Positions 1 to 64,000 of a stretch of DNA of 64,000 nucleotides are shown here, piece by piece (the stretch's first letter is position 1; each line of letters opens with the position of its first letter). Origin of the DNA: Dysidea avara. Taxonomy: Eukaryota > Porifera > Demospongiae > Dictyoceratida > Dysideidae. Location: positions 29,048,525 to 29,112,524 of the forward strand of contig NC_089279.1 in assembly GCF_963678975.1 (NCBI RefSeq), given 5' to 3'. The translations under genes were made by a program, and so were the position numbers. The notes below the pieces were generated by a model. That model had not been told where the DNA came from. It did no database searches and saw nothing but the letters and a program-made list of their open reading frames with translations.

Positions 1-1
1 G

Positions 2-970
2 TCATCAAAGATCACACATCCCTATATTAATGTGGATTGCTTTTTACCACACCAAGTTGGAGAAGTGAAGGTGTCAGTGTGTGTCAATGGAAAGTACATC
101 AAGGGAAGCCCTTATAGTGTTGCGGCTAGTTGTGATTACACCTCACTAAGCAAGCCCAGTAAAATAGTGAACAAGGATGGTAAGATGAGTGGACCCCAGG
201 GTATTGGGTTTAGTAGGAATGGTAAATGGGCAGTAGCTGACTGGTCCAATCACTGTGTATACCTGTATGATGGTAAGGATCAATTGGTGAGGAAGTTTGG
301 TGGGGAAGGATACAATGATGATCAGTTTTATCATCCTAGAGGAGTTGCATTTGATGATGAAGATCACCTGTACATTACTGATATTAACAGAGTACAGAAG
401 TTTACTATTGATGGTGACTACTTGCTACAGTTTGGCAAGTATCTATGGTATAGAATCTTTGGATCTGATGATTATAAAATGAAGTATCCTATTGGCCTCA
501 CAGTACACAATGGTAAAGTGTATGTTGCTGACAGTGGTAATAGTCGCATCTCAGTGTTTCTTACTGATGGTACATTCCACCAGACTATTGGGAGAGGACA
601 GCTGTGGTGTCCTAGTGATGTAGCAGTTACTAATAATGATGAGTTGCTTGTGGTTGGCAAGAAACGTGCCTGCATATATAGGTTTACATTGGATGGTAAT
701 TATATTGGCAAGTTCAGTAACCATGGTGATGAGCTGCATTATCCCATGAGTATTACTATTGACTCAAATGACTTTATCTTAGTGACTGATATGGTCAAGA
801 GTCAAGTTGTGATCTTTGATAAATATGGAAATCTCGTACACAAGTTTGGATCTTATGGATCTGGTGATGGTGAATTTTCATGGCCATATGGAATAGCTGT
901 CAACAAGAATGGTAACATTTATGTTAGTGACTGTTTCAACAAGAGGGTTCAGATCTTCTCCAACTACTAA
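2..970 (+). CDS. TRIM-NHL-like protein, copy 1 (5' partial)
   Basis: The frame is open from base 2 to the stop at 968-970, so the real start lies left of the window; the GTG at base 32 is an internal Val codon. The first ~40 residues end a filamin-type Ig domain (motif VNGKYIKGSPYSV). Six NHL repeats follow, each with a G(I/V)-x-hydrophobic start and a (V/I)xDxxNxxV-type end, enough for one six-bladed beta-propeller. In TRIM2/3/71 relatives this propeller binds RNA or protein. The copy is intronless over the visible part and closely resembles the complete copy at 9772-10845. An AATAAA lies at 1043-1048. Domain identity is clear; the biological role is not known. Confidence 0.85.
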   Translation, partial: SSKITHPYINVDCFLPHQVGEVKVSVCVNGKYIKGSPYSVAASCDYTSLSKPSKIVNKDGKMSGPQGIGFSRNGKWAVADWSNHCVYLYDGKDQLVRKFGGEGYNDDQFYHPRGVAFDDEDHLYITDINRVQKFTIDGDYLLQFGKYLWYRIFGSDDYKMKYPIGLTVHNGKVYVADSGNSRISVFLTDGTFHQTIGRGQLWCPSDVAVTNNDELLVVGKKRACIYRFTLDGNYIGKFSNHGDELHYPMSITIDSNDFILVTDMVKSQVVIFDKYGNLVHKFGSYGSGDGEFSWPYGIAVNKNGNIYVSDCFNKRVQIFSNY

Positions 971-2728
971 CTGTTAACACTGTCCACATGATCAAGTTTG
1001 TGTAATGATTTTGTTGATTAACTAACACTATTTGTGTACATTAATAAAATTTACTTTTTTAATGATGAAGAATTAATGAAATAAACATTCACACTATACC
1101 AGTATTCATACATGTTAGTCAGTTAATCTATAGATACTGCAGTAGTATCACCTTGTCTCCATTTTCCTAACACTAAGGAAATCTATTTATTCCATTGTAT
1201 TCAAGTATAAGGAAAAACAAGTTCAATTAGGGATCATAGCCAGGCTTATTGTTTTCGTCTAAACGTGTGACCCAACCATCAATTACTGGAGTGGCCATTG
1301 TATATTCGTTTTCAGCTGTGTCACACAGCGTTACTAATGAAGAACAGTAGGTGAAGGACCTCTACAATCAACCCAGTCACAATGGAAATCTCGGACAATT
1401 CCCATCAAATCACATGGTACTACTACAAATCAACACCTTGCACTGTCAGCAAAGATAAATGGGCCACATGTGCGGTATGCCAAAAGACACCTGTTAGGCT
1501 GAAGTGATGTCAAACAGTGAAAAACCAAGCTAGTATCCATTAGCTGTAATCGAGTTATGCTTGTTTGAAGGTTAGGTAGTAGAGAATTTCACTAAATATA
1601 TCTTTAAAATTTCTTAGCAAATTTTGGAAGCGTTGTCGTACTGAAGGCACTTTGGGCTTGGTTATACCTAACCATGCAATACTGCCAAGCATGAAGGTAT
1701 GATGATATTATTGGCTAGAAAAGCCTATATAAAAATCTTCATAATCCCTAAGATACAGAACTACTGTACTTAAACGTTGCCTAGACCTCTACTTGTGCCC
1801 CAGACAAAGACGAATGAAAGTGAGAGGAACAGTAGCTATAACATTCCAAAAAGCTTTTCTACTATCTCAGATTCACATTGATGATCCAGATATCTTGCTG
1901 CTCAAACTTCGGATTTGCAACCATTTCCAGCAAATGAGTCAATTGTAAGTGTCTACTGTACACTGTGAATACTGGCTATTGGTTGTATAGACAACTAAAC
2001 AAGTTAAAGTGTTGTGGTCCCTGAATAATGTTAAGCTGTTCGCAGGTTAATGTGGAGAATTTAACTGGTTTACAAAATATTGTAATTGGGATATTTATTA
2101 TATGAAAGTTCAAAAAATACTACACTAGTGTATTGGTATGTTTCTTTCTAGTGGTTCATAAGCACTAATATACTTATGAGCTCTAGACAGTGCTTACTAG
2201 CTCCTAACTACACACATTATAATTTAGAATTTGATGTACAGATGTGTTTGTGAGGGGACATTATTCACCAGACCTTGTGTTGTGCTTGGGTGTAGGAAGC
2301 ACTCATGGTTGGGAGTCCAGACCTGTTGTACCAGACTGTGTGGCATTCTGTTCCAAGCAAGAGCTCACACTGATAGCTGTGTAATGTGTGGGTGATATGT
2401 GTGGCATGCATGTGTGTATACGTGTGTGTGCATGCGTGCATACTGTATGAATGATAATTTTGCTATGGGTTTAATTTTTTGAAGAGTTTAAATTTGTCAT
2501 TGCATTGCATTTCATATACAGTGGTTTCTTCCACAACACAACATGTTATCTTGGGCTACATGCTTGCTAGTACATGAGCCTGGAAGTGTATATACAGTGT
2601 GTATATTTGTGTGCAGTGGTGATTAACTGTGACAATGATGAGTATGTCTGTGTGTGTGTTTATCCATTGTATCTCCGTGTGTATGTTTATGTTTCATGGA
2701 TTTTGTCTCTCAATTGTAGTTGTTTATT
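971..2728. other. Intergenic, AT-rich; one dispersed repeat copy inside
   Basis: No gene recognised. About 1440-1590 is a diverged, oppositely oriented copy of the repeat at 5840-6000; the shared stretch contains the words GCGGTATGCCAAAAG and AACAGTGAAAAA. A GT-rich tract lies at 2405-2440. The remainder shows no coding signal I can support. Confidence 0.5.
1043..1048 (+). terminator. poly(A) signal of NHL copy 1
   Basis: AATAAA lies 73 bases after the stop of copy 1. The paralogue ending at 10845 has one at 10945-10950. Confidence 0.55.
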
Positions 2729-2929
2729 TTACCTTAAGGTGACTAAATTTAGCGATATACTAAATTTAGCGATTTTGGTTGTCTCGCTAAATTTAAACCT
2801 GCGAAATGTATGGTTAATTAATTACATCAATTCACAAATTCATAAAATCACTAACTTGTATGCATAATTTCGCCAATATACAAAATCGTTAAATTTAGTG
2901 TATCGCTAAATTTAGTCACCTTAAGGTAA
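2729..2929. mobile_element. Fold-back MITE with TTACCTTAAGGTGACTAAA ends
   Basis: The ends are long inverted repeats, each starting TTACCTTAAGGTGACTAAA and continuing with repeated CTAAATTTAGCGA-type words; the middle is AT-rich. Length is about 200 bp with no ORF. No clear target duplication was found. A diverged copy in the opposite orientation lies at 61189-61320. The hAT-like element at 2937 starts eight bases after it. Confidence 0.7.
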
Positions 2930-2936
2930 TGTACAC

Positions 2937-3475
2937 CAGCGTTGAAACCGGGTCACTACTGCTGACCCGGATGACCCACTGACCCGGATAGCAATCCGGG
3001 TCAGACCCGGATTTGACCCGGATGTGACCCGGATTAATTAAAGCCGAGACGTGTTTCGGCTAGTCTCAAGTGAGCGAACGAGTCTACATTTTGAGCGTTC
3101 GATTCGTGTTGAGTAAATATTGCAACTTCAGCCTAGCTGTAGGTTGAAGACCAAAAAACAAAAAAAAAAAAAAAAAAAAAAGGTCTTCACCTACTGACAA
3201 CAGCTACCCCTCACCATAGATACCCTCAATTTCGTGCTACATACTACACTTACTAACAAATGAGCGTGGCTGAGCGTATGTTGGTAATGCGATAAGTGGG
3301 CGTGGCTCACGAAAGAGCTACGCGATAGCGTTTATAAGTTCCACGTCGTCAAACGAACAATTTCGTTTCTCACGTGATCCAATCCGGGTCAGACCCGGAT
3401 AAATTGTAAACCGGGTCAGACCCGGATGACCCGGAGAAAATGTGACCCGGATGACCCGACCCGGTTTCAACGCTG
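2937..3475. mobile_element. Non-autonomous hAT-like element with GACCCGGAT arrays
   Basis: The termini are CAGCGTTGAAACC and its inverse, flanked by an exact 8-bp duplication ATGTACAC at 2929-2936 and 3476-3483. The duplication fits the hAT pattern nTnnnnAn, and CAG termini are usual for hAT. Both ends carry clustered GACCCGGAT words in direct and inverted order, which look like transposase-binding arrays. There is no transposase. The centre holds an A-tract (~3157-3181) beside a hairpin motif shared with two other elements in the window. Confidence 0.85.
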
Positions 3476-3522
3476 ATGTACACCACTGTTTGTTGACGTA
3501 TGCATTTTCTTGTCTTCTTCAG

Positions 3523-3690
3523 TGTGGTGACTCCATGTTACCTGACTTGGCTCACTTGCTAATCAAAATACATTCACAAGATTCACAGAGACAAAGGGAA
3601 ACATCTACTGACAGATCAAGACTGATCCTGTCCATTCCTAAAGTATACTTATCACTCCTTGATCATCCTGCTTTACCTGTTATCATGTTG
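3523..3690 (+). other. Exon-like open stretch, unknown product
   Basis: After an acceptor-like CTTCTTCAG an open frame begins CGDSMLPDLAHLLIKIHS and runs past SIPKVYLSLLDHPALPV. Its residue use looks coding. It is not part of BOP1, which is read in another frame from 3702. I do not recognise the product and cannot place a donor site. It could be the last readable exon of a neighbouring gene or chance. Confidence 0.25.
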
Positions 3691-3701
3691 TGTAATAATA
3701 G

Positions 3702-4579
3702 ACTGCAAGCAGCTCACATGGCATGTAAAGGGTGACTACTTTGCTACAGTGTTGCCTGAAGGTAAGGGACTACCAGAATAAGAACCACATTCATCTACTA
3801 AATCAACATTTTGTAAACAACATAGTTTAAGGTACCTAGTATGTCACACAATTAAAACCACACAATTAAAACCACACAATTAAACTTAACCCATGCATTT
3901 AATGAACTATTTTAGGATGGTAGAGAACTCCACTTCTGTATTGTATACATAGTCTACGTATTTTTATGATAGTCATACGGGTTGACTTGTGTACTGTGTA
4001 TCAATGAAGCACATTGTTGTAGTCTCACCATCCAGCCTGTATTGTTCTTCCTGTCTAATTCACACAAGAAAGCCTCCTTTCAGGTCCCTAGAGGGATAGT
4101 TGTCTACTAAATAAATTTTAAATGTAGGCTGGCTAATGAGACCACATTTGTTTTCTTGTCATTTAGGTGGAAACCGTGCTTTGTATATTCACCAGTTGAC
4201 AAAGAAGAGATCACAGGTGTGTTTGTATCTGTATGTGTGTGCATTATATCATTGTCCACCTTATCTTGTATGTATGTATGCACGCACTCACTCACTCACT
4301 AGTTTGCTGTCTTGCTTGCTCACTCACTCACTCAACCATTCTTTCCTCTATTAGAATCCATTTCAGAAATCTAAAGGACTGGTACAGAAGGTTTTGTTTC
4401 ATCCTACCAAGCCATTTTTATTTGTAGCAGTGAGTTAAGGCTGTTTTGTTTCATGTACTCATCAGTTTTGTTGTAGACACAAAAATATGTACGGATGTAT
4501 GACTTGGTTAAACAAGAATTAGTTACGAAATTAATGACTGGAGTTAAATGGATTTCTAGTATTGATGTTCATCCATAAG
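3702..4579 (+). pseudogene. BOP1: BOP1 (ribosome biogenesis WD40 protein) fragment
   Basis: Four consecutive exons with good splice sites encode the middle of BOP1: 3702-3761 (KQLTWHVKGDYFATVLPEG), 4167-4216 (NRALYIHQLTKKRSQ), 4355-4429 (NPFQKSKGLVQKVLFHPTKP) and 4477-4579 ([19 protein letters not shown]). Phases agree at every junction. BOP1 acts with PES1 and WDR12 in 60S ribosome maturation. The last exon hits an in-frame TAA at 4576-4578, right after the SSIDVHP motif where the family continues with WD40 blades. Neither the N-terminal domain nor the C-terminal blades are seen nearby. It is most likely a truncated duplicate. Confidence 0.75.
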
Positions 4580-5792
4580 GTAAGATTGTTTGTGTGTGTG
4601 TGTGCGTACGTGCGTGTGTGTAGCGTGTGTGTGTGTTTGTAGCATGTGTGTGTCTGTATGTAGCGTGGGTTGGTATTTAATTTTGTCGTAAAAGTTTTAT
4701 TACATGTAAAAGGCATGAACATGTGTAGTGGCGGGACCTTGCTATCTCTCAAACCTTTCACCCACACTTTCAACATTTCTTTGCATGTTGTTAGCCATAG
4801 CATGAGAACATGCCATGGGCAGAAGCCACAATGATTTTTCCTCAGATTTCAATCGCTGATCCAGGATGGGGCGTTTGGGGCAAATACTAAACTTCAAGAT
4901 CAGTTTATAAATCTCATGAAAATATGCATTTTAATACAAATTCACCTGAAACCAAAGCAAACCAAAGTCAAATTAGCTATGAAATTGATACCCAGTACCT
5001 TCGTGCGTACTAAGCGCCTCTAAAATAATTATTGTGTTGCTGTTGTTTAAGACATTCAGAGCCTTTAAAACAGCTTTTAAGACTAAAACCATCTGCAAAT
5101 GCCAAAATGGCTAAATCAACAGTGAGACATTAAGCAAATCACGTTGTAATTAGCTAAAAGCATACTATAATTACATTCAAACAGGTATAGTGAATGAAGA
5201 CACAACTCCTTGTGACATGTCAATGTTAACAGCTGATTTGCCATATCACTCTCATTGGTAGCTTTACAAAGTTTTGTAATCTTCTCTAGTGCATCATTGA
5301 AGGCAGCAACTTGGTAGTCCTTCCCATCTGTGTCTTCTTTGATTGGTTAATTCAATCTTAGTGTTCCACTTGCTGCATAGCTCAGGCTTGTCCCACAATG
5401 CTATGAGAATTTAGTATAGCCAACAATTGGAAGGATGGGAATATTGACATCATAGCTAACTATAAATAACTGTCACTGCTTTGTAGCTTACCCATTCGTC
5501 ATAAATCATATTTCAAAGAATGTGGTTACCATATCAACTTTGTAGGTATGAAGCTATGTTGACAAATGTGTGAACAATAGTTAAGGACCATTAGGCCTAT
5601 AATCATACATACAGTACGATAGTAACTGTATAGTAGGGACCACAAAGGAGTAGGCATGGCCCATGAACTAGCATCACCCAGAAACCAGCCTCAATTTTTC
5701 CTGATGACGATAAGGCAGTATTGGTTAGGTAAATCTAAGCCCAAAAAAACCTTCAGATCAACCCGAAATGCTTTCAACAAGTTGCTACAGAT
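4580..5792. other. Intergenic; GT microsatellite
   Basis: A degenerate GT/GC-rich microsatellite spans about 4588-4660. The expected next BOP1 exons were looked for and not seen. No other feature supported. Confidence 0.4.
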
Positions 5793-6421
5793 TTTTTTTT
5801 TTTAATTTATTCAACGGAATTTTCCACTGACTGACTGACTGACTGATGTTTTCAGACAAACGTACCTCAATAACAGCTGCAGCTAGGGGCTTGATTTTTT
5901 CACTGTTCAACGTCGCTTCGGCCCAAGATGTGCCTTTTGGCATACCGCAGTGCATACCATGCATTCTTCATGGACTTACCGTTGTCCTCCTTTGTGTCCC
6001 ATTCATCTTCGCTGACAGCGCAAGGTGTCGATTCGGTGGTAGCTATAGCTAGCCGTGCGATGGCTTCTCTAAGTTTGTAATGGAAATTGTCCGTATTTCC
6101 ATAGTGGCTAATTTGATTGCAGAGATGTATTTCTCTCGGCATTTCATGATTCTTAATAGGACAATGAAGCGCACAGATGAATACTTGCGTGATGGCTTCC
6201 CTAGGTTTGTATAACGGAAGTCATCCGTATTTTTCATAGTAGCTATTTTGATTGCAGAGGCGCATTTCGAACAGTTCTTGATTCGTAATGCTGTGTAACG
6301 GGCTAACAACGAAGCGTAATGGATACTGCGTCTTTAGATCATAATTGATAACCTCGTTGATAACTGGGGCACGCGATACTATTCCTTCTTTTGATGCGGT
6401 ATGCGTGGGTTCACCAGTCAT
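5793..6421 (-). mobile_element. Retroposed element with poly(A) tail and peptide repeats
   Basis: Read on the minus strand, the 3' end is a TCAG tetranucleotide run, then AATAAATT and an A-tract (5793-5806), as in a poly(A)-tailed retroposon. Upstream are short overlapping minus-strand frames (6421-6221, 6309-6049, 6142-5900). Joined across small breaks they give one repetitive protein, in which a block like LCNQNSYYEKYG...REAI occurs twice. At DNA level this is two tandem ~130-bp units, near 6055-6170 and 6188-6295. I do not recognise the protein. A diverged copy of the 3' part lies at ~1440-1590, and the 5' ORF start recurs at ~38566-38635. Confidence 0.5.
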
Positions 6422-6454
6422 AATTCTATTTTACAAAAAAAGCTAAGAAACAAG

Positions 6455-6722
6455 TGTACGCAAAAATTTGGAATTTTCAACTAGAGTAGGGACCATATCG
6501 AGAAAAAGTACTGAAACTAGGTTGAGTAGTTCACGATATTAAATCACCGTAAAACAATAAGAAGTGTTATATCCCTACTGTGCTTTGGTAACTCAGGCAC
6601 AGTAGGGATATAACGCTTCTTATTGTTTTACGGTGATTTTATATCGTGCACTACTCAACCTAGTTTCAGTACTTTTTCTTGATATGGTCCCTACTCTAGT
6701 TGAAAATTCCAAATTCTTGTGT
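6455..6722. repeat. Palindromic fold-back element, copy 1
   Basis: Two ~125-bp arms are inverted copies of each other (words GGAATTTTCAACTAGAGTAG, GTAGGGATATAAC and ACAATAAGAAG) around a short loop near 6585. The same palindrome recurs at 38640-38930 with the same left flank, so the mobile unit may be larger and include the start of the retroposon ORF next to it. Confidence 0.75.
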
Positions 6723-8237
6723 ATATGGAACTTTCAACACACTAGCAGTGATCCAGCAAGCTGCTTCCATTATCATCTCTGTTACACATCTCTGCTAGAA
6801 ACTCCTTCATCTACTGTAGCTGATGTAGAGACACTTGAATGGAGTGTGTTGTACAAGTTGATGTATCAATTCCAGCTTTACTGAGTCTTGTTTTGATCCA
6901 TCTGATAATGGCTGCTGTTGTGGTCAATGGGTGATATTTGCCCGCTGCAATGAGGAGCACACTACTGAAACTCCACTAGCCTTAGTCCTTTCAGTATAAA
7001 CCTTTAGAGGTGTTAACTGATTGCTATGAAAAATTAAAAATAATTCTTTTATTGGTCTTCAAGTGCACCTTTGTTTAGTTTATTGAATGTTGTACCTTAT
7101 GGTGTGTATCAGTCAAGGACTGGCCAGCTGGATCTGAAGATTGTAATGGATGATCATGAATAAGTGCCAGCAACAGTACAGTCTTAATAGAAAGATTTGT
7201 CATATGGAGTCACCTGATGGGAGTATATATAGAGTCCATTGTCGGGCCATCACCTTCTAGGTTCCTGACATGAGAGTTCTGAGGGTGCTGACCAATGAAG
7301 CACTCATCCACATGTTAATGCACAGAGGAGATGGCAGATTAGTACTGGCCTGGTATCCAGTAGTCATACTTCTTTTGATAGAAATACTATACACCTTGTC
7401 AATTTATATAACTCTTGAAAACTGCATATTATTTACTGCAAAGCCACCTGAAACCAAAGTTAAAACTGCTGTAAAACTCACCCAACAACTTTGTACATGC
7501 ATGCTAAGTGCCTCTAAAGTTACCAGTGTTTACGACTTTTAAACAGCTATTAATTAAGACTTCACAACCATCTGCAAAAATCAACCTACTGATCATGAGG
7601 AGTGATCACTGCTGCTTAAAATATAGTACCTAGCAAGATAATCTGCTCTCTCCAATCTACTGGTCTATGCCCCAACCACTTAGCCTGCTTGTGCACCTCC
7701 CATTGCCAGTTCCTGGATCCCCCCCCCCCCCCCCCCCCCCCTGCACACTTGATTCCCTCCCCTGACACACCCATTAGTTGTTACATGCTCCATTCCAAAT
7801 AGTTAGCTGTTGTATGACATACCTCAGGGCATACAAAACTTTTGAAGCAGCTCCAGTGTTGCTCATGGCACAAATCCAACAAGTCTTACAACACTTTCTT
7901 TCACAGGTGGGAACACTGAAAGCTAGTACAGAAATTCTATCCACTACTGCCTTCTTTGGAACACCGTCCACAATCAGCCTATCATATTTTCCCTTAGTAG
8001 ACATTCTTGTTTATTAAGTTGAAACACAAGAACTGAAAAGGCTGACTGGTGGCCTTTGGCAGTGTGTATACAAGGTGGACATTTAGCACATCACCTTATT
8101 ACTGTGTTTGGTGTATAGACACTTTCTTTTGCATGTACACTTATAAGAGCTGTTGTAAAAAAGGAATGCCAAGGTGCTATGGGAACTAAATTCTTGTAAA
8201 TGTATTTACCTGTCAGACCAGTCAGCACTTTTAAACC
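6723..8237. other. Intergenic; poly(C) tract and an unassigned minus-strand ORF
   Basis: A run of about 23 C lies at 7719-7741. A minus-strand frame at 8004-7774 (starts MSTKGKYDRLIVDGV, Cys-rich middle) could be an exon head-to-head with NHL copy 2. I do not recognise it and see no continuation. Nothing else supported. Confidence 0.3.
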
Positions 8238-8245
8238 TATAAATA
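8238..8245 (+). promoter_or_regulatory. TATA box of NHL copy 2
   Basis: TATAAATA lies 169 bases before the ATG at 8407. The surrounding ~200 bases are duplicated before copy 3, so the promoter was copied with the gene. Confidence 0.6.
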
Positions 8246-8406
8246 GAGTGGGACAACAAGAAGTGATCTACAGTACCAGAAGGATATTGTTAGTGACTGA
8301 AAAGAACTACAGAAGAGTTTTGTTGTCTTAGAGGTATCACAGTGTTGTATTGTAGACAGAAAGAAAAGTGTTGTAGTGAGCTGGTGGTGTATCTACTACA
8401 TATTTG

Positions 8407-8652
8407 ATGATGGCTGCTGCTAAACAAGTGAAGAAGATTGTCAATAGTCTCAGTTGTAATCCAATATGTAACAAGTTATTCAACTACCCCAAGTATCTGT
8501 CTTGCCACCGTTCATATAGTGTTGAGTGTCTGGAGAAGATTAAGAAAGAGTCAAAGATCACATGTTCCTGTATTAGTGTGGACTGCTTTTCGCCTCACCA
8601 AGTTGAAGAAGTGAAAATTGACTTTGTCCCAATCTTACAGCAGTTGGTGTAG
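8407..8652 (+). pseudogene. TRIM-NHL-like copy 2, truncated after the RING remnant
   Basis: It starts ATGATGGCTGCTGCT like copy 3 and encodes the same N-terminal RING-finger remnant (CNPICNKLFNYPKYLSC, then SVECLEK). It retains a Leu-Phe-Asn insert and one Cys that copy 3 has lost. At the filamin segment (HQVEEVKI) it diverges abruptly into unrelated sequence and stops at 8650-8652. The NHL propeller is absent. Either it is a decayed duplicate or it makes an 81-residue RING-like peptide. Promoter and 5' leader match copy 3. Confidence 0.7.
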
Positions 8653-9604
8653 ATGAAATCTCAGGGTTGCTTTAGCATTATGGTCTCTTCCACAAAGTAT
8701 GTAAACAGTAAGCTTGATCCATAAAACCTGTTAGGTGTATGTGTTACATTAAACTCTAGACAACATATTGTCTCATAGAGCTTTATCTCAAGTTTCAATT
8801 GCAGAAAGTCACTACATTTGTTTAAAACTTTGAAATGCACTATCATGTGCATTTGAAACTAATAGTTTGGATTGCATGGTAATTGAAGATGTCATCTGTG
8901 TGAAACTGATACATGATACTCAACACTACCACTCATGTACAACAGTCTTAACCTCACTTCTCATTATATGTGTACAAAAAAGGGTCTTCCACACACATCC
9001 AATTCCATGAACTTGGAAGGCCATAACTTTGTGTTTAAGAAACGCACAAATCTGAAATTTTCCCTAGCCATTAAGCTGTGTTGGCACTCACAACTGACCA
9101 AATTTCAGGTCAATAACTTGTTGTATTTCAATTTTATGGATAGTCAAAGTTGGTAAATTAGATGTGTGTGGAAGACCTTACAAAAGCTATCATCACCTAC
9201 ATGTGTTAACAGGTACATTGCTTAGTGTGTGCATGCATGATTATTCACTGTTACATCTGCTTCACATCCTTTACTAGTTCTGAGAGCTTACTCTGTGCAC
9301 TTGGCAGCTGGTCATTGTTCCCCTCAGTAGACTGATGACTATACTTTTAGCTGAAACACAACAGTAAGTTTGTAAGAACTGAAGCTAGGAAAAGAGCTGA
9401 CTGGTGACCTTTAGCAGGACATGTAGGTACATTATTATAAGGTGAACAGTAAACACATTTCTTTTTTACTGTGTTTGGTGTATATACACTTTCTTTGATG
9501 TATATGCTTATAAGAGTTGTTATAAATAACGAATACAAAGTTGTTATGGAAACTGAATTCTTGGAAATGTGCTTACCTGTCAAAACAGTCAGCACTTTAA
9601 AACC
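8653..9604. other. Spacer between NHL copies
   Basis: The right part (~9350-9604) is a diverged duplicate of ~8010-8237 and belongs to the repeated promoter unit. The left part shows nothing I can name. Confidence 0.4.
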
Positions 9605-9612
9605 TATAAATA
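9605..9612 (+). promoter_or_regulatory. TATA box of NHL copy 3
   Basis: TATAAATA lies 167 bases before the ATG at 9772, at the same place as in copy 2. Confidence 0.65.
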
Positions 9613-9771
9613 GACTGGGATAACAAGAGATCTACAGTACCCAAAGAATTATTGTTAGTGACTGAAAAGGACTGCAAAAGAGTTTTGTTGACTTAGAGGT
9701 ACCTCAGTGTTGTATTTTAGACAGAAAGAGAAGTGTTGTATTGAGCTGGTGGTGTATCTACTACACATTTG

Positions 9772-10845
9772 ATGATGGCTGCTGCTAAACAAGTTAAGAA
9801 GATTGTCAACAGTCTCAGTTGTAATCCAATATGTAGCAAGTACCCCAAGTATCTGTCTTGTCACCGTTCATATAGTGTCAAGTATCCAGAGAAGATTAAG
9901 AAAGAGCCAAAGATCACATGTTCCTGTATTAGTGTGGGCTGCTTTTCGCCTCACCAAGTTGGAGAAGTGAAAATTTCAGTGCGTGTCAATGGAAAGCACA
10001 TCAAGGGAAGTCCTTATAGTGTTGCAGCTAGTTGTGATTACACCTCACTAAGCAAGCGGCCCAGTAAAATAGTGAACAATGATGGTGGGATGGGTGAACT
10101 CTGGGGTATTGGGTGTAGTAGGAATGGTAAATGGGCAGTAGCTGATGAGTCCAACCACTGTGTATACCTGTACGATGGTGAGGATCAATTGGTGAGGAAG
10201 ATTGGTGGGGAAGGATTCAATAGTGGTCAGTTGTATTGGCCTAGAGGAGTTACATTTGATGATGAAGATGACCTGTACGTAACTGATGGTCACAGGGTAC
10301 AGAAGTTTACTACTGATGGTGACTACTTGTTTGGGTTTGGTAAGGTTGGATCTTATGATGGTCAACTGAAGTGTCCTGTTGGTCTCACAGTACACAACGA
10401 CAAAGTATATATTGCTGACTTTAATAACGATCATGTCTCAGTGTTTCTTATTGATGGTAGATTTCACCAGACTATTGGAAGAAGACAGTTTGGTGCTCCT
10501 TGTGATGTAGCAGTTACCAGTAATGATGAGTTGCTTGTGGTTGACTGGGTTGATGACTGCATATACAGGTATACACTGGATGGTGGTTATATTGGCAAGC
10601 TCAGTGATGAGCTGCGTCAGCCAGAGAGTATCACCATTGATTCAAATGGCTTTATCTTGGTGGCTGATGGTGGTAATCATCGAGTTGTAATATTAGATAA
10701 ATTTGGAAATCTTGTACACAAGTTTGGATCCAGAGGATCTGGTGGTGGTAAATTTTTAAGTCCATATGGAATTGCTGTCAACAAGAATGGTAACGTTTAT
10801 GTTAGCGATTATCACAACAAGAGGGTTCAGATCTTCTGCTACTAA
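9772..10845 (+). CDS. TRIM-NHL-derived protein, copy 3 (complete, intronless)
   Basis: The 357-residue frame starts at the first ATG (9772); the upstream in-frame TTG is not a start. Residues ~17-52 align with a TRIM RING finger (CNPIC, PKYLSCHRSYS, then ITCSC), but the first Cys pair is spaced C-x3-C and several metal ligands are replaced, so zinc binding and E3 ligase activity are doubtful. B-boxes and coiled coil are missing. The sequence passes straight to the end of a filamin-type Ig domain (HQVGEVKISVRVNGKHIKG) and then six NHL repeats, a whole beta-propeller. It lies between truncated copy 2 and broken copy 4, with a TATA box at 9605 and AATAAA at 10945. Likely an internally deleted TRIM2/3/71-type paralogue acting through its propeller. 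Confidence 0.85.
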   Translation: MMAAAKQVKKIVNSLSCNPICSKYPKYLSCHRSYSVKYPEKIKKEPKITCSCISVGCFSPHQVGEVKISVRVNGKHIKGSPYSVAASCDYTSLSKRPSKIVNNDGGMGELWGIGCSRNGKWAVADESNHCVYLYDGEDQLVRKIGGEGFNSGQLYWPRGVTFDDEDDLYVTDGHRVQKFTTDGDYLFGFGKVGSYDGQLKCPVGLTVHNDKVYIADFNNDHVSVFLIDGRFHQTIGRRQFGAPCDVAVTSNDELLVVDWVDDCIYRYTLDGGYIGKLSDELRQPESITIDSNGFILVADGGNHRVVILDKFGNLVHKFGSRGSGGGKFLSPYGIAVNKNGNVYVSDYHNKRVQIFCY

Positions 10846-10944
10846 CTGTTAATATTGTCCACATGATCAAGTTTGTGTAATGATTTTGTTGGTGAACAAT
10901 AATCATGTGTCAATGTATTAGTGTACATTAGTTTGCTAATGATT

Positions 10945-10950
10945 AATAAA
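10945..10950 (+). terminator. poly(A) signal of NHL copy 3
   Basis: AATAAA lies 100 bases after the stop. The 3' flank to ~11150 is duplicated after copy 4 (14200-14470). Confidence 0.55.
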
Positions 10951-13227
10951 AGATTTATATTTCCACTATTCAGTGGATGTGCATGTAATCAGTTTGTTCT
11001 ATATAGACATATACTCTACCTTCTAACCTGGCATGGTTCAATGGGTAATGTGAAGTGAATTGATTAGGGTTGGCCCCGGGCTAGAATACAATTATGTGAA
11101 TGCATTCTGGGTAGTGTCTAATCACTAGACTGACATATTTTGGTTTTACCAAGTGAGGGTAGTTATACTCATGAATGACTTGTAACACTGAGAGGTGAAT
11201 ACAGTACTGGGTGTCTCCTTTTTATGGGGGGATCCCAACTTTGGGGATGATGACCAGATGGAATTCAAGTCCACATGCATAAAAATATTTGAAATAGTTG
11301 CTGGAAGGCTGTCTCATGAGTATTGTCCTATAGGGCCTAGGTGAAGCCAGACCTGATGATAGAGCTTGATGTATTAACTTTGTGATGATAACCTACTAAT
11401 ATCTAGACTGCACCTCATGTACACAATTCTGTAAAGAACACTGCAAAATGAAATAATCTGTTGAATAAACAATTCATGTGAATTATTGCATTGGACGTAC
11501 ATGATTCCACAAGGCACTAGCATTGTGAAATCTGGGTGGATGTCTTCCAAGAAAAATGTTAAAAATTAGGCTTGAATATTAACACATTTTTTTATGGTTG
11601 GCTAAAGGGCCATTCTTAAAAACAAGGAGATTTTAAAATAAAATTAAATCTGAGGGTATTTCTGCTGGTTGTACATATTCTGAATGCAAACTGGTTTAAG
11701 CAATTCATGATGTTATTAAACTATGCTTTCTAAAATTGAATTTAAGGAACATTTTGAGAGTTGAATGATATTTTGAAGACAAGTTTAATGCCAGGCCCGG
11801 TAAACTTAGGTCTCAGATACTGAATAGCCATCACCATGTATGAATCTTGATAGTCATATATAGTTATCTAAGAATTTCTTTAAAATTAGTTTAAGACCGT
11901 TTGAGACTCAACTTGAGAGCATTTTAAAGGTTGTGTATGCAATTTTTAACCATTATTTTTGATAGTTTTGTGTGCCATTTCAATAACAAATTTAACTTAA
12001 GCATTTTCGATAGATTTTGTGTGCCAAGTTTAACCTAAATATATATATGTACAGTTGCCACCCACACTTTTAGGGGAGTTCGCCCCTACCAGACCTAGCA
12101 CAATGTACTTTAAAAACTACCTAAGAAAATCCTTAATGTCATACCTTTCCACAATCCTTTCATATGGATATAGAAAAATCAAGCTTGTTAGGAAACAGAG
12201 GTTACAAACATCTTAGTGTCTTTTTGCCCTAATCATGTTTGCCATTTACTTGTTTGTAAACCAAATGAGTTCAATTTTGTGAATCACTGGACGATAATAG
12301 TATCTTGTCTGCATGCTTTATTACAGATACATAGTTACTAATGTTTAGGTATGTGTGGTCATGTCATGTGTGATTATTGTGGTAAAATGTAATGGTAGGT
12401 TGTGTACATGACAGTATATTTGGCCCCAAATGCCATTCAATACTATATATAAGCAAATTTTAAAGTGGTCTTCAAGGTGCTGTCTCTGAATATTCTTTCT
12501 ACAGTGCAAACCACAAGAATTTAACACATTATTATATATATATAAATGTTGGGCTGCGAAAGGCTCACCCAAAAGTAACATGTTCTTGCTTCACATTAGA
12601 AGCTAGTAATTATCACACGATCCTGACTATTAATAGTGGAGGCACATTGAGTAGTATTTGAGACCAAATACAATACATTATCATGTACTTACCTATTATA
12701 ATCTCACATCGGTCCTATGGACTCTTGTAAGATTTCAATTATTAGTGAAACAGTGTTTATTCCACTAAGAGGAGAAAAATGGAACTCTAGTAGTACACAA
12801 GTTGCCTAACTCTATTTGGTATTGCTGGATGAATGAAGGGCATATGCTTTCTCTAAGACTCTAGTTGGATATCTTCTGAGAAAAATCTTAAAATAAGACC
12901 TCCTAGGTATGAATTTGGGAGCATTTTTGATAGCTATTAGCTAGCAAAATACGTGGTTTGCAAAGCACATAATATTGGTTAGATAAAACCTGTTTAATGG
13001 TAAAGTGTACTAAACAAAATAATAAGGTAGCATTATTGTAATTACAAAAATTGTCAGTTAATGATATTAGAATTGTGACTGCTCTATTAAAATGTCTCAA
13101 TAAATTCAAACTTATTTGTCTCATTTTTTCACAGTGTACAGTTTATAACTGTAAAGTGCCTTTATAACTGTTGTCTTCTATTTCCCTGTTAGAGAAGTGT
13201 TGTAGTGAGTCGGTGGTGTATCTACTA
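10951..13227. other. Intergenic, AT-rich
   Basis: 10846-11150 is the duplicated 3' flank of the NHL unit. No gene, RNA or bounded transposon recognised in the rest. Confidence 0.4.
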
Positions 13228-14199
13228 AACATTTCTTGCTGCTACTAAACAAGTGAAGAAGATTGTCAGTTATAATCCAATATGTAACAAGTTATTCAAC
13301 TACCCCAAGTATCTGTCTTGCCACCATTCATATAGTGTTGAGTGTCTGGAGAAGATTTACACCTCACTAAGTAAACCCAGTAAAATAGTGAACAATGACA
13401 GTAAGATGGGTAAACCCCGGGGAATTGGGTGTAGTAGGATTGGTAAATGGGCAGTAGCTGATGAGACCAATCATTGTGTATACCCGTGTACGATGGTGAG
13501 GATCAATTGGTGAGGAAGATTGGTGGGGAAGGATTCAGTATTGGTCAGTTGTATTCTCCAAATGATGAAGATCACCTGTACATTACTGATACTAACAGAG
13601 TACAGAAGTTTACTATTGATGGTGACTACGTTTGGCGAGTTTGGATCTTATGATGGTCAACAGAAGTGTCCTATTGGCCTCACAGTACACAATGGTAAAG
13701 TATTCATTGCTGACTTTAATAACGATCACATCTCAGTGTTTCTTACTGATGGTAGATTTCACTGGAAGAAGACAGTTTGGTGCTCCTCGTGATGTAGCAG
13801 TTACTAGTAATGATGAGTTACTTGTGGTTGACTGGGATGATAACTGCATATACAGGTACACACTGGACGGTGGCAAGATCATTTACCATAGCAATGAGTT
13901 ACTTGTGGGTGGCTGTGATAATCACTGTATATACAGATTTACACTGGATGGTGATTACATAGGCAAGCTCAGTAACCATGGTGATGAGCTGCATCAGCCA
14001 GAGAGTATCACCATTGACCCAAATGGCTTTATCTTGGTGGGGGTAATCATCAAGTTGTAATATTAAATAAATAGGGAAGTCTTGTACACACGTTTGGATT
14101 TAGAGGATCTGGTGATGGTGAATATTTTATGTCCATATGGAATTGCATCAACAAGGTGACTACCGCAACAAGAGGGTTCAGATCTTCTCCAACTATTAA
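13228..14199 (+). pseudogene. TRIM-NHL-like copy 4, broken
   Basis: The whole unit is recognisable but damaged. The ATGATGGCTGCTGCT start has become TTCTTGCTGCTACT, with no ATG. A deletion joins the RING remnant (...CLEKI) directly to YTSLSKPSK, removing the filamin segment, with breakpoints in a short repeated GATTA-like word. At least two frameshifts (near 13485 and 13630) and further deletions disrupt the NHL repeats, and one blade carries a partial internal duplication (~13875-13960). The 5' leader and 3' flank match copy 3, so this is a decayed tandem duplicate. Confidence 0.8.
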
Positions 14200-16372
14200 C
14201 TGTTGATATTGTCCACATGATCAAGTTTGTGTAGTGATTTTGTTGGTGAATGTATCAGTGTACATTAGTTTGAATTAATGAGATACATTCCGCTATCCAG
14301 TGGATGTGCACGTAAACCAGTTTGTTCTATATAGACAAACACTACCTTCAAACCCAGCATGGTTCAAATTGTAATGTGAAGTGAATCGATTAGGTTGGCC
14401 GGGCTAGGATACAATGTGAATGTATTCTGGGTAGTGTCTAATAACTGGACTGACATTTTTGGTATTTTACTATGAGTTCATAATAATTATAGAGAGGGAG
14501 CCTTCCCTCTATATTTTATGAACTCTTCAGTGGCAAATCTGGGAGCTGGCAAGGGGAGGGGCATGTACAGGTTAAGTTGTAGGTGGTTGAGGAGAGCAGA
14601 TTCTCTTGTTAGTTGCTTTTGCATCAGTTCTAGTAAAATTAATAATTTTAAGCATATAGTATGTATGCATGGATCCTCAAAACATTTAATAACTCATGAT
14701 CAAGGATGCAATTACGCATGATTCTGAAAATTGGCTCATTTTCAGGGGGCGGTTTTAGGGGGGTTTCTAGAAACCCCCTATAAAATAGTGCGCTCCAACG
14801 ATTCGTACATACTGTGTTATGTTATGGCTTTTGTATTGGCAAAACTTCATACCTTTGCCTTTGAAATCACCTTCACAGCATTCAAAACTATGCAGTGGCC
14901 TTTTTTTTGGTCTTCAACTTACAGCTAGGCTGAAGTTGCAATTCCATAGAACCTGAAATCCCCTCTGAAAATTTCTAGATCTGCCCCTGCATTTGTAGTA
15001 CTGCTTGACCTGCTTAAAATATTTCAAAATCTTTTCGATCAAATTCCCAACATAATATTTACATGCAGTCAGTCAAAATTTTCACCATACATTTCCTATT
15101 GTGAAGCCATTAAGTGCTATATCCATTACAACTCTTTCCTAAACTTTTAATGGAGCTAAACCACACATGTCTGTTTCTGACACTTTATCGTTCCACTAGC
15201 TAATCATCTGGTTGGCTGAAAAATTACTTCTCTTGAGAAAAGATCCACTTTTCATTTTTAGTTGTTTTTCAGGACCCATCTCAACTTGTTCATACTATAT
15301 AAAGTTACCAGGGATACAGTGTCTATAGGGGCTGTATACCCTTAGTCTACTTCATCATAAATTTCCTGTTATAGCTAAATAGTTTCTGAACAAACTATAT
15401 GTGACCACTGTACAATATGCCTTCCACTTTTATATCCCTTAATCTCCTAGCATCTATTTCCCATCCATTTTTTGCATCTAATTGAAATATTAATGTTTGT
15501 GGTTGGATGGAAAGTGCTTTGTCTAAACCACCCATTTTTATCAGTTCAGTAACTTCTTAGCAAAAGCTAGAAACATAATCTCGTTTATACAAGGAAACAA
15601 TACATTTCCATTTATATTCCAATTCTTTCACACGCTGAACAGGTCTGAATTTGCTGTGGTGTATCAACATATTATAGAGAAAAGTAATGCAGGAAAGATT
15701 CAGACTTGTTCACTCTTCAGAAGGTTACCTATGCTCATCCACTGTATGCTCATTCCTGTCATACAATCATTATAGAATATCCTTTTCTGCTCCAATTTTT
15801 TCTGCTTGTACGTAGCTGAATGGTGTGGCTATCCAATAATGAAACACTGAAGATATTCAATAAATCCAGCCATACTTTTGGTAAAAGTTATTGAAAATAT
15901 TTTGCATTTAAAATATATCTCAATCCTGAGTGCATTATTCTATAATCACATCAATGTTCTCAATTGGCTACTGGACAGTTGAGACCTAGTTCTGAAAATT
16001 TCATCATAATTGCATAATGCATGTAGGAGATAATAAGCAATATGTGGAGTAGTGTATAATCATTGTGCAATACTTGGGATAGGATAATGTATCACTGAAA
16101 GTACACATAAGTAGGCGTACACCTTTATCAACATATGTATACATTTTACTTGCAAAATTGGTTTTAGAGAAACTAAAAGCAAAATTCCATTCAGTAGTCC
16201 AGTTCAATATTCCAGTCCAGTGATTAGACACTACCATGCATTCTGGACTGGTCAACAATAATAAAATTGCTTGTGTTGGCCATACAGCAGCTACACTCTA
16301 AAGGTATTCTACAACATGGCTACAAAATGCCATATGTTATAGCCACTGTAGTTTTACCAGTGCATGGATGCA
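14200..16372. other. Intergenic; repeats
   Basis: 14743-14989 has CAGGGGGCGG-like and CTGCCCCTG-like ends and may be a small hAT-like element, but the 8-bp flanks do not match exactly. It contains the hairpin motif GGTCTTCAACTTACAGC (14909-14925). 14990-15310 is one copy of a ~320-bp repeat whose partner is at 18868-19195. No gene seen. Confidence 0.4.
14990..15310 (+). repeat. Dispersed repeat, copy 1 of 2
   Basis: It aligns over ~320 bases with 18868-19195, sharing words such as TTTGTAGTACTGCTTGACC, AATCATCTGGTTGGCTGAAA and CTCAACTTG. Moderate divergence. No ORF or terminal structure defines the family. Confidence 0.6.
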
Positions 16373-17168
16373 CAGGGGCGTAGGGAGGGGGGGTTCCGGG
16401 GGGAACCCCCCTGTAAAATTTAGACTTCTGCAAGCAGGATCCTAACACACCATTTAGTGTGGCAGGACAAAATGAGTGAGCAATATAGTGTAATGGCACA
16501 GCACAACAATTGATAAAATTTACATTCATCTCTCAGGGAAGGATTTACAGAGGTAACATGAGCCCTCTTTAAAACTTGTTAAAAAGATCGATATACTCTA
16601 ATAGAGCAGTCAGGTATATACTCTAATAGAGCAGTCAGGTATACTCTAATAGAACATGCATTTAAATATCCATGTCCATATGAAGTTTTTCAGACATTCC
16701 AACATTAAATGCAAAACTTAGCATTACCTTATACTGCTATAGCTTTGGTGTGCAGTGTTTAAAGATATAGAGCTCCAGTAATTTATCACTTGTGTTATGC
16801 AAAATGAATTCATGCTATGCATATTTGTATAGTTATATTGTTTTGATTGTCATTTGTATCAGTGGATTCATGGCTCCTATACCACAGTGAGATATAACCA
16901 TCACTTACAGATTACTATATGTGTCTCTATGTGTTATGCTGTCTGTTTCCACTAGGTGACTTTATCTAGTACTACCTTCATCCCAGGGGCACTTAATGCA
17001 TCATAATTAATGTACTTTTTGCATAAAATATAGCAATTTGCTGAGTTTTGATTTATTAAAATATTGAAAGTCTCTCAGCGGCTGGGGGCTGTGCCCCCAG
17101 ACCCCTGCTTCTAGTAACTCAATGCTGGTGCTGGAACCCCCCTTCAAAAAATCCTGGCTACGCCCCTG
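16373..17168. mobile_element. Possible DNA transposon with CAGGGGCGTAG ends
   Basis: CAGGGGCGTAG at 16373 and its inverse CTACGCCCCTG at 17158-17168 face each other, with G-rich then C-rich subterminal tracts as in short hAT-like elements. The flanks share only ATGCA, so two unrelated fragments are possible. Inside, 16585-16655 holds three tandem copies of the CTCTAATAGARCAGTCA motif. Confidence 0.4.
16585..16655 (+). repeat. Three tandem copies of the CTCTAATAGARCAGTCA motif
   Basis: The motif recurs at ~23-28 base spacing beginning GATCGATATACTCTAATAG; the third copy is partial. It is the densest direct cluster of a motif found at about fifteen places in the window. Confidence 0.75.
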
Positions 17169-18867
17169 ATGCATGCTTCTTGTAAGAATGTCATTTTCAG
17201 CAGAGCAAACAATGGGAGCATATTGTAACATACTAGTGGGTGGGGTAAAGGGTAAATGTATGTTAATATCAGTACTGACTAGTCCATAACTGAAGCCTGA
17301 AAATCCAGTGCCAAGTACTGGAACAACGAAGGGGAGCTAAAATTGTACAGCATCCTCTGCGACTGCTGGTACATGTGTTAGATAAATATTCTAATAAATT
17401 ATGTGTGACTGCTTGATAATGGTGTTGCTATAGCATAACAAGAGCTAGTTTATTGTTAAGAATCTGTTAAGGCCGGTCCATGAGTCTAAGCCTTAGTCAA
17501 CGAGTCCAGTCTGCAAAATAAAGTAAGAAGTTTATAGATTTCTGGGGCATGTGCCACTCAAAATGCAGTGTCAGTTTGCTGTCATGAGAAAAGTGACTAG
17601 CAGTGTTCCTAAACTGGTAATAGTTTGCTTGTAAAATAATTTGCATTTTCTACCATACCATTTTCTTCTGTATGGCGTCTGTAAGAGAATTATTACTGTT
17701 AAGTCTGCTGGTTGTTAAGTGCACATTTAAAGTCCTTTTGAAATGATCCATCTTTCTTGTCAATGCCTTTGGGGTGAACTCTGCATACCTCATGATGTAA
17801 AGTCGAATCTCAAACTGAACACTTTTTGGCTGATTACTACGTGTGAGGGTGTTAATGGCTCTTCAGCATCTTCATCAACACATAATATATTACATGAAAG
17901 TGGCCTAGAGTTTACTACCTGTATCATCTCAACTTGTTAATGCCATCAACAATTGATAATGAGTAAGCCTTGCTTGACCTATTGTCTTTCGTAGACACTA
18001 CTTCACAGATTTTATCTTTCTCTCAAAGATCCCACCCGATGCACCAGGGGGCCTTTTCAAGGTTAAAAGACCACTGCATACATCCTGATTCCAGCCATTA
18101 GGGTGATTCAAAACATTTGCTATTCTCTTTGCTGCAGCTTAACTCTCTTTCTGTTATCTGGAATAATCTTGTGTGGAAAGCCTCTCCTTGCAGTAAATCG
18201 CTTAAAACTCCTTATGAATAACTTACAGCTCAGATCTGGAATTAAGTCCAAATGTATTGCTCCACCACACTGTAAGTATACAAACAGACCCAAACTTTGA
18301 CTGGTGAACCTGGGACCTGTTATGTAATATATTATGCTGGTCTACATATTTCATGGATAATTTTTTGTTTCTTCTGAAACCTCAAAATTAGCAACAATAT
18401 TTCCCTTGAAATATGGTAACTGGTTATAATTATGTCAACACAAAGTACAGTGAAATCTGTGCACCAGCTATACTCAGGCACAAACAGTTAGCACAGGCAT
18501 ATCCTCCTGTATAGTTGAATAAGCATCAGGATTGCAAGTCACTTTAGCTAAGCAAAATCAATATGTTCTAGTGTAATACTAGCCATCATCATACAATGGT
18601 ACTGCAGCATAAATAGTTTGCGTTCAAAGTAGAATTTCAAGAGGTCTAGCAGCGCAACCTCCAGAAGCTGCAAGATATTGGCTCAAATTGAGTCACATGC
18701 AATGGTCTACATACTTCATGTGTGGCTCGTAAATTGTAATAATTTTACATTTTTGCCCCCTATATCTCCTTGTGATTTGCCAGATGTATGCATGACATAG
18801 TATTCATGCACTGAGCTGAGCCTATTGTAATATGTAATAAAGCAAGTTCTAGAAATTTGGCCATGGG

Positions 18868-19195
18868 TCATTTGTAGTACTGCTTGACCCACTAAAATAT
18901 TTCAAAAACTTTTCATTCAAATATCTGACACAATATTTATGACCAATCAAAGTTTATATCATACAATTTTTCCTATGAGGAAACTATAAAATGTGCCATA
19001 TGTTATGTCCTTTTCCCGAACTTGTAATGGAGCCAAACCGCACACTCATGTCTGCTCTTGATGACACATTACTGTCATATATACTAATCATCTGGTTGGC
19101 TGAAATGTTATTTCTCTTGAGAAACAAGTCCAGTTTTCTTTTAGCTAGCTGTTTGCTCAGGGCTCAGCTCAACTTGTACATACTGTGGTTCTAGA
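18868..19195 (+). repeat. Dispersed repeat, copy 2 of 2
   Basis: Partner of 14990-15310, same orientation. Confidence 0.6.
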
Positions 19196-19949
19196 AAATT
19201 TGCTGACTGGTTTCCAACTCTAAAGTAGAAGAGTACCATAAGGTCATAGCCATGTTCAACGTTACTGACACAGTGGAAGAAGAGTCCAGGAATTTAGTTT
19301 CATTCTGGTGTAGCATGGTAAAAGATTACTCCCCAACATTATTTTACAGCCAATGTTGAATTTCACCATTCCAGATCTTCGCAGAAAGATTTATTAAGAG
19401 CAGTCACAACACTTTAAACTATAATTATTTTAGAGGCGCTTAACACAATTGAAAATGTGGAGAGTGAGTGATTACATACCAAAGGTGAGTAATTTATGAG
19501 GTTTAGCTACTAGAATTTGTGTAATATGTAATCCCTAAGCTTAGGATTACTCTGACTGTTCTATTAGAGCATATTAAATTTTTCAAGCTGACTGGTTTCA
19601 GGAGCCCTCTAGAACCATGACTGGTAATAGGCAAATATATATAGTGATTGCTTACTGAGAACTTTGTTTCTCGCTCCCTACTACTAAAGAAATCCATTAA
19701 TTTTCCATTGAGAATTCTCAGCTCTCAGATTTATAGGATGTTCTGTGATAAATTTGATCTATTACCACAGTAGTATGAGACTATGAGTTAACCTTCATGA
19801 CCATAGATCCATGCACACCATGCATACTTGGACTTGAAAAACCTTGCAGTATTAATACATTTGCATGCAATATATATATTATTGCTGCATGGCATGCAAG
19901 CTCTCACTCGCTCACTCATTCCCTCCCTCCCTCACTCTCTCACTCACTC

Positions 19950-19982
19950 ACACAGACACAGACACAGACACAGACACACACA

Positions 19983-20027
<45 letters not shown>

Positions 20028-20054
20028 CACGCACACACACACACACACACACAA

Positions 20055-20135
<81 letters not shown>

Positions 20136-20180
20136 ACACACACAACACACACACGCACACACACACACACACACACACAG
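19950..20180. repeat. CA/TG microsatellite, ~230 bp
   Basis: An almost uninterrupted run of CA dinucleotides with occasional AACAC, CGCG and CATA interruptions. The long open frames across it on both strands are repeat artefacts. Confidence 0.95.
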
Positions 20181-20572
20181 TGCTAAACTTAGCCGAGCAT
20201 TTCAGTTGAGATTTTGTTTTTGCAGGTTAATACTTGATATCAGATTTCATCCCAGTCCAACCCACATGCTGGCCATGGGTTATTTACAGCAGGAGCTGAC
20301 TCACTTATTAAATTGATCAGCCCCACCCCCATTGTGGTAGCTAATTGTCACCAATATATTTATAGCAATAGTTTGACGTATAAGAAGGGGAGCTTATTGG
20401 ATGGTGCTTAACAAGAAGCGCCAGCGCGTTTGGATGTATGAGTGCTGACGTGTAAACTATTCTCTGTAAAAGGAAATGCTTTACCTTGTGATCATGTGTC
20501 GCAATAATACATGTTATTTGTTTGCCACTTTCTATGGTGTGAGGTACGCGAGCTGCCCGAGTGATCGTATCC

Positions 20573-23500
20573 ATGGCGTCGATTAGTACCAAACTCGAAT
20601 TTCCACCCGGATTTAAACAGGAAAATCGGTGAGTCCCGCTGTGTTTCGTGCGTGCTAAGTCAACCACCCCAACAGTTGGCTGAGATGGTGTCCAACTTCG
20701 CCTGAACTGTTAGCAGAAGCTGAAGCTAAAATATTTCAACGTAAGGTGATCTTGTTTAGTATTGTAACAGTCATTGTTAGGAACAAGCGTATAATCATTT
20801 AGGCACAAGGGGCCGGATCACAAATGACTAGCTAGTGTATGTATCCATGTTGGGGCCACTTTAACGTGATTTGGGTAAAAATGCCAAGTGTTTAGGGTGA
20901 GTAGGATGGCGTGTAAAATCGGAGTGGCTATTCCAGTGCCGTACAAATACTTTTTACTATTCTTACAGCAATCTTCCATCTATAGAATCAGTTGCATGGT
21001 AAGTTTGAGGCAAGCTAGGGCCTGGAAGGCGTAATAGAACTGTAGCTTGATGTAGGGGGTCCCAGGTTCAACCCTAAGTGTTACACTTTTTTTGTTTGGG
21101 ACCGTGATTTTTTGTGTAAGGTTTATTCTTTTCACATATCTGTCCTATGCTGCATGCTACTCTAATAGAGGATATGTGCTATTAATAATTTGAACAAAAA
21201 ATGATCAATATAACAAGATTTGCAGTGTGCCCAAGAATTTTTGACGGTGAATGACCATCGTGAATCCCATACAAAAGTACTGGTAGCAAATGCGGCTCGG
21301 ACTATAACTCGCCACATGAACTACGGATGGGGCTCCTCCTTCCAGTTACTCTGTTATGCACGTAAAGGAATCTATCGCTCTGGAGAAACTCGCGTAACTG
21401 GTCTAGTTTTGGGGATTCGCACTTTCTATGCATACCTACAATACATTCATTCAAGATTGAGTTTCAAGATCATGCAGAGTTATGTTGGATTTAATTTTTC
21501 AATCTACATGAGTTAGTTGGCCTGCAAATCAGCCAACTAAGTTGGCATGGCCTTGTTATCATACCTAACTGTTGGAAACAACAAGAGGGTGTCACTGTAG
21601 TAGCTACATTATACCGTCAATGATATGCAACAACAGGACAGAATGAATCTCTACATGTAATGGGGTAGCTATGTATGTTATCTGCTTTAGTTGGCTGTTA
21701 ACTTGCTATAGTGGACTAATCAATTACTGTTTATTTTGTACCCACTGGTTTAATGTAGTATCTTGTATTGATGTTTAACAAGGTTAACACCTCAGGGCTT
21801 TTTTGTCCATGTTTAGCTACATTAGCTATATAGTACTTGAGTGTTGTATCTGTAGGAATTGACAAGATCTTTAAGTATCTGTTCTTCTATAATGTACAGA
21901 AAATGATATGGGTATGATAGGAAGAGTCAACCACTCATTCTGCTGAGTTGTATATAGGAGTGTAATCATTGTCTCACCTGTCACATGACCATGTAGTGTA
22001 CACTACCATCTCCACAGTGTGTCTGGTGTTATGATATCACCTTCCAAATACTTTGATGTCTGGGGTAATTTATCAGTAAGGTGTCCTTCTTTCAGGGCCA
22101 TTGCACTTGTATAAACGAGGCCATATAGATATGTTTATCAGAAGAGAATTCACGATCGTACTTTCCAAGTATGAGTTTTGCATGTGTTCCTATCCATCAA
22201 GATGGACACTTGTAAGATACTGGGTCTAGTGTTAGAGTGCTAGCTAATAGTAGTGCCATATACAATTGTCAGTTCATTTGGTTTTGTCCTGTAATTGGCT
22301 TTAAAAGAGTGCTCCTGTATGTAGGTAGCTATAGGTTTAGATGTCTGTGTTTACTCTACAAACCATTGTTTTTATTTGTCATATGATAAACCTTGTAATA
22401 ACTTGTGGTCCTTCATGTGACACACATATTATATATATATATACTAAGTAGGACAGTTACAGTATTGTCTTGAATTACTGCTGGTCCCATATAAATGCCT
22501 GATTTTGTACAATTACAGGGAGAATGTTGAATACACATAGTGCATTCATGGTTTCTAACACAATTTGTGCTGTGCCACAAATGATAACGTGTAAAAGGAA
22601 AACATCAAGAAGTGTACAACTCCCAATTGGAGATTTTATGGGTTGCTTGACATACTTAACATGCTGCATCGTGTATTTTTGTGTGTAGGTATTGAATCTG
22701 ACTACAAGACCAGTTTTGTTAAAATTGATGATGACTGTCATATCCGAACACTTATCACAGAACCCAGTGATCCCTCTAACATACAGAACACTCCAATAGT
22801 AATGATTCATGGATTTTTAGGTGGTATCGGGATACTGATTAAAAACATTAATGCCTTGAGCAAAACAAGAAGAGTGTTTGTGTTTGATTTGATGGGATTT
22901 GGTAGAAGTTCTCGAGTTCCTGTACCTGGTAATGCAATGGAAGTCGAGGAGAGTTACGTTTTGTCAATAGAAAAGTGGAGGCAGAAAGTTGGACTAGACA
23001 AATTTGTTCTATTAGGGCACAGTCTTGGAGGATTCATGTCCACAGCATATGCCCTTCGTCACCCTGACCAAGTGAAACACTTAATATTGGTAGACCCATG
23101 GGGTTATGGTATTAAGCCAGATGATGACAGAGTGGTTTGGACAAGAAATGGAGAAAATGTTTATGCTTCCAGTGTCCCCATGAAATATAGAATGTTCCTG
23201 TATTTTGGTACTCGAGTCAATGCTCTTTCTGTACTGAGAATTTTGGGACCTCTAGGTAAAGTTGTGTTATAGATGTTGGTTTTCAAAAAATTATTTTTTT
23301 GTACAATATATACAAATTACATATTTGCTTATGTGATTGGATCTGTTGAACCATGACATGTTTGTGCATGGAAGAGTCAAATATCGCTTATTAATGTATC
23401 ATAAATAACCATGAGCTATGGCTGTGACCATCAAATTTTCACTGTTCCTATAGCCATTTCTTACCTTTCAGAGTCTTAGAGTGCAAAATGTTGCCTGTGG

Positions 23501-25710
23501 AATTTTTTAGATAGACTTTGTCAGGGTATAATTACCATACCCTCATACGGGTGTGGAGGCTAGAATGGAACTTGGGAAGACAGAAACCGTTAGTGTATGA
23601 GTGTAGCTGGCATAGTACCAGAATCATTTTTTGCACTAATAAAGTTGGTATATTGTCAATAATCCTTACTCTAAAATGTTGTGTAACAGTTGTATATAAA
23701 TGCTTACTGATGTGCTTTACTAGGACCAGCAGCATTTAGGAAGTGGAGACCAGACTTGGAGGTGCAGTTTGCAGATCTTATTGGTCCAGGTGTGATGTAC
23801 AACTACCTCTACCATTGTAACATGCAACAACCAACGTAAGTTTTGTGTAATGATAGAATAAGAAAATGTGACTGGCTGAGCGAAAACCTGTCATTTTCGT
23901 TATTGAAATTATCTGGGTAAAAATACGTGTGCCACATAATGATTTTTTTGCATATTTTAATTACGTACAAACTAATCAATAAACCAGTACATCATCAGAT
24001 TGCCTGTTCATGAAGAGTAAGAGAATCTGTTTTTGTGTTTGTACAGCCATGTGAGATTACTTATGGGTGCTTATTTACAGTGTGGTGAAACAAAGTTTAC
24101 CATTGTCATTTTTGTCTTTGTTATGTACATAGACAAATATAGTATACCTTGTTGGATTTGCCAGTTCATGGTGAACAGGTTGAGCAAGTCCTAGCTTGTT
24201 TCTGTTGTGAGTTGTGATTGCTTGATTAATTAAGCACCAGCTGTTCCAAGTGTCTAGTCCAAGACTGTTCAACATAAAAGGCTGAGACTTTTACTGGTTA
24301 CTATGTATAACAGACAAACTGAGGAATGTGCAAAAACGATGTGTTTTTTTTTCTTTTTTTTTTTTTGCTCAGCTGGTCACGTATATGTATTTTCTGAAAA
24401 TGGTTGGTCGTGCATTGTGACCTTGTAATGTACTGATGAGTGATGATGCAAAACATGGCATTGATATACCGTATAGCGGGAATCATTTGTGAAAGAAAAT
24501 GTTTGCGAATTTTGCAATTTTAGATGCATTTGTGAATATTTTCTTGCACAATTTTTCTTGTAGCTAATTAAAAAAAAATTTTTTTAATGACATTGTCCCC
24601 TGCTTTACCAGCATTCACGTGGCGAGTAGTGTGGTTTGTACTAACATAGATTTATAAGCCCCAGGTACCTGGGGTTTATATTACTATGGTACTAAGATTT
24701 GTAGTACTTGCTATTAAACTGTTAGCTATAGCTATTTACAACAGCAGAATAGCTTACTCAACCAGTATCACTTTAAAAGTGAAATTCTGAAAGGGGGTTT
24801 CTATCGAAACCCTTCTAGATCTGCCACTGGACTGACAGTGGAAGGAAACTGGTGCTACTCATGAAATTGGGAAAATGACTATTATTACAACATAGATTTA
24901 TATTACACTGCCGTGTCGTAGTCCCCTAGGCATACCTGTTGTCCGCTTATCGTGAATGCTACCTACTTCTCTGCCACAGATCAGCCACATGTCACAGTGA
25001 AGTGCACTCCCACTTATTATCCATGACTGACTGGTTGTAAGCACACGCCCAATCCCTAAATTACTGCATACAATAAATCGCAAACATTTTCTCGCGAATA
25101 AAGAAAGGACAGACCATTCACGGATGTTTTCTTCCACAAACCATTCCCATTATACAGTATTTGGCACTCCTTTTTAGTTAACTTTCCTGAAAATTTATTG
25201 AACGTTGTTGAAATGTTTGAGGATTTTGGAACTTCGGGAAGTATAGATCTACCACCTGTCTGCACATTAGAATGCTTGGCATCCTTTACAAAGGCTTGTG
25301 TTTGACCTTTCCTATGACATCACAAGATTTTTGATGACATGTGACCAACTTTATTATCCATTTGTTACACATTGTTTGTACACTGACTATAATGTATGTC
25401 TTTCTTCTGCAGTGGAGAGGAAGCTTTTCGGACCTTGCAAGGTGCAACTGCCTGGGCAAGCAATCCTATGTTAAAAAGAGTCGGCAGCCTACCTGATTAT
25501 GTTCCAATTACACTAATCTATGGAGCTCGCACATGGGTTGACAGCACTCAAGGATTTGAAATAAAAGAACAACGTCCTAATTCTTACTGTGACCTGCAAA
25601 TGATTGAGGGAGGTGGACATCATGTTTACTTTGACCATCCAAAAGAATTCAATAACTCTGTTGAAAATATCTGTTGTACTATTGATGCAGAAGTGGGAAC
25701 ATTTTTATAA
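20573..25710 (+). CDS. ABHD4: ABHD4-like alpha/beta hydrolase, five exons
   Basis: Exons 20573-20628, 20676-20740, 22689-23255, 23724-23835 and 25413-25710 join in phase at GT-AG sites to give 365 residues, close to the ~340-350 of ABHD4 and ABHD5. The N-terminus has the family's W-x2-WCPTS segment. The oxyanion stretch IHGFLGG follows near residue 81, then FDLMGFGRSS. The nucleophile elbow GHSLGG has Ser ~152. Asp ~310 (GARTWVDS) and His ~336 in GGGHHVYFD, which also forms H-x4-D, complete a plausible triad. ABHD5 has Asn in place of the Ser, so this is the active ABHD4 type. Vertebrate ABHD4 acts on N-acyl phosphatidylethanolamine; the sponge substrate is not known. Confidence 0.92.
20741..22688 (+). 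other. Intron 2 of the ABHD4-like gene
   Basis: 1.95 kb. It contains a stretch with a B-box-like GGTTCAACCC (~21072), an unassigned open frame (21220-21516), one CTCTAATAGA motif (~21158) and a TA run near 22433. No bounded transposon seen. Confidence 0.5.
23836..25412 (+). other. Intron 4 of the ABHD4-like gene
   Basis: 1.58 kb. 24470-24550 and 25080-25160 carry words such as ACCGTATAGCGGGAA and GCGAATTTTGC, typical of small AT-rich MITEs. I could not define ends. Minus-strand frames at 25265-25056 and 25137-24898 are not recognised. Confidence 0.4.
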
Positions 25711-26038
25711 TGAATTATTTAAAGCATATGTTTATAGTTTCTCGTGTTTTTTTGTTTTTATTATTTTTATTTGTTGTTACTAGAACCATAAATTCACGTA
25801 AACTATAGCTAGCTTGTGAGCTACTCTAAACTGATGTTGACATGGGAAATGGCACAATGGAATTATACGTAGAATCGAGCAGATATGCATGCAAACGTAA
25901 TGCTACTATACAAGTAAGTAAAAGGTCGTGGTGGCGCCATATCATTTAACATCCATGGGATACACAGTTCACCTTTAAATCAATCACCTGATATATGCCG
26001 ACAGTCACGCGTCTAGCTACTCGTGACAGCTGAAAGTG
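25711..26038. other. Spacer between the ABHD4-like gene and ML gene A
   Basis: The last ~80 bases contain CACGCGTCTAGCTACTCGTGA and probably the start region of gene A. Nothing else seen. Confidence 0.35.
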
Positions 26039-28070
26039 ATGATGAAAGTTGCTTGCGTTTTTACTGCGTTCTGCCTCGTTCTGGTCACCGCCAGCCCGCT
26101 AGTGAAAGAGCTCGCGTCGCCGTGTGAGGTCGACACTTCTTGTGGTTAGTTTTGATGCCCACATCATAACGTACGTTGATCCAGGCACATATACCACGCA
26201 CAGATAAGGGCGATTATGATGTGACGGACTTGAAAATCACATTCTCTCCTGATCCACCAGAGAAAGGAAAGAACGTCACCATCTCTGCAACTGGGACTGT
26301 CAGTAAGTCACACTCACACATGTCACTGCTGAACATATGCCTGCCATAGCTACAAAAGCCTAGTTAACACTATTCTTATGCTTGTATATCTAGCTATGAT
26401 AAGCATCATATCAAAAAGGTGCCTTGCCAGGGCTCCTGTGCTGACTGGCTAACAATGTATGCATAGATTGTATGGTAGCTATCTAGTCTGGCAGTGCCCG
26501 ACTCGAAAAAAAAGTAAGAGTCTGGTGAGTGTAGCATGGATGTTGTGTTTAGGAAGCCCTTCCACATTACCTTATTGATTGCATCATGTTTTAATTAAAG
26601 AAGCCTTTCAGCATAACTCTTAGCCTTTGAAGTCTCCATAATGAATATATTTGTACAGACTGTGTGATTGATTGGACAGCAAACTGGCTACACAACTTAT
26701 GTATGCTATGTTCACCAGATGTGGAGAGTCGGCACTGCCAGACAACATGGTACTCACCCCTGTAGCTTTTGTCTTAATCAGTGAGATGTTTTTCTCTCTC
26801 ATACCATATTATTGGAGGAGAGCAGTCAGGTTTACTGTCAATCGCTACTCAAGGTACCACCAGACTGAGAGTATTTCAAACATGTTGCAGCAAGCAACTT
26901 ATAAATGTTGAAACACCTTTAGACTGATGATGATGTTTGAATAATCCACCAAATACTGGCTAGTGTAGCTATACCTAGCCAATAATGCCTCTAACTTTTA
27001 TTCCAACATTGATAGCTAACACCTCAAGAGTCCAATTAAGGCTAGTTATATTTTGCCAGCTTAAGTGGTATACACTTTATATCCACCCAAACTGACTAGA
27101 TCTAACCATAAATTAGTTCTTCATTTTATTAGATGCATAGGTAGCGTACGGGACCATGAGTGTCGTACCACTTTAGCCACAGTTCTTCGTTGTATGCCAT
27201 CAAAATACTTGTGCTGGCTGTTGTCTTCTGAATGATAAATCATTTGAAACATGTCTCCTTGTGATGAAAAACAGGATAACTGGATTTGCTATTGTATATA
27301 GTTGGTGCAAATCATTTAACACTTGTCAATGAGTGGTGATGCAAAAGGTGGTGCCTTATGCTATATGGTATAAACTTTAGAGAGTTGTTTTAACATTATG
27401 ATATTGTACATAGTTATACATGAATGGTGCATGGTTAAGGGTGTTGTGATTTTGTATTAGATAAAGAAATCACTGGCGGCAAAATCAAAGTGGAGGCAAA
27501 ATATGGTATCATCACAGTGTTGAATAAAGCGTATGAAGTGTGTGACCTTGTTAAGGAGATTGGCAAGGAGTGCCCAATTCCTAAAGGTAATATATGGACA
27601 CAATAATAATATATGAACCTGTCTAAGTTTCATCAGAGTAAATTTTTGTGGGCCATACACTATCATTGTGGTCTTAATAAGCAATTGCTACACAAGGCAA
27701 TGTGTCATTGTATTGTAATCTGCAACTTATGAAATTTGACTAATGGTCTTCCTATACATGTATACTTAGATAGGTTTGTGATTTTTTTGGCAACATGTAT
27801 TCAGTTAGTGTATGCTCTATTAGAGTAGCTAAGCATATAAGTTCTACTTTTTGAAGATGTATTATGCATCTTTCTATAGGTCCTTTGAGTGGTTCTGCTA
27901 CTGCTGAGTTGCCTAAAGATGTTCCAGGGGTAAGCAGATAGACAGCAACTATAGCTGTGTCTTACATACATGTGTTGTTGTGTTGGCAGGGTACGTATCA
28001 TGTAGATATCGAAGGCACTGATCAAGATGGCAAGCACATGATATGTGTAACGGCCGAGTGTCACGTTTAA
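26039..28070 (+). CDS. ML-domain secreted lipid-binding protein A (NPC2-like)
   Basis: Exons 26039-26144, 26204-26302, 27461-27586, 27880-27929 and 27990-28070 total 462 bases, giving 153 residues. A signal peptide (MMKVACVFTAFCLVLVTA) is followed by the ML fold: DYDVTDLKITFSPDPPEKGK, an N-glycosylation site NVT, KVEAKYGIITVLNKAYEVCD, KECPIP and GTDQDGKHMICVTAEC. Six Cys suggest three disulfides, as in NPC2 and the fungal PG/PI transfer proteins. ML proteins bind sterols, phospholipids or microbial lipids outside the cell or in lysosomes; the ligand here is unknown. Two adjacent ATGs (26039, 26042) are possible starts. The exon 1 donor is GTTAGT where the paralogues have GTAAGT. First of five tandem copies. 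Confidence 0.9.
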
Positions 28071-29727
28071 TGACTGTAATCCTTTGTTGTGATGTCTTTG
28101 TATATACCACAGACTTTTAAGTTTGTATGATAACTTTCATTTATTGAATGTACAAATTTACAATCCATTGGGTACCGCCGAACTACTGATTTGAATGGAT
28201 CAAAATGACTAGTGTGGTCGTCTCTGTGGAACTGCTGCGTCCTTTACAATTATGCACATGCCATGATTGACTGATAGCATAGTTTCACTCTGATTAGCCA
28301 GTTACCAGCATTGAAGGGTTGTGAACAGCTAAACTTGAAACTTTGAAAAGGTGCTAACCCAAGAGCTCGTAATATAAATAATAATTATGAACTGTTGCTC
28401 TAACAGAGATAGTCACAAACAGTGCACATGTATGCACATAGGAGCTATTCTCAAATGAATGTGGCAATGTGCTATCTTCTACGTTTTTGGACCATATAAA
28501 TGGCATGACTGTTCTATTAGAGTACTTGGCTGCTCTTTACCAGCAATTTTTGTTGCTTTTGACTGTGTGAGTGAATAACATCTCCCTCTGCATAATCCAA
28601 TACTTAATCATGATATTGGATATTGCAAATGCTAGCTATACGTATATGTTGCTATCGATATCATTATAGCAAGGGATGAGGGAGGGGAGGAAGTGTACAT
28701 GGTGTTGGGAGGCTTGTGACGAATAGCACAAGGTTAAAATATACTTCTCACTGTTCTCAGCATCATTATTTCTCAGTTGAACCTTTGTGCAGAATCCAAA
28801 CGATAGTTGTCCTGTTGTGTATTAGTGACTCCTCACTTTTATGTATATAAGACAAATGATCACGAGGTGAACCAGTTAACTGCTCAGTGTTGAGTGACAT
28901 ATTCATGTATCATGTGGTAATGTATGTATAATTTTTTATATATAATTTTGTTTATTATTATATAGTGGGTATGAAAAAAACAATTAAAGCTTATAGCTAT
29001 AATACCGCACATTACAATATTAAATCTACATACAATTGGACAAATAAAACATCCAGAAAAGAATTATAGTGTTAGTGGCCATAACACTTATCAGATGGTA
29101 CAGAATTCCAGTCATATATTACTACAAAACTATATTTCTTCACATTTGCATGATCTTGTACAGGAGTAGTTGTAGACTATATACAAAAAAAAACTCTTCT
29201 ACTGGTACTGGTTATATCCACCACAAGGCCATGGATGTGTATAGATACACTTATAGCTACACATAGTGAGTTAAGCCTCAACCCTGGAATAGGATGATAA
29301 TAGCTAGAGACGATCCAGAAAAACAGACCAGCTTGTGTGGTAGTTAACTTGTGTACGTGTGTTGTGTCTTGAGGCTAAATACATAGAGCTATATTATGGG
29401 ACAGGGGGTACTATATTATACGGATTGCAATCACAAAGCTATACCTTTTCCCATCTATGCCACAGTTTTTGGTGATAGCAATGATTTGAAGTTAAGCGTA
29501 TATCTAACACTGCTACTCTAAATCAAATTGTCAAATCATATCAAACCAATTGCACACTATAATACACTATGTATTGTACTGCTCGTAATCACCGGCCTGG
29601 GGGTAAGGTTGGGGTTACTTATCAGCCTCATAAGTTGTCTTGCAGTAGCTACCCAATCATAATCATAACATTTATACCAGCACCAGAAATTTAAAAGTGT
29701 TAATCTGGGATGTAGCTAATCTTCTTA
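28071..29727. other. Intergenic between ML genes A and B
   Basis: AT-rich. One CTCTAATAGA motif at 28506-28526. No gene recognised. Confidence 0.4.
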
Positions 29728-30760
29728 GTGCAGTGCCTAAGACCCTTTAATGTGAGATAATCGTTCACTTTTTGATAAAAGCACCAAATTTCTTATGGGG
29801 TTTGTAGCACGTGTATACTAAGTGATTTTAGAAGGGGAGGCATGTAAAAAGTCCTTTGGAACCCTACTTTTGGACCTTGACAACAAAACTATTTGTTTAC
29901 ATAGAAAGCAATCAAGGGTAAAGGCTGGATCTAGTATTAGACCAGTACAAAGCCTGCAGCTGTGACATGATGGCCCATTAAAATGCCATATGAAACAAAT
30001 TGTTTTCTCAGCCTGGCAGTAAACAAAATGACTGAAAATGCTATTTTCAAGGGATTTTATTAAAGTTTTGCATTTCCAATGCACATAGTTCTGTAGTGTC
30101 ATGTACAAGGATCATCCTGATCTGTATCATTTCTTTATTGAAGGTGTATAACAAAAGTTATTGAATGGTGAAGTTTTAATTGGTTACAGGTGGGCATAAA
30201 ATCATTGGAATATCACAATAATTATACCAAAGAGGTATTTCTACAATAATAATTAGATTCGATCAACATTGCAGCGATAATTGCTTGATTTATGCATATA
30301 CCGAGGAATTTCAATAATTTTATGTCTACCTGTAACTAATTAAAACTTCATCATTCAATAACTTTTGTTATACACCTTTGATAAAGAAACGATACACATC
30401 AGGATGATCCTTGCACTTGATACTACAGAACTGTGTGCATTGGAAATGCAAAACTTTAATAAAACCCCCTGAAAATAGTCATATTGTTTACTGCCAGGCT
30501 GAGAAAATAATCTGTTTCATGTAACATTTTAATGGGCTATCATGTTGCAGCTGCAGGCTTTGTACTGGTCTAATTCTAGATCCAGCCTTTGTTTTCCATG
30601 TAAACAAATACTTTTGTTGTCAAGGTCCAAAAGTAGGGTTCCAAAGGACTTTTTACATGCCTCCCCTTCTAAAATCACTTAGTACATGTGCTACAAACCC
30701 CATAAGAAATTTGGTGCTTTTATCAAAAAGTGAATGGTTTAGTGGCTTAGGCACTGGACT
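29728..30760. repeat. Long inverted repeat, ~1.03 kb, arms ~470 bp
   Basis: 29728-30213 and 30303-30760 are inverted copies of one another with scattered differences; examples are GCAGTGCCTAAG / CTTAGGCACTG, TTTTGATAAAAGCACCAAAT and ACTTTTTACATGCCTCCCC. The spacer is ~90 bases. No transposase or clear target duplication. An unrecognised minus-strand frame (30108-29818) lies in the left arm. It may be a fold-back element or a transcribed hairpin. Confidence 0.8.
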
Positions 30761-30909
30761 ATCTGAGATTCCAATTGACTATAAAATGCGAAATGATTAC
30801 TCTATAAAGCTACGCCAACGAGAATATCAATGAACAATATCAAAAATTGAACAAATATTCTAATTGATTGAATTGGGGTGGGGCATTTTGATACCTGCAT
30901 GCTACAAGC

Positions 30910-33734
30910 ATGAAAGTAACCTTTGTTCTCACTGCATTATGCGTGGTGCTATAGTGACCGCCAGTCCACTAGGGAAAGACTTAGGGCCAGTGATATGTCT
31001 TGTGGTAAGTTTGAAGGGTCCAGTTGTGCGCTAATCTATAGCTACTGAATTCACTCCTCCCTTTTCAGATGGTACTGACTATGATGTAAAATCTCGATCT
31101 CCCCTGACTCCTTAAAGCCAGAAGACTAGCTCCTATGAACCTGGCTAGGTGGAACATCATTACTAACCCTAAATGTGTCCTTTGTATAGCTACCCAGCCC
31201 ATATCTTGACTGGATGTCTTGTTGCTCATGATCAAGGCAGGTAGCTATACCTGGAGACATGATTCAGTCCTACAGGTTCTCGTTCATGGACTCCAACAGC
31301 ACTTACCTGACAGTTTTAAACTCTATGCTGACCTTCCAGGATATTTTGCTAGTGTCTGCCCTCCCAGCACTATTCCAACCAATCTTTCCTCCACTCTTAG
31401 CAGACCTGACTTGGTTTTAGTTTCCAATAATTCCATCTGTTTGTTTGAACTAACTATTCCCACCAATAGGCAATACCCAGCAACATCTTTTGGCTGCTAG
31501 AGCTAAGAAGGAAGACCAGTATAGCTGTTTACAATATGACCTTCAGCTTTCTGGCTTATCTGTCAATCTCATTTCCATTGAGATTGGCTGTTTAGGCCAT
31601 TTTATGCCAGACACAAGTAGCCAATACTTGTGAAGTGGCAAAGAAGACCATAAGATCCCTATTTGAGCAGGCTGCTCGCATTGCTGTCTCCTGCTCATAC
31701 AGAATTTTTACTTCTAGAGCCTCCCCGGACTGGGATCTATTGGTTTACCTAAACTGAACTTTTCTGCATGCTATAATTATTATTTTTGTATTGTAATTTA
31801 ATAGTGCAAGTCTTGCCAGGACTCCTGTACTGTCCATCCAGTGCTTGGTACCCCTGAGTCTAGACCCCTGTACTTAAGTTGTGTTTTGTCTTAACAAAAA
31901 CAGACATCTCTCCCTCCTTTTACTATCACTGTAAATGGAATCGTCAGTAAGTTTGACTGCCGGGTGTATACATGCATGATTGTATAGACCTGCGGGTCAC
32001 GTGGTCTCGAGGTGTATGTAGCTACATTACTTATATGGCTATAGTTTAACTATCTCTTTAGGCCGCACCTGCAAGGAGGCCAGTGAAGGGGACAGATTTT
32101 ATGCCTTTTTCTTTGTTCAGTGTTGTAGACTACATGTGCCATGGAAATTACTAGTGCTGCAGTGACCACCGAAGAACTGAAGCTGGCAAACTTTTAAATG
32201 AAAGCCAAGCATGTAGAAATGAGACATTGAAGATTAAGTGGTACAATCAATGTGTACAGGAAACCAAATGTACTGACAGCTAGGCCATACCAAATTAATC
32301 ATATGTTTTTCACGGATTGTTTGCCCTCTAGTAGTTACCCGGAAGGTTGAAAAATAAATAGAAAATGTAAATCATTTTAGCTGCAACTGACAGCTTTGCT
32401 TGGGTTTATATGACTGCTCAGTATTAGAGTACCTTGATATTGACAGGTGCAAAAGCTATAAAGTCCTTCTGAAATAAAGTGATGGAGCTCAAATTCCTTC
32501 CCCTTTGCTACTATACCAAAAGAGTCTACAGCCACATTAGCAATCTTTTTAAGAGATCACGTGATTTACATATTTGCCAAAACATTGACCCGCTGAGTCG
32601 TGAAGCATAAGATTAATTTGTCATGGCCCTATGTGTGAATATCAATGGAGTGACCCTTGACTTGAGAAATTTTGTATAAGATTTTCCTGTGATTTCTGAT
32701 TTCCAAAGTGATTTCAATACTTATAGTTTAGCTACAGAAATTCTGTCTAATTTACAGAGCTTGATTTCTGATTTTTACCTCAAGAGTGTATAAGATCTAC
32801 AGGTGTTGTGTCTCAATGTGCTGATTCCATGTTCTTGTACAGCCTACTTGCAACCAGTCAAATATTTAGCCTTATCACGGGTCCCTAATGGGGTAGTAAT
32901 CTAATTTAATGTTGCATAGTTTACGAAGATCTCTAATAGAATGGTCTATATGGACTGTCCATTTAGGAAAGTAGATATCAAAAAGTGATCTGGCTAAACA
33001 GTGAAAGTGTCTAATGAATCAGTCCATGGGTATAATAGGCTGAATGAAACAGAAACTTTCATATCTTGGTATTCAGCTAGCTTGATATCACCTTGCAAGC
33101 AAATTATATGCATTAGTTAACCCACAGCTTAAAAGACCTGTTATCTGTATGTTGCTATCTGGAAAATTCGTTCTGCTATACGTTAGAACTAATTCAGGGA
33201 CAGTGTTTTGAAGTTAATTCAGTATTATGTGATCTGCAAAACATTTTTGCTCACATGACATGCCACACACTATTCCATGTATAATGCAGTACTGACTCAT
33301 ACTTAACCATGTCATTATAATGCATTTTATTAGACAAGAAAATTACTGGTGGCAATGTGACGGTGGTGGCGAAGTATAGTATTGTTACTGTGATCGATGA
33401 AACCTTTGATATCGAATTTGTGCAACTGAGAGGTCTTCAATGCCCAGTCAAGTACAAAATCAATAGTGTTATGACAAATCTATGTTATGTCAAATAACAA
33501 AGCAGCTATATATTTCTGTTGGGTTTCAGGTCATATGTCTGGTGCTCTGGAAGCACAGGTCCCTTCATTTATTCCTCTTGTGAGTGTAAATGAGTGCATT
33601 GTTGCATTTCTATTTGTTTGTTTATTCACATCGGCAGTGACATGTAGGGAATGTACCACATTGTTATCAATACTACTGACCAGAATGGCAAACCTTCTAT
33701 ATGCTTTAAGGCTGAATGTCACATTAGCACTTGA
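30910..33734 (+). pseudogene. ML-domain gene B, pseudogene split by a retroelement
   Basis: Exon 1 (from 30910) starts MKVTFVLTALCVVL but runs into TAG TGA; a small deletion shifted the frame before the expected VTASPL. Exon 2 is cut in two: its start at 31069 (DGTDYDVK, then TAA) and its end at ~31910-31951 (TITVNGIVS before a GTAAGT donor) flank a retrotransposon fragment. Exons 3 (33334-~33459), 4 (33530-~33578) and 5 (33648-33734) remain readable (NKKITGGNVTVVAKYSIVTV, then ICFKAECHIST and a stop). The Cys in the YDxC position has changed to Phe. It cannot make a normal ML protein. Confidence 0.8.
31127..31905 (+). mobile_element. 5'-truncated RLE-type non-LTR retrotransposon fragment
   Basis: The sequence matches the 3' third of the minus-strand element at 42.3-45.7 kb. 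Shared features are the CxxC...HxxxxC knuckle region (ITNPKCVLC), RHDSVLQVLVHGLQQHLP, the PD-(D/E)xK-like nuclease motifs RPDLVLV, CLFELTIP and AKKEDQYSCL, and the 3' untranslated words GTCTTGCCAGG and CCTGAGTCT. Several frame breaks. It sits inside exon 2 of ML pseudogene B. Confidence 0.8.
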
Positions 33735-34932
33735 GAAACAATGACTGGCAACTTATTCTTGTATGGATTAATAGTATTCTTAAGGTTTTTAACACTCATT
33801 GTTAGCATCCTATTATGCTAGCTACTTAAGCCCAGGTGCATAATGGACTTAATTTGAGAAATATTGAGCAGCCTAGAACATGGTTAAGTGAAGTACCTGA
33901 CCATGGCATTCTGCATCATTTTTATGATCTTATCACTGTGGCTATTGTGTATGTAACAAACGTAATGGTCTGGCCAAGCAGCTTCACTGTGCTCTGTTAG
34001 TCCTGGATTACCGATGTTTTTGGCATGATGAGTTGCTGTTGGTCTGATGTTGGATGAGGACAGGCTGAAGACACACCTCAATGCCAGGGGAGGGAGCTTT
34101 AACCCTTTTAACATCTTAAGATACCATCAATAATCAAAACACTCTAATAGAGCATTTGGCTAACTATTATTATATCGTGTACTGTGCAGGAATCATGTGT
34201 GATTTAATGCACAGGTGTAATTATAAAAGTGTCCAAATCATTACAAAACTCAGTGTATGTGGGAGCATTAACAATTGTTCTGGGGTGGATTGTTCCATAG
34301 TTTAACCACTGAAGGGAAGAAGAAAAATTTAAAACTGTCCACTCTAGTATTTAGTTGATTAAAATAGCCACTTCGTAGAATGGAGGGAACAGGAGTTAAA
34401 CAATCATCTGGAATATCAACTAAATGATGAATGATTTTATACAACATTTGCAATTTTAATTAGCTAGTTTCCTCTGCTGTGGATAGATCAAGATCAGTCA
34501 ACATTGTGGAAACACTGGAGAATCTATATAAGGAAGTCTTTATAACACTTTCTAATTTTCCTGATCTGAAACATTAAATCAACAATAAGTGGCCTAGTGT
34601 ACTTATCCAGAGCTTCTAGAATCTGATTTTGTTCCTGGGAACAAGACATCTGTAGTGTATGCTTCAAACTATGTTACTTTATAATTTCTGTTTCAGTGGC
34701 ACTTATATTAACAGCATAAAACCAACATTTTTGGAGGAGAGTGTCTAATTGTCTACAAACTACTGCTACAAATTTACTTTTTGACCTCTACCATACCTTT
34801 ATATGGTGATGATTATATGGTGATGATTATACAATTTGCCGGTGCTTCCATTGTGATCACAGCTTTATCAGATAAGTCTTGCACTGTTTTGCTCAGACTT
34901 ATCACATCAACTTTTTGTCTTTTGGTGCCAGC
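33735..34932. other. Intergenic; LINE fragment inside
   Basis: Apart from the LINE remnant at 34268-34453 and one CTCTAATAGA motif (34138-34160), nothing recognised. Confidence 0.4.
34268..34453 (-). mobile_element. LINE reverse-transcriptase C-terminal remnant
   Basis: The minus-strand frame reads LQMLYKIIHHLVDIP and ends FKFFFFPSVVKLWNNPP. This is the typical tail of LINE ORF2 proteins from CR1/L2/RTE-like elements. Only the last ~60 residues are present. Confidence 0.6.
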
Positions 34933-34940
34933 TTTGCCAA

Positions 34941-35306
34941 TAGGCACCAGCCTATTATGCTTTTAATTTTGCTTATTATGCTCAAATTGTTCTGCAGTTC
35001 CCATGTTTTGTTATGTTCTAATGGATAATGATAAACTTTTGCTTATGAACAACCGGTTAAATGTAAAAGTTAACGCCCATTGTGCTTCAAGAATTTGGCT
35101 GGATTGTAAACTATATAATAATAGTAGTGTCAAATTAATAACTATACTCCACTGCAGCATCAACTGTTCTGTCCATCGTTTTCAGTAGCATGCATTTTTG
35201 CTTACAGTATGACATAATTATTCTGCCTAATATGCTAGCATTATGCTTGATGCTTTCAGGCACCTATTATGCTCAAAGTTATGCCAGCATAATAGGCTGG
35301 TGCCTA
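34941..35306. mobile_element. hAT-like MITE with TAGGCACC...CTATTATGCT ends
   Basis: The ends TAGGCACCAGCCTATTATGC and inverse are flanked by an exact 8-bp duplication TTTGCCAA (34933-34940, 35307-35314) that fits nTnnnnAn. 366 bp, no transposase. Same family as 42833-43224. Confidence 0.85.
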
Positions 35307-35314
35307 TTTGCCAA

Positions 35315-36044
35315 CTTAATCTTATTGCTGAGTAGATTATTTAAACCAGTGGATTTCCTTTACATGCGTGAACAAGTTTTATCCATTCCATGCATCAGAC
35401 ACAACAAAAACTATCAATGAATAACCACGGATCCAATAGCTATGTGTATCACACATACTAAAGTTGTTCAATGTTTAGAGTGCATACATTATTTTGCTAT
35501 AATGTTGCCACAATCATAGAGAGACAACATAGTCATAAGTGACTTAAAAGGGCTAGTTGTTATGATGGGGTTAGTTGGAAAGTCAGACTAATGTAGTAAG
35601 CTAGCTGACCACAGAAAAGTATAAAATCAAAGTTACCTATAATTATCTGTGCATTTTACAGCCTACTACAAACAGGGATTTGACCTCAAGATCCTATCTT
35701 TTGATAGCAATTTTTCAGAGTCTTCCACTTTGGTGGCCCATGACTTGATTAAAAATTTCCTTACAATTTGAACATCATATTATTGTTGATAGTGCATGGG
35801 GGACTTAATCACACAGTATGCAAAGATGATGAACTGAACATTCTTTGTGGTTTGTTCAACTTGGAACCAATAGACAACTTGGTAAGCTAGAGTAGTCTAA
35901 CCCTATATCTTTCTGCACGGCAGTTATCAATTGGAAATCATAAGCTCATACCAGTCATTAATTTACACTTTAAAATGTTATAGCTATAAACAATAGTTTA
36001 TTTTAAAACATTATTTTAAACCCAACCTTGTACTACTCATGTAA
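35315..36044. other. Intergenic, AT-rich
   Basis: Nothing recognised. Confidence 0.35.
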
Positions 36045-36460
36045 AAATTACTTGGCCGTATCCAAAAAGAATGTATCCACAAAAGCGAAAGTAACTAGTG
36101 ACTAAAAAAGCTGATATCTGGTGTGACCAAGAATGAATGGTAATCCAACTATGCCTTACAATCTTACATTGGTCCTTTATCAGTGACTTGTACAGTCTTG
36201 CTGCATTCCTAATAAGGTCATTGGCTAGTAATTTGGCTGCCTCCTTCAATAGTCAGTGTAGGGAAAATAGGCAACCAAATTACTAGCCAAATTGAATTAA
36301 TTAGGAATGCAGAAATTCCAGCAAGACTGCATGAGTTAATGATAATGTTGGATTGTAAAACATATTTGGATTACCATTCATTCTTGGCTGTACCAGAGAT
36401 CAAATATAGTCTTTTAATTACTTTTGTGGATGTGTACATCCAAGCTATTTTGCATGGAGA
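36045..36460. repeat. Fold-back repeat, arms ~190 bp
   Basis: 36045-36250 and 36265-36460 are inverted copies with moderate divergence (AAGAATGAATGGTAATCCAA in the left arm and its inverse in the right; GTATCCACAAAAG / CTTTTGTGGATGT). The loop is only ~15 bases. The minus-strand frame 36249-36037 lies in the left arm and is not recognised. Confidence 0.7.
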
Positions 36461-37878
36461 TTTCATTCATTTTTGTATAATAGTAAAGTATGATTTTGTG
36501 AACAGAGTAAAGGTCAGACTTCATTACTTGTAGTTTCATGAATTTTCCTGGATAGGCCATTCTAATTGGACTGCAATTATATTTCTGGTCCACTGCCTGC
36601 ATCTTTGTGATAATGTGAAATTTCAGAAAAGCATATGGTGAAATGCCTGCATTGGCAGCCAGATTGAATTACATACTGGATTGCAGCAAATTTATTTTTC
36701 AGTGCCATGATTATATATAGCTTTTACTAACAAAAAATCTCAAATTGTGGATCAATATACTCTAATAGAACAGTCAGTACCTCATATAACATCCTAATTG
36801 AGCAGTCACTTCATTGTTACCACACCTACATCTGAAAATAGACAAGAAGCATATTAATTATCTATCAGTTGGAGTGGACACAAAAATAAAGCACATAATA
36901 TAGACATTCTAAATAATTTGATTACAGCATGCACTACTTTGCACACTGGCAGGAGATATCATTATTTGGACAGTGGATACTTCAATTTATGCCACAGCTA
37001 CAACTAGGGACCAGGGCTTCTTAAGTTATCTTACAGTCTGTCAGCTGCATTATGGAAATATAGTGGCCGAATGTACCTAGAAGATTAAAAACGAAGTGCA
37101 AAATCATATGGCTTCTTATTCATAATTGTAAATCTTGTGAAGAAACCATCCCAACTAATCTGGAAATGAATTTTATTTATTAAGGCTTTACAGCACAAGT
37201 GCAAGTGCTGAAAAAATCTGTAGGGCACCTGGTCCTACAGCCTGCGCACATTAGCATTCAATCAACAATAAAGTTTCTCAGCACCGATCTGTCTTGTACT
37301 AGCTAAGTGAGTGAATTAGTACTGATACAAAGATTTTTTGTCTCTAGTATGAAGTTGAAAACTTATCGTAGGTGAGGTACAAATCACGTGAATTTGCAAA
37401 AAAAAACTCGCAAAAAAACTGTTGCTACATGTAAATAACTCACAACAGTGGTCACGCTTGTTTATTAGGGTGTGTGCTTTTTTACTTTCTTGGCCGTGTG
37501 ACTCACTACTGTGAGGCTACGTAGCTATATGTAGTTATTAAAGTTTTGTTCACTATTTCCTTAAAACTACTTTCCCCTCTCAAGTTGCTTCCAGATTTGA
37601 TCTCATCACAATTATTTTTCAAAAGTTTCCTCTCCCCCCCACCTACAGCCAGTCCCCTACTTGGTGAGAACTCCCTTCAGTATCCCCCTCCACTATCTGG
37701 CACTTCATTTGGCCACAAGCTTTGACACTAGCCACTTTAACTGTTTGGAAAATCATATCACCAAATAGCTACGTACTTCAAACACAAATGCAAATTTTGT
37801 TATGTGTAGCTTTTGAGTAGCCAGACATGTGAAGCCTTTAAAGTACAACAACTTACGATGTCATAAGTATAGTCAATC
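36461..37878. other. Intergenic upstream of ML gene C
   Basis: One CTCTAATAGA motif with a degenerate second copy at 36751-36815. Otherwise nothing recognised. Confidence 0.35.
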
Positions 37879-37936
37879 TGATTGGGCAGGACTGGCAGAG
37901 GCAGAGAGGAGGCCGTAGCTAGATTCATCGTCTCAC
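37879..37936 (+). promoter_or_regulatory. Upstream block conserved between ML genes C and D
   Basis: GGCAGAGAGGAGGCCGTAGC and the following TAGAYTCATCGTCTCA occur here and at 46771-46833, upstream of two paralogues. Divergence in neighbouring bases suggests the block is kept as promoter or 5' leader. Confidence 0.5.
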
Positions 37937-38042
37937 TGCTGTGTATCTATATATATATATATATATACCTCTGGTCCCCGCCTGCAGTGTCCGGAGGTAT
38001 TGTTATTGTAATGGTCAGGAGGAGTAAAATAGACACGCCCTG

Positions 38043-40100
38043 ATGAAGGTTGATTTCGTTCTTGCAGCATTTTGCCTCATTCTAGTAAACGCTAACCCGA
38101 GCGCCAACCAAGACGCCAACCAAGACGCCAACCCACTGGTGAAAGAGTCCGACGAAATATCGTGTCCTACCAAGGACTTTTCTTGTGGTAAGTTTGTAAG
38201 TGTGCTCGTTTTAACCGTACACGTTTATCTAGCTATTCACAGCCAACAGCAGTTTTGATGTGACAAATCTGACACTCAAGTTTGCTCCTGACCCACCAGA
38301 GAAAGGAAAGAACGTCACCGTCTCTCTTACTGGGACTGTCAGTAAGTTCAGTGATCATTGTAATAATTATGTTAACTTTACTGAACAGGGGGTCCACTCA
38401 GTAATTAATAACACTGATTTTCAGTGGAGCCCTGCACACAAACAACGCATACATTCGATGGAGGGTTCCACAAGTGCATTCAAAATCTAATTGCTTTGTT
38501 TAAGTAGCAAGATTATATTTCAAATTTACTTCACTTTTCAGACAATAAGTGATAGCTGGGGCTCGTGGCGCCCTTTCTTTCTTTTGATGCAGTATGCATT
38601 GGTTCACCAGTAATAATAATTTTTTTTTTTTACAAACCCAAAAAAGTTTACACAAAAAAGATTGGAATTTTCAACTAGAGTAGGGACCATAACACATCGA
38701 TAAAAAGTACTGAAACAAGCTGGAGTAGTGCACAATATTAAATCACAGTAAGAAACGTTATATCCCTACTGTGCTCAATGGAAATGCATGCACAGTAGGG
38801 ATATATACATATAGCACTTCTTATTGTTTTACTGTGATTTAATATTGTGCACTACTCCAGCTTGTTTCAATACTTATTGTTATGGTCCCTACTCTAGTTG
38901 AAAATTCCAATTTTTTGTGTACTTGTAGTTGGTCATACAGAGGTGGTCTTTACAAAAAGAGAGGTGACCACTAAGTGAGGTGTTAACCGTATAAAGCGAT
39001 TTGACTATTTCAGTTCCCATTTCCAGTTCCATTCCACTATTTCCAATTGCGCATAGTGTTTGTGAACCTGCTGTGTTTACTAAAACCGGTTATTAGAAGG
39101 TGAATAATTGCATATTGACCTCCCTCTCATTGTAAATTAGCAGACATAATGGTACTGTTGGAAACCTTAGGGTGGAAATAGTAGCCTAATATTGGAAGCC
39201 TGTTGGAAACCTTAGTCTAAGGGTGGACATGTGTTGATTTTTGATACTGGTTCACAACTAGTGCTCAGCGGTAATGAAATTTGAATACACAGTATTAGTA
39301 ACAGGAAATTATCGGTATATAGTTAGCTTGTTACAGTGACTATTACATCATTTCTTGAGCCTAATTTGAAGTGGTATACATCCCAAATGCCAAAGAATGT
39401 AGTTCAGTACAAGTAGGCAGGTGCTTGTAATGTGGCAACCTCAGTGTTTGTTTAGGGTGAGGCTTGCTAAACCATCAACAAATTGAGTAATTAAACACCA
39501 AACACATTTGGTTAAAAAACAATCCTGTACTGGTATTTCGAGATACTGATTGTCACGGTATGATAACCAGTTATCTTAATTTATCACAATAAATGGTACT
39601 ACCGGTATATCGTCAAGCACTATTCACAACACTAATGTCTAGGTAGGCTTACTTTAAGCCATGTGGTGGGAATGTTTTGAATTATTTATGTGTTATATTA
39701 GAAAAGAAAATTACTGTCGGTGAAGTCCAGGTGGTATTAAAGTTTGGGAAGCTTACTGTCTTTGCCAAAACCTATGATGTATGTGAACTTGCTGTGAAGT
39801 ATGGCCACGGCTGTCCAGTTCTTCCAGGTACAGTCAGTACAATTATAGCAATTATGGTATACTGCAAGTTTTCTGAAGTGTGATAAATGTTGCTTATTTT
39901 CCCTCTGTTTAAGGTCCTATGATTTTTTCTGGAACTTTTGAGGTACCTTCAGATCTTCCTGTGGTGAGACAATGTATCAAACTTGCATGGCTATCTTCAT
40001 ATTGTTTCTTCAGGGAATATATAAGGTTACAATGGATGGCACTGACCAGGATGACAATCATATGATATGCGGCACAGTTAGATGTCAAGTTACCAATTAA
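38043..40100 (+). CDS. ML-domain secreted lipid-binding protein C (NPC2-like)
   Basis: Exons 38043-38187, 38243-38341, 39702-39827, 39914-39963 and 40014-40100 give 168 residues. Exons 2-4 have the same lengths (99, 126, 50) and phases as gene A. A signal peptide (MKVDFVLAAFCLILVNA) is followed by a short Asn-Gln-Asp-Ala repeat (NPSANQDANQDANPLV) that is absent from the paralogues and adds 13 residues to exon 1. The ML domain follows with EISC...DFSC, SSFDVTNLTLKFAPDPPEKG, NVT, YDVCEL, GCPVLP and MICGTVRC, so all six Cys are kept. The short extension VTN ends the protein. Intron 2 carries two small transposons. Same expected role as gene A. Confidence 0.9.
38566..38930. repeat. Palindromic fold-back element, copy 2, with flank
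   Basis: 38640-38930 is the same palindrome as 6455-6722 (GGAATTTTCAACTAGAGTAG at one end, inverse at the other). The left flank 38566-38640 also matches 6360-6450 and encodes TGEPMHTASKE on the minus strand. It lies in intron 2 of ML gene C. Confidence 0.75.
39259..39622. mobile_element. hAT-like MITE with TAGTGCT ends
   Basis: TAGTGCT and its inverse AGCACTA bound a 364-bp AT-rich unit flanked by the exact 8-bp duplication TTCACAAC (39251-39258, 39623-39630), which fits nTnnnnAn. No ORF. In intron 2 of ML gene C. Confidence 0.75.
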
Positions 40101-41164
40101 CTTTGTTGTGTTGTCTACTAGTGATTATTGTTTTGCTAGTCTTTGTTTAAAAGATTTTTCTGTTCAGTGGTTACCATATCAAAAACACAAAGTACACGCC
40201 CCTTACTTAGGGCACAATGCCATACTTTTCTGTGCTCTTAATCAATACATGTCGGCATCCTATAAAGCTCTTTGTGGATGGTCATTCTATTTTCTTACTG
40301 TATAGGTACTATACTTAAGGTACATGTGATTAGGAATCACACTTGGGGTCAAATACAGTGCATAGTATTTACTATGTACAATTGTAAATACTTTTGTCAT
40401 TTAGTTAAATACAAATATTTTTGGAAGCATTTAATTTAAATACAAATTTAAATAATAAATCTTCTTCTAAGTAGTCTTAAACTATATGCGTTATTATTGT
40501 AGCTAACCACTGTTACTAAATTGTAAGGCAACATGGTATATAGCTTATGCATGTACAGGCTGTGTATGTGTATTGTATGCTATTGATTGCTTCTAATAAA
40601 CAAAAAGTTATCAGTTCTTCAAATCTTTTATCTGTTAGCCTGTATCTCTCAGGTCAAAATTATTTCCCTGCAAAACTGAAAGTCTTTCAATGGGCACAGA
40701 TGAAGCCAGCACACAAAAATTTAGGTACTTTTGAATGCGTATACTTAAAAGTAGTGTTGACAAGCTACTGTATATTATGCTATGCATAACTGATCTTACA
40801 CTGTTTGTGATCAAAAATTCATTTGATTTATGGTAAAAGTATAATACAACCAGTTTCCAAACAACAAATACAATTACACAAAATTTGTAATTAAACATGT
40901 ATAAGGAAGAATGAAGAATTTTTGTATTATTACTAACGCTTTACTTATACCCAGTGATCAGCACTGAAGGTCTGACAGCAACTTGGCTGCAGCCTTAGGA
41001 TTACCTAACCTAGTTACAAGGACTCCTCCAGTCCATGAAGCCTACCACCTAATAGTATACAATTGATGAGCTCCTTCACCACAGTGGCTGTTGGCTGGGT
41101 ACTAGTCTTCTGTCCTGGAATAATATTTGACTAGGTAAGTAGGCTTAGAGGAGATCTACTACTT
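40101..41164. other. Intergenic after ML gene C
   Basis: AT-rich; nothing recognised. Confidence 0.35.
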
Positions 41165-41422
41165 TTGTACCAACTTATCAACAATTTCTATAACATAAAT
41201 ACAGAGAACTTATTGTCATTCTCCACAATCACCACAAGAAGAGGACACAACATGAAATTGTTCAAGCCACATACAAATTGTTTATCAAGATCATCCTTCT
41301 TTTCAGTTAGAGTGATTAATGATTGGAATTCTTTACCCCGATCAGTGATTGACTCCAACTCCCCTAATCAATTCAAGAATTTGCTGGACAGACACTATAG
41401 TAATATAATATATGATTTTTAA
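41165..41422 (+). mobile_element. LINE reverse-transcriptase C-terminal remnant
   Basis: The frame reads TTRRGHNMKLFKP, SRSSFFSVRVINDWNSLPRS and NQFKNLLDRHYSN before a stop. This is the standard C-terminal tail of many LINE ORF2 proteins. No upstream RT core is readable. Different family from the RLE element at 42.3-45.7 kb. Confidence 0.75.
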
Positions 41423-41754
41423 ATGCATATGGGTATAACTACTTTATTGTGTGTATGATTTGGATGTACAGGCCACACCTCTATCCAAAATTTACAATTA
41501 CAAATATAAAGTAGGATGTACATTTCAATCTGCTTGGTAAATCATGGACTTTAAACATTATATGACACCATGCACAGGTGAGTTTAGAACTCATGGGTTT
41601 GATTGATCTTGTGGTTAGACGTATACCTCCTTATCTCCTTTAAACATTCACAGAGTATTCATAGGATGATGACAATTTATATTGCTATGTCCAGGCAGTA
41701 CCATTACCAACTTTGTCTGTATATAGAAGAAGGGACATGATGTTATGATTTTTA

Positions 41755-42176
41755 AAAAAAGGAAATAATGTATTGCAAACATATGGAAATGCAAATTTAA
41801 GGTAACACGGTGCAGCAGTGAAAAGACTGCTGCTGTTAAATAGCATCAAAAGTAGTCAGCCATCTATTAATATATGATTTAGCATCAGAAAATCAAGAAA
41901 ATATTGGTGTTGTCATTTGGCAATTTCTTGAATCAGTATTTATAAATATTGCATTTCTAGTACATTTGTAATAGAAATACAATATTATAAATACTGATTC
42001 AAGAAATTGCCAAATGACAACACCAATATTTTCTTGATTTTCTGATGCTAAATCATATATTAATAGATGGCTGACTACTTTTGATGCTATTTAACAGCAG
42101 CAGTCTTTTCACTGCTGCACCATGTTACCTTAAATTTGCATTCCCATATGTTTGCAATACATTCTTTTTCTCTTTT
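41755..42176. repeat. Near-perfect palindrome, arms ~195 bp
   Basis: 41767-41960 and 41970-42163 are almost exact inverted copies (e.g. AATGTATTGCAAACATATGG and its inverse; AGCAGCAGTCTTTTCACTGC in the right arm). The loop is ~10 bases (TACATTTGTA). Only scattered single differences separate the arms, so it is recent or maintained by conversion. Transcribed, it would fold into a ~195-bp hairpin. Confidence 0.85.
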
Positions 42177-42248
42177 TAATTGTAACCTTATGTCCATCCA
42201 AACTTGGTAATGACCTTACCTATCAATGTCAACCCCCACCCCCGGGTA

Positions 42249-42271
42249 GGGGGGGGGGGGGGGGGGGGGGG
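42249..42271. repeat. Poly(G) tract
   Basis: About 23 consecutive G beside a short hairpin (GGGGATTTGACA ... TGTCAAATTCCCC, 42275-42309). Confidence 0.9.
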
Positions 42272-42832
42272 AATAGGGGATTTGACAAAGTTTAGTGTCA
42301 AATTCCCCAGTTGGGGCTATAATTAAGCTTGTCAAAATGATGATAAACGTCTTATTGATTATTAAGACAATATATAGTATACAAACAGGGGCCCAGACTC
42401 AGGGTTATCATACACTAATAGCCAGAGTGATCAGTATAGGAGCCCTGGCAAGACTTACATTACTTAACTTAGATACAGTACAAAATTAACTACACAGTAA
42501 CAAAGTTCAGGTCAAGAGGTCCAATAGATCCCACTCTGGGAAAGCTCTAGAATCGAAAATTCTGTAAGAGCAGAAGATGGCAACACAAGCAGCCTGCTCA
42601 AACAGTGACCGGACAGTTTTCTTCGACACACAACAAGCAGTAGCCACTTGAGCAAGTGTTTCTGGCATAAAGTGACCCAGACATCCTATCTCGATAGAAA
42701 TGAGACCAACAACTAATCCAGTGCGTTGAAGATCATACAGCAAAGAGCCATATCTTCCTTCTGAGCTCTTACAGCCAATAAGTGTTGCTGGGTATTAGTG
42801 GGAACGGTCAGCTCAAACAGGTAGATGGAATC

Positions 42833-43224
42833 TAGGGACCCACCTATTATGCTCAAAATTTTACCTATTATGCTATGCTGCACTGCTCAAAAATATTACC
42901 TATTATGCTCAAGCTTTATGCCTCAATTCCCAATAAATTTGCAGTTATGGGCACATAATAAATGGCTGAAGGCACATCCTTGCTCTTCCCCATGTGACAG
43001 AAAAGATCGATATACTCTAATAGAACTGTCAGCTGCCTGATTGTTCTATTAGAGTTATTGACTGTTCTATTAGAGTATATCGATCTTTTTCTGTGATATG
43101 TATTTTGACCATCAAAGATTTGTAGTATGGCTCAAATATTCATCCTATTATGCTAGCATTATGCTCAATGCTTTCAGGCAGATATTATGCTCAAAATTAT
43201 GCCAGCATAATCGGCGGGTCCCTA
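42833..43224. mobile_element. hAT-like MITE with TAGGGACC...CTATTATGCT ends
   Basis: TAGGGACCCACCTATTATGC and its near inverse are flanked by an exact duplication ATGGAATC (42825-42832, 43225-43232). 392 bp. It splits the nuclease domain of the RLE element; the coding sequence resumes on each side, which fixes the insertion boundaries. The centre (43004-43087) holds direct and inverted copies of the CTCTAATAGA motif ending in GATCGATATAC / GTATATCGATC. Same family as 34941-35306. Confidence 0.9.
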
Positions 43225-43493
43225 ATGGAATCCTTAGAAACCAAGACCAAGTCAGGTCTGCTAAGGGAGGTAGAAAGTTTGATGGGCTAGGAGGGCTGAC
43301 ACTGGCAAGATAACCTGGAAGGTCAGCATAAAGTTTTAAAAATTCTGGTAAATGCTTTTGAAGCTCTTGAACGAAAACCTGCAAGACTGAATCGTGCCTC
43401 CAGGTAATCCTACCCTGAACGAGAGCAACAGAACATCCAGTCAAGATATGATTTGTGGTAGGTTGGGGAGTTTGACAAAGAGCACACTTTGGA

Positions 43494-44129
43494 TTAGTAA
43501 TTATATTCTACCTGGAGTCCGGACAGGTTCATAGGAGTTGGAAGAGTATCACAACCAGCACATAGCAAGAACAACAGTTGTTTCTCAGGGAGGCCAAACA
43601 TTAATCTCTTCCACAAAGGGCAAGCTTGCTTCAGAGTGACAATATCTAAAAATTTATTTTGAACAGTTAATGGTTCAAAGCTTGAATCCCAATGTTCAAT
43701 GTGAGTAGAATGTAAATAGTCATGTGCATGGTTCTTAAAGGTTGCAGAGCGGACGTTGGCAACTGAAGCCTTAGCAGCAGATAGAGAGTCAAAGACATTG
43801 GAAGAGATGTCCGGACCGTTGGCTACAACAGAATGGCGTAGCTCTACAATCAGTGGATCAACTGACCGTTCCACAGCTAAAATGTATGACAATTTAGCTA
43901 ACTCCTTCAGATGGGGTAAAAAGGGAAGATTCAACACATCTGAGTGAAAAACAGTTCCAGGTGTACAATTACGGGGGAGGTTCAACCAACTCTTCACAAA
44001 CTTCAACACTGACAATTGTGCAGAACTAATAGATGTCACAGTAAGCCTCTCAACAGCCAAATGAAAATGTAGAACAGAAGTCACAAAGTTTTCAAAATCC
44101 ATATCTTGTATTCCCCACAGATAGAACAC
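43494..44129 (-). pseudogene. RT thumb and linker region of the RLE retrotransposon
   Basis: The open frame after a short break continues the element with FHLAVERLTVTSISSAQLSV and WLNLPRNCTPGTVFH, ending near CDTLPTPMNLS just before the CCHC knuckle. The matching segment of the fragment at 31127 begins at the same PMNL motif. Confidence 0.65.
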
Positions 44130-44246
44130 TTATCGATTCATTGTAAGAATTGTATGATTTGTTGTTTCATGTTGGCAGAAGCTGTCTTTTGAGTAGTAGC
44201 TGCGGATATACCAATAGTGCGGCCCAGAAACTTGGTACAATTCACG

Positions 44247-45239
44247 TTACAGATATATATTAACAGTATTCCCATCTGCCATTGAAAACACTGTAGAGGA
44301 AACCATACGATGGCCATTGAAGTTAAGGGAGATACATTCCAGAGGTTGGACCTCTAGACATATGTCAATTGCCTTTAAGACTAGTGAAGATAAAACCTGC
44401 TGATGTGACTTGACATCATTGGAGATGACAGTTAAGTCATCAACAAATCCCTTTGCTTTATGCAGTGACAAATAGCAAATCTTTGGAAGGGTAGCAGCAG
44501 CACTAATGGAGGTTGATGGCTGGGTGGAAGGTTTATCAGGGCGGTATACTTTGCGATATCTGCTTGTGTAGCACCATTCCACAACGTGAAGGTCCACAGA
44601 CTGTTCACTATCACCATTATCATAAGCAAGATCACAGGAGCCATCACAATGATAGGAAGTCACTTTTGCTCTATACCATCCGGATGGTGAATCATCAGAG
44701 GAGTCTGACCGTAACACATATATTGGAACCTCCACAGGGGGCAGCCCAATGAAGTTAGAAGCCAGTAGTTGAGCAGAGTAACCACAATCCTCTGAGGTGG
44801 AGAGATAAGCTAGCAACAGATTAATGGCTAAGTTGAATAAAATTGGTGATAGAGTATCACCTTGGAAAACTCCACGGTAAATAGAAAATACGGTTGTTTT
44901 CCATTTCTTGGTAGAGACATATGCTGTCAGTTTTGAGTAATAGCTGGTAATGTAAGAAACAACAGCAGAAGGTAACTTGATGTACTGCAAAATATCAAAG
45001 AGGTATTGATGACATACTGACCCGAAAGCATTTTTCAAGTCAAGAAATGACATGACAACGGGGTTCTTAGTAGTTCTGGCATTATCTAATAGTGAATCAG
45101 TACTAAAAATATGTTCCGTTGTGCCATTCACTCCGTAGAGAAAACCCTTCTGAAATGAAGGATTTAACAATCTGTTGTTTAAAGCAAACTTCTCTAAACG
45201 AATAGATAGTATACGATGAAAGAACTTCCCAAAAGCCAA
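44247..45239 (-). pseudogene. Reverse transcriptase core with a Tudor-like insertion
   Basis: The 330-residue open frame carries RT motif A (SFLDLKNAF), motif B (GVFQGDTLSPILFNL) and motif C (GFVDDLTV). Between B and C relatives have a few dozen residues; here residues ~148-262 are inserted in frame. The insertion contains GWYRAKVTSYHCDGSCDLAY then DNGDSEQSVDLHVVEWC, which has the W/Y-x-A-x-V...DxxYDNGD...V pattern of Tudor/agenet-type folds, and a Ser/Thr/Pro-rich linker. The frame reads through insertion and motif C without a break, so it is part of the protein and not a late insertion. The Tudor-like fold is my inference from motif pattern. Confidence 0.7.
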
Positions 45240-45656
45240 GGTCAGGGTAATGGGACAGAAGTTCTTGGGTCTCCTTTCTTATAAAGTAATATGGTTTTCC
45301 CTTGACACCAACACTGGGAGGGGGGTGGAATGTAATGACATCTTGGAGAATAGTGTGGCCAAAAACAAATGACAACTAGGTAGCTTCTTCAGATGGAAAT
45401 AGGTAATGTTGTCAATCCCTGGAGCAGATGTTGAGGAGCACTTTTCAGAGCACATTTAACTTCACAGGGATGGATTGGGACATATCAAAATCATGTTCAT
45501 GATCTGATATTGGCCAAACCCGAGGCCAAACCTCCTGAATCCAATCAGGAAAGCCACTATATCCAGCTGGAGTAGAAGCTATAGATTCAAAGTATTGAAG
45601 ACACTGATCAGCAGAGAAATCAGGATCCACCTTTTGAGGTGGACTGGGCAAATTTC

Positions 45657-45785
45657 CAAGGGTTCAGTTTACGAAATTATTGTTCTTGACTCTTTGTAGA
45701 TCGTCGAGATGTAGCTTTGTTCGCTTCACGTACAAAGTTACATCTAGACGATCTACAGAACAATCATTTCGTATAAACCCTTGGA
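45657..45785. repeat. Small fold-back element with CCAAGGGTT ends
   Basis: CCAAGGGTT...TTTACGAAAT and TGTAGATCGTC are repeated in inverse in the right half, with a loop at ~45720-45732. ~129 bp. It abuts the 5' end of the RLE retrotransposon. No target duplication identified. Confidence 0.65.
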
Positions 45786-45937
45786 ACTATATATGTCCCC
45801 ACCTCGATAGAGAGGTTTCTAAAGGGAACCTACTAAATAATTTTTGGCTCAGCAAACTGCCGCCGTCAAAAGTCCTAGGCGATGTCAAATCCCCAGCAGG
45901 TGTATGGGGTGTGGGGCTTGCATTGATAGGTGCATTA

Positions 45938-46479
45938 TAGTCTCGCGTGGCCAGACCCTTTCCGCGCAGCCGCTTATCGATTTGAAATTATAAGCGCCGC
46001 GCTACAAGGGTCTGGAACAGTTCACGTATTTAAAATAATCTACAATCCCCAGTGGTTGGGGAGTGTAAATTGGCTCACGCGATCCCTCAATCGCCAAAGT
46101 AGTCTGATTACTGAAGAACGAGTTGAAGGCCTCTGGGGATGACGACTATCGACCCGTGTGGGCTTTGCCTTCTACCTACTACTGAATCTTCAACAAGTAC
46201 GGTTGAATAAAGACAAACAAGTTCAGTTCATCTCGAGGTAAAGGAAAGTAGGCGAAAGATTTAAGCGGATTTGCCGGTCAGAACAGACTAAAGATTCAAG
46301 GGAAAACACGTTGCATTTTTGTACCTTTGTATTTTAGGTGTTACCCAGCCAATCAATTGTCACCAATAACGTGTCAAAAAATTTCATGTTCACGAACTAT
46401 TCCAGACCCTTGTAGCGCGGCGCTTATAATTTCCGATCGATAAGCGGCTGTGCGGAAAGGGTCTGGCCACGCGAGACTA
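45938..46479. mobile_element. MITE with long inverted repeats, TAGTCTCGCGTGGCCAGACC
   Basis: ~85-base inverted repeats start TAGTCTCGCGTGGCCAGACC and continue through GCCGCTTATCGAT and AAGCGCCGCGCTACAAGGG. The 9-bp flanks are GGTGCATTA (45929-45937) and GGTGTATTA (46480-46488), one difference. 9-bp duplications and long TIRs recall Mutator-like elements. Second copy at 53931-54028. It lies ~380 bases upstream of ML gene D. Confidence 0.8.
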
Positions 46480-46770
46480 GGTGTATTATGGGAAGAAGTT
46501 CCAGTTGGTACAAAGAATCCGCCTACTCGGCCTAGTTCCACTTATACTAGCACTTGCAACTGTAATAGAAGAGTTTATTGCACCTATATTTTTGTAACAA
46601 ACGATTAGAAGATCAAATTGTATGGCTTCGTAATCTTTACATCACGATTAATTAGGGCGTGCGCGACAGTGACACGACCACAATTACAACGGGAGATTAC
46701 GACCGACAACACAAGGATACTCGCACTCGTCCTCGCAAGGATCCCAACGTAACACAAGCCTCGACATAAG

Positions 46771-46833
46771 CAGACTGGGCGGGGCTGGCCTGGCAGGGGC
46801 AGAGAGGAGGCCGTAGCTAGACTCATCGTCTCA
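46771..46833 (+). promoter_or_regulatory. Conserved upstream block of ML gene D
   Basis: Matches 37879-37936 upstream of gene C (GCAGAGAGGAGGCCGTAGCT core). It ends ~23 bases before the ATG at 46857, so it is likely promoter plus 5' leader. Confidence 0.5.
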
Positions 46834-46856
46834 ATTAAAAGCTGTGGACAGTGACA

Positions 46857-49800
46857 ATGAAGATAATTTTTGTTCTTGCCGCGTTCTGCCTCGTTCTAGT
46901 AAGTGCCAACCTACTGGTGAAAGATCCCGACGAAATATCATGTACTACCGACTTTTCTTGTAGTAAGTTTGTCAGTGTGCTCGTTTAACCATAGATAATA
47001 TATACCTTACCCGGGATTGGAAACCAGACACACTTCAATACAAAAATCGCGAGCCGTCAGCATTGTAATAATTAACACTTTCGCTTTGATATGTAAGGTT
47101 TCACCTCGCCGACAGAAGAAAGGAAAGAACGGGTAGATAAGCTACTAGTTGTGAACATGAAGAGGATTTACCGTGGTGGTAAGAACAATACTGTTGTATT
47201 ACTTGCATACAATCGTCAAAATTTTGAACAAATAGCGTTTGACGCGGTTTATGCAAAAATGGCTTTTTAGTCGTACCCTCGACTTTTGGGGTTCGTAGAG
47301 CAGTGTGGGAGCGATATATTTCGATGTAAACTACACTGTTTGAAAGCTGAGACATTAGCGGACAAAATCATGCAACTTAAAACCCTTAGTTTTACCGTTT
47401 ATGCCATCAAATTGCAGCGCAATTGCGAAGCAAGCGATTTTGAGGTATTAAGTTTTGAGGCCTACAGGTCATTTTCTAAAGGCTACTAACTTTCTTTCTT
47501 AAGTATTTCCTGTAATTCATATGTGTACAAACAAAATAGGATAGTTTTAAGGCTGCTGACTTGTACTGATGTAGGCGAAATCCTTGAATCTTCAAGTGAA
47601 TGCAAGTATTTCCTTTTCAGAACTGTTGCTTTATTATTATGCATATAGCTATAGTTTGCACTGGATTTTTTTACAGATGAATGATAGGAGAGGTCACAGA
47701 AAGCTTAGACTTCATAGTAACAAACACTGGCAGCCTAAACCTAAGAGGCTACCAGTTTCAATTCCTTTGAGAGATGTGTCAGTGCTGAAGGTGTCTCTGC
47801 CACTGTCATTTCAGGTGTCTCTGCCTTTGTGCTGATTTGTTGATGCACCAGTCAGGTCTTTGGATATTTTGCACAGTAGACTGAAACAGTGTAATGGCAT
47901 TCCTTCAGGTATAGTGACACAGTGTGTGCAGATGCTTAGCTAAATCGTTCCTTTTACAGGGTGGATTGATACAATCCAAAATGCAGAATTGAGAATATTC
48001 CAACTGGGTTATTTTGAGTCTGGCACTGAGGTTTTAAGATCGTTAGCCATTAAGGAAGACTTCTCATGGATTGTGAATTATAAAAGAGAAACTCTGAAGC
48101 CCTCATCTGCTCTTTTGAAAGACATTCCGACATCTCTTAATTCAGGTATTGGTTGGATTGCTGTACGATATTAAACATGCAATGGAAATTTTATGTTTCC
48201 TGTAGTTTCACATGTATCAAACTTTATCAACATTCTACGTACAAGCAAGGTTTGCGAAGGCAACTGTGATGATGCATTCTTGAAGCTCCCAAACATTCAG
48301 AATGGCGAACTCAAAGATAATTCAAGTAAGCTGTCCTTTCTGCATACATTTAACTGTATGTAAAGTCAATAGAACATGACAAGTTTTATGTGTGCATACC
48401 TTTGTTGTGTTCACGATACTTTGATGTGAATAACTTTTGTAGGAACCAGCACTGTGGCAGCACTGGACACCGCAAGGACTGGTAGTTTATCCATCTATCA
48501 TGTTGAGTGTGATATATTGATGAACAGTACAGAAGAGTCCAGGCTGTGCATATGTTGTAAGAAATACAAGAAAACACTATCAGCTATGCTGTCACGTCGC
48601 CGAAAAGATCAGAAGACTCATCCCAGCAGTCATACAACTTATGCGAATTTGAGTGCGTCTGAAAAAGATGAGCGTTTGAGAAATCTACACCAGGAGAGCA
48701 AAAAAGCAAAGCTTCGTGTTTGTCGATTACAAGAGAAGATTTCAACTGCAGCTACCCAAGACGGTGTAACCTTAAATGTTGATCTGCATGATGATATGAA
48801 GGCTATGATGGATGCAACCACAAAGCAAGTACATTCTATGTATCCAGAAGGATCTTTTCAATGCCTTTTTTGGGACCAACAGCAAACAGCGTGCTCTATA
48901 AAGGACTCTCGGTCAATGAAGTGGCACCCACTAGTCATTAAGTGGAGCTTGTATCTCAGACATTTATCTGGAAAATCATATGAACTACTGCGGAAAACAG
49001 GGTGCATCAAACTGCCTTCACAAAGAACACTGCGTGATTACACCCACTATACATCAACTACCATCGGCTTCTCTGCAGAAACAGATCGAGAGCTTTACGA
49101 CATTGCTTTTTTGAGTAACGAGCTTAACAGATATGTCTTCTTAGTCATGGGTGAAGTTCATATCAAGACTGACCTTGTATATGATAAACACCAGGGTTCT
49201 TTAATCAGCTTTGTCAATCTAGGCAACACTAACAATAGACTGCTTGAATTTGAGAATGCTTTAGGTGAGACACAACATGAACAACAACTCGCAAGTTCAA
49301 TGTTGGTGCTAATGGTGAGAGGCATTTTTCAGAAGTTGAACTACCCATATGCGCAGTTTGCTTGTAACAACCTCAGTGGAGAGTTGATGTTTGACCCTGT
49401 GTGGGAGGCAATATCAAGGCTTGAGAGAATGGGCTTCCGTGTTTTAGGAATTACGTGTGATGGTGCATCACCAAATCGTCGATTGTGGAAACTCCTCAAT
49501 GCCAAAGATGAAATGGTCTACAAAGTACCCAACCCTTTTGCACGAGAGGGACCACGTGACTTGCATTTCATATCTGATCCTCCTCATTTGCTAAAAACAA
49601 TTAGAAATAGCTGGAACAGTAACAAACGAAAATTATGGGTAAGTTGATAGCTATAGCTGCAATGAGAGTACGTTATTTTTCCTTTTACATTTAGTGCAAT
49701 GGTAAAGATATATCATGGGGGCACTTAGAACAACTTTACCTTGATGATACAGGAGGACTACAAGCAGTACCCCAACAAGGAGGAGTTATTAGACAAGTGA

Positions 49801-52800
49801 AAAAGCTGAGGTACGAGCATGTTTATTTAACGACGTTTTCGAAGATGAGAGTGGATTTAGCTGCACAAGTAAGTTCACAAGAAGCATGCTATATAATGCA
49901 TTATACATGTGTAGGCTCTTAGTGAGACAGTGGCTAAGTCGCTTGAAGAGAATTATGGTGAAGAAGTACAGGAAACAGTCAAGTTTGTTAAAATGATCGA
50001 TAAGTTTTTTGATTGCTTCAACGTATCCAATGCTGTTACTGGATACCACAGCAGGAAATCATTCAAAGATCCCTACACTTCTAAAAAGGATTTTCGTTTG
50101 CAAGTATGTTATTGGTATTATTATAATGTATGCATTGGGGTGTGACATTGTTTGTAGACAGTAGACCATTTTAGAGAACTACTTAGTAGATGTTGTACTT
50201 TATTGTTTGCTTATGCACTGCAGTGGCTTGAAGAAGAATTTTTGCCTTACTTGGAGAACTGGGAGAAAAGTGTCTATGAAAGGGAAGGATTTTCTCCAAA
50301 ACAAAAGGAAATGATGTTAATGCCTAGGGAAACTCGTCTTGGCATCACTGTCACAGGTATTGCATGCAGTAATAATATATTATTTTAATTATCAATTAAT
50401 CTTTTTTAGTTAAATCATTTGTGGAACTGGTTAAATACATATTCACCATACCAGGAGTTAAAATCTTCTTGAGTGAGAGGCTTTGTCAAGATCCTCTTGA
50501 AAATTACTTTGGCTGCCAAAGGCAACGTGGAGGGAGACATGAAAACCCAAATGTCAGTGATTTTTGTAAGAATAGTCAGGCACTGAAAGTAATCAATTCT
50601 GTTTGTGGAAGCATTTCAAAAGGAAATTGCCGTGGCAAGAAGCAGTCTATAGATATAGAGCAGGAGAGCAGGCCACTTAAGAAACGGTGCAAGGCTAAAT
50701 GTAGGGACAAATCTTATTCTAAGCTTATAAAGCTACCAAGAGTGTTCAAAAGCAAATTGAAGTTACTGGCAGCCAAAAAGGTTAAAAAAAAGTCATTTGC
50801 TCCAAGAAAAGAATTGTTTACAGCTTCAAAATATTTGGATATTCCTGTACAGAAAGTTGTTACTGTTGATATGCCTGCCAGTTCAAGCGATAACCCTAAC
50901 AGTAATGATGTGCCAGCACCAGTACTTAATGAAAAAGCAACATCAGATGTGACAGAAGCCTCCCATGAATCTTGCTCGAATGATCAGGTGAAAAGTCATA
51001 AGCATCAGCAAACTTCTGCAGAAATAGACATTGTTGAAATGGATGAAAAGGATACACTTGCTGGCAGTCACGATAGAAATGATGTGACAGAAATGGACAT
51101 ATCATTTGAGCAGAAGGCCCATTCTACTGATGATGATATGATTAGTGAGGCACTAGGACCAGGACCTGCGGAGGAAGAATTATCAAGGTGTTGTACCATT
51201 ACTTTAACACGTCATGACTTCTGGACTTTAAAAGATACCGGATGGTTAAATGACCAAGTAAGGCTATTCGTGATGTAGTACTTATTTTTTATGTGTTGCC
51301 ATTTTCTTTTGCTAGGTGATAAACTGCTACATGAAATTAGTAGCTGAGGCCAACACAGATGTCTACGTATACAGCACATTTTTCTATCCAAAGCTTGTAC
51401 GTTTTGGTTCCCAGGCAGTGTGCCGGTGGACAAAGGAAACTGATTTATTTAGCAAGAGGTTGTTGTTGGTTCCAGTGCACCTTGGAGCACACTGGTGTTT
51501 AGCAAGCATAAGCACAGCTGACCTACAGCTTGTTTATTATGACTCGCTGCATGAACCAAATCCAGCATGTTTGGAAGCATTAAAATCATATATTTTAGAG
51601 AAATCATCCAACTGTGCCTCTACCACGGAATGGAATTGCTCTACTTCGCAAGGTGTTCCACAACAGACAAATAATTCAGACTGTGGTGTGTTTGTATGCA
51701 GAATTGCTCAGTGCCTGGCTAACAAAACTTCTTTCAACTTTAGTCAATGTGATATGGCTAGCATTAGGCAACAAATGGTATTAGAATTACTTCTGCAAAA
51801 GCTGTTGCCTCATATTCCATTTTTATTATCAATTAATTAATATTTTGCTTGTATCATTTACTGTGTTGTTGTAATCACAAAATAAAGTTGTGTTATGCAT
51901 AGCATTGCAAATGTTAATAATATAATATAAGCTGCTATCATACAAGTCTCTACGTAAGCTTTTTGACCGCTGTGTACTCTTTTTTGCTGACTGCTTAAAT
52001 TTCTCCATCCAAAAGCTCGCATATGAAAATCCACGGATAGTCACATAAAGCTGCACTATTTCCTTAAGAAGTGCACTATGTACCTCCTTCTCACCAATCT
52101 CAAAATCTGCAGTGGAAATCAGCCAATAAAATTCAACATCATCACTGGAGATAACTTTTTCAACAATCTCCTCTTTTTTTCCAGCTGCTGGGTTGCTACC
52201 AAGTAACATTTTTAGGCATTCTCTCACTTCTTCTTCTATTGCAATAAACAATATAAATGTTGTTTCTTTAACATACCATAGCCCACCTCTATCTAGTGCT
52301 AATGTCCATTCTTCAGAACTGCCACATTCACTATGTTCTTCGGGTGTGTGTCCTTTGTTAAAGCCATCAGGCACAATACCATCTCTTCCTTAAGCTCATG
52401 TTTACTGCGTTCGATTTTCTTACGTAAATGTCTACAAACATAGCCGGCAGCATAACAAAGAGCATTGCCTTCGCGTTTTGTTACAGCTGGCGCTGGATCA
52501 ACCTTGGTTTCAGCTGTACACCCTGTCACATGATCACTAATGTATCCCCTGAACAAAATATCAGTTAAATGCTGATACAGGATAGGTGTAGCAGCCACAT
52601 TAGCGGAGTCCAAAAAATTTACCCAGTCCTCTCGAAATTTCTCTGAAGAGCACAACAGAAAAAAGTTTCTCCAAAGTTTCTCACGATTGCATGATTTCTT
52701 CTTACAAGAGCTCATTGCCTGTTTCAGGTCTTCTGACAATTTCAAAACAAATGTTGTAAAACAGTTATTGTTGGCAGCATCAAGACACCAGTCCAACAGA

Positions 52801-55800
52801 ATCTGTGCCACTTTTCTTGCTTCAATTGCTTCTGAGGACATTATTTTAAATGAATCATCATTCAATACGCTTCTGAGTGCTTCCACAAAAGCATCTTTTG
52901 CTTTGGGACCTGCATTGAAAGAAAAAGACAGGTATGGTATAGCATAGTAAGGTATATATTATCTATGGGTATAGCTAATGAATGGCTACATCAACATAAC
53001 TTGCACACAAACAAGGCCAGGCCAGGCACATCAGTGATTGAATGTTTAAGCTGTAAAAATGCCCAAATTTTGCTACCAGCGCTGGTTGTTTATTGTTAGC
53101 TATAATGACAACGAACCAGCATCGTCATTTCCATCGGATTCTCCGCTCTTCCGCTTCGAGCTCTTCTTTCTAGCACGAGTTCTTTTACGAGTTCCAGCAT
53201 TCGCCATTTTATAAAACACGGACTGAATTACGGAATTACGTTACACTAAACTCGCGATACTACAACGCTGAGTGAACTTGTTGATAGGTGTTGATTGCCT
53301 CCGTTTCCAATCCCGGGTAAGGTATATATTATCTATGGTTTAACGTACGAATTGATCCAGCAATCCACAGACACGGACAAATATGATGTGACGAATCTGG
53401 CACTCTCATTTAATCCTGACCCACCAGAGAAAGGAAAGAACGTCACCGTCACTCTTACTGGGACTGTCAGTAAGTTAAATCATTCAAGGGGTAATCACTG
53501 CCAATAGTCCTGCCATCTGTGACCTGGATCAAAATCAAATCAAACGATCATAACGAAAATGTATGTTAAATTGTCAAGCAATCAAGGTTGTCAAAATCGA
53601 GCCATCAAAACTTTACAATTGCTGTACAACACCATAAGGCCACTATTTGGTGATCTGTTTTCACCTGAAAATTCCAAATGTAGAGTGTGAGTGGGTGATT
53701 ACCATAATACTTGCTGCAATATAGCTAGCTAGGTTATTTTCATACCTCTATACCCTCCAGGGCCTGATATACTGCATAACATGCAATTTGCTAACTTAGC
53801 CATAGCTATAGATGTAGCTACATACAGATTTCCTTCGTCATGTGATCAGGGATCAACTTGCTTGTAAACTTCATTGCACCAATCTTTCACATTCTCTGGG
53901 CTACAATGCACAAGGTAGGTAGCTACTGTATAGTCTTGTGTGGCTAGACCGCTTTTTCTACCACGGTACTTATAATTTCACACTGATAAGTGGCATGGGA
54001 GAAAAAGCGGTCTGGCCACACGAGACTAGCTAGTGTACATGTATGAACTGCACATCCTCAACATTTGATTAATCAGATGAAAAAATGGTTAAATCTTTAA
54101 TAATGGGGAAATACGTGCAGCAGTAAAACATGCAGGCTCTGATGAAAAACAGAAAGTCATTAAATAGTGGCCTAAAGAATTAAAATAGCTAGCTATATGC
54201 AAAAATAGTGTGGTGGTGTTGAGGGTCAAATAGCAGCATGTGCCAACTGCCCAAACTAATTACTTATAATACATGCAAAGACACTTACTTAGCTACATAA
54301 ATTTACTAGTGATGCACCGATACTACTTTTTCACTACTGATCCGATGCATTTGTGGCCGGAAATAGCCGATGCCAATCCAATACTGATACTTTACCCCAC
54401 AGGAATATAGAAGAAGCAGATAGTGATTTGAATAAAAGTTAATGAACCAGCTACTAAACGCATTTGCTAATCTCATTTGCTGGTTTTGTGGCTATCAATT
54501 AAGCGGAAGATAATAGTTTATGGCTTCAATGAATCTTATTTCGTGGCTTATTGCCATTTCCAATGCTAGTAACTGGCTTCTTTCAAAGAATTCATGGCTT
54601 ATATCAGCTCTTACTCAACTCCGTTCGATGCGCTATGTACACCGCCATCTTTAAAAGTAATTAAATAACGTTATTTAAAGTATCAGTTGGTATCAGGAAT
54701 TTATAGCTTTACCGATGCAAGTCCGATACCGCCATAATGGGTTCGATACCGATACTAGTATCGGTATCGGTGCATCACTAAAATTTACAGAGCAGGAGAG
54801 TTTAGAACACTTACAACAGGGACACAAGTAATTGAGAGTACAATCATTGTTTACATCAAAATTGTTGACAAAATGACTCCAAAAAAAAGTTTTTAGTTGC
54901 CTTTCGATTTCCCGGATACATTTTGTTCCCGGTCACAGATGGTTCTACTAGTGACTACCCCTTGTCATTCAATGAGTATCTGGGTGTGGTATAATCATGT
55001 CTTGTAAGCCTTCTCCATAATGATGCACTAACTTTATACATTAACTTTGTTTTTCCCTGTAATTCCATGTGCTTACTATGTCAAATGTAGTGTACCACAT
55101 CAAAAAGTTACAAAGAAAAAGTAAGTCTGGTCACCTGGGGACCAGAAACATATAGCTAACTTTGCACGGCCTTAGGTTACTTTTAAAATGAAGTAGGGAT
55201 CCAAGTGATGAAACAAGAGATTAATGATGGCATTACAAGATATCTCAGTGGGAAAATCCCTACATTGGCATGTTATAACAATTATTTTGTTCGATGCCAA
55301 AGTAGGGATTTTCCCACCAAGCTATGCTATAAAACCATCATTCATCTCTTGTTTCACTACCTTTTATCGCTTGGATCCCTACTTCATTTTTGAGTTAAAA
55401 AGTTTATAATTAGGGCGAGCCCCATACTAACAAGAGTCCTGAAAATATTCCTTGTTTTGTCATACATATGTATGACTGTGTCATGGATTTTTGACGCTAA
55501 CCAAAGTGTTATAAATCATTCCATATTTGGTTGTGCATGTGTTGGGCAGTGCCACTTACTTTGTGACACTAGCCCGAATCTTGTAAATCATTTCGTGCTC
55601 TAAATGGAAGAAACAAAATTAATGCTACACCTTAACCGCTCAGCGTCTCAGGGAACTTTATAGATTGCAGATGAAAAGAGAAACACCAGAAAAAGCAGAA
55701 TTGAGGTGCTGCTGAACTGTATCCGTAGAATCTATGTATACGGGCTATGCCTTTACCCGTATTTAATTATAATCACTATTAGTATTAAACGCTTGATCAT

Positions 55801-57954
55801 GTATGATGACGGAACGTTTGCTAGATTTAGTGCTTTTCCCTTAATACTGAAATGAGATGGCATGCTTTGCAAACAGGACAAATACTTCCATCAGAATCCT
55901 GAAGATGCTCAACTAAATGTTGACAAACTCTGAGATATGGTTGGCTATACATGATGGTGATAATTTGTCTAGCCGTGTATTTCATTATGCTTCAAGCGTA
56001 CAAGGCACTTGTCAATATTGGATGCAGCAAAGGAGAAGGCTTATAGCAAAGATTGAACTCCTACATTTTTTTACCCACCTGCACATAGGCGGTGGAGACG
56101 GAGGGGAAGGGGGCATGGCCCCCCCACTTTTTTGGGACACTGTTTGCAAGAAAAGATCGAGATACTCTAATAGAACAGTCAGGATCTAGATACTCCAATA
56201 GAGCAGTCACAGTATTCAGAGAAGCAGTGTAGCAATTACTTAGCTACGTATGTGTAGTTATCAATAAGGAAATATAATTGGTGGAGAGCAGCTATTGTTA
56301 GCAGGTTGTGACCTTTTTTTCTTTTTTTTTGGTCTTCAACTTACAGCTGGCCTGGCCCCCTCACTCTTTGGCCTGCTCCACCGCCCCTGCACCTGCACAT
56401 TAAATGCACGTATAGTAATAAATTTATACTGTGATATTCATTGTAGTCATAGATATTTATGGTGTAGCCCATGATACTGCAGTTACCATCTTTTCTCTAT
56501 CACTTGCTTACTGGTATTGCACTACTCAGTTCACACTTTCAGGCTTTCCCCACAATGTTGTTAGCATCTGTGGGGGGTGGGGAGGGTAATGCATTACTTA
56601 GTTACATAATATTATTACTTTTGTGGTAACTAAGTAATATAATAAAGTTAATAGTATAAGATACTTTACTTTCAAACGTATCATGTTACCTAAGTAATGA
56701 AGTTACTGTAACAAATGGAATATTAAGTAATTTTATAGTTACTTGTTTTATGGGTAATATGTAACTGTAACTAAGTAGTTTTCGGGTTGAATTACAAATT
56801 CTAATTATCTAGCTGCATTAATAATACCTATAACATGAATATAAACTAAATTATATACAAGGCTGATTTAGTTAGAATGGGATAGTATTAATTGTGGGCG
56901 CCTGGTTTTTAGAAGTAGCTCAACATCAACTTGTTGTTATAGCATACAGCTAACTGTTCTATTAGATTCACTGCTGTATTAGAGTATCTTGAGTCAGCCT
57001 TCACTTACCAAGGACGTGTCACTATTTCACTGTGCTAGCATTATGGATACAGCTATATCAATAATAAAGGGGTGTGGTCATCGTGATCGAGTAAATAGAT
57101 TGTTAAGATTGTCATCTCCATGCTCAATTGTTATTAATCATCCAAGATCATTAATGGGCATGATCTTGAACTTATCGTGAAGTTACAGCTATCTATGGAA
57201 TATACGTGTTTTAAATAAGTTTGTGGCATCTAAGTAGAAAATGTTGATAGGGGAAATTAATGCCTTGATATGCATGGTTTATTGCATGAAGGAGATGACA
57301 ACAAGATAAAAAGGAAAGCGTGCAGAGGGTACACACTCTTCGGAACACCACTGGTATGTTTGCTATTGTGGTATAAAAATGATGGCCGTGCACTGGCCTC
57401 CAGCCTTGTGACTGTGTCATATAGTATTGTGGCTTTTAATACCTAAACTAAATATAGGTATAGGTATAACTAAATATAGGTATATTGCAGAGCCCTATGC
57501 ATAAATATTTTAGTTTCTTTTTTAACTCAGACATAGTTTTTGAATTATTAATTTGGTATATTAGAGGAGACAATTACTGACGGCGAAATCCAGGTGGTGT
57601 TGAAGTTTGATATGTTCACTCTTATTGATGAAACATATGAAGCATGTGAACTTGCTGTGAAGTATGGCCACGGCTGTCCGGTTCTTCCAGGTATGTACAG
57701 CATATGTACAGTACAATATAACAGTAATTAAGTTTTCTGAATGTTACTTATTTTCCCTTCCATCTAAAGGTCCTATGGTTCTTTCTGACACTTTTGAGGT
57801 CCCTTCAGAACTTCCTGGGGTGAGACAGCGTATCAAACATGTATGACTATGTTCGTATTGTTTCTTCACATAGGGGACGTATAAGGGTACAATGGATGGC
57901 ACTGATCAGGATGACAATCCTATGATATGCGGCACAGTTAGATGTCATGTATAA
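46857..57954 (+). CDS. ML-domain secreted lipid-binding protein D (NPC2-like)
   Basis: Exons 46857-46962, 53371-53469, 57565-57690, 57770-57819 and 57874-57954 total 462 bases, giving 153 residues; each length equals that of gene A. It has a signal peptide (MKIIFVLAAFCLVLVSA), EISCTTDFSC, KYDVTNLALSFNPDPPEKGK, NVT, YEACEL, GCPVLP, a GTDQDDN motif and MICGTVRCHV. No stop or frameshift is present even though intron 1 has swollen to 6.4 kb by one transposon and intron 2 (4.1 kb) holds several MITEs. The paralogues show the pre-insertion intron 1 sequence. Expression may be altered by the large intron; the coding sequence looks intact. Confidence 0.88.
47677..51840 (+). CDS. P-element-like transposase fused to a Ulp1/SENP protease
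   Basis: Exons 47677-47813, 47856-47908, 47960-48145, 48206-48325, 48443-49638, 49695-49868, 49915-50103, 50224-50356, 50410-51257 and 51316-51840 join in phase with 42-117 base introns, giving ~1186 residues. The Tnp_P_element family signature is clear: WHPLVIKWSLYLRHLSGKSY, GEVHIKTDLVYDKHQGSLI, FRVLGITCDGASPNRRLW, FISDPPHLLKTIRNSW and the C-terminal LSERLCQDPLENYFGCQRQR. After a Lys-rich then acidic linker comes a C48 cysteine protease with WLNDQVINCYMKL, His in VHLGAHWC, Asp in YYDSL, Gln in QGVPQQT and Cys in NSDCGVF: the full catalytic set. No THAP domain was found; an upstream exon is possible. AATAAA at 51881. Confidence 0.85.
51829..53207 (-). CDS. Companion protein of the P-Ulp1 transposon (frameshifted)
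   Basis: Exon 1 (53207-53117) starts MANAGTRKRTRARKKSSKRK, a basic stretch that could be a nuclear signal. Exon 2 (from 52909) continues GPKAKDAFVEALRSVLNDDS and includes ALCYAAGYVCRHLRKKIERS near its middle. The frame ends at ~52299, but the alternative frame from ~52345 reads on with EEHSECGSSEEWTLALDRGG and stops at 51829; an ACACAC run marks the probable one-base shift. I do not recognise a named domain. Position inside the TIRs, antisense to the transposase and overlapping its 3' end by ~12 bases, suggests a second transposon protein. Confidence 0.65.
53931..54028. mobile_element. MITE, TAGTCT...GGCCAGACC family, short copy
   Basis: The 98-bp hairpin has TAGTCTTGTGTGGCTAGACC and, inverted, TAGTCTCGTGTGGCCAGACC. 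Flanks GCTACTGTA and GCTAGTGTA are a 9-bp duplication with one change. Shares its terminal ~20 bases and the central word ACTTATAATTTC-type core with 45938-46479. Confidence 0.8.
54307..54780. mobile_element. hAT-like element with TAGTGATGCACCGATAC ends
   Basis: TAGTGATGCACCGATAC and its inverse bound 474 bp with an exact 8-bp duplication AAATTTAC (54299-54306, 54781-54788). Subterminal CCGATAC words repeat several times at both ends. No transposase. Termini of this type are common among animal hAT elements. Confidence 0.88.
55185..55391. repeat. Fold-back MITE with AAAATGAAGTAGGGATCC ends
   Basis: Inverted ends AAAATGAAGTAGGGATCCAA and a second inverted pair GTGGGAAAATCCCTAC inside. 207 bp, no coding capacity. 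No target duplication identified. Confidence 0.7.
56084..56389. mobile_element. hAT-like MITE with CAGGGGCGGTGGAG ends
   Basis: The right end is CTCCACCGCCCCTG and the left end a variant CATAGGCGGTGGAG, with an exact 8-bp duplication CACCTGCA (56076-56083, 56390-56397). 306 bp. The interior holds two CTCTAATAGA-type motifs (56150-56209) and, after a T-tract, the hairpin motif GGTCTTCAACTTACAGC (56331-56347). Confidence 0.75.
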
Positions 57955-60900
57955 TAATACCAATTGACTTTGTTGTGTCTAGTAATTGTTATTTTTCAAG
58001 TCTTTGTTCTTTATTCTGTTCTGTAGTTATCACCTAAAATATAAAATACACTCCAATTGTGAACATCATAGTACAATGCTGTACTTTTCTGTGCTCTTGA
58101 CAACTGTCAATAAATTTTGTCAACACTTATCAGAATAAGTAAAGTGTACAGTCGACATGATATTGAACTATGTTTGCTACTGTAATTTAGCTTTTTTTTT
58201 GGTAATATTTTGTATACAAATGTGCGAATTTTCATACACAATTTTTTTTGCAAAAGATTCTAGATACTCTAATAGAGTAGTCATTCATGGAAAATATTTT
58301 TTTACACAAAATTTTAATCATGAATTTTCTTCCACGAAAGTAAAGCAAATTACAGTAGCCATGCAGATCTCACTATTTATGACTTTGCTAGTAGTTAGAT
58401 AGACCTTGTGTTGAACTGCTCCTAATGGTTTACATAATTATATCTCTTCAAGCTGCTGTGTAACTTCATAAACGTCACTTTAATATTAGCTGTTACAGAA
58501 CAACCAGTGTAAGTAGCTATAAGAGGAGAATTGTTGCACCATCTAGCCACTGAATCCCAGAATGTCTATTCTTTTATGATCACACTTCTCTTGTTTCACT
58601 GATAGATGTGTTATTATATTGGATGCTCATGATCAGATGCTTGAATGTGTATTGTTCTAATTGGGGACAGAATTTGAAGATGCTTCTTTACAGAACATTA
58701 TTTTCTAGGGAGCCTCCTGGTTTTCAGCAATGCAATTCAAATTACGGAAACATGAGTTTGCTACTTCAATAATGCTATTGCTTTCCAGTATATGGCTGCA
58801 TGAAGACCCCCACACACTATCTGTGCTTGTGGAAAGTTGACTATTCACACTTGACAGCTCATTTAGTGGATTTCTGTATGATGAAAATTTGTGTGATGTG
58901 ACAGCCAGCCTTTGTCTAGAGTATCACACCACTTTTGGACTTTAAATGCCGATGATCAGTGAAGATTGAATATCCCAGATTCTAGAATACATTGGATTAA
59001 AGTCATGTCATTTGGTCACTTTCTTCTTATAGGGTACCTCAATTTTGAGGTATTCATATTAGTATCCAGATGACCTACATAGAGATCTAGGGGCATGCCT
59101 TGAAAATTAAGATCGACCCTTGATTGTTGTGTTAGGGTGACTGCTTTATTAGGGTATAAGGCCATGGTGTGCTATAGAGGGCCAACTATGCTCATATCCA
59201 GAGACAATTATAATATTTGAAACCGCAGTTAGGCAAACTAAAGGTTTACCTGACAATGATACACTGCTTCTTTAGCATTCAGGGATTACTTCAATAGATT
59301 TACTTAACCTTAGTACGTATGTATAATGGTATAATCATTATTGTGTTCGCTATTTACTTATGCACTATAAAAACTATTCAACCTTGGACTACTTCCTTGT
59401 ATTTTGATCTGACATTTTGTCAGGCAAGTTCCATTATGGTCGGCCTTGCATGATATTTGCCTGACAAATAGCCTATGTCAGGCAGTAATAACTGACTGCA
59501 GTAATAACTGACTCTGCTCATATCATAGCTATAGATTGTTATATGGACCATGCACCCTGTTGAATATGTACAGGGACTTACTATGCATAATATGTCTGAG
59601 AAGATACATTTCAGTTGCCACATATCTCCTAACATGGCTGTAGTTGCTTAGTAACTATATGATGAAATATTTAATCTAGCTAGCATGTATAATATTATGT
59701 ATACTTAAATGTGTGGGTTGCATTGTTTTTGAATCCTGTAGGTGGTTGACAAACATGCGCACTAAAGGAACTCTAGCATCTGTCAGTCATCAGGAGCTTC
59801 CCTTCAAGACATGTTGATGGCTGGCGGAAGACACTCTAAAAGCTGAATGATGAGTTTGTTATTCATTGTGCGATCATTTCCATTAGCACCTCATTCTGCA
59901 CTCCATAACATAACAAGTATATTTAATAAGGAGCTTACATATGTATACTAATTTACTGTAGCTAGGCTATTCTAGTTGCAGTTGGACAGCATAAAATACT
60001 GTCATACTGTTGTGGGTATGAAGTAGACCAACAACTTGGCGCACACTTTAACCATAAATCCATAACAAACACTCTTTTATGAGTGCTGAAATCATGGTGT
60101 GTAAATCTGATTGAGAGAAACTGACCATCATGACTATGATGAACTGATTCAGAAGGTATACAAAAAAAAACAGCAGCAAACAAACGGTAGCTATGTGAAA
60201 TCTTCAGACAAACATGTGACCACATACTTAATAGAGAGTATCATCAGTAATAATATGCACTTACTGCATGTCTAAAGTGACAATTGGCATTTGATATACA
60301 ACTCAGTGCGGCTATCAGGGGTGTCAGAGTAAAAGTAAGGCTCAGTCCAGGGGCGGATCTAGGATTTCAGAAGGGGGGGGTACTAACATAATGGTTGGTT
60401 AGCTATAGTGTGCAAAGCACATTCAGCATGCTCTATCTAGGGGGGTCTGGGGGCATGCCACTACAGAATTTTTTTTTGCAAATTTAGCCTTTTTATGCTG
60501 CATTTATCTGAATCTAGCATCAATCGAAGCTAATAAAATTTAATGTCATACAGGGTTTGCACTCCCAAACCCCTTGAAGCTCAACTTTATACGCTCAAAT
60601 GATACCACAGCATTTATGCTGTCATGTTATAAGGGGTTAGTTGTGGCCAAAAACTGGTAAGTGACTTTCGACTCTGGTTGTAAAAAATTAATAATTATGG
60701 TGATGGGGCCATATAGTTGAAAAAGTCAGATTGATATAGTAACAGAACAGTCTGTGGCTATATAATATACTACAAAGTTGAAGTTATTTTTGTGTGCATT
60801 TTAAATCTCTACAATGACCTTATAAGATCCAATCCTGTGTACTGTCTTTGATAATCTGCTATTATGTATTGCCTTATAATCCAATAGCAATTAAAGGTGT

Positions 60901-62395
60901 TACAGTAGTTCTGTTTTTCTAAAATTGCTTACAACTGAACTCGTCCATCTTGTATCCCCACAATTAATCTTTCAGCACAACAGAGTATTTGGTTAAAAAT
61001 AGCTTCCAGATTCAATCTTGTGATACCTATATTCCAAAAATTTCCAGAGGAAGCATCACCCTAGCTGGAAAATTCTAAGTATGCATACTCTACACACCGC
61101 ATGGTGAGTGTATACTTGCCCTCTCTTCCGTTGTTACTATTTTGAAGTTATAGTTTGAGCCATGAGACTGTAAAACACACTAGCTATACCTTAAGCCAAG
61201 CAATACACTAAATTTAGCAATCTTGTATATTGATGAATTTACCATATAAATTCATGAATTGATGTAATCAATTAACAAAAACCAAACTCTAAAATTTCTA
61301 AATTTAACATACCTCTAATTTAAACAATTTATTGCAAGTATTGATCATGTATAGCTGCATCCTTTTCCTTCCTGTTCTTTATGTAAAGAATATTTTAAGT
61401 TATTGGCTGTGCCCTTAAATGACAGCTAGTATTACAACTGTTCTGGGATAACACTTAGGTGACTCACAATGCTTTATAAACATTGTGAAAGCATTATGAA
61501 TCATGATCACTTAAACAAACTGGAATCATTTTTCAGTCAAAAATATTGTCAAATTTTTAATACTGTGGAACTTTGGTAGTGATAAAGCAAAAACAAACAG
61601 TTTTCAGATACTACAACCTTGTTAACTGTATACATTCTAAGAAATTAACTGTTTTATTTAAGCATGTTAACCCAAGCATCAATGTAGCAACAACTCAAGT
61701 GAAAATACCCACTATAATATTAAACTATTTGACAAAAGTTGTCCTCAGAAAGTGATTAGTATATGCATATGGCAGCATGTTTGGAACAATGGTAAGATAG
61801 CAGTGCACAGGTCAAGAAAACATACTGGCAACTTTTTGAAAAAAACACTATGATGGATGTTCTATTAGAGTAGTTGACTGTTCTATTAGAGTATTTCGAT
61901 TTTTGGCAGCTTTTAGGTCAAGTCTCACACCAAAAGTATAATTTGAACCCATTCTAAGTAAAGATTAGCCATTCTCCCTTCTCTTTCCATCTTTTCATTA
62001 CCCATGCATATGTATAAGATGCAATTGCATCTACGCTGGAAGCTCCTAGCTTGCACATGATAAAATTTTGGAGGGGGAGTGCTTCAGCGCCCCCCTAAAT
62101 CCGGGTTATACCGGCATGTATATTGCACGTTCACTACTTTTAGTTTCAAGGCAAATATATTATATATTTTTAAATTTCAGTCAAAAAAGGTGGCGAGGCT
62201 CTGGCTTCACAGCTGGCCACAAGTGCACCTACAGTTACTCTGCCCTTGGCCAGTGGCTATACAAACCGGTACCTAAAAATTGATGTGGATGGTGACAGGA
62301 AACAATTGCATTTCTCAGGATTCTAAATGACGCGATGTTGTGGGCATTTGTTGGGGATTACAGTAAATTTTTTAATTACCTGCAAGACGGCAGTG
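57955..62395. other. Intergenic between ML genes D and E
   Basis: 58195-58345 is an AT-rich MITE-like stretch around a CTCTAATAGAG motif. 59415-59468 has a small inverted pair TTGTCAGGCAA / TTGCCTGACAA. At 60349 a GGGGCGGATCTAGGATTTC sequence followed by G-runs resembles the end of a hAT-like element, but no partner end was found. 61857-61898 holds two inverted CTCTAATAGA motifs. No gene seen. Confidence 0.4.
61189..61320. repeat. Diverged partial copy of the 2729-2929 MITE
   Basis: Reverse orientation; shares ACACTAAATTTAGCAATCTTG-like and GAATTGATGTAATCAATTAA-like words with the inverse of 2729-2929. One end has decayed. Confidence 0.6.
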
Positions 62396-62410
62396 ATGAT
62401 GAAACCCGTG

Positions 62411-62669
62411 ATGAAGCTCGTTTTCGTTCTTGACGCATTCTGCCTCGTTCTAGTAAGCGCCTTCCCACTGGTGAAAGATCCCAGCGAAATATCGTGTACT
62501 TCTGACTTTTCTTGTGGTAAGTTTGTAAGTGCGCTCGTTTTAACGTACATGTTTATCCAGCCATCCACAGCCAACAGCAGTTTTGATGTGACGAATCTGA
62601 CACTCACGTTCGATCCTGACCCACTAGAGAAAGGAAAAAACGTCACCATCACTGGTACTGGGATAATCA
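62411..62669 (+). CDS. ML-domain protein E (3' partial: exons 1-2)
   Basis: Exon 1 (62411-62516, 106 bases) and exon 2 (62571-62669, 99 bases) match the lengths and phases of genes A and D. The start at 62411 (MKLVFVLDAFCLVLVSAFPL) aligns with the paralogues; ATGs at 62396 and 62399 are in frame and would add MMKPV. It continues EISCTSDFSC then SSFDVTNLTLTFDPDPLEKG and NVTITGTGIIS before GTAAGT. Exons 3-5 are not found before the window end; intron 2 in the family reaches 1.1-4 kb, so they probably lie beyond. Confidence 0.85.
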
Positions 62670-62702
62670 GTAAGTTGACCAATGAGGACACACAGGCACT
62701 CA

Positions 62703-62925
62703 CTGTAGGTAGATCTGTGACCGCAGTCTAAATCAAAGGTCAAGGTCACTAAATTTGTGCCAAGTCAATGGTCAAGGGTAAAATTTCCAACCCACAGTTG
62801 AAAAGTACTGAAATATCATCGGTAAGTTACTGGTCAAAAACTGAAAAAGGCTCTTAGTCACGAATCAAAGTGAAATTTTGGCAGGTCAAGACTTAATTTG
62901 ACCATGGTCACAGATCTACCTACAG
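62703..62925. repeat. MITE-like unit with CTGTAGGTAGATCTGTGACC ends
   Basis: The 20-base terminus and its inverse face each other; inside, GTCAAGG/GGTCAA words repeat. 223 bp. No convincing target duplication. Confidence 0.65.
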
Positions 62926-63318
62926 CACGTACCTACGTGACACCCCCTTGTAGTTGTTGGCTAGCTACCAACAGTCCTGTATAATCAACCATGGTCAAAA
63001 TCAAATCAGAGCGATCACAGGAAAAGTTACAGTTAAACAGGCTGTAGGACCAAGTGTCCTACACACCTTCAGCACTGCTGTAAAGCCTTAAAATAAAAGT
63101 GAAATAATACACACAATTCTACAAGAGGTTTACTACTTCCAACACAATGATGAATGTCTGGCATAATTTTTGCCATATAGCCTGTATATTCAATTCAGCA
63201 TTAATTCTACAGAAAAATTAATTATAAATATAATACACAAATCTAAAGCCATAAAACTAATTATCTACAGCTGATTTAAAACCCACTGAAGCCATACATC
63301 AAAGTAAACAACTGGGAG

Positions 63319-63450
63319 TATATGGTAGTTAAACCCCAGTATATGGTAGTTAAACCCCAGTACATGGTAGTTAAACCCCAGTGTATGGTAGTTAAACCCC
63401 AGTACATGGTAGTTAAACCCCAGTACATGGTAGTTAAACTCCAGTGCATA
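63319..63450 (+). repeat. 21-bp minisatellite, ~6 copies
   Basis: Unit GGTAGTTAAACCCCAGTAYA repeated in tandem about six times with few changes. Confidence 0.9.
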
Positions 63451-63469
63451 TATGGAAATTACACATTAA

Positions 63470-63630
63470 GTTAAAAGAAGTGTAATCAAAGCAAATTGAA
63501 GCCATACACATCACAAAATCTACGAGTTCAGTAAAATTTGAAGAAATAAAAAATAAAACTACATGTTCAGCCAAAATTGAAGCCATACCATTACAAAAAC
63601 TACATATTCAGCAAACAATTAAGCCATACA
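63470..63630 (+). repeat. Degenerate tandem repeat
   Basis: Words TGAAGCCATACA and CAAAAACTACATATTCAGCAAA recur at ~60-base spacing, about three diverged units. Confidence 0.5.
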
Positions 63631-64000
63631 CAACTGACATGCTTATTATTAATACATTGTTTATGAACCTGTCTACTTCAAAGTGTGGGATGGAAGCTAA
63701 TTAAACCCCACCTGCACTCGTAGGATATCTAGTTATCAACACCTTGGCTTCAACTCCAGTTGAAGAATTCACAATAATTGAAGGGGTCAGTGGAAAAAGG
63801 GGACATGTGCCATTTTAGATTTTCCATTTTCTAAAAATTAGAATGGCTTGTTTTAACCATGTGGATAATGTCACTAAGTCAACAACAGAATTTTAAAGTT
63901 CTCAAATATTTCAATAATTCAATTATGTCCCCCAAAATTGTGTTTAATGCCCACCATGTGGTCAGCTAAATTTTCAAATGGCACTTGTCCTCTTTTGCCG

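Follow-up and report, generated by a model that had tools for sequence, protein, structure and literature searches.

A P-superfamily transposon copy from the sponge Dysidea avara with a SUMO protease fused to its transposase and an apparently split-off C-terminal-domain gene

P elements are textbook transposons whose transposase is a single protein, and their superfamily also includes the 1360 element. The 64,000-nucleotide stretch of Dysidea avara DNA analysed here (the window; contig NC_089279.1, positions 29,048,525–29,112,524) raises the question of how a P-type transposase comes to share one element with a SUMO protease, and how the parts of that transposase are divided between genes. We regard it as probable that the window holds a copy of a two-gene P-superfamily transposon, in which one gene encodes a transposase-SUMO protease fusion and the other a split-off C-terminal domain.

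The copy is 6348 bp long (46990–53337, plus strand) and contains two convergent genes. Comparison of copies sets its termini at CATAG/CTATG, which corrects the extent of 46989–53338 given by a sequence-only reading of this DNA. The terminal inverted repeats (46990–47024, plus strand; 53303–53337, minus strand) are perfect, as that reading had it, over 35 bp and not 36 bp. They are flanked by the 7-bp target-site duplication GTTTAAC (46983–46989 and 53338–53344), and an exact 7-bp duplication is found in 10 of the 11 copies tried, the sole exception being L019, where five terminal bases are unaligned. The 5-bp TTTAA duplication first proposed was rejected because the other copies do not fit it, and with it falls the supposed departure from P elements: duplications of 7 bp are also described for Galileo, a P-superfamily member, in the available part of one account (PMC4168063), and the zebrafish element Pdre2 has CATACC... 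ends that share the CA start (available text of PMC10983969). Duplications of 7–8 bp and CA...TG ends are hallmarks of the superfamily. A 22-bp copy of the repeat end lies inside the intron of the second gene (52947–52968, minus strand) and is present in every family copy that covers this place, 10 with the window counted, one of them with a mismatch; it was not found in the subfamily copy L026.

The first gene, ORF1 (47960–51840, plus strand), has at least eight exons with GT..AG borders (47960–48145, 48206–48325, 48443–49638, 49695–49868, 49915–50103, 50224–50356, 50410–51257 and 51316–51840) that form an open frame of 1122 codons; its true first exon lies further upstream. These AG and GT borders are kept in nine other long copies aligned, a count that leaves out the internally deleted L015. 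Pfam supports the P-type assignment made earlier, with matches to TNP-like_RNaseH_N (PF21787, 4.8e-22) and TNP-like_GBD (PF21788, 3.4e-16) and a match to RNaseH_C (PF21789) of 23.0 bits, slightly below the cut-off of 24. At E <= 1 these three TNP-like domains are joined by Peptidase_C48 and a sub-cut-off ElaD-SseL-like_C match over the protease, and by nothing else. P transposase 6p5a is among the best solved relatives (5.9e-15), and both kinds of match recover the hallmark of the superfamily, an RNase H core with a GTP-binding insertion. A DDE triad, assigned by motif position and not by structure, is present at the family level: the first Asp in all nine other copies that contain the position, the second Asp and the Glu in all ten sequences with the window counted. 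Exon 3 (48443–49638), which encodes the N-terminal part of the RNase H fold, had no relatives in viral_contigs.

Drosophila P, Galileo and Pdre2 likewise have an RNase H transposase with a GTP-binding insertion, and the P-type core is shared with zebrafish and human THAP9, which differ in uniting a THAP domain and an in-line C-terminal domain in one protein (available text of PMC10983969 and PMC7776569). A THAP domain was not detected at E <= 1 in the ORF1 model, which is without the true first exon, and when the best 150 THAP places, from 586 candidates of which 150 were scored, were compared with the 150 listed P places, only a single one came within 6 kb, on the downstream side. By its core the element is a member of the P superfamily, and it is not of the THAP-bearing type represented by Drosophila P and THAP9. 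It differs from P-superfamily elements in three respects, the undetected THAP domain, a C-terminal domain that is apparently a separate convergent gene, and the fused SUMO protease.

The fusion can be read directly from the DNA. Exon 7 (50410–51257, plus strand) encodes in one frame DPLENYF, the third catalytic motif of the transposase, a linker and the start of the protease (WLND), and exon 8 (51316–51840, plus strand) encodes the SENP1/2-like protease core. Because DPLENYF and WLND share a 292-codon open stretch (50400–51278), the fusion needs no splice prediction. The claim that one protein within one TIR-bounded element joins transposase and protease is supported. The third motif runs on to the protease without interruption over 251 codons in the window family, 243 in L029 and 249 in L031. 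Five of the nine sequences tested do not hold both motifs in a common open stretch: in L026 the RNase H part is missing, and L030, L032, L039 and L040 contain stops or frame changes. An intron follows directly after the codon next to WLND in seven of eight loci, window included, the GT being lost in L026. The protease itself is complete, as had been read: Peptidase_C48 matches at 1.4e-33, SENP1 is the best solved relative (3.1e-45) with SENP2 also among the best, and the catalytic His (51490–51492), Asp (51541–51543) and Cys (51682–51684) of the C48 peptidases are present together with the oxyanion Gln, all four being conserved in seven of seven other fused loci. Between the window family and L026, dN/dS is 0.169 for the protease, 0.157 for the second gene (ORF2) and 0.538 for the linker. 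Judged from these substitutions, the protease is under purifying selection, whatever its substrate.

Proteases of the Ulp1 type are also carried by CACTA, PIF and KDZ elements, whose transposases belong to other families. The available part of PMC2836005 describes a C-terminal Ulp1 domain (PF02902) on the transposase of Hydra Ginger1, as here, with a Gypsy-integrase-like transposase and OTU as an alternative C-terminal domain, as well as Mutator elements that likewise carry the protease with another transposase family; the term 'P elements' has no occurrence in that paper. Neither the Ginger1 nor the MULE transposase type was found in ORF1 (Pfam, E <= 1). Among the titles and abstract openings listed from the open PMC library, none reports a P transposase-Ulp1 fusion or a split convergent P transposase. 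With a transposase that carries its own SUMO protease, the capture of Ulp1 extends to the P superfamily.

Across the genome, Ulp1 lies downstream on the same strand in 27 of the 150 listed P places, 1.7–2.4 kb from the P domain, and in none is it upstream or on the opposite strand. Seven fused loci amount to about five diverged families, since L039 and L040 are 96–99% identical in DNA and L030 and L032 mostly 94%. The seven Ulp1 rows of the tree fall inside one clade (support 100/99), which also includes L036 and L047 without Ulp1, so that losses or two gains are possible. The AU test does not reject a topology that unites the Ulp1 rows in one clade (p 0.547), and by sequence comparison a single capture fits the tree. 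We consider it doubtful that two related P lineages captured a SENP1/2 gene independently. The free tree does require two changes, and the proteases of the two groups are only about 37–38% identical, but the one-clade tree is 0.78 log units higher, and within the window's group the protease is hardly closer, at 38–49% to L031, to L039 and to the initial part of L040, which points to fast evolution of the domain. The position in the protein, the intron site and, approximately, the linker length are also common to both groups, which argues for one event, although the shared intron site could derive from the host gene.

The second gene was missed by the sequence-only reading, whose account of the gene content stood for the fusion gene but omitted ORF2 on the minus strand, from 53207 to about 51926. 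Its putative exon 1 (53117–53207, minus strand) encodes a basic N terminus and is joined by an in-frame splice that is one among several possible; the start is the same in eight of nine copies read, the window included. Exon 2 (51926–52909, minus strand), its end placed at the stop used in other copies, is by comparison a homologue of the P transposase C-terminal domain and is frameshifted here. A chance open reading frame is rejected by homologues at all ten P loci L029–L038 and at L026, L039 and L040; short matches occur in the deletion copies L022, L024, L025, L027 and L028, and none in L023. Of 88 ORF2 places next to a listed P place, 87 lie downstream of it in opposite orientation and one, L047/L059, lies on the same strand. 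ORF2 accompanies at least 82 of the 150 listed P places; no partner is listed for 34 of the 122 ORF2 places or for 68 of the 150 P places, the listings being of limited length and many copies decayed.

Ten of the 17 genome matches to Tnp_P_element_C (PF12596), including all four above the cut-off, likewise lie on the opposite strand, downstream from a P domain, and none of the 17 is near P in any other position. These matches are short (about 30–40 residues, genome-wide E 0.02 to 1.5), and the ten convergent ones represent about four families as judged from equal frames and spacing. Four of 11 ORF2 proteins match PF12596 (best E 0.037), and the structure model of the ORF2 family is helical, as is the Drosophila P C-terminal domain, which contacts transposon and target DNA (available text of PMC7776569). 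Searches of the PDB with ORF2 and its profile matched no P transposase chain, and NCBIfam and PHROGs gave nothing credible. The in-line C-terminal domain that is a hallmark of Drosophila P and THAP9 appears to be replaced here by this convergent homologue; the one in-line locus found is L047/L059, where an ORF2-type domain continues in frame from the end of the RNase H part via a GT..AG intron. From these comparisons, the P transposase appears to have been split into two genes.

Drosophila P makes a shorter repressor protein, and ORF2 could by analogy be a regulator derived from the C-terminal domain, a repressor or DNA-binding competitor that transposition by gene 1 alone would not need. Its own putative start and basic N terminus agree with such a role, and separate transcription would permit independent dosage. 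We nevertheless find this rather unlikely given the low dN/dS of ORF2, its company at so many listed P places and the DNA contacts of the fly domain; moreover, where Ulp1 is absent, the match to ORF1 stops near residue 760, so no second C-terminal domain is seen there.

In the two-gene reading that we prefer, gene 1 would supply the catalytic core, with its RNase H fold and GTP-binding insertion, and the C-terminal SENP1/2-type protease, and gene 2, read from the opposite end, the helical domain that is part of the protein in other P transposases; the two products would form one cut-and-paste transpososome. The fused protease may remove SUMO at the site of the transposase; its targets would be the transposase itself, or silencing or repair proteins that depend on SUMO and lie on donor or target chromatin. 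Excision, integration or expression of the element would gain from this. The chances seem to us evenly balanced for the fuller scenario, in which an inversion moved the DNA-contacting domain into a convergent gene of its own in most of the P families looked at in this genome, and the C terminus left free on the catalytic subunit then acquired a host SENP1/2 in a single event; the protease would travel with the transpososome and clear SUMO off silencing or repair factors where the DNA is cut. SENP1 and SENP2 bind SUMO in its folded form and cleave after the Gly-Gly tail, and Pfam gave no SUMO-like domain in ORF1 (E <= 1). Hence it is quite improbable that this protease, with SENP1/2 as its best match, is a maturation enzyme whose role is to separate itself from the transposase, even if its C-terminal position after a long, poorly conserved linker would suit self-processing, which the sequence-only reading had put forward beside release of the transposase from SUMO. 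That transposase and protease are abutting, separately nested elements, the outcome that the earlier reading named as its refutation, has nothing found in its favour and a negligible likelihood, ruled out as it is by a frame shared in three families, by constant order and spacing in the 27 listed places and by selection on the protease. If the two-gene reading is true, the separate C-terminal gene and the in-line family provide a natural set for tests of domain function and of action in trans, and a transposase with its own SUMO protease offers a handle on how SUMO limits or assists cut-and-paste transposition.

The left 312 bp of the element match, in whole or in part, 30 places at 97–100% identity, and six other full-length copies are 98.0–98.9% identical to that in the window, which bears out recent spread. 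The description of this copy as apparently intact does not survive: residue 338 of its transposase, in exon 3 (codon 49150–49152), is Gly where all nine other copies having the position keep the first catalytic Asp, and ORF2 is frameshifted. The copy has spread recently yet is probably dead; with the catalytic Asp lost and ORF2 frameshifted, it could at most be mobilised by the proteins of other copies. At the insertion site, a piece of host sequence without a Pfam match was noticed by eye as a signal-peptide-like exon of a host gene.

The element copy in the window (positions 46990-53337) carries two convergent genes, of which the first, ORF1 on the plus strand, is modelled in eight exons with GT..AG borders and 1122 codons, the start exon lying outside the model. 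Pfam matches identify a P-type RNase H domain, a GTP-binding domain and Peptidase_C48, in agreement with the sequence-only reading of a P-type transposase fused to a Ulp1/SENP protease. The best solved relative of the transposase core is P transposase 6p5a (5.9e-15), and those of the protease are human SENP1 (3.1e-45), SENP2 and SENP5. The fusion is independent of splice prediction because exon 7 alone holds both DPLENYF, the third catalytic motif of the transposase, and WLND, at the start of the protease, 251 codons apart in one stop-free frame, so that the single reading frame proposed earlier stands. The same stretch is likewise stop-free in L009, a copy of the window family, and at the loci L029 (243 codons) and L031 (249 codons), whose linkers are unlike that of the window family. 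The two motifs do not share an open stretch in L026, a second-subfamily copy without the RNase H part, or in L030, L032, L039 and L040, which carry stops or frame changes in this one-frame comparison. The L029 linker, from RNase H to protease, is a run of short KSQCQPSPMLPTTIV-like repeats; that of the window family differs and is of similar length.

The arrangement recurs across the genome. PF21787, the N-terminal part of the P transposase RNase H, matches at least 150 places (150 of 447 candidates scored), and 27 of the 150 listed are followed on the same strand by Peptidase_C48 at a distance of up to 6 kb; within that distance none has it upstream or on the opposite strand. Conversely, the scan for Peptidase_C48 (150 of 277 candidates scored) found 76 places, 30 of which pair with P places in this way. 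The fused lineages or loci examined number seven (the window family, L029, L030, L031, L032, L039 and L040), or about five families when grouped by DNA identity; L026 was examined as well. All of these keep the protease residues, and an intron directly follows the codon next to WLND in seven of the eight, its GT being lost in L026. Against L026, dN/dS is 0.169 for the protease (182 codons, L009), 0.157 for ORF2 (238 codons, L019) and 0.538 for the linker (57 codons, L009); for most wider comparisons dS has reached saturation. In a transposase tree of 30 rows (L041, the thirty-first, was left out for low coverage), the seven Ulp1 rows together with L036 and L047, both without Ulp1, form one clade (support 100/99). 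The unconstrained tree requires two Ulp1 changes, and the AU test does not reject a topology that unites the Ulp1 rows (p 0.547). Among the titles and abstract starts listed by searches of the open-access literature, we found no report of a P transposase-Ulp1 fusion or of a split convergent P transposase.

The second gene, ORF2, lies on the minus strand; its start is 130 bp in from the right end of the element, and its end, placed from the stop codon of other copies, falls within about 90 bp of gene 1. Homologues are present at all ten P loci L029-L038 and at L026, L039 and L040; none was seen in the deletion copy L023. Among 122 ORF2 places (121 of 442 candidates scored, fragments of one element counted separately), a listed P place occurs within 9 kb of 88 and none is listed for the other 34, and 82 of the 150 listed P places have an ORF2 partner. 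ORF2 lies downstream on the opposite strand in 87 of these 88; in the single same-strand case (L047/L059), also downstream, the RNase H end continues in frame through a canonical intron into the ORF2 homologue, with stops present. The gap between the RNase H domain and ORF2 has a median of 2473 bp where Ulp1 was found (31 pairs) and is 1382 bp where it was not (57 pairs), as expected if Ulp1 was inserted between the two.

From sequence matches, their placement and a structural model, we take ORF2, with reservation, to be the P transposase C-terminal domain encoded by a separate gene. Tnp_P_element_C (PF12596) matches 4 of 11 ORF2 proteins weakly (best 0.037), and no other Pfam family matches more than one of the 11. 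Genome-wide it has 17 places, weak as matches on their own (E-values 0.02 to 1.5) but not in their position: ten of them, including all four over the cut-off, sit downstream of a P domain at 1.0-1.7 kb, on the opposite strand, and the surroundings of the listed P places, out to 4 kb, make up about 0.3% of the genome. From their equal frames and spacing, these ten appear to represent about four families. None of the 17 lies near a listed P place in a different arrangement, two of the remaining seven overlap ORF2 places, and five are without a listed partner. The AlphaFold2 model of ORF2 is helical (pLDDT 75.7, pTM 0.61), in keeping with the C-terminal domain of the fly enzyme, described as entirely helical (PMC7776569). 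Neither the ORF2 sequence nor an ORF2 profile retrieved a P transposase from the PDB.

Alongside the observed architecture, duplications, conservation and copy spread, we propose that both proteins would work in one transpososome and that the protease may act on SUMO at the element or at its target. For the Ulp1 and OTU domains of Ginger1 and Mutator, PMC2836005 discusses a possible action on repair or ubiquitin pathways; the term 'P elements' is absent from that paper.

The element's inverted repeats (46990-47024 and 53303-53337) match each other perfectly along 35 bp. Across the 550.8-Mb genome (window at G000:C8:29048525-29112524), 42 places match the left 312 bp (40 of 131 candidates scored): 30 are 97-100% identical, in some cases to part of the query, 10 are 74-77% identical and constitute the second subfamily, and two share the 36-bp end alone. 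Twenty regions were fetched for comparison, and duplications were sought beside CATAG...CTATG in 11 copies, the other loci having a missing or unclear end. Ten of the 11 are flanked by an exact 7-bp repeat. That of the window copy is GTTTAAC, and the 5-bp TTTAA duplication read previously is its interior. Others are AGAATAG, GTTGTAG, CCACACC, GCATGTC, CCTGTAG, GTGACCC and GACAATT, with ATTTTAT at L026; L019, in which five terminal bases fail to align, gave none. A 352-bp non-autonomous copy (L016:294-645), with its own duplication GTTGCAT, adjoins the right end of another copy. The 74-77% loci L022-L025, L027 and L028 share with the window element mainly their ends and a single short internal segment, a pattern expected of internal-deletion derivatives. 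A 22-bp copy of the right repeat end within the ORF2 intron (52947-52968) is present in the 10 family copies spanning the place and was not found in L026; it is possibly a trace of right-end rebuilding, or a transposase site.

In an alignment of the window copy with ten others, gene 1 is free of early stops, frameshifts and large deletions only in the window copy and L009, and in the window copy it extends 9 codons beyond the stop common to the other ten. The intactness of the transposase frame suggested by the sequence alone is not confirmed for this copy: the first catalytic Asp, present in all nine other copies having that position, is Gly, and gene 2 is frameshifted, so the window copy is probably not an autonomous active one. 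In the full-length copies L011 and L021, exon 7 is one base short and the frame is lost near residue 845, upstream of the protease; they are perhaps a lineage spreading without a working protease.

THAP domains, restricted to animals according to PMC7776569, exceed the cut-off at no fewer than 150 places, which identifies the host as an animal. Almost none of these places is near listed P transposases and many are within open frames of more than 500 codons; they perhaps belong to another transposon or gene family. Near the P element, the window contains a retroelement reverse transcriptase ORF (44247-45278, minus strand; RVT_1, 2.2e-17), and elsewhere two host-like plus-strand ORFs, one combining NHL repeats with a filamin match below the cut-off (9745-10845) and one encoding an alpha/beta hydrolase (22595-23272).
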